From assembly GCA_014695175.1 (NCBI GenBank), contig JACJNV010000092.1, forward strand, positions 1-38,639: a stretch of DNA of 38,639 bases, read 5' to 3'. Shown piece after piece: positions 1 to 38,639 of the stretch. This DNA comes from Microcoleus sp. FACHB-DQ6. GTDB taxonomy: Bacteria > Cyanobacteriota > Cyanobacteriia > Cyanobacteriales > Microcoleaceae. The notes beneath the pieces were generated by a model, which was given only the letters and a program-made list of their open reading frames with translations, did not search any database and was not told where the DNA came from. The number at the start of each line of letters is the position of its first letter. Positions within the stretch are counted from its first letter, which is position 1. Made by a program: the position numbers and the translations under genes.

Positions 1-105
1 CGTTTTCAAGCTCGTTCAGTAATGGCTTTTTTCCGTGAGGCTCTAGAGGCCCATTCTTGTGACTACTTTCCTATGCCTGACCTCATTCCCGAATTTCAGA
101 CCTGA
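1..105 (+). CDS. Possible 3' end of an unidentified CDS (cut by window edge)
   Basis: Frame 1 is open from the first base for 34 codons and ends in TGA at 103-105. The translated tail (…FFREALEAHSCDYFPMPDL…) has a protein-like composition, but I do not recognise it. It converges with the Roco gene on the opposite strand and overlaps its last codons by about 10 bases. It could be the end of a real gene, perhaps one that arrived with a rearrangement that shortened the Roco protein, or a chance open frame. The sequence left of the window would decide this. Confidence 0.3.
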   Translation, partial: RFQARSVMAFFREALEAHSCDYFPMPDLIPEFQT

Positions 106-2492
106 ATCCTTACCAATGACTGAAAGCGTTCTTCACCTCGACGATCGGAAATCACTAAATGTTCGTGGATAATTTTTAGCTTGTCTTCGACACTATTTCG
201 GAACTGCTCAATGCCGATTTCTTGGGATGGGGGTGGAGTAGTTGGCGCGTTATTCAGCAGACAATCGATGTTTTGCCATTTGCCACAGAGTGAACAGGGA
301 TACTCAGGACGATTTTCCTTTTTACTCTCAATTAATTGCTTTACCTCAAATAGCGCGTTTCCCGGCGCATTCTTACCGCAAGGCGCAATGCAGGGAACCA
401 TCACATTACATTCCAATCCTTTCCACTTATCCTTGACTAGCCATTTAATCTCTTCCGTGAGATAAGACAAGAACCGTTCTGGATAAGCAGCCCGCACCGT
501 GATTTTTACATCCGTGTCAACATATTCCAGCAATGCCCGACCGTTGTAGTCGTTATCAAGCATCAAACCCCGTTGCCAATGGATACTTTTTTCGTAATTG
601 CAGCGCCCCAGTGAGTATTTGTGCAAGCGCACAATCAACTGGTAAAACAATCCTTCTGCTACTGCAAGTTGTCCTCGATCGTCCACAATCCGGCAGATTT
701 GCACTTGTTGTCTGTCTCCCGCTTCCGGTTGCTCTCCCCAATTGGGCAATTCCGGGCGTGTATCGCGTACAAGTTGAGCAATCAAGCTGGTATTGCTGGG
801 TTTAGCTGGGTCGAGCACCACCTGGTAGGACAAATCGAAGCGTTCCATCAGCTTGAGAAAGATGGGATGTAGTTCTTTCGGGTAGCCGTCCTCGCCTGGA
901 AACGGGGGATTACTCCATAATTCGCCCAGATGGTCAAAATCTACTAAACCGTTGCGACGGCGTGTCAATTCATCATCGAGTACAAAGCTGATTGCCTTTG
1001 CTAGCCAGTCGGGTTTGAGGATGACGATATCGCGCAGTATTGGATTGTAATCGTAATGGATCAAATACCCCAACCTATGGGAAATGCGAAGGAAATGTTC
1101 TGCTTGTTCCTTATCGATTCCGTGTTGAGCGCAGATGGCAAGGACATCATTGTAGGGCAGATAGGCCTTGTCGTTTGTCTGCAAGATTTCCCGCACTCGC
1201 TGCCACTTGGCGGGAACGGAACGTCCCATTTCGGGAAGAGATGCGGCGACACTAGCAATCTTTTGTTTTAATTCTGCCAGCCCGGTGCAGGAGTTCTGAA
1301 GGTCAGGTTTGCTGTCTACATGGAAGAAGTCAAGCACCGTATCGCTGCCGAATCGATCCTGAATTTCCTGTCTGTCAATGTCGGGTTGTCGCTGCCCGGG
1401 GCCGCCGTGGGTGGCGACTACTAGCACTTTGGCATCTGGTTCCCGATGTTTGATCAGGGTAATCCACTCTTTGACAAAGCCCTGCTGAGGGCCTTCCCGC
1501 GGCTTCCACACCACCAGATACACGGCTGGTGCACTGAAAAACAACTGGTGCGTGGGTCGATAAACGGGTTGACCGCCAAAATCCCAACCATTGAGTGATA
1601 TCTGTGTGCCACTGTCGGCATGGGTGACAATAACTGGCTTAATTTCAATGCCGTGAGTGGTGGGACGACTTTCTAGCCATTCATCCTCGCGCAATGCTCC
1701 CAACAGACAACTCTTGCCCACCTCGCCTTCACCGATCAAAATCAGTTTGGCTTCATTCAGGGTGATTTGTGCTTGTGCTTTTGCCCGCAGGTATTGCAAG
1801 ACGGCTTCAGTGCCTTGCTCATAGGCAGCAGCGAGGTCAGGATTCAGAGGATTGTTGCTGAGGTAAATCCCTTGCAACTGGGTGAGGGATGCGAGCGCCT
1901 CTGGCAGTTCCCTCAGTTGGTTGTTGCTGAGGTTAAGCTCTTGCCACTGGGTGAGGGATGCGAGCGCCTCTGGCAGTTCCCTTAGTTGGTTGTTGCTGAG
2001 GTTAAGCTCTTGCAAATGGGTGAGGGATGCGAGCGCCTCTGGCAGTTCCCTCAGTTGGTTGTTGTGGAGGTTAAGTAGTCGCAACTGGGTGAGGGATGCG
2101 AGTGCCTCTGGCAGTTCCGTCAGTTGATTGTTGCTGAGGTCAAGCCTTACCAACTGGGTGAAGGATGCGAGCGCCTCTGGCAGTTCCGTCAGTTGGTTGT
2201 TTTGGAGGTAAAGCACTTGCAACTGGGTGAGAGAGGCGAGCGCCTCTGGTAGTTCCCTCAGTTGGTTGTTTTGGAGGTAAAGCACTTGCAACTGGGTGAG
2301 GGATGCGAGTGCCTCTGGCAGTTCCCTCAGTTGGTTGTTGCTGAGGTTAAGCCTTTGCAAATGGGTGAGGGAGGCGATCGCCTCTGCCAGTCCGCTCAAT
2401 TGCATGTTGCTAAGATCAAGTGTTATTGCTATCTGTCGCCGTGCCTGTTCAATGCGCTGCTGTGCTTTCCGATCGCCCTCATTTCCTAACAT
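96..2492 (-). CDS. Roco-family leucine-rich-repeat GTPase (LRR-Roc-COR)
   Basis: A 798-aa multidomain GTPase. The N-terminal part holds seven full 23-residue leucine-rich repeats (consensus LTQLQxLxLSNNQLRELPEALAS) between a partial cap repeat and a half repeat. A Roc domain follows with the P-loop GEGEVGKS (about residues 254-261), a switch II motif DFGGQ (about 304-308) and VATHGG near 362. A COR-like region covers about 430-590. The C-terminal region has paired Cys motifs (PCIAPCGK and PCSLCGKW) that could form a zinc ribbon. Roco proteins are presumed intracellular signalling GTPases, and the partner here is unknown. The ATG at 2492 is chosen because AAGGA lies about 7 bases upstream; an upstream TTG is less likely. 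The protein ends soon after ERFQSL. From memory, related cyanobacterial proteins run further, so the C terminus may be truncated. Confidence 0.9.
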   Translation of the reverse strand: MLGNEGDRKAQQRIEQARRQIAITLDLSNMQLSGLAEAIASLTHLQRLNLSNNQLRELPEALASLTQLQVLYLQNNQLRELPEALASLTQLQVLYLQNNQLTELPEALASFTQLVRLDLSNNQLTELPEALASLTQLRLLNLHNNQLRELPEALASLTHLQELNLSNNQLRELPEALASLTQWQELNLSNNQLRELPEALASLTQLQGIYLSNNPLNPDLAAAYEQGTEAVLQYLRAKAQAQITLNEAKLILIGEGEVGKSCLLGALREDEWLESRPTTHGIEIKPVIVTHADSGTQISLNGWDFGGQPVYRPTHQLFFSAPAVYLVVWKPREGPQQGFVKEWITLIKHREPDAKVLVVATHGGPGQRQPDIDRQEIQDRFGSDTVLDFFHVDSKPDLQNSCTGLAELKQKIASVAASLPEMGRSVPAKWQRVREILQTNDKAYLPYNDVLAICAQHGIDKEQAEHFLRISHRLGYLIHYDYNPILRDIVILKPDWLAKAISFVLDDELTRRRNGLVDFDHLGELWSNPPFPGEDGYPKELHPIFLKLMERFDLSYQVVLDPAKPSNTSLIAQLVRDTRPELPNWGEQPEAGDRQQVQICRIVDDRGQLAVAEGLFYQLIVRLHKYSLGRCNYEKSIHWQRGLMLDNDYNGRALLEYVDTDVKITVRAAYPERFLSYLTEEIKWLVKDKWKGLECNVMVPCIAPCGKNAPGNALFEVKQLIESKKENRPEYPCSLCGKWQNIDCLLNNAPTTPPPSQEIGIEQFRNSVEDKLKIIHEHLVISDRRGEERFQSLVRIQV
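1887..2369 (-). repeat. Seven tandem 69-bp LRR-coding repeats
   Basis: Each 69-bp unit encodes one 23-residue leucine-rich repeat. The units are close to identical at the DNA level, including third codon positions, for example in the stretch encoding NNQLRELPEALAS. Differences are concentrated in the codons for the solvent-facing LxxLxLxN part. This suggests recent unit duplication or gene conversion, so copy number probably varies between strains. Confidence 0.9.
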
Positions 2493-2675
2493 TGCCAATT
2501 CCTTGTTTGGATTTTTGTATATAAGTGCGATCGCCTTTTGAGATGACTCGGGCGATCGCCAGACATGATTTAATTTTGAATATTGCTTAATCTCACTTCA
2601 AAATAACATCAATATTTTGTCGCTCGTGAGGTTTGAGTAAAGGAGAGAATGGAGGGTTTGTTAGAGGGTTAAGGC

Positions 2676-2723
2676 GAGGCCGAGCCTCTGGATATGCGTT
2701 ACCAGGCAGAGCCTGGGAACGAG
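2676..2723. repeat. Dispersed double-hairpin repeat
   Basis: Two short palindromes lie side by side, GAGGCCGAGCCTC (2676-2688) and CCAGGCAGAGCCTGG (2702-2716), followed by GAACGAG. A related copy lies at 3882-3923 in the reverse arrangement. The gap between the Roco gene start and the GST gene end (2493-2807) holds only this, two HIP1-type sites near 2529 and 2552, and a GAAACCGGGTTTC palindrome. No gene was seen there. Confidence 0.7.
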
Positions 2724-2759
2724 CTAAACCTGGTTTTTGACTCCCCACCCGACCATCCT

Positions 2760-2825
2760 AGAAACCGGGTTTCTGCGATTATTCTGGCATCTTCACGCCC
2801 GATTTTGTTAAGAAACCCGGTTTCT
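2760..2825. repeat. Two AGAAACC(C/G)GGTTTCT palindromes
   Basis: AGAAACCGGGTTTCT lies at 2760-2774 and AGAAACCCGGTTTCT at 2811-2825. A third copy lies at 12781-12795 and a half copy near 33137. The second copy lies inside the GST reading frame and supplies its last codons. This is a short dispersed palindrome family. Confidence 0.75.
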
Positions 2826-3812
2826 GAGCCCTGCGCGATCGTGAGGTTTGAGCAAACTCGCCGGATCGGGCCCAGCGGGGATAATGCAGCCGGGATTCAG
2901 CGGGAACAAATTGCCGTAATAATCGCGCTTCACAGCCTCCAAATCGCAAGTGCCAGCAACTCCCGGCAACTGGTACAAATCGCGCAGATAGGCTCCCAAA
3001 TGCTCGTAATCTTGAATGCGGCGCACATTGCATTTGAACAAGCTGTAGTAAACGGCATCAAAACGGAATAGAGTAGTAAAAAGCCGCACGTCTGCTAAAG
3101 TCACCCGATCGCCACACAGGTAACGACTCCTCAAGAGCGATCGATCGATCTCGTCTAAAACAGCAAACAATTCACTGCAAGCCGAGTCATAAGCAGCTTG
3201 AGATTGGGCGAAACCGCAGCGATAAACACCGTTATTCACAGATTGGTAAATCTTCTCATTCCACTCGTCAATTTGCGATCGCAAATCCAGAGGATAAAGA
3301 TCCATTTGAGGATTGCTAGCAAACTCGTTAAACTCCGAGTTTAGCATCACAATAATTTCCGAACTCTCGTTATTGACGATCGCCTTTTTCGAGTCATCCC
3401 ACAGCACCGGCACCGTACACCGCCCCTGATAGCCCGGTAAAGCCAACTGGTAAAGTTCGGGCATCGTGTTGCAGCCAAAAGTCTCCGACTCCATCACCCA
3501 CATTCCCCCTTCAGAGGGATAGACAATAGAAACGGATATCGCATCTTCAAGCCCTTTGAGCGCCCTCGTCACCAGAGTGCGGTGCGCCCAAGGGCATCCC
3601 GTACCCACGAAGAGGCGATACCGCCCTGCAGCGGGCCCGTGAGGGTTGTCTGGTGCAGTGCTGACAAAGTTGCGGAAACTGCTGCTGGGGCGAATGTATG
3701 CTCCGGTGCGATCGGGCGGCGCTAGTTTTGACATCATTAATTGCCACATTGATGTCCAGACAAATTTGCCTAGCTTGACTGTTACCGATGAAGGAAGCGA
3801 TTTGTTTTTCAC
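2808..3812 (-). CDS. Xi-class glutathione S-transferase / glutathionyl-hydroquinone reductase-like
   Basis: A 334-aa protein with the motif GTGCPWAHRTL; Cys73 is the predicted catalytic residue. Xi-class enzymes (YqjG/ECM4 family) reduce glutathionyl-hydroquinones in the cytosol. The N-terminal thioredoxin-like part holds the CPWAHR motif and a C-terminal helical GST domain follows (about 180-310). The start is a GTG at 3812 without a clear ribosome-binding site; internal ATGs near residues 22-27 are alternatives, but the residues before them fit the family. The last residues (RNRVS, then stop) are encoded by a dispersed palindrome, so the native C terminus was probably replaced. The family call is firm; the exact substrate is inferred. 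Confidence 0.88.
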   Translation of the reverse strand: MKNKSLPSSVTVKLGKFVWTSMWQLMMSKLAPPDRTGAYIRPSSSFRNFVSTAPDNPHGPAAGRYRLFVGTGCPWAHRTLVTRALKGLEDAISVSIVYPSEGGMWVMESETFGCNTMPELYQLALPGYQGRCTVPVLWDDSKKAIVNNESSEIIVMLNSEFNEFASNPQMDLYPLDLRSQIDEWNEKIYQSVNNGVYRCGFAQSQAAYDSACSELFAVLDEIDRSLLRSRYLCGDRVTLADVRLFTTLFRFDAVYYSLFKCNVRRIQDYEHLGAYLRDLYQLPGVAGTCDLEAVKRDYYGNLFPLNPGCIIPAGPDPASLLKPHDRAGLRNRVS

Positions 3813-3881
3813 AATGCGATTAAAAGAGGTTTGCTAACATAATCTGCTTATTTTAACTCACATTGCGAGGTTTATTCCCTT

Positions 3882-3923
3882 CCAGGAAGAGCCTGGGAAC
3901 GCAGATCCAGAGGCTCTGCCTCG
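3882..3923. repeat. Dispersed double-hairpin repeat, second copy
   Basis: CCAGGAAGAGCCTGG (3882-3896) and AGAGGCTCTGCCTC (about 3910-3922) are the same two palindromes as at 2676-2723 in swapped order. It lies just upstream of the toxin-antitoxin pair. Confidence 0.65.
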
Positions 3924-3978
3924 ATGTTGGTTTTGAGTTATAATAATCTACTAAGTCCTTGGCGCTTAACTTAAATTT

Positions 3979-4203
3979 ATGGATTTCACAGGCACTTTAA
4001 ATCAGATCGTCGCCCTCAGCGTTCAAGATCGGATTCGTCTTGTACAAGCAATCTTAGACAGTATAGCGGCAGAACAGGTTCACCCAGACCTGACAGACTT
4101 TCAAAAGCAGGAACTCGATCGCCGAATTGATGATTCTGAAGCAAATCCTGATAAGGTGCTGACTTGGGAAGAAGTTAAAGCTTCAGTCAAAGCACGAAAA
4201 TAA
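3979..4203 (+). CDS. Antitoxin, putative addiction-module component family
   Basis: A 74-aa, acidic, helix-rich protein with the typical layout of the addiction-module component family: an N-terminal LSVQDRIRLVQAILDSI segment and a C-terminal LTWEEVKASVKAR tail. It would bind and neutralise the toxin encoded 3 bases downstream and repress their shared operon. The ATG at 3979 is the first start in the frame. Order and spacing (antitoxin first, toxin start just after the TAA) are classical for a type II module. Confidence 0.85.
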   Translation: MDFTGTLNQIVALSVQDRIRLVQAILDSIAAEQVHPDLTDFQKQELDRRIDDSEANPDKVLTWEEVKASVKARK

Positions 4204-4206
4204 ACT

Positions 4207-4503
4207 ATGAATTATGCGTTAGTATTCCGTCCCGAAGTTCGTGAAGAAGTTGATGAAGCATACACTTGGTATGAAAGTCAGCAACTAGGACTTGGTGACG
4301 AGTTTTTAGATTGTATTGACGAAATGCTCGATCGAATTTGCCAGATGCCGGAGTCCTATCCAGTTGTCTATCGCGATGTTCGGCGCTCGGTCGTGCGTCG
4401 CTTTCCCTATGCTGTGTATTATCGCATTGTATCAAGCCGAGTGATAGTAACCGCCATTTTTCACGGTAGCAGAGACTCAACAGCATGGCAAACGCGAACC
4501 TAA
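4207..4503 (+). CDS. RelE/ParE-family toxin
   Basis: A 98-aa protein with the RelE/ParE superfamily pattern: FRPEVREEVDEAYTWYESQ, then GDEFLDCIDEMLDRI, then a basic strand region (RRSVVRRFPYAVYYRI) and a final IVTAIFHGSRD segment. Members act either as ribosome-dependent mRNA endonucleases or as gyrase poisons; the sequence alone does not say which. It is co-transcribed with the antitoxin, with a gap of only 3 bases. Length and motifs are complete, so the module looks intact. Confidence 0.88.
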   Translation: MNYALVFRPEVREEVDEAYTWYESQQLGLGDEFLDCIDEMLDRICQMPESYPVVYRDVRRSVVRRFPYAVYYRIVSSRVIVTAIFHGSRDSTAWQTRT

Positions 4504-4562
4504 CAGGTTCCCTCGTTACCATGCTCTGCCTTCCTCTGTTCCCTCACCTGAGAACGAGTTTT

Positions 4563-5465
4563 CTAGGATCTGCCAGAGGCTATTTCGCCATAAGCTCGAT
4601 CGATCAATCGGCGAGCAACCGTCTGAATTCCCGTATGTTCGTAATAATTGGTAGTCATGTCTAAAAACGCCGCCACATAATCCAATTTGTCATCGGTAAC
4701 ATCAACGTATTGCTTGAGATGGCCCAAAACTATGGCGGGAGTTAAGCCGCGAGATTGTACTAAATTGTTCATCCAACCTTGCGCTGAGGCAAAAGTTGCT
4801 GTCACAAATCCGAACTTTTGTGAATTATTTGCGCCGGGAATTAGGTTGCTGATATTTTGGAATGTTGAGTTTTGCTGCAATGTTGAAGGATTCAATCCGC
4901 CTATGGTATTTTGTGCTACTCTAATGAAGTCCGGGCCAAGGGGAATTAAACCGTCAGCACACACTAATGCAGCCATCCGCATCAGAGATTCGCCTTTGTA
5001 ATGAGATAAATAATTACCAAAGCTTCCCACATTGTCAAGGGAAATATTGTTCAGTTTGCAGAATGCAATTAGCTCGATCGCCACTTTGACGCACAAGTCG
5101 ATCGTTTGAGTTGTGTCAGCTTTAGGAGTGAGGCGGTTGAGAAAGGAAAGAAAGCCGATGTTTTCGCCGATTTTATTCGCCATAGCCGTTGCACCTAACG
5201 CACTGTCGGCGCTGTCTGCTAACTGGTAAAGCCTGACTACGCCTTGATATGGCTCGTTGGGGTTGGCGTAAAGCTCGATCGCGCGATCGCGAATTTTCCC
5301 AACTAATTTGCGCTTTGTTTCCCCTGTCAGCGCTTGAATAGTATTATCAAAACCCGTGAAATTGTTCCACTCCCCCGGAACTACAAAATCCAGAGATTTG
5401 AGCATCATCACAGTGACGCCACCAGACGGCAAATTGTCAACCAATTCCACAATAGATTTGCTCAT
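4563..5465 (-). CDS. Unrecognised 300-aa soluble protein
   Basis: I do not recognise the family. The protein is helix-rich, has no signal peptide or membrane segment, and begins MSKSIVELVDNLPSGGVTVM. The start at 5465 is chosen because AGGAG lies 8 bases upstream; a longer frame reaches 5573 but its extra 36 residues look untranslated. Several segments look conserved in style (FVVPGEWNNFTGFDNTI, GDxxxx-free helices around KLVGKIRDRAIELY, and SFGNYLSHYKGESLMRMAAL). The gene is monocistronic and divergent from the methyltransferase gene with about 320 bases between them. No catalytic motif was seen. Confidence 0.7.
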   Translation of the reverse strand: MSKSIVELVDNLPSGGVTVMMLKSLDFVVPGEWNNFTGFDNTIQALTGETKRKLVGKIRDRAIELYANPNEPYQGVVRLYQLADSADSALGATAMANKIGENIGFLSFLNRLTPKADTTQTIDLCVKVAIELIAFCKLNNISLDNVGSFGNYLSHYKGESLMRMAALVCADGLIPLGPDFIRVAQNTIGGLNPSTLQQNSTFQNISNLIPGANNSQKFGFVTATFASAQGWMNNLVQSRGLTPAIVLGHLKQYVDVTDDKLDYVAAFLDMTTNYYEHTGIQTVARRLIDRAYGEIASGRS

Positions 5466-5633
5466 CACAAACTCCTGAATAGCCAGATTTAAAGTGTTCT
5501 TCCAAATACTCCAACTTAGGAAAATCCGATTCCCGATTCCAGGTGAATTCCCCAGAACTAAGTAGGTAAGCACAACTAAATATTAAACCACCAGAGCCAG
5601 TTTTGCCCTACTCCGATCTTTTCTCTCTTTTCT

Positions 5634-5655
5634 TCCTCTGCGCCCTCTGCGGTTC
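5634..5655. repeat. CTCTGCG(CC) dispersed repeat
   Basis: A CCTCTGCGCCCTCTGCGGTTC segment, common in cyanobacterial intergenic DNA. Its reverse complement recurs at 22413-22448. It lies in the 5466-5786 gap between two divergent genes, where nothing else coding was seen. Confidence 0.55.
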
Positions 5656-5786
5656 ATTAAAAAAGTCTTTTTCACAAAACATTTGCATTTCACTCGCCCT
5701 CACAAAGTTAAGTTTCATTATATCGACCGACTCAAAATCCTCGCACTGTGTTAAAATAGATGGCGCAAAATAGAAAAAGATAAAAT

Positions 5787-6722
5787 ATGACTGTTGCAGT
5801 TAACAAAACTCCGGGATTAGCCTCGCGCTTAGTAAATGGCGTACTCTCCATCAAGCCTTTGGCTAATCTAGCCAAGCACCAAGCGCGGGAAATGATGATA
5901 ACAAGAGCAGAAAAAATCGGAGTGCATTGGCGACAAGAATCCCAAGCACTTTTAGCTCGAAATTGGGATGCAGAATTGCTCAGCGTCCAAAATCCCGATC
6001 TTGTTTACCCGAAATATTATCTAACTTCATTCCACGCTTACGAACAAGGTAATATGAGCTGGGAAGCTGCTACAGAAGTTGAAGTTGCCGCCCGTACAGT
6101 TCACGCCACAATTTGGCCGGAAGCGGGTGCAGAAGGCGATGCTAAACTCCGCGCCAGCTATCACGAAGTCATCAAATCTCAGATTGCTTCTTCACCGCAG
6201 GATATTGTTGATTTGGGATGCAGTGTGGGAATGAGTACCTTTGCTCTTGGGGAAGTTTACCCGGAAGCGAAGATGACTGGGGTGGAGTTGTCGCCTTATT
6301 TTTTAGCAGTTGCTAAATACCGTTCTCAACAGCGAGAATCCCAATCTTTAAATCAAAAATCTCCGACTTGGGTTCACGCTGCTGCTGAATCTACTGGTTT
6401 GCCTGCGGCTGCTTTTGATTTAGTTTCTATTTGTTTAGTTTGTCACGAATTGCCGCAGAAAGCTACTAGAGAAATATTCCGGGAAGCGAGACGTTTGCTG
6501 CGTGTTGGCGGACATTTGACAATTATGGATATGAATCCTCAGTCGGAAGTTTATGCCAAAATGCCTCCTTATATTTTGACTTTGCTCAAGAGTACGGAGC
6601 CTTATTTGGATCAGTATTTTGGGTTGGATATCGAGCAAGCTTTAATAGATTCTGGTTTTGCCCAGCCGACAATTACTTGCAATACAGTCCGACACCGGAC
6701 TATTGTTGCTGAGGCGATATAG
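5787..6722 (+). CDS. Class I SAM-dependent methyltransferase
   Basis: A 311-aa protein with a Rossmann-type methyltransferase core. Motif I is IVDLGCSVGMSTFALG (about residues 140-155), the acidic end of strand 2 is GVELSPYF, and motif LVSICLVCHELP with the downstream LLRVGGHLTIMDMNP resembles UbiE/COQ5-like enzymes. The first 130 residues are an extra helical domain of unknown role. The substrate cannot be told from sequence; cyanobacterial members act on quinones, tocopherols or other small molecules. The stop codon TAG is formed by the first bases of an inverted-repeat element (TATAGCGGTT…), so the original end may have been a few codons different. Confidence 0.88.
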   Translation: MTVAVNKTPGLASRLVNGVLSIKPLANLAKHQAREMMITRAEKIGVHWRQESQALLARNWDAELLSVQNPDLVYPKYYLTSFHAYEQGNMSWEAATEVEVAARTVHATIWPEAGAEGDAKLRASYHEVIKSQIASSPQDIVDLGCSVGMSTFALGEVYPEAKMTGVELSPYFLAVAKYRSQQRESQSLNQKSPTWVHAAAESTGLPAAAFDLVSICLVCHELPQKATREIFREARRLLRVGGHLTIMDMNPQSEVYAKMPPYILTLLKSTEPYLDQYFGLDIEQALIDSGFAQPTITCNTVRHRTIVAEAI

Positions 6723-6812
6723 CGGTTGCCAGTAGAGTGAAGTACAGATATCGGGTAGGAGACGGCACTGCCGTGTCTAAAGCTGTACTTCATCCGAGTG
6801 AAAACTGCTATA
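6718..6812. mobile_element. MITE-like inverted-repeat element (TATAGCGGTT ends)
   Basis: About 95 bp bounded by TATAGCGGTT and AACTGCTATA with inner arms GTGAAGTACAG / CTGTACTTCAT. The ends match those of the element at 37819-37931. It carries no gene and has the form of a small non-autonomous element. It overlaps the methyltransferase stop codon. The rest of the gap up to 7021 has no gene. Confidence 0.6.
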
Positions 6813-6924
6813 AATAGTAAAGTTGCATCGATATTATTCAATCTTTGGGGCGGTGCGTGAGTGTAAATAGTCTAATTTGTGGATTTAAAAATTTATGTTC
6901 CCGCGCCCCCTACCGATAAATAAT

Positions 6925-6953
6925 TCCGATGCTACCGGATTTGATATTAGACA
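6925..6953. repeat. TATCAAATCCGG(T)AGCATCGGAAT dispersed repeat
   Basis: The segment AATTCCGATGCTACCGGATTTGATATT recurs in reverse complement at 20605-20631, where it forms one arm of a larger inverted repeat. It lies just upstream of the small gene at 7022. Confidence 0.5.
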
Positions 6954-7021
6954 GCAGTAGGAACTATTCACACCGTTATTTGTTACACATTTTGATAGAA
7001 CCCTAAAACAAGGACATCATC

Positions 7022-7345
7022 ATGACCCCGACAGCCCCCTCTGAAAACGTCATCAATTGTTTGCACGTTATTTTGAATGCGACTGCATCGAAAAATTACG
7101 AGCTTTTTACCACAGTGGGCGATGCAGGTTACAAAGCGGGCATTACACAACAAATGTTTGACGATGTTAGCGAGCAGCTCGCTTCACGCCTGCAAAAGGG
7201 ATACTCAATTACTTATTTTGGTGAGATAAAACAAGGTAATTCTCCGATTTATTTGTGGAAGCTGAGTTTTGAAGATGGTGGAGATGAATTTGTGGCACAC
7301 ATGACGATGAATGGAGACAAAGTTGCTGGGATTTTCATCGAATAA
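7022..7345 (+). CDS. Small unrecognised protein, possibly NTF2-like fold
   Basis: A 107-aa soluble protein starting at an ATG with AAGGA 8 bases upstream. The N-terminal half is helical (VINCLHVILNATASKNYELF) and the C-terminal half is rich in alternating strands (ITYFGEIKQ, PIYLWKLSFEDGG, DEFVAHMTMNGDKVAGIFI). This order resembles the NTF2/SnoaL-like layout, but I cannot assign a family with confidence. It is a single gene with no partner on the same strand. Confidence 0.65.
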   Translation: MTPTAPSENVINCLHVILNATASKNYELFTTVGDAGYKAGITQQMFDDVSEQLASRLQKGYSITYFGEIKQGNSPIYLWKLSFEDGGDEFVAHMTMNGDKVAGIFIE

Positions 7346-7382
7346 CATATCTTGCTTGACACGGCGTTTTACTGCAATGAAT

Positions 7383-8735
7383 CTAACGCCGATCGCCCAC
7401 AACCGTTAATCGGAATCGATCGGGCGGCACAAAGGTGATTCCCCGGCGGGCTGGACGAATGGGCCGATCGAGATTCGATACAAACTCACGGGAAGACAGC
7501 ACCGTTGCTAAAACGAGCTTCATTTCAAACAGCGATAACGCCATCCCGATGCAGCTTCGACTCCCGCCTCCAAACGGTAAAAATTCAGAGGCGGAAAACT
7601 TGCGATCTAAAAAGCGATCGGGATTGAATTGATCGGGATTTTCGTAGGTTTCAGGGCGACGGTGCGCCAAATAGACACAGGGGATTAAAATCGTTCCCGG
7701 TTGATATGTATAGCCTTCGAGTTCGATCGTCCGTTTCACCTTGCGCGGCTGCGAAATTAAGGCAATTGGATAAACCCGCAGCGCTTCCTTGCAGACTGCT
7801 GTTAAATAGGGCGATTGCGAAAGTGCGATCGGATCGGGATTCTCGCCCAATTCATCCAATTCCTGCCGCAATCTAGCGAGACATTCGGGAAACTGATGCA
7901 GCCAGTAAAACGCCCAAGTCAACGCCGATCCAGTCGTTTCATGTCCCAATAACAACAGCGTCATCAACTGATCGCGCAATTCTCGATCGCCGAGGGATTC
8001 GCCGTTGTCGTCGCGCGCCATCATCAACACCGACAGAATATCCGTGCGAGACGAATCGAGAGAATGCGATCGCCTATCGGCAATTTCCGCATAAATCAGC
8101 GAGTCAATCTGCGCCATCTGCTGCAAAAACTGCCCCCACGGGCTCCAAGAGCCCAAATTTTGCTGCAACGGTTCAAAGAAAAATTGCATCGAGTACAGTT
8201 CCGAGGTAATCGCCTCTAAAAGGTTGCTGAGCAATTGTTTCAGGCGTTCGTAGCGCTCTCCCGGCACTAATCCAAACACGACTTGCAAGATTACTTGCAG
8301 CGAAATTTCTGACATTTCTTCGCGGACTGCGATCGCATCTGGGGCTTTCCAGTCGATCGTCTGCTTTTTCGTCAAATCAACAATCAAATGCCCTTGACTG
8401 TGCAACTGTTCCCGATGCAGCGCAGGCATTAATAGCTGTCGCTGCCGCAGATGTCGGGGCCCTTCATTCATAATTAGGGATTCATTTCCCACCAGCGGGC
8501 GAAATACGTTGGTCACTTTGCCAAACTCAAAGGCATCGGCTAAGGTCGTAAACACCGCCTGAATCGCTTCTGGACGGCCCAGAAACACCACGGGGGGCGA
8601 AGAGGGCCCCAACACGCGGGCGGTAAATGTATCGCCGTATTTGGCAGAGTAGCGATCGAAAAATGCGATCGGGTCAGCTACCAGCGAAAGCGTTTGGAAC
8701 AAAGCAGGAGAACGAGATCCGGTAGGCAGCGTCAT
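7383..8735 (-). CDS. Cytochrome P450, CYP110-like
   Basis: A 450-aa haem monooxygenase. It shows the I-helix oxygen-binding motif LLLGHETTGSALTWA, the K-helix ExxR motif KEALRVYP, and the haem-binding loop FLPFGGGSRSCIGMAL with the Cys ligand. The beginning (LPTGSRSPALFQTLSLVADPIAFFD-type) and overall pattern match the cyanobacterial CYP110 family, whose known members hydroxylate fatty acids, alkanes or terpenes. No membrane anchor was seen. The ATG at 8735 gives the family's usual N terminus; the TTG at 8756 adds seven unlikely residues. There is no ferredoxin gene next to it, so electrons must come from elsewhere. Confidence 0.92.
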   Translation of the reverse strand: MTLPTGSRSPALFQTLSLVADPIAFFDRYSAKYGDTFTARVLGPSSPPVVFLGRPEAIQAVFTTLADAFEFGKVTNVFRPLVGNESLIMNEGPRHLRQRQLLMPALHREQLHSQGHLIVDLTKKQTIDWKAPDAIAVREEMSEISLQVILQVVFGLVPGERYERLKQLLSNLLEAITSELYSMQFFFEPLQQNLGSWSPWGQFLQQMAQIDSLIYAEIADRRSHSLDSSRTDILSVLMMARDDNGESLGDRELRDQLMTLLLLGHETTGSALTWAFYWLHQFPECLARLRQELDELGENPDPIALSQSPYLTAVCKEALRVYPIALISQPRKVKRTIELEGYTYQPGTILIPCVYLAHRRPETYENPDQFNPDRFLDRKFSASEFLPFGGGSRSCIGMALSLFEMKLVLATVLSSREFVSNLDRPIRPARRGITFVPPDRFRLTVVGDRR

Positions 8736-8858
8736 TGCAAAAGTGGCGATACACAATATTTCTAGTGTATTTTGACATACTCCGAAGTCCTCGATCGACC
8801 TTGCAGCCTGAAATTTATCTGCGATCGATTGCGAAGGCCAGTAGCAAAAATAGTAATG

Positions 8859-9737
8859 CTATCGGGATCGATCGCAGATTGTACGGCTAGCTTCCCAACC
8901 TAACATGACTGTTTTACGCTCTAGTCCCCAGCAATAGCCACCGAGTTCTCCAGATTCTCGAATGACTCGGTGACATGGAATTAGATAGCCGATCGGATTG
9001 TTACCGATCGCATTTCCTACAGCTCTAGCAGCAGTTGGGCGAGCTACCAGTTGAGCTATAGTCTGATAGGTGGCGATCGCACCAAATGGCAATTTCAAAA
9101 GTGCTCGCCAAACTTGAATCTGAAAATTAGTGCCTTTTACCAAGAGCGTTAGTGGTTTTTGCCCGCTGAAAGTTTCTGAATTGAAAATCAGGTCGCGCAA
9201 TGATTGAGTGGCTTGCTCATCACGAATGATTTCAGCGTTTTTCCATTCCAATCGCAGTCTTTGTGCAACGGTTTGTTCGTCTGTTGTCTCCAAGAAATAA
9301 AGATTACAAATACCACGGGTAGTTGTAGCAATTAGAGATTTGCCAAAAGGGGTATCATGAATGCCATAGCGAATTTGCAAACCTGCTCCGCCTGCTTTGA
9401 ACTCCCCAGGTGACATTGCTTCTAAGTTCACAAATAAATCGTGCAATCGTCCGGGGCTCGATAGTCTCACGTCCAATGTTAGGTCGAGAAGGCTTTTAGT
9501 CAGAGTGATTTTTGACTTGGCATATTCAACTGTCAGATATTGCAAAAACCGCTTGGGGCTAATGCCGGCCCATTGAGTAAATAGCCGTTGAAAATGATAT
9601 TCACTCAGTCCTATGTGTTGGGCCACAGTTGCCAGATTGGGCTGGTTTAGGTGGTGTTGTCGCATAAAGGCGATCGCCCGAGCAATCCGGTGATAATCTT
9701 CGCTAGCATAGACACTCGCATTCTCCATCGCAATCAT
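8859..9737 (-). CDS. AraC-type HTH fused to methylated-DNA-protein cysteine methyltransferase (Ada-like)
   Basis: A 292-aa two-domain protein. Residues 12-105 form an AraC-type helix-turn-helix region (LATVAQHIGLSEYHFQRLF). Residues about 125-285 form an MGMT domain with the active site IPCHRV; Cys255 accepts the alkyl group from O6-alkylguanine. The protein lacks the N-terminal zinc/phosphotriester domain of E. coli Ada, so the sensing Cys (Ada Cys38) is missing and the usual switch by phosphotriester methylation cannot operate. The start is ATG at 9737 with a second ATG three codons later. Roles: suicidal repair of alkylated DNA, and possibly transcription control. Confidence 0.92.
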   Translation of the reverse strand: MIAMENASVYASEDYHRIARAIAFMRQHHLNQPNLATVAQHIGLSEYHFQRLFTQWAGISPKRFLQYLTVEYAKSKITLTKSLLDLTLDVRLSSPGRLHDLFVNLEAMSPGEFKAGGAGLQIRYGIHDTPFGKSLIATTTRGICNLYFLETTDEQTVAQRLRLEWKNAEIIRDEQATQSLRDLIFNSETFSGQKPLTLLVKGTNFQIQVWRALLKLPFGAIATYQTIAQLVARPTAARAVGNAIGNNPIGYLIPCHRVIRESGELGGYCWGLERKTVMLGWEASRTICDRSR

Positions 9738-9829
9738 CTAGTCTAAATCAAGGGAATTTTGATGTTTCCTTACTTTAGCCATAGACTAGGCTCAAAGCCA
9801 CCCGTTTCTTGCGGTGAATGCACTCAGTC

Positions 9830-9853
9830 GATTTTAGATTTTAGATTTTAGAT
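9830..9853. repeat. Heptamer repeat (ATTTTAG)3
   Basis: Three perfect copies of a 7-bp unit. Similar units recur at 26297-26327, 26875-26902 and in part near 32884 and 33912. It belongs to the short tandemly repeated repetitive sequences known in filamentous cyanobacteria. Confidence 0.8.
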
Positions 9854-9988
9854 GGAAGAAAGCGAGCTCACTGCTAAACCCGGGGGCTGGCGATGATGAT
9901 GAGCGAGCTTTTTTCTCGCTCCACGGATGCCTCGGGCGACTTGTAACCAAATTTCTTGATTGTCAGTCACTTAACCGAACTTTCGCTC

Positions 9989-10498
9989 TCACCCTCCCCG
10001 CAACTGCGTCACCAAGTGAACTAATTCAGGTAAAATTAGCTTTTCCACAGCTAGTTTCACACCATTGCTAGAACCCGGAAGAGAAAAGACTAACTTGCCT
10101 TGATACACCCCTGCAACTGCGCGAGAGGCGATCGCCCTCGAACCAATTTCTTGATAGCTCAAAAACCGAAATATTTCACCAAATCCTGGTAAAATCCTGT
10201 CTAGCAAACTCTCCATCACATCATAAGTCGTATCTCGGGGAGCGATGCCCGTGCCACCGTTAAAAATGATTGCATCCACATCTTCACGCTGGGAAAAAGC
10301 CTGCATTTGCAATACAATTTTTGCCGCATCATCTTTAACAACAGTGTAAGCTACCACAGAGTGACCCGCATCTTTTAGCAGCTTCTTAGTTAACAAGCCG
10401 CTATTGTCTGTTTCAGCCGAGCGCGTGTCGCTAACAGTAATGATAGCGCAATTTACGGTTATTTTAGATAAGTCGGGGTGAGGAATTTGCGTCGTCAT
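9989..10498 (-). CDS. moaB: Molybdenum cofactor biosynthesis protein MoaB/Mog family
   Basis: A 169-aa protein of the MoaB/MogA family, which binds molybdopterin and adenylylates it before molybdate insertion. The visible family motifs are AIITVSDTRS near the N terminus, AIIFNGGTGIAPRDTT in the middle, and FSLPGSSNGVKLA near the C terminus. The ATG at 10498 is preceded by AGAAGAAG; the in-frame TTG at 10531 lies in repeat-like intergenic sequence. The gene lies 79 bases downstream of psb28 on the same strand but the gap is filled with a heptamer repeat, so shared transcription is uncertain. Confidence 0.92.
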   Translation of the reverse strand: MTTQIPHPDLSKITVNCAIITVSDTRSAETDNSGLLTKKLLKDAGHSVVAYTVVKDDAAKIVLQMQAFSQREDVDAIIFNGGTGIAPRDTTYDVMESLLDRILPGFGEIFRFLSYQEIGSRAIASRAVAGVYQGKLVFSLPGSSNGVKLAVEKLILPELVHLVTQLRGG

Positions 10499-10544
10499 AG
10501 TTTCTTCTTCTAAGTAATCGGCAATCGGCAACGGGCGATTGGCT

Positions 10545-10578
10545 AATTACCAATTACCAATTACCAATTACCAACTAC
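10545..10578. repeat. Heptamer repeat (AATTACC)n
   Basis: About four to five copies of a 7-bp unit lie between moaB and psb28. The last copies degenerate to CAACTACC. Confidence 0.75.
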
Positions 10579-10581
10579 CCA

Positions 10582-10917
10582 TTATGCCTTGCTAAATCCT
10601 AAGCCGTTTGCTTCCGAGTAGCGTTCCATAAAACGCATAAATCGATCCCATTCTTCGGGACTTCTCATTAGATAAAGAGCTTCCAAACCCGCAGGCTGAC
10701 CGTTGATGAACTTAGCCTTAACCTCGCGAGTGAGCATTTCGCCTTCTTCGTCGATCATGTACATTCCAGTAATGTCTTCGGTACTGGTGCTGCTGAGAGC
10801 TTTGGGATTTTCAAAGATAAACGTGGCAGTGCCTTGAGCTCCCGTTTTAGAACGGGTTAGGCGCACTTCGGGCACAGCATCTTCGTCTATACCCCTAGAG
10901 AATTGAATTTTAGCCAT
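10582..10917 (-). CDS. psb28: Photosystem II assembly protein Psb28
   Basis: A 111-aa soluble protein of normal Psb28 length. The start [20 protein letters not shown], the central ATFIFENP and the [12 protein letters not shown] segment are characteristic. Psb28 binds the cytoplasmic side of photosystem II assembly intermediates (RC47, near CP47) and protects the acceptor side during repair. The ATG is unambiguous. It has no cotranscribed photosystem gene next to it. Confidence 0.96.
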
Positions 10918-11002
10918 AATCTGACACTCGAACCTTAAGGATTGCTTAATTTCTTAATGTTTAATCATAAAACGATTCGGGTACTCGCAAATCAAGACTT
11001 GG

Positions 11003-11046
11003 GAGAGTGGGAGTGGGTGAGAGTGGGTGAAAGTGGGTGAGAGTGA
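11003..11046. repeat. Tandem repeat (GTGGGTGAGA)n
   Basis: About four copies of a 10-bp unit with small variations lie between psb28 and the beta-helix gene end. The 10-bp period differs from the 7-bp units elsewhere in the window. Confidence 0.7.
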
Positions 11047-11126
11047 GGCAATTGGAGACAAGGGCGAGGGGATATGGGTTGGTTCTTTGTACCCCAAGTT
11101 CTTCTCTCCCTTGTCTTGCAATTCCC

Positions 11127-12587
11127 TTAGACGATGTAAGGAGAGTTAATAGGATCGGCCCGCTTTGTGGCTACCATAGTTTGGTAGATGAGGGCGGATA
11201 TCTCGCCACGGGTGATGTCGTGGGCGGGGCAAAGCTTTTCGCGCGCGGGGTAGTTGACCACGATTTTGCGCTCTGTGGCGGTTGCTATCTCGTCGGTGGC
11301 AAAACTGGGAATCTGAGCTCGATCGACATAAACGCTCAAAGAATTGGGGTTGCCGCCCGCCAACTGCAAGCCGTTTACCAAAGAAACGATCGCCTGAACT
11401 CTAGTCAAATTCTGCTCCGGGCGAAACGTGCTGTCTGGATATCCAGCCAAAAAGCCAGCTCGATTAGCTTGGTCGATCGCTCCCTTGGCCCAAAAATCCG
11501 CCGCCACATCCTTAAAAACCGTCGCCTCACGGCGCGGCACCAATTCAAACGCCTTCGCCAACATAGCCGCATACTGAGCTCTAGTTACAATCTCGTAAGC
11601 TTGAAAATTGCCGTTGGGAAACCCGCTAACAATATTCATCTTTGCCAAGCGATCGATAAAATCCTTGGCCCAATGCGTGCTGATGTCGCTAAACTGTAGC
11701 TTGGCAGGAGTCGGAGTTGGCGTCACATTGCCCAAATCAAATAAACCTTTCACCCGCGAAGAATTGAGCTGATTTCCCACCGCCGAAATCTTAACCCCAG
11801 TCGCGTTTTGTAAGTCTAATTCACCGTTATTCTGAAAAATATTGCCGCCCAAATCTTGAGCAGTACCAATATCTGGCAGCGACTTTCCCACCGCAGTCAA
11901 ACCGTCTTCGGTATTTTTTTCAATGCGATTCTTACGCAAAACCGGCTGAGATTCCCCCGCTAAAACGATACCGGATCGATTATCCAAAATTTGGTTATCA
12001 ACAATCAAAGGAGCCGACTGAGCTTGCAGGGAAATGCCGAAACCCGTCTTTTGAAAAATATTGCGCCGTATTGCTCCTTTAGCAGTTCCCGCCACAATCA
12101 CCCCAGCGGCTGAGTTTTCCACAAATATGTTGTCTAGAATCGCAGGATTAGCAGTGCCCGTGGCAAAAACGCCTTCGCCCTTACAAAGTGTGAAAGTGCA
12201 GTTAGCCACAGTCGGAGAAGTTGACTCAATCCAGACTCCCGTGCCGCGAGTATCGAGATTAGTAACAGTTACTCCGCGCAATTCCGAATTAGTTGCTAGC
12301 AGTATCGTGATATTTTGGCCCGCAGCGGTGGGACTGACAAATTTGCCACTGCCTTGAATCAGAATGCCTCTACCTTTGTTAGTTTCATTGCCAACAACTT
12401 TTACTCCCGAGGGAATTTCCAAGGGAAATTTTTCGCCACTAGCAGCGCTGTAAATTCCCGGTGCTAACTGAATAGTGCTTTCCGATGCAGCGCGGGCGAT
12501 CGCGCGGGCTATAGTTTTGAATGGAGCCGATTGGGTGCCGGCTGCGGAATCACTGCCTGTTTGCGGGTTGACGTAAAGTGTTGCCAT
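11127..12587 (-). CDS. Right-handed beta-helix (DUF1565-like) protein with C-terminal SLH domains
   Basis: A 486-aa protein. Residues 1-60 carry the DUF1565 pattern (ATLYVNPQTGSDSAAGT…PFKTIARAI…QLAPGIY). Residues about 60-285 form repeated beta-helix coils with NxIxxN patterns. A short TPTPTP linker leads to SLH domains at about 298-355 (FSDISTHWAKDFID), 360-415 (FKDVAADFWAKGAID) and a weaker third at 425-475. SLH domains normally bind peptidoglycan-linked polymers at the cell surface. The ATG at 12587 gives the family N terminus; a TTG 14 codons upstream is less likely. No signal peptide is visible with either start, which is odd for a surface protein. Confidence 0.87.
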   Translation of the reverse strand: MATLYVNPQTGSDSAAGTQSAPFKTIARAIARAASESTIQLAPGIYSAASGEKFPLEIPSGVKVVGNETNKGRGILIQGSGKFVSPTAAGQNITILLATNSELRGVTVTNLDTRGTGVWIESTSPTVANCTFTLCKGEGVFATGTANPAILDNIFVENSAAGVIVAGTAKGAIRRNIFQKTGFGISLQAQSAPLIVDNQILDNRSGIVLAGESQPVLRKNRIEKNTEDGLTAVGKSLPDIGTAQDLGGNIFQNNGELDLQNATGVKISAVGNQLNSSRVKGLFDLGNVTPTPTPAKLQFSDISTHWAKDFIDRLAKMNIVSGFPNGNFQAYEIVTRAQYAAMLAKAFELVPRREATVFKDVAADFWAKGAIDQANRAGFLAGYPDSTFRPEQNLTRVQAIVSLVNGLQLAGGNPNSLSVYVDRAQIPSFATDEIATATERKIVVNYPAREKLCPAHDITRGEISALIYQTMVATKRADPINSPYIV

Positions 12588-12780
12588 GTTTTTGTTAAAG
12601 AGATAATTGGCGATCGAGCTTTTGTGCAATTTTCATTGTCTGCGAACTGAACCCCGGATTTATATTCACCTTTGATTGCGGAGATTATTTAATTGCACGA
12701 TATCGGCAATATTACCTCTCAGGAGTGGCAACCGCAGGGGGATTGCCCCTACAAATCACTAAACTATTAATTCTTGGGTC

Positions 12781-12795
12781 AGAAACCGGGTTTCT
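12781..12795. repeat. AGAAACCGGGTTTCT palindrome, third copy
   Basis: Identical to the copy at 2760-2774. The gap 12588-12913 also holds a GGCAACCGCAGGGGGATTGCCCC hairpin (12728-12750), related to one at 23418-23442. No gene was seen. Confidence 0.65.
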
Positions 12796-12913
12796 TGGCT
12801 CCGGTTCAACCTAAAAATCAAGAGTTTTAGTTAAGAAAGGCGATTTTTTTTCGTTTTACGTCAGCGGATGGTAAGGCATTTATTTCTGGGTGTAAGCCGT
12901 CTTAACTCCCAGC

Positions 12914-14641
12914 CTATTTCACAATACAAGACGCCTCCAAGACCACTAGATTTTCATTCTTAAAAACCGCACAACTTGTCATTGCTGAAGCTAAGGCGGG
13001 AATTTTCCCTTGTTTGAGAGAAAGCATCGCCTCCGGTGTAGAATCAAATTGATTTAGCCAGCCATCATTCTTTACATACTGAAGACTCAAAGCATGGCGA
13101 TCGAGCATCCAAAAATCAACTCCATATTGATTAATAAAATTTTGCAATACAGCTCGATCGGGAGTGTATTGAGCGCGAATTAAATCGTTAAGTCGCTGCC
13201 GATATTTGCTGTAGTAGCCTTTCTGATACGGCACTGCATATTCCTTTGCCACCAAAACTGAACGCTGACTAAATGTTGGCAAATGGTCAGTCTCTGGCGC
13301 GATTGAAGCAATCAAGATATCTTTAGGTTGTTGCTCAAAAAAATTGTACAAACCCGACATTTTACCTTCTACATACCCGACGGTGGGAAATTTTTCGACC
13401 AAGCAGGGATAAAACACAACGGCGATAGCGATTGTGGCTGTCGTAATTAGTGCCACTAGATTTTTTATATCAAATGTTGTTGCGGTTGTTGATGCCCAAT
13501 AACCGACTCCATCGATAATTAAAGTTAGGGCGATCGCAGTTATTAACACCACAATAAATCGCAAGCTGTAGGCCGTATAGCGACCAGGTTGATACAGCTT
13601 AAAAATGGTAGCGTGAGCTGCAAAAAACATCGCCGAGGATGCTAAAAATAGCTGAAGCAAAAGCCATATTTTGCTTTGAATCTGATTTGCTAAGGGAAAA
13701 GCCGATCGCAAAAACAGCAGCAGCGGAAATAACAGCCCGACACAGTGAGTTACAGGCGTAAACAGCGACTTGGGAAACATCCCGCTACCCCGCCCTGTCA
13801 ACCAATAATCTTTAGGATTGGGACGAAAAAAAGCATTTCTGCCGCTGGGAACAAATTCGGCCATTTGCTTCGCTTCTGCTGCGGTATAAGTTGGGCCAAA
13901 TTCAGAGTTATCTAAGGCATAAGGCAGCATTACTAAAAAGATTACTCCCAAACCTGTAGTGCAAAATAGGTAATTAGTTCGATCGCCCGACAAGCGCAAA
14001 CCGCCGTTTTTCCAGCATAGCAGGCGCAAAACTAAAATTCCGGCAGCAACCAAGGCGTAAGGAGGATAGAATAGTCCGATCAGCGCGATCGCTCCCAAAC
14101 AAGGCAGCAACGAACTGCGCGACAAATAATATAAAAAACCCAGAAATATCGGATATATAAAAGCTCTTGGCGTTGTAGAAGCCAAATCGTCAGTCATCCA
14201 CATATGCTGATTTAACAGCAAAGATGCAATAAATCCAGTCATCGGCACTGGCAGCATTTCTAGGCAAAGACCAAAACAGTAATAAGTCGAGATTAACGCG
14301 AGAAATAGCGGCAATATTTTGTGAAAAAATAGCGGATGAATGCCAAGTGTTGCGGCTAATTTGTAGAGCGTGCTGTATCCTGCGGGGGCGACTGATTGAA
14401 AGTAATTAGCAATGAAATCGTTGGGGAATAATTCAGGATCGACAAACCGCATCATCCAGAAAACGTGCTGCCTCGCATCGTCTTGCACCATATACTCGGC
14501 CCTGAAGGCTTGCTTGAGTCCTAAAAAAGCATAAAGTGCAGCAAATGTCAAGCTCAAAGTCAACCAAAATATTGTGTGCGATCGGGATTTGCGATCGACT
14601 GTAGCAGTTAGAAATTTGTGCAACCGAGCTATTAATACCAT
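12914..14641 (-). CDS. Polytopic membrane protein, possibly GT-C glycosyltransferase-like
   Basis: A 575-aa integral membrane protein with about ten predicted hydrophobic helices. The first helix (IFWLTLSLTFAALYAFLG) is followed by a loop with YMVQDDARQHVFW; an acidic pair in the first external loop is where GT-C glycosyltransferases keep catalytic residues. The last 170 residues form a soluble domain after the final helix. I do not know a named family for it; a lipid-linked sugar transferase is a possible role, by inference only. Start ATG at 14641. It is followed on the same strand by no close partner. Confidence 0.72.
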   Translation of the reverse strand: MVLIARLHKFLTATVDRKSRSHTIFWLTLSLTFAALYAFLGLKQAFRAEYMVQDDARQHVFWMMRFVDPELFPNDFIANYFQSVAPAGYSTLYKLAATLGIHPLFFHKILPLFLALISTYYCFGLCLEMLPVPMTGFIASLLLNQHMWMTDDLASTTPRAFIYPIFLGFLYYLSRSSLLPCLGAIALIGLFYPPYALVAAGILVLRLLCWKNGGLRLSGDRTNYLFCTTGLGVIFLVMLPYALDNSEFGPTYTAAEAKQMAEFVPSGRNAFFRPNPKDYWLTGRGSGMFPKSLFTPVTHCVGLLFPLLLFLRSAFPLANQIQSKIWLLLQLFLASSAMFFAAHATIFKLYQPGRYTAYSLRFIVVLITAIALTLIIDGVGYWASTTATTFDIKNLVALITTATIAIAVVFYPCLVEKFPTVGYVEGKMSGLYNFFEQQPKDILIASIAPETDHLPTFSQRSVLVAKEYAVPYQKGYYSKYRQRLNDLIRAQYTPDRAVLQNFINQYGVDFWMLDRHALSLQYVKNDGWLNQFDSTPEAMLSLKQGKIPALASAMTSCAVFKNENLVVLEASCIVK

Positions 14642-14765
14642 TAGAGATTTGAGATTCGAGATTAAAGAATGGGGAATGACTGATTCTCAAACCTACGATT
14701 ATATCATGCCCCGTCAATTACCCCTAATAAAAACCGCTTTACTTCCAACTTCGCCCGATTTTAGA

Positions 14766-15749
14766 TCATTTTCCAGGCCGCACACCCGCAATTTTAAGGC
14801 GAATCCGATACAGACTTGTATTTGCCGTAATATAAAGCGTTTTGCGATCGCTTTCTCCCCAAGCCAAATTAGTCGCCGTCTCAGGTACAGAAATCCTCCC
14901 CAAAAGCTTGCCATCAGGCGATAAAATCCACACTCCCCCCGGCCCAGTGCTGTAAACATTCCCTTCTAAATCAACTTTTAAACCGTCGGGAACTCCGCCT
15001 TTAGTTGCGGCATCTTTTAACTCCGCAAAAAGCCGCTGGTTGGTCACAGTTCCGTCCGGTTTTACATCAAAAACAGCAATGTATCCCGCTTCCGAATTGT
15101 TAACATAAAGTTTTTGCTCGTCTGGTGAAAAGGCAATGCCATTCGGCAGCACCAAATCCTTAACCAGCAGAGTTAATTTCCCGTCGGGTGCCAACCTGTA
15201 AACACCGTAAAAACCCAATTCTTCCTGGTCTTTACTAACACCGTAGGACGGATCGGTAAAATAAATGCTGCCGTCGGATTTAACGACCAAATCGTTCGGG
15301 CTGTTGAGCCTTTTTCCCTCGTATCTATCCGCCAATGTGATAACTTTGCCGTCCTTTTCAGTGCGCGATACGCGGCGATTTTCGTGTTCGGCAGTAAGTA
15401 AGCGGTTTTCTTTGTCTAAAGTATTCCCGTTGGCTTTTCCCGAAGGGCTGCGAAATACCTCAACTTGCTGATTTGAGGCGAATTTATAGATAATATTGGC
15501 GGGAATATCGCTAAACAGCAAAAAGCCGTCTGGATGCCAAATCGGACCTTCTATAAATTGGAAATCGCCAGCTAATTTTTCTAATTTCGCGCTGTCATCT
15601 ATAATATTTTGCACAGTGTTTTTTTTCTCTCTGTTTTCCGTTTGGGCGGTCAATATTGTTAAGTTAGCCCTAACTTTTTTGCTGGGGTTACTGACGACTA
15701 AAGTTAATACTATCAACAACAAACTAATTGTAGCAATTTTGATTGTCAT
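14766..15749 (-). CDS. SMP-30/gluconolactonase/LRE-family protein, exported
   Basis: A 327-aa protein. A hydrophobic N-terminal segment (ATISLLLIVLTLVVS) looks like a signal peptide or anchor, so the protein probably acts in the periplasm. The rest forms the six-bladed beta-propeller of the SMP-30 family: EGPIWHPDGFLLFSDI, the SPNDLVVKSDGSIYFTDPSYG metal-site segment, and LPNGIAFSPDEQKLYVNNS. Related enzymes hydrolyse sugar lactones with a divalent metal. The substrate here is unknown. The stop lies 124 bases upstream of the membrane-protein gene on the same strand. Confidence 0.9.
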   Translation of the reverse strand: MTIKIATISLLLIVLTLVVSNPSKKVRANLTILTAQTENREKKNTVQNIIDDSAKLEKLAGDFQFIEGPIWHPDGFLLFSDIPANIIYKFASNQQVEVFRSPSGKANGNTLDKENRLLTAEHENRRVSRTEKDGKVITLADRYEGKRLNSPNDLVVKSDGSIYFTDPSYGVSKDQEELGFYGVYRLAPDGKLTLLVKDLVLPNGIAFSPDEQKLYVNNSEAGYIAVFDVKPDGTVTNQRLFAELKDAATKGGVPDGLKVDLEGNVYSTGPGGVWILSPDGKLLGRISVPETATNLAWGESDRKTLYITANTSLYRIRLKIAGVRPGK

Positions 15750-15941
15750 ATTTGCTCATAACTGAATTACTTCCTTCCCACCCTAACATTACCTATCTCC
15801 TTCTTTACTTCTTCCTTTCTTTTTTGCTACGAGAGCGCTATCACGCCCCTTCGCTAAAACATCTAAAGCGGTTCGTAAACTCACTATTTTGCTCAAAAAA
15901 AAGATTATTAAGAGCGGTATTAAATTCGATAGTACGGTATG

Positions 15942-15974
15942 TAACAAAAAAAAGAAGCTCGAAAATGCGAGCTT
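15942..15974 (-). terminator. Rho-independent terminator of the M48 protease gene
   Basis: The stem AAGCTCG / CGAGCTT (15955-15961 and 15968-15974) with a 6-base loop is followed on the minus strand by a run of eight T's (15946-15953 on the plus strand read as A's). It lies 38 bases past the M48 stop codon. Confidence 0.85.
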
Positions 15975-16011
15975 AATTATATTTAAGTTAAAACGTTTTA
16001 CCTGTCAACTG

Positions 16012-17736
16012 TTAAGCTGGAAATGACACAAAAAGCACCGCAATACCAAGAACGATCGCCCCTATACCCATTACAACAGACCAGAAGCGGTGATAACTCT
16101 TAACCGTAGTACCGCTATCGCTTTCAAGCTGAATCAAATCCATCCAAGGTGCAACACCCCGGCGGAACCAACCCAAAGCGCTAACATCCATTCCAATCAA
16201 ACTTTCAACCCGTTTCATACCAAACAGAAAATTACCAATTGGCCCAAAACGAGAAGCATAGCGCAGATAAATCATTCCCGTTCTATCTTGCAACTTCAAA
16301 TCTGAACCAAACGCATAACCCGCATCGCCGCGACCAATTAATTCGCCTTGTAGTTGCGCCGGTTGACCCCGCAGAGGACTTGCATAAGGGTCAGACATTA
16401 AGGTTAAAACATCTAAGTGTTCTGCTTGTTGGTAATTAGGGAACATCACCAAAGTCTTGAGCAAAATTCCTGCACCCAAAGCGATTAAAGGACAAGCAAA
16501 CATCATCATCGGGTTTACAGCATACAGCGAAATGCCGATCGCAAAACCCACCGCTAAGCCCAGAGTTTCTGCACTGTAGAGCAGTAAATCGAACACAAAA
16601 TTGCCGTACAATTTCCGCTTGCTCAAATCGTTGCCTTCGCCGACAATTCGGCCCATATCAAACTCAATATCCAAGCCTAATTGTTCGGCATAAGTGCTCA
16701 AAGCGCGAACTCGTTTACCAGTCAGCGGGTGAGTAGAGTTCAACTCCATCCACCAACCCCACGGATTAAACATATCCCACAGAAACACTCGCCCAATTTT
16801 TTCCGGTTCCGAAGAAATCCTGTAAGCAGTGCCGGTAGAGGTGGCAGCTTTGGCATCGTAAATGCCTAAAGCGCGAGTTCCTTCTAATAAGCGGCTGGGT
16901 TCGGTGGCTCTTTGTCCTTCTTCCAAAATACCGTAAGCAATTTTTACCAAAGCGCGAGACAAAGCGTTGGGATTTCCGGTTGTTTCGGCTGCAAAATGGT
17001 CGGCAAAATATTCTCGCGTCCGCGACAAATACAGTAATAAATAAGTGCCTGCGATGTAAAACAAATAAGCAACAGCAGCTACCGTGCCGGCGGCATCTTT
17101 AGCTTTTTCGCCACCACTTCGACCCATTCTTTGAGCTGTTGTGTAAATTAAATAAGTAATCTGCACCAAAGTCGAAGCTAAAGTCATTACTGCAAAGTCC
17201 CAGTGGACAATGTGACCGAGTTCGTGGGCGTAAACAGTGGCAATTTCCTCGTCGTCTAAATAGGTAAAAAGACCTTGACTGACGACTAAACGAGCGCTGT
17301 TTGGAAATGAACCGTAAGTAAAAGCAGTAGGGTTTCGGTCGTCGATAATTCCTAAACGCGGCTGCTGGAGTTTTTTCTGCTTGCAAACCTTCTTAATAAC
17401 TTTCGCTGTTTCGGGACTTAGGCTTTCTATTTCTGCTAGGGAAACCCAGCGAGTATGGTAGAGCCAATTTTGGGTTAAGTCCATCAAGTAAGGCGATAGG
17501 AAAAAAGCAGCAAGGTTAAAAATTAGAGTTATCGGAAGTGCGATCGCCAATCCGGCGACTGGATCGGGACTGTTGAGAATCAAAACTGAGGCTAAAGATA
17601 GCGCTAACACCATACCAAACAGCAGGCTGATGGTGACGCCGGAAGCTAAAACGAGATTTCCGCCAGTTTTCTGTATCAGTTTAACGCCGGCTTTGGCGGC
17701 TCGCCCTGCCTTGCGTAAAGGGGCGTGAGATGACAT
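16012..17736 (-). CDS. M48-family membrane zinc metalloprotease
   Basis: A 574-aa membrane protease. The zinc site HELGH lies at about residues 171-175, and the third ligand Glu is in RTREYFADHFAAE near 228. Two hydrophobic segments come before the catalytic domain (about 28-55 and 62-85), two follow it (about 385-425), and one is at the very C terminus. This resembles HtpX/CaaX-protease-like enzymes but with a longer C-terminal part holding an OB-like region (about 440-540). The role would be quality control of membrane proteins. The ATG at 17736 has GGAGAG 8 bases upstream; an upstream TTG at 17748 lacks this. Confidence 0.92.
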   Translation of the reverse strand: MSSHAPLRKAGRAAKAGVKLIQKTGGNLVLASGVTISLLFGMVLALSLASVLILNSPDPVAGLAIALPITLIFNLAAFFLSPYLMDLTQNWLYHTRWVSLAEIESLSPETAKVIKKVCKQKKLQQPRLGIIDDRNPTAFTYGSFPNSARLVVSQGLFTYLDDEEIATVYAHELGHIVHWDFAVMTLASTLVQITYLIYTTAQRMGRSGGEKAKDAAGTVAAVAYLFYIAGTYLLLYLSRTREYFADHFAAETTGNPNALSRALVKIAYGILEEGQRATEPSRLLEGTRALGIYDAKAATSTGTAYRISSEPEKIGRVFLWDMFNPWGWWMELNSTHPLTGKRVRALSTYAEQLGLDIEFDMGRIVGEGNDLSKRKLYGNFVFDLLLYSAETLGLAVGFAIGISLYAVNPMMMFACPLIALGAGILLKTLVMFPNYQQAEHLDVLTLMSDPYASPLRGQPAQLQGELIGRGDAGYAFGSDLKLQDRTGMIYLRYASRFGPIGNFLFGMKRVESLIGMDVSALGWFRRGVAPWMDLIQLESDSGTTVKSYHRFWSVVMGIGAIVLGIAVLFVSFPA

Positions 17737-17962
17737 AATACTCTCCAAAGGTTATTGACAAATGGAACTGACCGTGGAATTTTATCTATACTTCACTGTT
17801 TTAACCTGTTAATGCGGATTGCTCTAAGGGGTCTCAACAAAAATATAGAATTTCCTCTAGAATTGTTAAGACTGAAAACCGCCCGGAAATTTATTTGTGC
17901 GGATTCAATTCAAAACTCAAAATTCAAAACCCAACAATCACAACTATTTAAAAGTTACTGCC

Positions 17963-19246
17963 ATGTCTATTATTGAAATTGCCCAAAAAACGCGCGTATC
18001 TGCTAGAAAATTGGCAGTTTTGTCCGCTAATGCCAAAAATCAAGCTATTGAAGCTATTGCGACAGCTTTAGAAGCTGCTGCGCCGGATATTTTGGCGGCG
18101 AATGCTGCTGACTGCAAGGCGGCTGAGACGGATGGAATAGCGAAACCGCTGTACGATCGCCTAAAGTTGGATGAGAGCAAGTTGAAAAGTGCGATCGCGG
18201 GCGTGCGAGATGTTGCCAAACTCCCAGATCCCGTAGGTTCCGTGCAAATTCACCGTGAATTGGATACAGGATTAATTCTGAAGCGCATCACCTGTCCTTT
18301 GGGCGTTTTAGGCATTATTTTTGAAGCGCGCCCAGAAGCTTTAATTCAGATAGTATCCTTGGCAATCAAATCGGGAAATGGCGTCATTCTCAAAGGCGGC
18401 AAAGAAGCAGTCCGTTCCTGCGAAATCTTGACAAAAGTGATACATCAAGCATTAGCAGAAACTCCTGTTAATCCAGAAGTCGTGCAGTTGCTCACCACGC
18501 GGGAAGAAACAATCGAACTGCTCAAAATGGATGAATATGTAGATTTGATTATTCCCAGAGGTTCTAATTCCTTCGTGCGCTTCGTGCAGGAAAACACGCG
18601 GATTCCCGTGTTGGGACACGCCGACGGAATTTGTCATTTGTACGCAGACAAAGCGGCGGATATTCAGAAAGCAGTAGAGATTTCTGTCGATGCAAAAACT
18701 CAGTATCCAGCCGCCTGCAATGCCATTGAAACCTTGTTAGTTCACAGTGCGACCGCCCCCAAATTCCTGCCCGCTGTTGCCGAAGCTTTGCAGCAGAAAA
18801 AAGTTGAATTGCGGGGAGACGAAAAAACTCGCGCCATCCTAGAAAATATTGCCGAAGCAAATGAAGCGGATTGGTCTACAGAATACAGCGATTTAATTTT
18901 GTCAATCAAAATAGTAGATTCTGTGGAAGAGGCAATTAACCATATCAATACATACGGTTCCCGACATACAGATGTCATTATTACCGAAGACAGCGAAGTC
19001 GCGGAAACATTTTTAAATGGAGTCGATGCGGCCGGAGTTTATCACAATTGTTCGACTAGATTTGCCGACGGTTTCCGCTACGGTTTCGGTGCAGAAGTGG
19101 GCATTAGCACGCAGCAAATGCCACCTCGCGGGCCTGTTGGTTTAGAGGGCTTGATTACCTATAAGTATCGAGTTGTTGGAGATGGCCATGTTGCCGCGAG
19201 TTATGTAGGGAAAGATGCGAAGGGGTTTACTCATCGGGATTTGTAA
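17963..19246 (+). CDS. proA: Gamma-glutamyl phosphate reductase
   Basis: A 427-aa enzyme of proline biosynthesis. It reduces gamma-glutamyl phosphate to glutamate semialdehyde with NADPH. The family signatures are [27 protein letters not shown], the catalytic Cys in [12 protein letters not shown], and [15 protein letters not shown]. The ATG at 17963 gives the standard N terminus ([11 protein letters not shown]); the open frame upstream to 17897 lies in non-conserved sequence. No proB is adjacent, as is common in cyanobacteria. It is divergent from the M48 gene with about 225 bases between the starts. Confidence 0.97.
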
Positions 19247-19273
19247 TACGAGATTTAGGCAACTGGCATAATT

Positions 19274-19341
19274 AGTAGGGTGGTCAGAATTCGAGACCCT
19301 GAATAATTCCCCTAGAACTGAGTTTGACCCACCCTACTACT
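19274..19341. repeat. Inverted repeat AGTAGGGTGG(G)TCA
   Basis: Arms AGTAGGGTGGTCA (19274-19286) and TGACCCACCCTACTACT (19325-19341) are separated by about 38 bases. It lies between proA and the FGE-sulfatase gene. It could act as a weak terminator or be a small mobile repeat. Confidence 0.6.
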
Positions 19342-19375
19342 CGATAAAAGTGTGACACTTACCTAAGTCCCGATC

Positions 19376-20488
19376 ATGACAGAAAATCCAAATCAACCCC
19401 GAGAATACGATGCTGTCCTTGGCGGTGAATCTCAAGTGCCATTGGCTGCGGCTGTCTTAGGCGGGATTCCCGGCGTTAAAAGTCGGTTAGCTTCTCCCAT
19501 TGTCGAGGTGAAAATTGCTGCACTGTCTGAAGCGCTGAAATATGGAGATCCAGGTTTAGATTTAATAATTGCGGCACTGCAAGATGAATCAATCGCAGTG
19601 AGATTTGCCGCCTATTCGCTGCTGAAGAATAGAGATGAACCACATCTAAAACAGCAGTTCCAAAAATATTTGCCTATCTTTGACTTTGATGTGATAACAG
19701 TTGATGCGTATGGAAAAGAAAACGGTCGCCGCCGTCATTATGCTCATTTCCTCCCCGAAGACTTAGGGAACGGAATTGTGCTGGAAATGGTTTACATTCC
19801 CGGTGGCACATTTATGATGGGTTCCCCAGCAACAGAAGAAAGACGAGAGGAGAGCGAAAGTCCGCAGCATCAAGTAACAGTACCCGCTTTTTATGCAGGC
19901 AAATATCCCATCACCCAAGCACAGTGGCAAGCAGTGATGGGAAACAACCCATCATATTTTAAAGGTGAAAAACGTCCTGTAGACACTGTATCGTGGGATG
20001 ATGCCGTCGAATTCTGTGGCAAACTCTCGCAACAAACCGGGAAAAAATATCGCCTCCTGAGTGAAGCAGAATGGGAATACGCCTGTCGTGCTGGTACAAC
20101 AACCCCATTCCATTTTGGGGAAACCATTACCTCCGATTTAGTCAACCATAACGGAAGCTCCCCCTACGCAAACGCCCCCAAAGGACTTAACCGCAGAAAA
20201 ACAATCGATGTCGGGAGTTTTCCCCCCAATGCCTTTGGGCTGTACGATATGCACGGCAATGTTTGGGAATGGTGCAGCGATGAGTGGTACGAAAACTATA
20301 ACGGCACACCAACTGACGGAAGTTCCTGGGAACCTGGCACAGGTAATACCCGATTGCTGCGTGGCGGTTCCTGGTTCTACTGTCCGGTCTTTTGCCGCAG
20401 TGCCTTTCGCCTCGGGTACGTGGCGGTCCTTAAAGGGTGGCGCTGGGGTTTTCGCGTAGCGGTAGCGTCGGTTTCTCCGTCGTCCTAG
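19376..20488 (+). CDS. HEAT-repeat plus FGE-sulfatase (SUMF1-like) protein, candidate DGR target
   Basis: A 370-aa protein. Residues 1-105 form a HEAT-like region seen in many cyanobacterial proteins (REYDAVLGG, VKIAALSEALKYGDPGLDLI). Residues about 135-365 form an FGE-sulfatase domain: EMVYIPGGTFMMGSP, YPITQAQWQAVMGNNPSYF, RPVDTVSWDDAVEFC, YRLLSEAEWEYACRAG and FGLYDMHGNVWEWCSDEWY. The C terminus keeps RGGSW, CRSA and GFRV, but the positions between, usually Asn-rich, read FYC, VF, F and LGYVAVLKG. This is what a diversified variable region would look like. Such domains have a C-type-lectin fold and often serve as ligand-binding surfaces rather than enzymes. Start ATG at 19376. Confidence 0.9.
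   Translation: MTENPNQPREYDAVLGGESQVPLAAAVLGGIPGVKSRLASPIVEVKIAALSEALKYGDPGLDLIIAALQDESIAVRFAAYSLLKNRDEPHLKQQFQKYLPIFDFDVITVDAYGKENGRRRHYAHFLPEDLGNGIVLEMVYIPGGTFMMGSPATEERREESESPQHQVTVPAFYAGKYPITQAQWQAVMGNNPSYFKGEKRPVDTVSWDDAVEFCGKLSQQTGKKYRLLSEAEWEYACRAGTTTPFHFGETITSDLVNHNGSSPYANAPKGLNRRKTIDVGSFPPNAFGLYDMHGNVWEWCSDEWYENYNGTPTDGSSWEPGTGNTRLLRGGSWFYCPVFCRSAFRLGYVAVLKGWRWGFRVAVASVSPSS
20350..20475 (+). other. Candidate DGR variable region (VR)
   Basis: The 3' end of the FGE-sulfatase gene. The conserved backbone codons (for RGGSW, C-R-S-A, R and GFRV) are interrupted by codons that end in C or T and vary in the first two bases: TTC, TAC, TGT, GTC, TTT, TTT, CTC, TAC, GTC, CTT. This fits mutation of adenines in AAC/AAT codons copied from a template repeat. 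The GC-rich tail at about 20450-20475 would match the priming region. No template copy was noticed elsewhere in the window. Confidence 0.6.
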
Positions 20489-20604
20489 TTTTCCCGGCGA
20501 GGACTCTTTTTTACCCTTTTACCCTCTGCACTTTTTCCTTTTCCATGACGGCCGGAGGGCGATCGAAATCGAATTGTACCTAAATTTTAAAATAGAAAGC
20601 TGTT

Positions 20605-20739
20605 ATATCAAATCCGTTAGCATCGGAATAGTAAATTCGAGTTCACTGTTGACGGTTCACTGTTCACTGTTCACGGCGTCAACAGTCAACAGTCAACAGT
20701 CAACCGTCAACATCATTCCGGTGTAACCGGAAATGATAT
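20605..20739. mobile_element. Inverted-repeat element with a heptamer-repeat core
   Basis: Outer arms ATATCAAATCCGTTAGCATC and the complement of ACCGGAAATGATAT enclose GTTCACTGTT-type units followed by (CAACAGT)n units, which themselves can pair. It fills the middle of the 20489-21021 gap between the FGE gene and the kinase. No gene was seen in that gap. Confidence 0.6.
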
Positions 20740-20942
20740 TAGAAGCTTTCAAAGAGCATAAGTTAGCAGAAAAAGCAGGTGAATAAGCGCGATCGCAGTT
20801 GGGATGGTTTTAAGAGTGCGCTGTTATATTATTGTTTGTTTCCCACATAGATGGCGGGTAAAACCCACCCAATAGCCTGTAGATACTGCATCTTAAGCCA
20901 AGTGTCCCTTCTCCTTAATCCATCCCAAAAAAAGCGATCGCC

Positions 20943-20970
20943 CTGACATTCAAACAAACTTAGCTACAAT
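20943..20970 (+). promoter_or_regulatory. Candidate promoter of the Ser/Thr kinase gene
   Basis: CTGACA (20943-20948) and TACAAT (20965-20970) with a 16-base spacer resemble a sigma-70 type promoter, about 50 bases before the kinase start codon. Found by eye only. Confidence 0.45.
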
Positions 20971-21021
20971 AAGCTATACTGTGCTCGGCGACTCCCCAAC
21001 TCGAACAATTTGCCGTGGTTT

Positions 21022-22389
21022 ATGTCTAACTCCTCCCTCCTCGCCCCCGGTTCAACTCTCGAAAAACGCTACCGCATCCTCCGCGAATTAGGCCGCGGTG
21101 GCTTCGGCCGCACTTACCTCGCCGAAGATATCAACCGCTACAACGAATCTTGCGTGCTCAAAGAGTTTTCTCCGGTGGTTCACAGCCCGAAAGCGGCCGA
21201 ATTGTTCGATCGCGAAGCGAGTATGCTTTACAACCTCCAACACCCGCAAATTCCCCGGTTTCGAGAACTCCTGCGAACGGATTTGGGCGGGAATCCATCT
21301 TTATTTTTAGTACAAGATTATATCAAGGGTCAAACCTACGAAGAAATATTGATATCGCGCCAGCAGCATGGTAAAAATTTTACCGAAGCAGAAGTTACTC
21401 AACTGCTATTTCAGCTTTTACCAGTTTTAGAATACATCCACTCAAAAAATTTAATTCACCGCGATATTTCCCCGGATAATATTATTCAGCATGATGCTGA
21501 CAAACTACCATTCTTAATTGATTTCGGTTCTGTCAAACAAATCGCAGCCAATGCCGTAGTTCAGTTTAACGGACAATCGGATACGGCGATCGGCAAACAG
21601 GGTTATTCGCCAGCCGAACAAATCCGGCTGGGGAAAGTTTCTGCTGCTAGCGATTTGTACGCTTTAGCCGTCACGGCTTTGGTATTGTTAAGCGGCAAAA
21701 AGCCTCAAAAATTGTACGATATCAATAATAAAACTTGGGATTGGCGATCGCACGTCAGTGTCAGCCCAAATTTAGCCAGCGTATTGGATCGGATGTTAGC
21801 AGAACAACCGGGCGATCGCTACCAATCTGCAAAAGCAGTCCGCGAAGCACTCAAAGATCCAAAACTATCTCAAATTGGCAGTATAATTTCCCAAATGGTG
21901 ACAATGAACTTTGTCGGCCGCCCTTTCAAAAACACCACTCAAACTGCTACTAGCAATCATACTCCTGTTCACCAAAATCCTCAACTGGTTAATAACAACA
22001 GCACATTCAACTTAATTCCTTGGAAAATCCTAGGGAGTTTAAGTGTCGTTTTGGTGCCAGGAATGTTAGCTTTTAGTGTAGTCAAATCTGGTTTCACTTT
22101 GCCCAAGTTGCCGGATTTACCTAAATTTACTTCGCGCCAGCAACCTCCCGATAAATCCTTAGAGGAAGCCGAAATAATTCGTCAAGAAAAGATTGGTAAA
22201 CGGCGCAAAAATCTCAACATTAATCAAGATATATTCTATCAAAAAGTGGATGAATTATATTACAATAAATATCCCGAATTACAAGGGCGCAGCTTGACAG
22301 AAAAGCCAGAAGATGCTGAAATTAGGCGGAAATGGTATGAAGTTGCTGAGGATTTACTCGACAAGTTGGAGAAAGGAGGAGAGTTGTGA
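21022..22389 (+). CDS. Serine/threonine protein kinase with one membrane segment
   Basis: A 455-aa kinase. The glycine loop GRGGFGRTY is at about 24-32, the ATP-binding Lys in VLKEF near 47, the catalytic loop IHRDISPDNII near 145-155 and DFG at 167-169. The HRD motif is followed by Ile-Ser in place of the more common Val/Leu-Lys, so the usual catalytic-loop Lys is replaced; this variant is frequent in cyanobacterial kinases. A hydrophobic helix at about 333-354 separates the cytosolic kinase from a C-terminal 100-residue charged helical tail. Start ATG at 21022 is preferred over TTG at 21010. The substrate is unknown. Confidence 0.92.
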   Translation: MSNSSLLAPGSTLEKRYRILRELGRGGFGRTYLAEDINRYNESCVLKEFSPVVHSPKAAELFDREASMLYNLQHPQIPRFRELLRTDLGGNPSLFLVQDYIKGQTYEEILISRQQHGKNFTEAEVTQLLFQLLPVLEYIHSKNLIHRDISPDNIIQHDADKLPFLIDFGSVKQIAANAVVQFNGQSDTAIGKQGYSPAEQIRLGKVSAASDLYALAVTALVLLSGKKPQKLYDINNKTWDWRSHVSVSPNLASVLDRMLAEQPGDRYQSAKAVREALKDPKLSQIGSIISQMVTMNFVGRPFKNTTQTATSNHTPVHQNPQLVNNNSTFNLIPWKILGSLSVVLVPGMLAFSVVKSGFTLPKLPDLPKFTSRQQPPDKSLEEAEIIRQEKIGKRRKNLNINQDIFYQKVDELYYNKYPELQGRSLTEKPEDAEIRRKWYEVAEDLLDKLEKGGEL

Positions 22390-22412
22390 AATTTAAGAGA
22401 GAATAAGAGTGA

Positions 22413-22448
22413 TTGAACCGCAGAGGGCGCAAAGAGCGCAGAGGGAGA
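22413..22448. repeat. GAACCGCAGAGGGCGC dispersed repeat
   Basis: Reverse-complement relative of 5634-5655. It lies between the kinase and folB. Confidence 0.5.
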
Positions 22449-22542
22449 AGGAAAAGGGCAAAAAAAGAGAGGGAAGAGAAAGAGAACTTTATCTGGTTTA
22501 ATACAAATTGGTATAGACAACGCACTTTTAGTTTATTGCAAA

Positions 22543-22899
22543 ATGGATTCTATTCAACTTACAGGAATTCGCTGTTACGGATATACGGGCTATCTGCCGG
22601 AAGAGCAAGTTTTGGGACAGTGGTTTGAAGTGGATGTTACTCTCTGGCTCGATTTATCGCAAGCTGGAAAAAGTGATGATATTCAACATACTCTTGATTA
22701 CCGCAGCGCAATTACTCTGATTCAAAAGCTAGTCCAAGAGTCGAAATTTTTATTAATCGAACGCCTAGCAGATACTATTGCTCAAGCGCTTTTAGAACTA
22801 CCGTTAGTGGAAAAAGTTAAACTACAACTCTCGAAACCTGCTGCCCCCATCCCTGATTTCGGGGGTAGAATTACTCTAGAAATTACTAGAAGTCATTAG
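22543..22899 (+). CDS. folB: Dihydroneopterin aldolase
   Basis: A 118-aa enzyme of folate synthesis that converts 7,8-dihydroneopterin to 6-hydroxymethyl-dihydropterin and glycolaldehyde. Family features: IQLTGIRCYGYTGYLPEE near the N terminus, the DYRSAI segment, and LIERLADTIAQALL with the conserved Glu. The length is normal. The final residues (RSH, then stop) are encoded inside an inverted heptamer repeat at 22891-22967. Start ATG at 22543. Confidence 0.95.
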   Translation: MDSIQLTGIRCYGYTGYLPEEQVLGQWFEVDVTLWLDLSQAGKSDDIQHTLDYRSAITLIQKLVQESKFLLIERLADTIAQALLELPLVEKVKLQLSKPAAPIPDFGGRITLEITRSH

Positions 22900-22967
22900 T
22901 CCTTAGTCATCAGTCTTTAATCTGCATTAGTTTCTCGCTAATGACTGATGACTGATGACTGATGACT
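22891..22967. repeat. Inverted heptamer repeat between convergent folB and ndhE
   Basis: AGTCATTAGTCCTTAGTCATCAGTC pairs with the (TGACTGA)n tract at 22941-22967, with an inner stem CATTAG / CTAATG. The hairpin lies between two convergent genes and overlaps the folB stop codon, so it could work as a bidirectional terminator. Confidence 0.65.
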
Positions 22968-22976
22968 ATTGATTAA

Positions 22977-23288
22977 TTACCACTTCAGCAAGTTAAATTC
23001 TTCCATGTCTACGGTATTGCGGTTGCGATAAATCGCCAAAACAATTGCCAAACCCACCGCAGCTTCAGCCGCCGCTACCGTAACTACAAACACGGTAAAT
23101 ACTTGGCCCTTAACTTGTACAGGGTCGAGATAATTGGAGAAACCCATCAAATTGAGATTGACAGCATTCAGCATCAACTCGATCGACATCAACACGCGCA
23201 CTGCATTTCGGCTGGTAATCAAACCGTAAATACCAATACAGAAAAGTGCGGCGGCTAATAACAGGAAATACTGGAGTTGCAGTTGCAT
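22977..23288 (-). CDS. ndhE: NAD(P)H-quinone oxidoreductase subunit 4L
   Basis: A 103-aa membrane subunit of the NDH-1 complex in the thylakoid membrane, which carries electrons from ferredoxin to plastoquinone. It has three hydrophobic helices ([58 protein letters not shown]) with the conserved membrane Glu residues in the second and third. It ends in MEEFNLLKW, as is usual for the family. It is the last gene of ndhA-ndhI-ndhG-ndhE; a 187-base gap with a mobile repeat separates it from ndhG. Confidence 0.97.
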
Positions 23289-23364
23289 AAATTTTTTGAG
23301 TCTTTCTCAATCAACATTACTACAAGACAGAGAGATAGGTGCAGTGAACACCCTAATGTAGCAT

Positions 23365-23466
23365 GTCTAAATCATTCATACACTAGGGGTAGTGATAGGT
23401 ACCTACCTCCGAGCGGGGCAACCACGGGTAAATTGCCCCTCCCTTAAATGTACGAATCATTTAGAC
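23365..23466. mobile_element. MITE-like inverted repeat between ndhG and ndhE
   Basis: Ends GTCTAAATCATTCATAC and, in reverse complement, GTCTAAATGATTCGTAC bound about 102 bp. An inner hairpin GGGGCAACCACGGGTAAATTGCCCC lies at 23418-23442. It has no coding content. It ends 9 bases before the ndhG stop codon side. Confidence 0.65.
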
Positions 23467-23475
23467 TAACTACTT

Positions 23476-24099
23476 TTATTTAGATTCTGGCGAAGACACA
23501 TCTCCGGCAGAAACTAATTCGCGAGGTCTTTCCGGCAAACTCAAAGCAGGTGTTTCGGATAGCTTCTTTGACAGTTCATCCGGGAAAAAATCGCGGCGCG
23601 CCAAGACAATTGCTCCCACCATTGCCATCAACAAAAACACTGATGCTAACTCGAAAGGCAGCAAAAAGTCGGTGAAGAAATGTTTGGCGATCGTGACGAT
23701 CGAACTTTCTGCCGGTGCTCCCGTCGTTGCCACAATAGTCCAAGGAGTAGACACCACCATCGTACCCAAAAGCGCAAACAAGCCTACGCAAACTACTGCT
23801 GTTGCTACTTGACGCACCCAAGCGTTGGGAATTGTGCGGAAATCTTCTCGCTTGTTCACCAACATAATCGCAAACAAAATCAAGACGTTAACAGCGCCAA
23901 CATAAATCAATACCTGCGCTGCTGCTACAAAGTCGGCATTCAGCAACAAGTACAAGCCGGCAATGCTGGTAAATACGCCGCACAGCAAAAAAGCTGAGTA
24001 AACGATGTTGGATAACAGCACTACTCCTAGTGCTCCTGCAATCATCATTACGGACAGTATGCCAAATGAAACAATTTGAACCCCTTCAGCTAGATTCAC
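23476..24099 (-). CDS. ndhG: NAD(P)H-quinone oxidoreductase subunit 6
   Basis: A 207-aa membrane subunit of NDH-1 with five hydrophobic helices, including VQIVSFGILSVMMIAGALGVV and the conserved YVGAVNVLILFAIMLVNKRED segment, which contains the long pi-bulge helix of the ND6 family. The start is a GTG at 24099 with AAAGGA about 10 bases upstream. The C-terminal tail (about residues 175-207) is polar and cytosolic. It lies between ndhI and ndhE in the standard cyanobacterial order. Confidence 0.96.
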   Translation of the reverse strand: MNLAEGVQIVSFGILSVMMIAGALGVVLLSNIVYSAFLLCGVFTSIAGLYLLLNADFVAAAQVLIYVGAVNVLILFAIMLVNKREDFRTIPNAWVRQVATAVVCVGLFALLGTMVVSTPWTIVATTGAPAESSIVTIAKHFFTDFLLPFELASVFLLMAMVGAIVLARRDFFPDELSKKLSETPALSLPERPRELVSAGDVSSPESK

Positions 24100-24142
24100 A
24101 ATTTTTTATCCTTTGGTAATTGGTAATTGGGAATTGGTAATT

Positions 24143-24267
24143 GGGCATGGGGACATTGGGCATGGGGCATTGGGCATTTGTTAGTAGTTATTTAGTTATT
24201 AGAAAAACTACTAACAAGTAACCACTCATCACTAATTACTAACTATGCCCCATGCCCCATGCCCCAT
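24143..24267. repeat. Inverted repeat with (CCCCATG)n heptamers between ndhI and ndhG
   Basis: GGGCATGGGGACATTGGGCATGGGGCAT pairs with ATGCCCCATGCCCCATGCCCC, with an inner stem TTGTTAGTAG / CTACTAACAA. It fills almost all of the 171-base gap. A (TTGGTAA)n tract precedes it at 24114-24142. Confidence 0.7.
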
Positions 24268-24270
24268 TAC

Positions 24271-24846
24271 CTACTTTTCGATAATTTCCTCTGGACGCAG
24301 ACCGGCGCGGCGATCGCTGCTGGGAACTTCATGAGGGTCGATCGCACCTTTCGGCAAATAAGCGAATTCCCGCATCGGTGTCACCATCGGGTCATCTGTA
24401 ACCTTGTAGGGCAAACGTCCGAGGGCCACGTTGTCAAAATTCAATTCGTGGCGCTCGTAGGTGGCTAACTCATATTCTTCTGTCATCGACAAACAATTAG
24501 TCGGACAATATTCTACGCAGTTGCCGCAGAAGATACAAACACCGAAATCGATACTGTAGTGCTTGAGTTGTTTCTTCTTGGTTTCTTTGTTAAATTCCCA
24601 ATCCACTACAGGTAAGTTGATCGGACATACCCGAACGCAAACTTCGCAGGAGATGCACTTGTCAAATTCAAAGTGAATTCTGCCCCTAAAACGTTCGGAA
24701 GGAATTAATTTTTCGTAAGGATACTGCACCGTAATCGGGCGGCGTCTCATGTGGTCAAAAGTAACACCTAGACCTTGACCGATATACTTAGCAGCTTGAA
24801 AACTTTCTTTGGCGTATTCGCCTACTTGATTGAGGAATTTTAACAT
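24271..24846 (-). CDS. ndhI: NAD(P)H-quinone oxidoreductase subunit I (two 4Fe-4S clusters)
   Basis: A 191-aa iron-sulfur subunit of NDH-1 on the peripheral arm. Two 4Fe-4S motifs are visible: [16 protein letters not shown] and [16 protein letters not shown]. The N terminus has an amphipathic helix that contacts the membrane. The C-terminal extension after about residue 160 ([13 protein letters not shown]) is typical for cyanobacteria. Start ATG with GAGAGAG upstream. Confidence 0.97.
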
Positions 24847-24884
24847 GGTGTTCTCTCTCTGTACTTGAGTTTTTGGTAATTGCT

Positions 24885-24950
24885 AATTGATAATAGGTAA
24901 TTGGTTAACAGCTATTTTTTTTAGCTGTTGCCATTTACCTATTATCAATT
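24885..24950. repeat. Long hairpin between ndhA and ndhI
   Basis: Arms of about 30 bases (24885-24914 and 24922-24950) pair with few mismatches across a loop of seven T's. The right arm overlaps the ndhA stop codon. It would form a stable stem in the mRNA. Confidence 0.75.
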
Positions 24951-26067
24951 AACCGCCAAAAGCAAAGGGAAAGGCAAGCTTCAAAGCTGCGGTCAATAGC
25001 AAATTAACTAAAGCAACGGGCAGCAAAAACTTCCATCCCAAATCTAGCAATTGGTCGATCCGAACTCGCGGCAGAGTCCAGCGGAGCAGAACTGCCAGAA
25101 ACAGGAAAAAGTAGGCTTTCAACATGGTCATCGTAATGCCCAGCAAGCCAGTAATTACCTGCAACCAAGGAGTCGTCTCGCTCAATCCCAGCGCATTTGT
25201 CAGCACTTCGACAGGAATCGGGGATTCCCAGCCACCGAGGTACAAAACTGCTACTAGCAGGCAAGAAAGGACGAGGTTAACGTAGGAAGCGATGTAGTAC
25301 AAAGCAAATTTCATGCCTGTGTACTCAGTCTGATATCCTGCTACCAATTCTTCTTCTGCTTCCGGGAGGTCAAAGGGCAAGCGTTCGCATTCTGCTAGTG
25401 CGGAGATCCAGAAAATCAGGAAACCTGCGGGTTGGCGCCAGATATTCCAGCCGACAATGCCGTAGCCGGCTTGCTGGTGTACGATGTCGATCGTACTGAG
25501 GCTGTTGGACATCATCACGACTGCCAATACTGCCAAAGCTAGGGGAATTTCGTAGCTGAGGGATTGAGCCGCGGCTCTGAGTCCGCCGAGGAGGGCGTAT
25601 TTGTTGTTTGAAGCATAGCCGGACATCAGCAAGCCGATCGGCTGAATGCTAGAAAGAGCAATCCACAGAAATATCGCTGTCCCTATATCGGCGATCAGCA
25701 TATGCTCTCCGAAGGGCACGATTAAGTAGGAGAGAAAAACTGGAATCACCACAATTACCGGGCCTAGGGTAAATAGCAGCGCGTCAGCTTTTGCCGGTAC
25801 AATGTCTTCTTTGAATACCAACTTCAGACCGTCAGCAACGGGTGCTAGCACTCCCAGAGGGCCGATAAATTCCGGGCCTACCCGCTGTTGAGCGGCGGCG
25901 GAAATTTTCCGTTCCAGCCAGACGCTAGTGAGTACCCCGAAAACGGCAGCGACAATCATCAGCAACATCGGCAGCGGTAGCCAAAGCACTTGGGCGATGT
26001 CCGCCGGTAAGCCCAAATTCATGAGGGCTTCTACGAAACTTCCTTGTAAGTCAATTCCTGGGTTCAT
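24949..26067 (-). CDS. ndhA: NAD(P)H-quinone oxidoreductase subunit 1
   Basis: A 372-aa membrane subunit of NDH-1 that lies at the junction with the peripheral arm and forms part of the quinone site. It has eight or more hydrophobic helices. Conserved segments are [41 protein letters not shown], and [27 protein letters not shown], which is the ND1 signature. First gene of the ndhA-I-G-E cluster. Start ATG at 26067. The 26068-26435 stretch upstream holds heptamer repeats and the ssrA terminator and no gene. Confidence 0.97.
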
Positions 26068-26296
26068 TTGTCCAGCTTTTGAGCGGTCAGCATATAATTT
26101 TTCACCCGTCCTTCGTAGGAGTAGGCTTAGAAATCGTGGTCTTTGTAAAGATTTTTAATGCTTTACCGCCTAATAGTATATCGCCCGACAGGCTCCAAGA
26201 ACGCACAGACAGGGTGAAGTTCTAATTATATGAGCCCGCAGCGTAGCTAATGGGTGGGTAATTTATGTATTTTTACTTAGTCGATCGAGCTGATCT

Positions 26297-26327
26297 ATTT
26301 TAGATTTTAGATTTTAGGTTTTAGATT
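26297..26327. repeat. Heptamer repeat (TTTTAGA)n
   Basis: Four copies, one with a G change, in the 26068-26435 gap. Confidence 0.75.
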
Positions 26328-26345
26328 GAACATTGAATGCCAAAC

Positions 26346-26377
26346 AAAAGGGCCCAGAGTTAACTCTGGGCCCTTTT
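26346..26377 (-). terminator. Strong terminator downstream of ssrA
   Basis: A perfect 32-base palindrome, AAAAGGGCCCAGAGTT then its exact complement, with A and T runs at both ends. It lies 58 bases past the tmRNA 3' end and its symmetry lets it stop transcription from both sides. Confidence 0.9.
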
Positions 26378-26435
26378 AATGCTTTAAAGTAACTTTCAAA
26401 TGGCTTAAACCATTGATTTTACGTCACTTTTTTTA

Positions 26436-26823
26436 TGGAACTGGGCAGAATCGAACTGCCGTCCAAAGCGGGTATTTACCTTCCGATCGTTCACAGGTTT
26501 ATCCCCTCTAATCCTCGGGGCGGGAACCATTTTTATCCCAAATGGGGGGATTTTCTAGTGATTGCTTTCCTAGCTAGCCGACTAGAAACGTTTAGCTAGG
26601 GCATCCGTTGGGGGTTGTTATGCTACCGTTAACGGAGTGAGGTGGCATACACTCTAAACCAAGCTCAAGAAGTTTTTAGGCTACAGCTACGGCTTTGCGA
26701 GCGAAAGGAACGATGTTGTTCGCATTTACTATTTTTTTTGAGCCGATATTAACGAGAGTAGACTCCCTCTCGACCTGCATCACGGAGCAGCTTTCGCCAC
26801 CCTGTCGAAACCATTACAGCCCC
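26436..26823 (-). ncRNA. ssrA: Transfer-messenger RNA (one-piece)
   Basis: The 5' end GGGGCTGTAATGGTTTCGAC and the 3' end GGCAGTTCGATTCTGCCCAG-TTCCA form the tRNA-Ala-like domain, with CCA encoded. The total is about 388 bases, a normal length. The tag frame reads GCG AAC AAC ATC … GCC TAA, giving ANNIVPFARKAVAVA, a cyanobacterial-type tag. The order 5' half then 3' half is unpermuted. tmRNA with SmpB rescues stalled ribosomes and marks the unfinished protein for proteolysis. Confidence 0.95.
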
Positions 26824-26837
26824 TCGTGTGTTCTTTT

Positions 26838-26866
26838 ATGATAGACAATATTTCGTGTTGCGTCAA
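26838..26866 (-). promoter_or_regulatory. ssrA: Promoter of ssrA
   Basis: On the minus strand TTGACG (26861-26866) and TATCAT (26838-26843) with an exact 17-base spacer, about 15 bases before the mature 5' end. The gap suggests a short precursor that is trimmed, as tmRNAs normally are by RNase P. Confidence 0.65.
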
Positions 26867-26874
26867 GTCAACCG

Positions 26875-26902
26875 ATTTTAGATTTTGGATTTTGGATTTT
26901 GG
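26875..26902. repeat. Heptamer repeat (GATTTTG)n
   Basis: Four copies of GATTTTA/GATTTTG, upstream of the ssrA promoter. Confidence 0.7.
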
Positions 26903-26944
26903 CACAAAGCTGAGTCTGGAATATTTACATCTTGCACGATTTTC

Positions 26945-27012
26945 TTGAACAGGCTTTCCGGCCTGTTCCACAAGAGTTGAGTTTTCCTGTGGGGTGGGCC
27001 CCAGAGCCCGCC
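26945..27012. repeat. GGAACAGGC…GCCTGTTC dispersed repeat
   Basis: The reverse complement contains CCCACCCCACAGGAAAA, then TTGTGGAACAGGC and a GCCTGTTC arm. Its relative lies at 33008-33073. Confidence 0.65.
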
Positions 27013-27059
27013 CTTTCAAGGTTTATTGACAAGGGTGCAAAATGTCAGCGATGCCAAGT

Positions 27060-28838
27060 TTAATGCAAGTTGTCGTCCCAGACGCCGATGTAAATCCGAT
27101 CGCGCTCATTGCGTTCGATCGTCCCTTCGAGCGAACCCTTCCTAAACGTAAACTGATTAGTCCGGCGCTGCTGCACGTCGCCGAGCCCTTGCAAAATCTC
27201 CCGGCTGGCGCCGCCCACCATCCCGTTTAACGCGGTTCGCACTACCAAAGCGTCCACCGACTGGGCAAAAGAACCCTCTGTTTGTACTAGCTGGCCCGAA
27301 TCGCGATCGTAAATGTAGCCGAGAGTAATCCGATTGGGCAATATTTCGTAAAGTGCGGTGCGAGTATTCGGCCAATAGCCCCGCGCTTGAGAGTCAGTCG
27401 GTTCTCCCAATTCAGATAAAATCTGACTTTCCGGCGTACCAACGGCATACCCAGGGATTGTGGGAGTCTTCTGATAATTTGTTCCCGGTTGTTCGGGGCT
27501 GGGTGCGGGCGATCGATCAGGCGGCAACTCTTTGTCAACAAGTTTTTCCGTTGGTGTGGGTTCGACAGCCTCCGGAGAAGGCGCTGGTGTTGGCGCTGGG
27601 GCTGGTGTTGGAGTTTCAGCAGCCGGCGCTGGAGTTTCAACAGCCGGCGCTGGAGTTTCACCAGCCGGCGCTGGTGTTTCAGCAGCCGGCGGAGTTTCTC
27701 TGCGAGTCGGGGCTGGCGTTGATGTCGGCGCGGGAATTGGTGCGGGGCGTGAGCGCGCGTCTGGATCTGCAGGGGCCGAAGTGCGATCGTCCTGGGCTAC
27801 CGGTGCGGGTTCCGAAGACGGCCGATTGAGGAAAACCCTAGCAATACCGACCAAACCTGCAACAATAAGTGCGATCGCCACGAACCCCAAAATCCACCAA
27901 ACCTTGCGGTTGTTGTCCCCTGAAGGCACCACAGCAGGCGCTGTTCTGGAACCTGCAGGCGACTGAGGCCCGTGTCCCGGAATCACCGCCACCGTCGGCC
28001 CGGTGCTCGGCGACGCTGCACCATGAGGCTGCCCGTGCAGCAGCGACAGCCACTCATCGACGCTAGCAGGGCGATTTTGAGCTTCTACCGTCATCCCCCG
28101 CATCACCGCAGAGCTGACAGCCGCACTTAGCTGAGGCTGCAAGTCGCGGGGCGAAGGCATCGGCTGACTGGTGCGTAAAATTGCAGCCACCGGCACCTGT
28201 GCTGTCAGCAGAGTATAAAGCGTCGCCGCCATACCGTAAACATCTGTTGCGGGCGTATATTTTCCTTGAGCGAAATACTGTTCTGGGGGCGCGTAGCCAT
28301 CGGACACCATATTAGTGTGACTTTGGGTTGCACCGGGAGTAAACTCGCGGGCAATGCCAAAATCAATCAGCACGACTTCCTGAGTACCTTGGCGCAAAAG
28401 AATGTTTTGCGGCTTGACATCTCGGTGCAGCAAACCCTTTTGATGAACTGCCTTCAAAGCAGCCCCTATTTGAGTGATGTAGAGAATTGCGAGATTTTCT
28501 GGCAGCGGATTATTTGAACCGACTACATCGCCCAAATTCTGACCGGCTATGTAGTCCATCACCATGTAAGGCTGCCCGTCTTCCACAAAGAAATCGCTGA
28601 CGCGGACAATATTCGGATGGACGCAGGAAGCCAACCGCCTCGCTTCGTCTTGAAACTTGCGATCGAACTCAGCAAAATTGGGTTGCTGCCGCAGAGATTC
28701 GTTGAGGGTTTTAATGACTACAGGCTGTCCTAAATAGCGGTGATTTGCCCTGAAAGTTATTCCAAAGCCGCCGCGCCCCAATTCTTGTTCGAGGGTGTAC
28801 TTTCCACCCTGTAAAGTTTTGCCGATTAGCGCATCCAT
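27060..28838 (-). CDS. Serine/threonine protein kinase, membrane-anchored, with Pro-rich linker
   Basis: A 592-aa kinase. Residues 14-270 form the kinase domain: GRGGFGITF (21-29), Lys43 in [18 protein letters not shown] (HRD at 138-140), DFG at 159-161 and YAPPEQY. All catalytic residues are present, unlike the kinase at 21 kb. A membrane helix is at about 313-336. A linker rich in Pro-Ala with repeated ETPAPA units (about 381-412) follows, then a C-terminal domain (about 455-592) with [22 protein letters not shown], presumably outside the membrane as a sensor. Start ATG at 28838. Confidence 0.93.
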
Positions 28839-28899
28839 AGGTTCAGGCGATCGCGTACCAGAGAATATGGCTGATTATTGCACGTATGGTCGGCTCTCC

Positions 28900-29193
28900 T
28901 CACCACTCCAAAGAGCGATCGCACTCCTCGATCGGCGTTGCCAGTCCTTGCCGAATTGATTCCCGCATCCCCGGCACTGAGAGAAGATACAGTGTTTCCT
29001 GAACATATGCGGAGTCTGATTCAGATAATAACACTGCATTGCTAGTCTGTCCTGCAATCGCGATCGGCTGGTGTGACTGACTCACGGAATCGATCGACTG
29101 CTGCAACTGATGTTGAGCTTCATTAAACGGAACTCGGTTGTAGTGCTTGAATTCACAATGTTTCTGGATCGAGTTTTTGGGTTTTGCCTGCAT
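28900..29193 (-). CDS. Phd/YefM-family antitoxin-like protein, without toxin
   Basis: A 97-aa protein whose middle reads like Phd/YefM antitoxins: YNRVPFNEAQHQLQQSIDSV, then HQPIAIAGQTSNAVLLSESD, then YVQETLYLLSVPGMRESIRQGL. These usually form a dimeric DNA-binding N domain and a C-terminal arm that blocks a YoeB/RelE-type toxin. The ATG at 29193 overlaps the end of the gene before it by about 40 bases. The next gene downstream on this strand is the kinase; no toxin frame is present. Probably an orphan or a remnant. Confidence 0.65.
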   Translation of the reverse strand: MQAKPKNSIQKHCEFKHYNRVPFNEAQHQLQQSIDSVSQSHQPIAIAGQTSNAVLLSESDSAYVQETLYLLSVPGMRESIRQGLATPIEECDRSLEW

Positions 29194-29371
29194 GATACTC
29201 AGCCATTGCGGTCCCTGCGAGTTTAGCAAGAGCATCTGGGGAACAGGAGAATACTTGGTCCCAGCGCCTATCGTCTTCAAGTTCTTCCAGAATCATTGAA
29301 GCGAGAGCATCTTGCTCGCTGGCAGACAATGTTTTCAACTTGGCGATCGCACGTTCGAGTAACTCAGTCAT
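29153..29371 (-). CDS. Small antitoxin-like protein
   Basis: A 72-aa acidic protein (TELLERAIAKLKTLSASEQD…ASMILEELEDDRRW…AMAEYHAG) of a type common in cyanobacteria and usually placed just before a toxin gene. A dimer-forming antitoxin is the most likely role. The ATG at 29371 is preferred over a GTG at 29380. Its 3' end overlaps the start of the Phd/YefM-like gene, which suggests translational coupling of two antitoxin-type proteins, a combination that is unusual. Confidence 0.65.
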   Translation of the reverse strand: MTELLERAIAKLKTLSASEQDALASMILEELEDDRRWDQVFSCSPDALAKLAGTAMAEYHAGKTQKLDPETL

Positions 29372-29497
29372 GGCTACCACACTTTTAGAATGAAAATGGC
29401 ATCCTATCCATTATCCATTGTTTCAGCCAAGTTGAGGGTAGGTCGAACAAATGGCAGGCTAATTATCATCATTAATAACTACGGGAAACCCACTTCT

Positions 29498-30007
29498 ATG
29501 TTTTTTATTAGCTTTTTTATGCACTTAAATACATCTCTATATCTCGCCAATGCAGGAATTCCACTATTCACTCAGAGTGTTTTCTATCAAATTATTTTGC
29601 TCATCCCAATTATCGCGATAGAAGCTTATATTCACAAAAAGCTACTCAATCTCAGTATCCTAAAAGCAATTTTTATTGCTTTTATAACAAATATCATATC
29701 GACGATAGGGGGAGGTTTTATTATCGTATGTATTGGGGCGTTTATTGGACATATCGTATTCCACACAACCGTGCCTGTACAGCCTGGTTCTTTTCCATTT
29801 CTGCCGTTGGAAATTATGATTACACTGATTCCTATGTTTTTCTTTTCCGTTTACCTAGAATTATTAATAGGGAGTTGGGGAGTAAAAAAAATTGAAAAAA
29901 GCAAATTTAATAAATCATTTTTAATAGCTAATTTATTCACTTACTTAATGCTTGAGATATTAGCTTTTACCCAACTTGTCAAGGGATACATTGAAGGGCG
30001 GGGCTAA
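29498..30007 (+). CDS. Small polytopic membrane protein, unrecognised
   Basis: About 169 aa with four hydrophobic helices (IILLIPIIAIEAYI, AIFIAFITNIISTIGGGFIIVCIGAFIG, EIMITLIPMFFFSVYLELLIG, FLIANLFTYLMLEILAF). I do not recognise a named family. The frame is open from an ATG at 29390, which would add 36 polar residues; the ATG at 29498 fits a membrane start better, but neither has a clear ribosome-binding site. Base composition is more A/T-rich than in the neighbouring genes. Confidence 0.6.
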   Translation: MFFISFFMHLNTSLYLANAGIPLFTQSVFYQIILLIPIIAIEAYIHKKLLNLSILKAIFIAFITNIISTIGGGFIIVCIGAFIGHIVFHTTVPVQPGSFPFLPLEIMITLIPMFFFSVYLELLIGSWGVKKIEKSKFNKSFLIANLFTYLMLEILAFTQLVKGYIEGRG

Positions 30008-30030
30008 CCAAAACGTTCTATATCGTCTGG

Positions 30031-30273
30031 TTACTGATTGGCATCTTCAGCCACCATCATTGCATTGATATGGGTAAAGATGCGATCTAATTCCCCAATG
30101 GTGTCGAGTTCCGCTACCTCTTCTGCCATTAGTTGAGCGGCCTTTTTCTTCTCTAACAATTGTTCCATCCGCTGTTGGAGCGATTCACTAAATTTGAACA
30201 ACTTTCAACCATCGACTTTTTCAATGCAAATCTCATGGATTAACGAGGAGGGTTTGTTGAGAATTGAAACCAT
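30031..30273 (-). pseudogene. Small gene broken by one in-frame TGA
   Basis: Reading from ATG at 30273 (GGAG 6 bases upstream) gives MVSILNKPSSLIHEICIEKVDG, then TGA (30205-30207), then in the same frame KLFKFSESLQQRMEQLLEKKKAAQLM…ELDTIGELDRIFTHINAMM and a TAA at 30031-30033. Both parts look like natural protein and total 80 residues without any shift of frame. The second part alone has a helical, charged composition. I do not know the family. A nonsense mutation or a sequencing error would explain it. Confidence 0.6.
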
Positions 30274-30410
30274 TGTAGGCTCCGAGCTTCGGGTTTTAGG
30301 TAGTGACTAGATTATAGCTTTTATTCAATCTGCCAGATTTAATGCTCCAACCGAGAACCTTCAAATTACCCCCAAAACCAGTGATTGAAACAGCTAAACG
30401 CCGTTACAAT

Positions 30411-30938
30411 TCAAGTCGGACGATATTCATCCCTGCTTATTTGCCATCGCCATATCTTGCCTTCTTCAGGATCGTCCACCTCTGCAATGAACTTCATTCC
30501 CACTTTTTGCAACACGCTATTCGAGGCATTTTTTTCAGCTAAAGTGTGAGCGATGACTGCTTTCACCTCCTCGTGAGCGAAAGCATAATCGATCATTCCC
30601 TGTGCTACCTCAGTTGCAAATCCGCGATTCCAATATTCGGAAGCAATTTCATAACCTATCTCTATAGTCCCCGACTCATCAGGTGAGCCTTTGAAACCTC
30701 CATTGCCGACAAGCACTTCATTTTTTGGATCAATAAAGAAGTAGTTGCGCCAGTCAGTTGGAGGCGGATTGGATTCGCAAGCTTCGTCAGCCGGGAGGGA
30801 AAATGCTTCCGGGAAAAGAGGCCAGCTATTAGGCACTATGACATTTAAAATTGCTGCAAGCTCGCTTTTACTTCGTAAGAAAGCTTCTACGTGAATCCTT
30901 TCGACGGCAAGTAGTTGAAGATTGTTAGTTGTAATCAT
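30411..30938 (-). CDS. GNAT-family N-acetyltransferase, RimJ/RimL type
   Basis: A 175-aa acetyl-CoA-dependent transferase. It has the RimJ/RimL layout: LQLLAVERIHVEAFLRSKSEL at the start, VGNGGFKGSPDESGTIEIGYEIASEYWNRGFATEVAQ with the acetyl-CoA loop (motif A), and VIAHTLAEKNASNSVLQKVGMKF (motif B). The acceptor may be a ribosomal protein N terminus or a small amine; this is inference. Start ATG at 30938. Confidence 0.92.
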   Translation of the reverse strand: MITTNNLQLLAVERIHVEAFLRSKSELAAILNVIVPNSWPLFPEAFSLPADEACESNPPPTDWRNYFFIDPKNEVLVGNGGFKGSPDESGTIEIGYEIASEYWNRGFATEVAQGMIDYAFAHEEVKAVIAHTLAEKNASNSVLQKVGMKFIAEVDDPEEGKIWRWQISRDEYRPT

Positions 30939-30980
30939 TTTTCTACCTTGTTTAACAAGGATGAGATCACACTATAGGCA

Positions 30981-32870
30981 CTATCGAAACGCTTGTCTCG
31001 GAACCCTTGCGAGTTGGTAAGCGCCCCGACTGTCCAACAATTGATATTGATTTGGCTGCAATCCTAATTGCACAAATTTCTCTGGATATCCCAGCAACAA
31101 AATAGAGGGAGAAGTTGGGTTTTTAGATTGCTTAATGTAGTCGATCGCCTTTGTGACAGCTCGGTAGTAAGTCACCGGCTCTTGGGTATAAAAAACCAGA
31201 CTTGGTTTCCAGAAACCAACCATAATAAACTCTTCCCCCGGCAGTTTTTGTTGAACTGCAACCTGTGCTAACTGTCTCAGAGGTAACTGGCGGTTGATAT
31301 CAACCACTTTGTAGGCCGGAGTAAGACCAAAGATGATAAATGCTACTAACCCGATCAGGTTAGCAACCAAAATCCAGCGCTGTTGCCGCTTCCACAGTAA
31401 AAGCGCGATCGCCACCGCTGTAATTATCCAAATCGTACCGCCGACAATCAGCAATCCCGACTGCTGAATTGCTTGGGGAAAATTGGGCATTGCCGGGTCG
31501 TCTCCCAGCCAGTTGTAGCAGTAGAAAGTTGCTCCGGCTATAATTAATAAAAATACGACATTGAAAATGTATGTAACTAACAGCCCTCGCGGTAAAGAAT
31601 TCGGTTTTTTTTCTAACTTTATCCGCCTGTTATCGGGTTCGTTGCCTGCAATAATATCGCTCCACAGCAGCGTTACCAAAATCGCAGCGGCGGGGATTAA
31701 AGGCAATACATAACTCGGCAATTTGGTCACGGCGATCGTGAAAAAGCCAAAAATGCAGCCGAACCAAAATAGGGCAAATAAACTCAACTGAGCCGATCGC
31801 GGTTGACGACGCCAGTAACTGCGCTGCCAAAAACGGGTGCGGGCGATCGCCACAGGCAAATAAATCGACCAAGGCGCAAAACCCACTAGCACTACAAAAA
31901 AGTAAAAATACCAAGGCGCCGAGTGCTTGTTGACTACTCCAGTAAAACGCTGGAAATTGTGATAGCCAAAAAAGCTGTCAATATAAGTTTGACCGTTGGC
32001 TAAAATAACCAAAATGTACCAAGGCAAGGCGATCGCCAGAATAATCAAGATTCCCGACACCGGACGCATTTCGCGCCAAAGTTGCCGAAAATTTCCCAAA
32101 TAAAGCCCGAAGCTGCCAACAATCAGCGCTGGGACGACAATTCCCACAGGCCCCTTAGCCAGAATTGCTAAGGCAATTAGTACGTAAAAAGTCAGATACC
32201 ACTTATTGGGAAATCGGGAAGCGGAAACGGGGGAAAATTCTGCTTTTTCTCTCTGTTCTTCTAGAGTGTAACCGAGGAAAAATGCGAATAGTGCCGAACA
32301 CATACAACCGACTAATAGCATATCTGAAACGCCAGTCCGTCCCCAGGCAATAGTTTGGGGATTTAAAGCTATTAGGGCCGCACCAATCCAAGGAGTAGAA
32401 AAAAAGATTGGGAGATTGGGGGAGTGTCCGAGGGAGGGAGTGTCCGAGGGGGGGGACTTTGCTTCTTCCTCATTCTGTCTTCCTTCTTCCTTCTTCCTTC
32501 TTCCTTCTTCCTTCGATAAGGTATAAAATCCGAGGCAAGTCAGACCGATCGCGCACAAAGCCGAGGGAAGACGCACGGCCCATTCGTTAACGCCCAGAGT
32601 GCGGTAAGCCACCGCCATCAGCCAGTAAATCAACGGCGGCTTGTCAAACCTGGTTTCGCCGTTGAAATAAGGAGTGATGATATCTCCTCTCACCGTCATT
32701 TGACGGGCGGCTTCGGCAAACAACGGTTCGGTTTCGTCAACTAAACCGATGTTGCCGAGATTCCACAAGAAACCTACCCAAGCGATCGCGCACAGCCACA
32801 ACAGAGACAGCAGCTTTGGTGCAATCGGGCGCTTCCTAAACTCTGACAAACTTTTAATAACTTCCTTCAC
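30981..32870 (-). CDS. ArnT/PMT-like glycosyltransferase (GT39 type) with a heptamer-repeat insert
   Basis: A 629-aa integral membrane glycosyltransferase that would use a lipid-linked sugar. The first external loop has VDETEPLFAEAARQM, the catalytic acidic motif of GT39 enzymes, followed by GDIITPYFNGETRFDKPPLIYWL. About ten helices follow and a soluble C-terminal domain. The GTG at 32870 with AGGA upstream is preferred; the open frame continues to 33167 through repeat sequence that does not look coding. Between helices, at about 32400-32515, the protein has a polar stretch (SKEEGRRKKEEGRQ…) encoded by a heptamer tandem repeat. Confidence 0.88.
   Translation of the reverse strand: MKEVIKSLSEFRKRPIAPKLLSLLWLCAIAWVGFLWNLGNIGLVDETEPLFAEAARQMTVRGDIITPYFNGETRFDKPPLIYWLMAVAYRTLGVNEWAVRLPSALCAIGLTCLGFYTLSKEEGRRKKEEGRQNEEEAKSPPSDTPSLGHSPNLPIFFSTPWIGAALIALNPQTIAWGRTGVSDMLLVGCMCSALFAFFLGYTLEEQREKAEFSPVSASRFPNKWYLTFYVLIALAILAKGPVGIVVPALIVGSFGLYLGNFRQLWREMRPVSGILIILAIALPWYILVILANGQTYIDSFFGYHNFQRFTGVVNKHSAPWYFYFFVVLVGFAPWSIYLPVAIARTRFWQRSYWRRQPRSAQLSLFALFWFGCIFGFFTIAVTKLPSYVLPLIPAAAILVTLLWSDIIAGNEPDNRRIKLEKKPNSLPRGLLVTYIFNVVFLLIIAGATFYCYNWLGDDPAMPNFPQAIQQSGLLIVGGTIWIITAVAIALLLWKRQQRWILVANLIGLVAFIIFGLTPAYKVVDINRQLPLRQLAQVAVQQKLPGEEFIMVGFWKPSLVFYTQEPVTYYRAVTKAIDYIKQSKNPTSPSILLLGYPEKFVQLGLQPNQYQLLDSRGAYQLARVPRQAFR
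32479..32513. repeat. Heptamer repeat (CTTCCTT)5 inside a coding sequence
   Basis: Five perfect copies of a 7-bp unit lie within the glycosyltransferase gene and are read in frame. G-rich low-complexity sequence flanks it at 32406-32478. Confidence 0.85.
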
Positions 32871-33007
32871 CCAAACTTCCTGCGATTTTAGATTTAAAAT
32901 TTTAGCTCGCATAGAGAGTCTACCGAAAGATTCGCATTCTCGAAACTCCCAATTCGATCGAATCCGGTTAAACAGAGATGTTGCACCATTCTCAACAAGG
33001 CTTTCAT

Positions 33008-33073
33008 GGGCTGGCAGGATGCCCACCCCACAAGAAAATTCACTCTTTGTGGAACAGGCATCTTGCCTGTTCC
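33008..33073. repeat. GGAACAGGC…GCCTGTTCC dispersed repeat, second copy
   Basis: CCCACCCCACAAGAAAA, then TTGTGGAACAGGC and TTGCCTGTTCC, related to 26945-27012. It sits in front of the glycosyltransferase start and is open in its frame. Confidence 0.65.
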
Positions 33074-33181
33074 TTATAATGATGCCGCTATCTGAGGTTA
33101 ACTCCCATAGCGGCACCATTCTCAATAAAACCGTATCAACCGGGTTTCTTGACCAAAATCTCGGCACTTGCAGCTAAGCGT

Positions 33182-33760
33182 TCACGGCTGCAAAATTAAC
33201 TGCCATTCTCCGGCTGTGCTGTTCCAAGCGGGCGAGGATGTCTCCCCGGCGACGAAAGGCCCCCAGTAGCGGCGAGAACCATCCTGAGCAAAAACCACCA
33301 GAATGTCTCCCCGTTTGACTTGTAACTTGCCCTCCGGCAGCGATAGCATCAGTCCCTTGCCGCCGCCTTCCCCCGGCGCAAAATCCCAGTGCGCGGGTTT
33401 GCCGTAGGATTCCTTGGCTTGCCGTTTCGACAGCAGGGCCACTCGCACTGGGTGTTCGCTGCGGTTGCTGACGCGCAAACGGCCGGAGGCCTTAGCATTT
33501 ATAGGGATTGAGGAAAGCAATTCCTCCTCTGGATCTGGGGGGGTTGGTGTTGAGTCGGGCTTGGGCTCGCTGGCGGTGCCTGCAGAAGCTGTCGGGACTG
33601 GGGGAACCGGGGGTGTGCGGGGATGTGCGGTGGCTTGTGAAGGCCAATCGCTCGACTGATTTGAACCGTTGGAGATAGTGATTTCAAAACGTCCTAGAAA
33701 CATTCCTGTAATTAGGACGATCCACACTCCAATTATGATTTGGTAAATTTTAAGATTCAT
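33182..33760 (-). CDS. Membrane-anchored protein with a Pro-rich linker, unrecognised
   Basis: A 192-aa protein. A hydrophobic segment near the N terminus (IIIGVWIVLITGMFLG) anchors it. A Pro/Ser/Thr linker (about residues 40-85) follows, and a C-terminal domain of about 105 residues with alternating strands (RLRVSNRSEHPVRVALLSK, LQVKRGDILVVFAQDGSRRYWGPF). The C domain is presumably outside the cytoplasm. No family is recognised. Start ATG at 33760. The 33761-34121 gap after it holds HIP1 and heptamer-like repeats only. Confidence 0.75.
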   Translation of the reverse strand: MNLKIYQIIIGVWIVLITGMFLGRFEITISNGSNQSSDWPSQATAHPRTPPVPPVPTASAGTASEPKPDSTPTPPDPEEELLSSIPINAKASGRLRVSNRSEHPVRVALLSKRQAKESYGKPAHWDFAPGEGGGKGLMLSLPEGKLQVKRGDILVVFAQDGSRRYWGPFVAGETSSPAWNSTAGEWQLILQP

Positions 33761-34121
33761 AAATTTTAGGCTTAAGGGATAGGCTGCAACCCCGATTAGT
33801 CTTAACTATTTTTAATGTAAAACCTGGGGCTGCTGTGCCACAAGATACACTTACACTTAATTACTTGAGCGTTCTCGGCTATAAGTCCGCGATCGCTCAA
33901 TACCATCTTAGATGTTAAATTTTATATTTTAGATGGCGACATACTCACCCCGGTAAGAATTTTAAGTTGGTCGGGAGGGGCATTTGTTTACTCATCGGTC
34001 TAGCTTTTAATACCAGTTGAAAAAAAGAGTGGCACTATAGGCCTGTACTCCCAACCCCAATAGTCATCAGTCATTCCGCATCTCAAATCTCAAATCTTAC
34101 ATCTCAAATGGTATAACTTTT

Positions 34122-34454
34122 ATGCAGAATACCCGAATTAACAGATTAATTGATGTTCTGGGCGATCGCTTCCGAGGCTGGCTGAGCAATCCTTGGCGGC
34201 GGATTTCGCTCCTGCTAATTAGCCTGCTGTTCGGCACTTTTTTGGGAACAGCTATTTCGACCATCGCGGGACAATCTGCCGATTGGGATATTATCGCGGC
34301 CGGACTGTTGGTGTTGTTGACCGAGTTGGTGAACTGGCTGGTTTACGGCGGCCCGCGGTCTGCGGCAGGTTCTTTGTGGGTGGAGATGCTCAATGCTCTG
34401 AAAATTGGTCTGACTTACAATTTATTTGTCGAGGCTTTCAAACTAGGTTCTTAA
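34122..34454 (+). CDS. ycf20: DUF565 / Ycf20-family membrane protein
   Basis: A 110-aa protein of the Ycf20/DUF565 family, found in cyanobacteria and plastids. It has NPWRRISLLLISLLFGTFLGTAISTIAGQ and AAGLLVLLTELVNWLVYGG as membrane helices and the conserved ALKIGLTYNLFVEAFKLGS end. Plant relatives take part in thermal energy dissipation in photosynthesis; the bacterial function is not established. Start ATG at 34122; the tract just before it is made of CTCAAAT repeats. Confidence 0.92.
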   Translation: MQNTRINRLIDVLGDRFRGWLSNPWRRISLLLISLLFGTFLGTAISTIAGQSADWDIIAAGLLVLLTELVNWLVYGGPRSAAGSLWVEMLNALKIGLTYNLFVEAFKLGS

Positions 34455-34657
34455 AAAATGGTGAAATATTTGTCTGCTGTAGATAGTATTTACATAAACG
34501 TGTTCTTAAAAAAATCTTAATTTGAACTAGGGTGGGAATTTTTGAACTCTCCACGACCCGAGTTGGGGCTTGTATCCGTTTTGAGTGGGGTCAAATATTT
34601 GTCAATTGCAGATAGGATTTGTACACAACCCGCCCCCGCATCAAGAGTTTTGAGAAG

Positions 34658-35797
34658 ATGGATCGATCGACTGTAACGCCTGTTGAAATTTTACATCTGT
34701 GGCACGCCGGCAATCGCCCGAGCCCTCCCGACTTCGAGCACCTGGCTTTTTGGGAACTTGCAGATGATGTGCGATCGCGCGCTTTTGGCATTACTCCCGA
34801 CAATGCAGCCGATGTTGTCCGCTGCAAAACCGATTTATTCTTTTCTCTTCTTGACGAACTGCATACTTTCCCGCTAAAGTCAACTGTTTTTCTCGAAACT
34901 TTGTGGAATCTGTGGCTGCCGCTGGCAATGCAATTATCGGCTGCAAAACAAAGTTTAAACCGTCCTTTAATTCAAGGAATTTTAGGAGGGCAAGGAACGG
35001 GAAAAACTACTTTATGCCAAGTTTTGAGGCTGATTCTGGCAAAATTGGGATATTCTACTGTCAGCCTTTCTTTAGACGATCTTTACAAGACTTATACCGA
35101 TCGCCAACAACTCCAAAAAGCAGACCCGCGTTTAATTTGGCGCGGCCCCCCCGGCACTCACGATATTGACTTGGGAATCGCAGTTTTAGACAAGTTGCGC
35201 GGTTCTCAAACTCGCGATTTAGCAGCAGTTGACAATCCCAAATTTGATGCCCTCAAACCGGATATAATAAAAAATATAGAAATTCCCAGGTTTGACAAAT
35301 CTGCCTACGCAGGTGCAGGAGATAGAAGTCAACCCGAAATTATTTCCGGTGCGGATATTGTACTTTTTGAAGGTTGGTTTGTCGGTGTGAATCCGGTGGT
35401 TGATGCCAAATTAAACGAGTTTTTGGCTGCTGCACCGTTTCCGATTTCCACAGAAAGCGACTGTCAGTTTGCGCGCGATATGAATGCGAAGCTGCACGAC
35501 TATCTGCCGCTGTGGAACCGATTAGATCGGTTGATGGTTTTGTATCCCCAAGATTATCGCATTTCTCAAGTGTGGCGCAATCAGGCGGAACGGGAAATGA
35601 TGGCGGTGGGGAAGTCGGGAATGTCAGAAGCTGAAATTAATCGGTTTGTCGAATATTTCTGGAAAGCGCTGCATCCCGAGTTATTTATTAAGTCGATCGT
35701 TGAGGAGGGCGATCGGGTGGATTTAGTAATTGAAATTTTGGGCGATCGCACTGTCGGCAAAATTAGTCGGGCGATCGACTTAAAATTAAGCCATTAG
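34658..35797 (+). CDS. Glycerate kinase-type P-loop kinase (GLYK-like)
   Basis: A 379-aa kinase of the D-glycerate 3-kinase type used in photorespiration to make 3-phosphoglycerate. The Walker A motif GILGGQGTGKTTL lies at about 116-128, and the phosphoribulokinase-like features SLDDLYKTYTDR, RGPPGTHD and VLFEGWFVGV follow. The first 100 residues form a helical domain present in the cyanobacterial members. ATG at 34658 is chosen; the TTG at 34619 is less likely. The substrate assignment rests on similarity to the family, with uridine-kinase-like paralogues as alternatives. Confidence 0.85.
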   Translation: MDRSTVTPVEILHLWHAGNRPSPPDFEHLAFWELADDVRSRAFGITPDNAADVVRCKTDLFFSLLDELHTFPLKSTVFLETLWNLWLPLAMQLSAAKQSLNRPLIQGILGGQGTGKTTLCQVLRLILAKLGYSTVSLSLDDLYKTYTDRQQLQKADPRLIWRGPPGTHDIDLGIAVLDKLRGSQTRDLAAVDNPKFDALKPDIIKNIEIPRFDKSAYAGAGDRSQPEIISGADIVLFEGWFVGVNPVVDAKLNEFLAAAPFPISTESDCQFARDMNAKLHDYLPLWNRLDRLMVLYPQDYRISQVWRNQAEREMMAVGKSGMSEAEINRFVEYFWKALHPELFIKSIVEEGDRVDLVIEILGDRTVGKISRAIDLKLSH

Positions 35798-35821
35798 AAA
35801 GACTTAAAACTAATGCTTTGA

Positions 35822-35905
35822 GGACACAACATTGTTGTGTCCCTACCTTATTGCAGCTTTTAAGGACACAACATTGTTGTGTCCCTACTGTATTGCAGCT
35901 TATCG
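35822..35905. repeat. Tandem pair of 42-bp palindromic repeats
   Basis: GGACACAACATTGTTGTGTCC occurs at 35822-35842 and 35864-35884, each followed by CCTAC(C/T)…TATTGCAGCTT. The 10-base arms are perfect. They lie 25 bases past the glycerate-kinase stop and could end its transcript. Confidence 0.75.
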
Positions 35906-36029
35906 TGCACTCACTTGACTATTCAGGACTTATGCAAAAAGTGATTTGACGCGCGAATTAGAGGGGTAAGGCGCGCCATAAGCACCCTACAATACAGAGG
36001 TTTTGCATCGAGGATGGAGAATTTCTAAA

Positions 36030-36395
36030 TTAACTGCCAGGAGTACCAAGATCGAGCGCTTTCTGGATCAAATCGTCGGTAACTTCGCCCGGTGTACCAG
36101 AAGGCGTAATGTCGTGAGCCATCGAACGAAAAGCATCGGGATTGCCGCTTGAATCTGCCGGCAGTGGGATCTCTGTAGGAGCGGGAATATCAAATTTAGG
36201 TGCAGTTGCAGCGGCGGCAGCTTCGGCGCCGGCACTCGTGCGATCGATGTCACTAACGCTGAATTCTTTTGAAGCTTCGTAGTCTGCTGATACATTAACG
36301 GTCGGCAACTTTTGTTCTCCAGCTTCCGCGCTTTCAGTGATCTGCTGAGCGTCAAAGTTTTCAATGTTATTGACTTCTGGATTGATTTCAGACAT
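36030..36395 (-). CDS. Small acidic, low-complexity protein, unrecognised
   Basis: A 121-aa protein rich in Glu, Ala, Ser and Pro with no hydrophobic segment; probably disordered over most of its length. The ATG at 36395 has AAGGAG 7 bases upstream, so it is likely translated. It is divergent from the helical carotenoid protein with a 327-base gap, which makes shared regulation possible. The short motif SMAHDITPSGTPGEVTDDLIQKALDL near the end is the only part that looks structured. No function is proposed. Confidence 0.7.
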   Translation of the reverse strand: MSEINPEVNNIENFDAQQITESAEAGEQKLPTVNVSADYEASKEFSVSDIDRTSAGAEAAAAATAPKFDIPAPTEIPLPADSSGNPDAFRSMAHDITPSGTPGEVTDDLIQKALDLGTPGS

Positions 36396-36607
36396 AGCCG
36401 ACTCCTTGCTAGTTTTATTTAACAATGCACTGTATCAATTATTACTTGAATCCCAGCCTTTTTCATCTACCCGCAGATGTATCGTTGGCTTCTATCTTAA
36501 GGATGATTTATTCTAGGGTGGTGTGTTAACATTACACCACTTTCTGAAAATAATGCAACTTTAGGCAAGCTCCAAACCCATACATACTCAGCCATTCCCC
36601 ATTGTTT

Positions 36608-36639
36608 AATCTCAAATCTCAAATCTCAAATCTCAAATC
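36608..36639. repeat. Heptamer repeat (CTCAAAT)4
   Basis: Four copies of a 7-bp unit in the gap between the acidic protein and the carotenoid protein. Shorter copies are at 34081-34109. Confidence 0.8.
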
Positions 36640-36722
36640 GTATTACCTCTAGGGGATGGTGACTTGCACTTACAAATCTTGATACTTATATATTCTGGAA
36701 ACATTTTTAAGGAATTTTATTT

Positions 36723-37250
36723 ATGAACTCACCCGCCGCGACCAATCCTCACTCTCTCTCCAACGACACTCAAAACATCGTTCAGGCAATCAACGGGTTG
36801 GGTACAGATGAAAAACTGGCGCTGCTCTACTTTGTTTATGAAAAAATGGGAGATTCAGTTACACCAGCAGCTCCCGCCGCCGCCGACCCACAATTAGCTC
36901 CCATGCTGCTCGATGATTTTTACAAGCTTTCCCATGACCAACAACTGAATATAATGCGCGGTATTGTCAACGGCGACGACACGCCGTATTCTCACGCTTA
37001 CGGAGCTTTAACTGCTAACAATCAGTTGGTGGTTTGGTATGCTTGGGCTATTGGTATGGGAGAAACAATTGTCGATATCCCCGAAGGATATGAGGCAACT
37101 GAGGCTGTCAATGGCGTGTTGGGTCAAATTGAAGGTCTTGAGTTTGAACAGCAAATTTCGGTGCTGCGCGACGTAGCTAATACTATGGGCTACACCGATG
37201 TTAAACCAATTGCTACTCAGGCCGAAGTAGGCAAAACTTCTAGTCTTTAG
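36723..37250 (+). CDS. Helical carotenoid protein (orange carotenoid protein N-domain homologue)
   Basis: A 175-aa protein that matches the N-terminal helical domain of the orange carotenoid protein along its whole length: VQAINGLGTDEKLALLYFVYEKMG, the LSHDQQLNIMRGIVNG segment, VVWYAWAIGMGE, and EFEQQISVLRDVANTMG. It lacks the C-terminal NTF2-like domain, so it is a stand-alone HCP. Such proteins bind a keto-carotenoid and, depending on clade, quench phycobilisomes or singlet oxygen. Start ATG with AAGGA 9 bases upstream. No partner C-terminal-domain gene (CTDH) or fluorescence recovery gene was seen nearby. Confidence 0.92.
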   Translation: MNSPAATNPHSLSNDTQNIVQAINGLGTDEKLALLYFVYEKMGDSVTPAAPAAADPQLAPMLLDDFYKLSHDQQLNIMRGIVNGDDTPYSHAYGALTANNQLVVWYAWAIGMGETIVDIPEGYEATEAVNGVLGQIEGLEFEQQISVLRDVANTMGYTDVKPIATQAEVGKTSSL

Positions 37251-37818
37251 ATAAGACTCGGCGGTTCAAACCGCTGCATAGAGTCAAACGCAGCCTGCGG
37301 AGCGACTGAGCTTCGCCCAACGTCATCCGCAGACTGAAGAATAAAGGAGACATTAAAACCAAATTTTATATGATTGGCGGGCATAAATAAACCTCATTGT
37401 GTCCGCAGGTTTGTATACTAAATCCGGTTTTAATACTTGCTTTTTTTAGTTGCATGAGTATAGTATGTCATGGCGATCGATCGCCAAACAATTGCTCGCC
37501 ATGACTATTACATCACTCTTGAGATAAGCAATTTCCTGTAAATATAATACCAGTTTAACAAAGTCTTGCTACAGCACATTTCCACTGAGCGAACTACTTT
37601 CACTCCACCCGCCCTATGGGGAACACTCCCCTGATTCAAGGGGAAGAGAGGAAGCAGGATTATTCTTGTTTCCCCTCTTAATAAGGGGGGAATTGCGGGG
37701 CGTGAATTTGACTTGGGGAAGAACTCTAATCATCAATCTTATACCAATTATTAAAAGTCGAAGCACCCCGGGCGGGACTTAGGTCTGGGCGTTTCCATAC
37801 AGATGCTCCCCTATAATC
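37251..37818. other. Intergenic stretch with short hairpins only
   Basis: No gene was seen. It holds GCGGTTCAAACCGC (37261-37274), a CCCC…GGGG hairpin-rich stretch near 37617-37700 and the end of the carotenoid-protein transcript. The short stem at 37261 has no T run, so a terminator is not certain. Confidence 0.5.
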
Positions 37819-37931
37819 TATAGCGGTTCTCAAAAAAGTGAGGTATGCCCTATGCCCTATGCTCTATGCCCTATGCCCTATGCCCTATGCCCTATGCCCA
37901 GTCGTACCTCATCATTCTGAGAAAGGCTATA
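37819..37931. mobile_element. MITE-like inverted repeat (TATAGCGGTT ends) carrying heptamers
   Basis: Ends TATAGCGGTTCTCA and, in reverse complement, TATAGCCTTTCTCAGAA, with inner arms GTGAGGTA / TACCTCAT. The core is eight copies of TATGCCC (37844-37899, one with a change). The outer end matches the element at 6718-6812. Confidence 0.7.
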
Positions 37932-37975
37932 TATATAGCCCTATTTTTCATAAATTCTAGAAAAAAGGTTTTCAG

Positions 37976-38639
37976 TCAGCCAGTGAGTTTTTTAGGGTAA
38001 ACTTTTCGCGGGAATTCCATCCGAAATATCGAACCTTTTTTGGGTTGACTTTCGGCAGTAATTGTAGCGTGGATCAGCTTGACTAAAGAAGCACAAATAG
38101 CTAGTCCTAAACCGGTGCCTGGATATTGGCGAGTTGTGGTTTGGTCGCCTTGGTGGAACTTGTCGAAAATGTGGGGAAGATACTTTTCACAGATGCCGAT
38201 TCCTGTATCCCGAACGGTTATACTTAGCCGATTGCAATTTAATTCCCGCACCTCAATGTAAATGCTGCCCTCATGTGTGAATTTAACCGCGTTGGAAACG
38301 AGATTGACCAAAATTTGCCGCAGGCGCAACTTGTCATTAACTATAAACTGATCCTGCAACCAGACGCTGACGGACATTGTCACGTTCTTATCGGTGGCTT
38401 GATTTCCGAATTCCCGGGCGACATCCATTACTAAATGCCCTAAATGAAATTTTTCAATTTTTAATTCCGTGCGGCCACTCTCGATTTTAGAGAGGTCGAG
38501 GATATCGTTAATTAGCAGTAGCAGGTTTTTGCCGTTATGTAAAATGCGCCCCACCATTTCTGTTTGCTGGGGGGTCAGCAGTTGTTTGTGCTGGCGCAGC
38601 AGCAATTGGGAAAAGCCGATAATCGAATTCATGGGAGTT
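37976..38639 (-). CDS. Sensor histidine kinase, C-terminal part (cut by window edge)
   Basis: A 3' fragment of about 220 codons. It begins within the HisKA domain, in frame with TPMNSIIGFSQLL, so the phosphorylated His lies just outside the window. The rest of HisKA (LLLINDILDLSKIESGR) is followed by the ATPase domain with N box QILVNLVSNAVKFT, G1 DTGIGI and G2 GTGLGLAI. No receiver domain follows. The apparent ATG start at 38632 is internal, not the true start. Confidence 0.93.
   Translation of the reverse strand, partial: TPMNSIIGFSQLLLRQHKQLLTPQQTEMVGRILHNGKNLLLLINDILDLSKIESGRTELKIEKFHLGHLVMDVAREFGNQATDKNVTMSVSVWLQDQFIVNDKLRLRQILVNLVSNAVKFTHEGSIYIEVRELNCNRLSITVRDTGIGICEKYLPHIFDKFHQGDQTTTRQYPGTGLGLAICASLVKLIHATITAESQPKKGSIFRMEFPRKVYPKKLTG

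Follow-up and report, generated by a model that had tools for sequence, protein, structure and literature searches.

The 3′ end of an FGE-sulfatase gene in Microcoleus sp. FACHB-DQ6 was probably diversified in the past, as a remote target, by a diversity-generating retroelement (DGR) of the cyanobacterial Avd-reverse transcriptase (RT) type, and is probably now an orphaned, fixed variant. The window, i.e., the whole stretch of 38,639 nucleotides that was analysed, is contig C395 of a draft genome (G000; 6.72 Mb, 402 contigs, 98.26% complete). Direct support comes from the anatomy of the variable region (VR), the adenine bias of its substitutions, its divergence in place and the absence of the DGR machinery from the assembly; we further infer that diversification preceded the loss, that the VR has a ligand-binding role and that nothing supplies RT in trans today. 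The features to which the following refers are:

19376–20488, + strand: variable-protein gene, 370 aa, with a C-terminal FGE-sulfatase (lectin-like) domain (translation, Pfam and phmmer)
20360–20508, + strand: VR and constant ends, from RGGSW to the end of GGACTCTT (first 93 bases by template comparison, end by tail comparison)
20375–20446, + strand: variable core, 24 codons between RGGSW and GFRV (orthologue divergence and adenine mismatches)
20501–20508, + strand: GGACTCTT, target-type (IMH-like) 3′ end (tail comparison with templates)
17897–19246, + strand: aldehyde dehydrogenase gene, upstream synteny marker (PF00171; 94.5% identity in M. vaginatus HSN003)
21010–22389, + strand: protein kinase gene, downstream synteny marker (PF00069; 95.7% identity in HSN003)

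The sole Pfam domain of the 370-aa protein is PF03781 (FGE-sulfatase; aa 137–362, 192.5 bits). The earlier note had mentioned a HEAT-type N-terminal domain; at E <= 0.001, Pfam detected none ahead of the FGE domain, although the sequence there looks HEAT-like to us. A phmmer comparison with PDB entry 2y3c, variable protein 1 of Treponema denticola, gave an E-value of 4.4e-25 with the best stretch at residues 222–362, VR included; the protein is also similar in sequence to many FGE proteins. PF03781 and 2y3c thus assign the variable domain to the lectin-like fold by sequence, and the FGE-like domain is shared with the Treponema protein, which differs in belonging to an active DGR of its own organism. 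With regard to the neighbourhood, the upstream aldehyde dehydrogenase gene appears proA-like by our reading. In two other genomes of the genus, 187 bases (G011) and 334 bases (G012) separate the upstream-gene match from the match to the kinase stretch, with no FGE gene in the interval. The window also contains a tmRNA gene (26433–26823, − strand), a full-length match to Rfam family RF00023 at 117.2 bits.

The fixed words of the protein were located as claimed, with RGGSW at 20360–20374, CRSA in the middle and GFRV at 20447–20458. The RGGSW-CRSA-GFRV frame is general to FGE-sulfatase proteins, and two loci from two Nostoc-like genera (L147 and L154) have not only the frame but also the residues between its words in common. 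The frame alone therefore shows little. The first 93 VR bases equal in length and constant ends the templates found in three other genomes (G025, G001, and G014), with which they form a near-repeat. A search of the window’s own genome with 20290–20520 as query revealed five VR genes, namely the window gene and those on contigs C59, C55, C31, and C184. The C59 and C31 genes carry a protein kinase domain ahead of the FGE domain, while the front part of the C55 and C184 genes is the same as that of the window gene. In a codon alignment of the five paralogues, RGGSW, CRSA or CRAA, and GFRVAV are constant and the codons between them vary. The VR of the C184 gene (L005, G000:C184:355-595) comes within 355 bases of a contig end; the possibility that this contig is the cassette locus of G001 cut by the contig end was rejected, since the two stretches share only the FGE gene and short repeats. 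A GC-rich hairpin downstream of the VR is a feature of some DGRs. Such stems were found downstream of some, not all, VRs in other genera with a DGR RT (25 chosen loci), and none was found at the five VRs of G000 (perfect stem of at least 6, loop of 3–9, within 190 bases past the core match).

The 3′ ends of targets and templates differ by one base. GGACTCTT is present in the window and in three of the four sister genes, with C55 being without it, while all three templates of the genus (3/3) end in GCACTCTT, one base off from the VR ends just beyond the repeat. This was extended to 136 VR-pattern rows, 14 of them template rows (at least 9 Asn), in which the word ACTCTT was sought within 95 bases; rows without the word were left out, which removed 71 of the 122 non-template rows and six of the 14 template rows. 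The base preceding ACTCTT is G in 34 of the 51 remaining non-template rows (A in 9, T in 7, C in 1), as opposed to C in five, T in three, and G in none of the eight template rows. The elements at the VR end and the template end of DGRs are named IMH and IMH*, respectively, and the contrast between GGACTCTT and GCACTCTT may be read as this distinction.

Substitutions in the window VR are directed at adenines. Compared with the G025 template, mismatches occur at 20 of 23 template adenines and at 14 of the 49 other bases (p 3.2e-6). The C31 VR has mismatches at 14/23 adenines and 7/49 other bases of the same template, and the C184 VR at 16/23 and 4/49 against the G001 template. For the C59 and C55 VRs, the adenine bias against same-genus templates is weak or none (10–14 of 23–24 adenines vs 12–18 of 48–49 other bases; p 0.047–0.17). 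The three same-genus templates all leave 14–16 non-adenine mismatches to the window VR. Twelve other VRs that share the tail were used to infer a further template, with the window and the real templates excluded and A called where at least three bases each reach 12%; this template starts with GGSWNNNAVNCRSANRN, as does the real G025 template, and diverges from the latter further on. The window VR mismatches this inferred template at 22 of 26 adenines and at 9 of 46 other bases (p 8e-8, leave-one-out), a test which by itself is compatible with selection, since the inferred adenine columns mirror shared variability. The share of window mismatches at adenines thus amounts to 20/34, 21/37, and 22/38 against the templates of other genomes and to 22/31 against the inferred one; the cut-off used for cyanobacterial DGRs is more than 80% of VR mismatches at adenines of the VR’s own template (Vallota-Eastman et al., 2020; PMC7517822).

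The codon positions show a corresponding shift. Differences among the five paralogues, pooled over pairs that are not independent, number 125/105/81 at codon positions 1/2/3 of the VR, as against 391/311/831 in the remainder of the domain. Between the window gene and its syntenic orthologue in G018, the 24 codons of the VR show 13/15/3 differences and 334 codons of the gene body show 42/34/50 (p = 0.0012, Fisher), so that 28 of the 31 VR changes fall in codon positions 1–2. This single-pair test is the exception among statistics that pool related sequences and are hence descriptive. The codon-position result argues against selection alone, and the real templates of the genus carry AAC/AAT at variable codons. 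The C184 VR, whose tail is AVALAVPSSLSSL as in G001, belongs by its mismatches to the G001/G014 template lineage. Because it fits a second lineage, at least two DGRs probably served G000 in the past. The window, C59, C55, and C31 VRs would derive from a template not found, nearer to that of G025.

The genus was represented by 29 genomes, G000 included, one per species. Divergence in place was followed at the window, C55, and C59 loci; the C31 and C184 genes lie outside this comparison, as does the locus G001:C124, whose VR falls outside the search pattern. At the window locus, G000 is 94–97% identical to G018 and G020 in the flanks, 87% in the gene body and 57% in the VR (41/72). Of the 72 VR bases, 31 thus differ between the window and either relative, where the earlier note would have taken orthologues with identical residues at all variable positions as evidence against a DGR target. 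Six orthologues at the C55 locus have VR identities to G000 of 47–65% with bodies at 87–89%, and the VRs of all seven compared genomes differ. At the C59 locus next to purF, four orthologues reach 67–68% in the VR and 89–93% in the body. VR identity is lower than body identity in all 12 syntenic pairs with a window, C55, or C59 gene of G000. Adenine-directed substitution, the codon-position shift, and this divergence in place together uphold the proposal of a DGR target at the end of the FGE-sulfatase gene.

Among the relatives themselves, the picture differs from locus to locus. The window VRs of G018 and G020 are identical (72/72), with gene bodies at 982/990 (99.2%) and flanks at 96–97%; since the bodies are closer than the flanks, some of the identity between the VRs may stem from a recent exchange. 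The purF-locus VRs of these two genomes are likewise identical (78/78) and each matches that of G012 at 77/78 bases, with bodies 93–94% identical. The identical window VRs and the near-identical purF-locus VRs are signs of fixation. At the C55 locus, in contrast, the VRs of G018 and G020, neither of which has a DGR RT, share 38 of 72 bases and differ at 34, so that not every VR is old and frozen. A VR of G027 (L175) resembles the C55-locus VR of G018, whose downstream flank has no more than 75–80% identity to those of the others (79% in the G018/G020 pair); this low flank identity makes exchange with other strains likely at this locus.

No cassette lies near the window gene, in agreement with the remote target that had been proposed. 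A template and an RT elsewhere in the genome, which the same proposal called for, were not found: five probes of the 402-contig, 98.26% complete draft detected no DGR RT, Avd (at E 1e-5), spacer RNA, or template. Within the limits of a 402-contig draft, this is the outcome (no RT or template in the complete genome) that the earlier note had regarded as refuting a DGR target. Absent machinery and a diverged VR do fit together, however, if the DGR that diversified the VR is now gone. An RVT_1 search of G000 yielded three RTs (on C368, C163, and C83), all of which were rejected as DGR RTs, as they are group II enzymes with a PF08388 maturase domain and TIGR04416 as best NCBIfam model. Two of them score above the TIGR04416 cut-off and the third, which is cut by a contig start, below it; one carries an HNH domain (Pfam). 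No template-like family was seen among the repeats around two of these RTs (L013 and L015). Since RVT_1 gives the DGR RT of G014 80.6 bits, a DGR RT in the G000 assembly should have been detected. G000 gave a lone weak spacer match (31 bases, E 0.007), which recurs almost unchanged in G018 and G011; the adjoining sequence that was read contains no template.

The interval between purL and purF suggests one place where a cassette may have been. On C59 (L250, G000:C59:16000-22500), purL is followed by the kinase-FGE VR gene, about 800 bases and purF, and the interval is whole and without machinery. The purF neighbourhood of G025 holds DGR machinery, and the purL-purF interval is empty in G001, where the matches abut. 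As the interval varies, a cassette may have been lost from it in G000, although there is no scar. A 91-base match (82%) between the sequence past the G025 RT and the G000 purF interval was not taken as a clean deletion scar, because related stretches occur elsewhere in these genomes. The 5′ flank of the G014 cassette has only a 64-base match in G000.

Across the genus, a DGR RT occurs in five of 29 genomes (G014, G025, G026, G028, and, truncated, G008), and Avd was found at E 1e-5 only in G008, G014, G025, and G028. As many as 23 of the 29 match a hypothetical template, i.e., contain a VR or a template, and 19 of these 23 are without a DGR RT. A whole cassette is present in G014, in the order VR gene, template, conserved spacer, bAvd (PF22296, 63.6 bits), and RT (RVT_1, PF00078). 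In G025, template, spacer, Avd, and RT lie beside purF, while the RTs of G014, G026, and G028 are on contigs other than that of purF. Template and spacer adjoin the VR gene in G001 (L086, G001:C155:14737-15575), where neither Avd nor a DGR RT was found. The VR of G028 runs directly into the spacer, which Avd and RT follow, and the stretch read contains no separate template (L217:7600-7900, G028:C93:29596-29900); this arrangement looks like the product of a VR-template recombination that removed the template. G008 has Avd and its truncated RT, and the RT of G026 lies close to a contig start. The single-contig genomes G018 and G020 and the six-contig genome G011 contain VRs, and no DGR RT was found in them. 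The spacer between template and Avd (L089:9225-9415, loci L197–L206) is conserved across several genera, and AGTCCAGACC occurs in most of the template tails compared. An Rfam search of two cassette loci (L088 and L089), spacer included, returned no family at the gathering score.

These observations are consistent with the following course of events. In an ancestor, a template RNA would have been copied by an error-prone RT misreading adenines, and the mutated cDNA would have replaced, in trans, the 3′ ends of the window gene and of its sister genes on other contigs, with the C184 gene probably served by the second template lineage. Judging by the family, the changed residues would be those of the FGE domain’s lectin-like face. 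Template, spacer RNA, Avd, and RT would later have been lost from G000. With the machinery gone, the VR variant would be fixed, and it would now be inherited as part of a lectin-like, probably sensor, protein. A point against this course is that a cassette of 2–3 kb could sit in the gaps of the draft or on an unassembled plasmid. The window VR could then be a live remote target, still rewritten in trans by a complete DGR that is missing from the assembly or resides on a mobile element which comes and goes. Remote targets and activity in trans have been published (PMC7517822; PMC10907252), the five RTs of the genus, one of them truncated, lie at differing places, and the C55-locus VRs differ among all seven genomes. 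Given the five negative probes of G000, the lack of an RT even in single-contig relatives and the identity of the G018 and G020 VRs at two loci, we nevertheless consider a live target quite unlikely.

Homologous recombination may have contributed to the spread of VR alleles, such that genomes without an RT import variants from RT-bearing relatives. This concerns spread and is compatible with an orphaned target diversified in the past; we regard it as possible but somewhat doubtful. The window-locus body is less alike than the flanks between G000 and G018/G020 (87% vs 94–97%) and more alike than the flanks between G018 and G020, and the resemblance of the G018 C55-locus VR to that of G027, next to a poorly conserved flank, points the same way. 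The adenine pattern itself is left unexplained by recombination, and no donor for the window VR turned up among the loci compared. Somewhat less probable, and rather speculative, is the wider notion that Microcoleus keeps a pool of ready-made DGR targets in machinery-less genomes; the cassette would come and go, or VR alleles would be exchanged, so that the genus shares a repertoire of sensor variants made by minority lineages. That no DGR was ever involved, and that ordinary strong selection or gene conversion acted at the ligand face of FGE-like lectins, is very improbable. The generality of the frame, surface loops that are variable in many families, and the weak adenine bias of C59 and C55 against the available templates would agree with it. 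It is contradicted by the window-G018 comparison, in which 3 of 24 third positions and 28 of 48 first and second positions have changed, by the AAC/AAT codons of real templates in the genus, and by the one-base difference between VR and template ends just beyond the repeat.

The kind of target is already known. Remote lectin-type DGR targets have been described in cyanobacteria, along with all3226 of Anabaena PCC 7120, a paralogue that has remnant TR-VR homology and no RT nearby, and the degraded cassette of Anabaena sp. 90, of which only the RT is left; it has been suggested that the diversifying parts may be removed after a good variant is selected (PMC7517822). DGR targets of multicellular bacteria, some of them remote, have been proposed to act as antigen sensors (Dore et al., 2024; PMC10907252). 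The window gene and its sisters resemble the published cyanobacterial targets in their C-terminal lectin-like domain, 3′ VR, dispersed paralogues, and kinase-fused members (PMC7517822). In contrast to these, neither a DGR RT nor a template was found anywhere in the present assembly, the orphaned state extends to five VRs at once, and intact and broken states occur side by side within one genus. Thiohalocapsa PB-PSB1 similarly has FGE-type lectin domains among its targets, several loci and remote targets, but most of its targets are diversified in nature, and a section of its description deals with transposons at the loci (PMC10907252). What is new is the case, in which one genome has five targets that are orphaned, broken cassettes occur across its genus, and syntenic loci are compared. 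The terms Microcoleus and FGE do not occur in the main text of PMC7517822. The single paper that matched both DGR and Microcoleus names the genus twice, for nucleotide diversity and in a reference; no account of orphaned DGR targets in Microcoleus is among the titles listed, a search whose scope leaves most subscription literature outside.

Surveys that start from the RT miss targets that outlive it. A single genus here shows a whole cassette (G014), a template without RT (G001), an RT without recognizable template in the stretch read (G028), a truncated RT (G008), and VRs alone (G000, G018, G020, and G011), and its orthologous loci make the fate of a hypermutated sensor after loss of the mutator testable. 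Selection may keep a chosen variant, as the near-identity of the VRs at the purF locus in G018, G020, and G012 suggests. Elsewhere in the same family, a DGR RT match with an in-frame stop (L066, G035:C237:1906-2958) may mark another cassette in decay.
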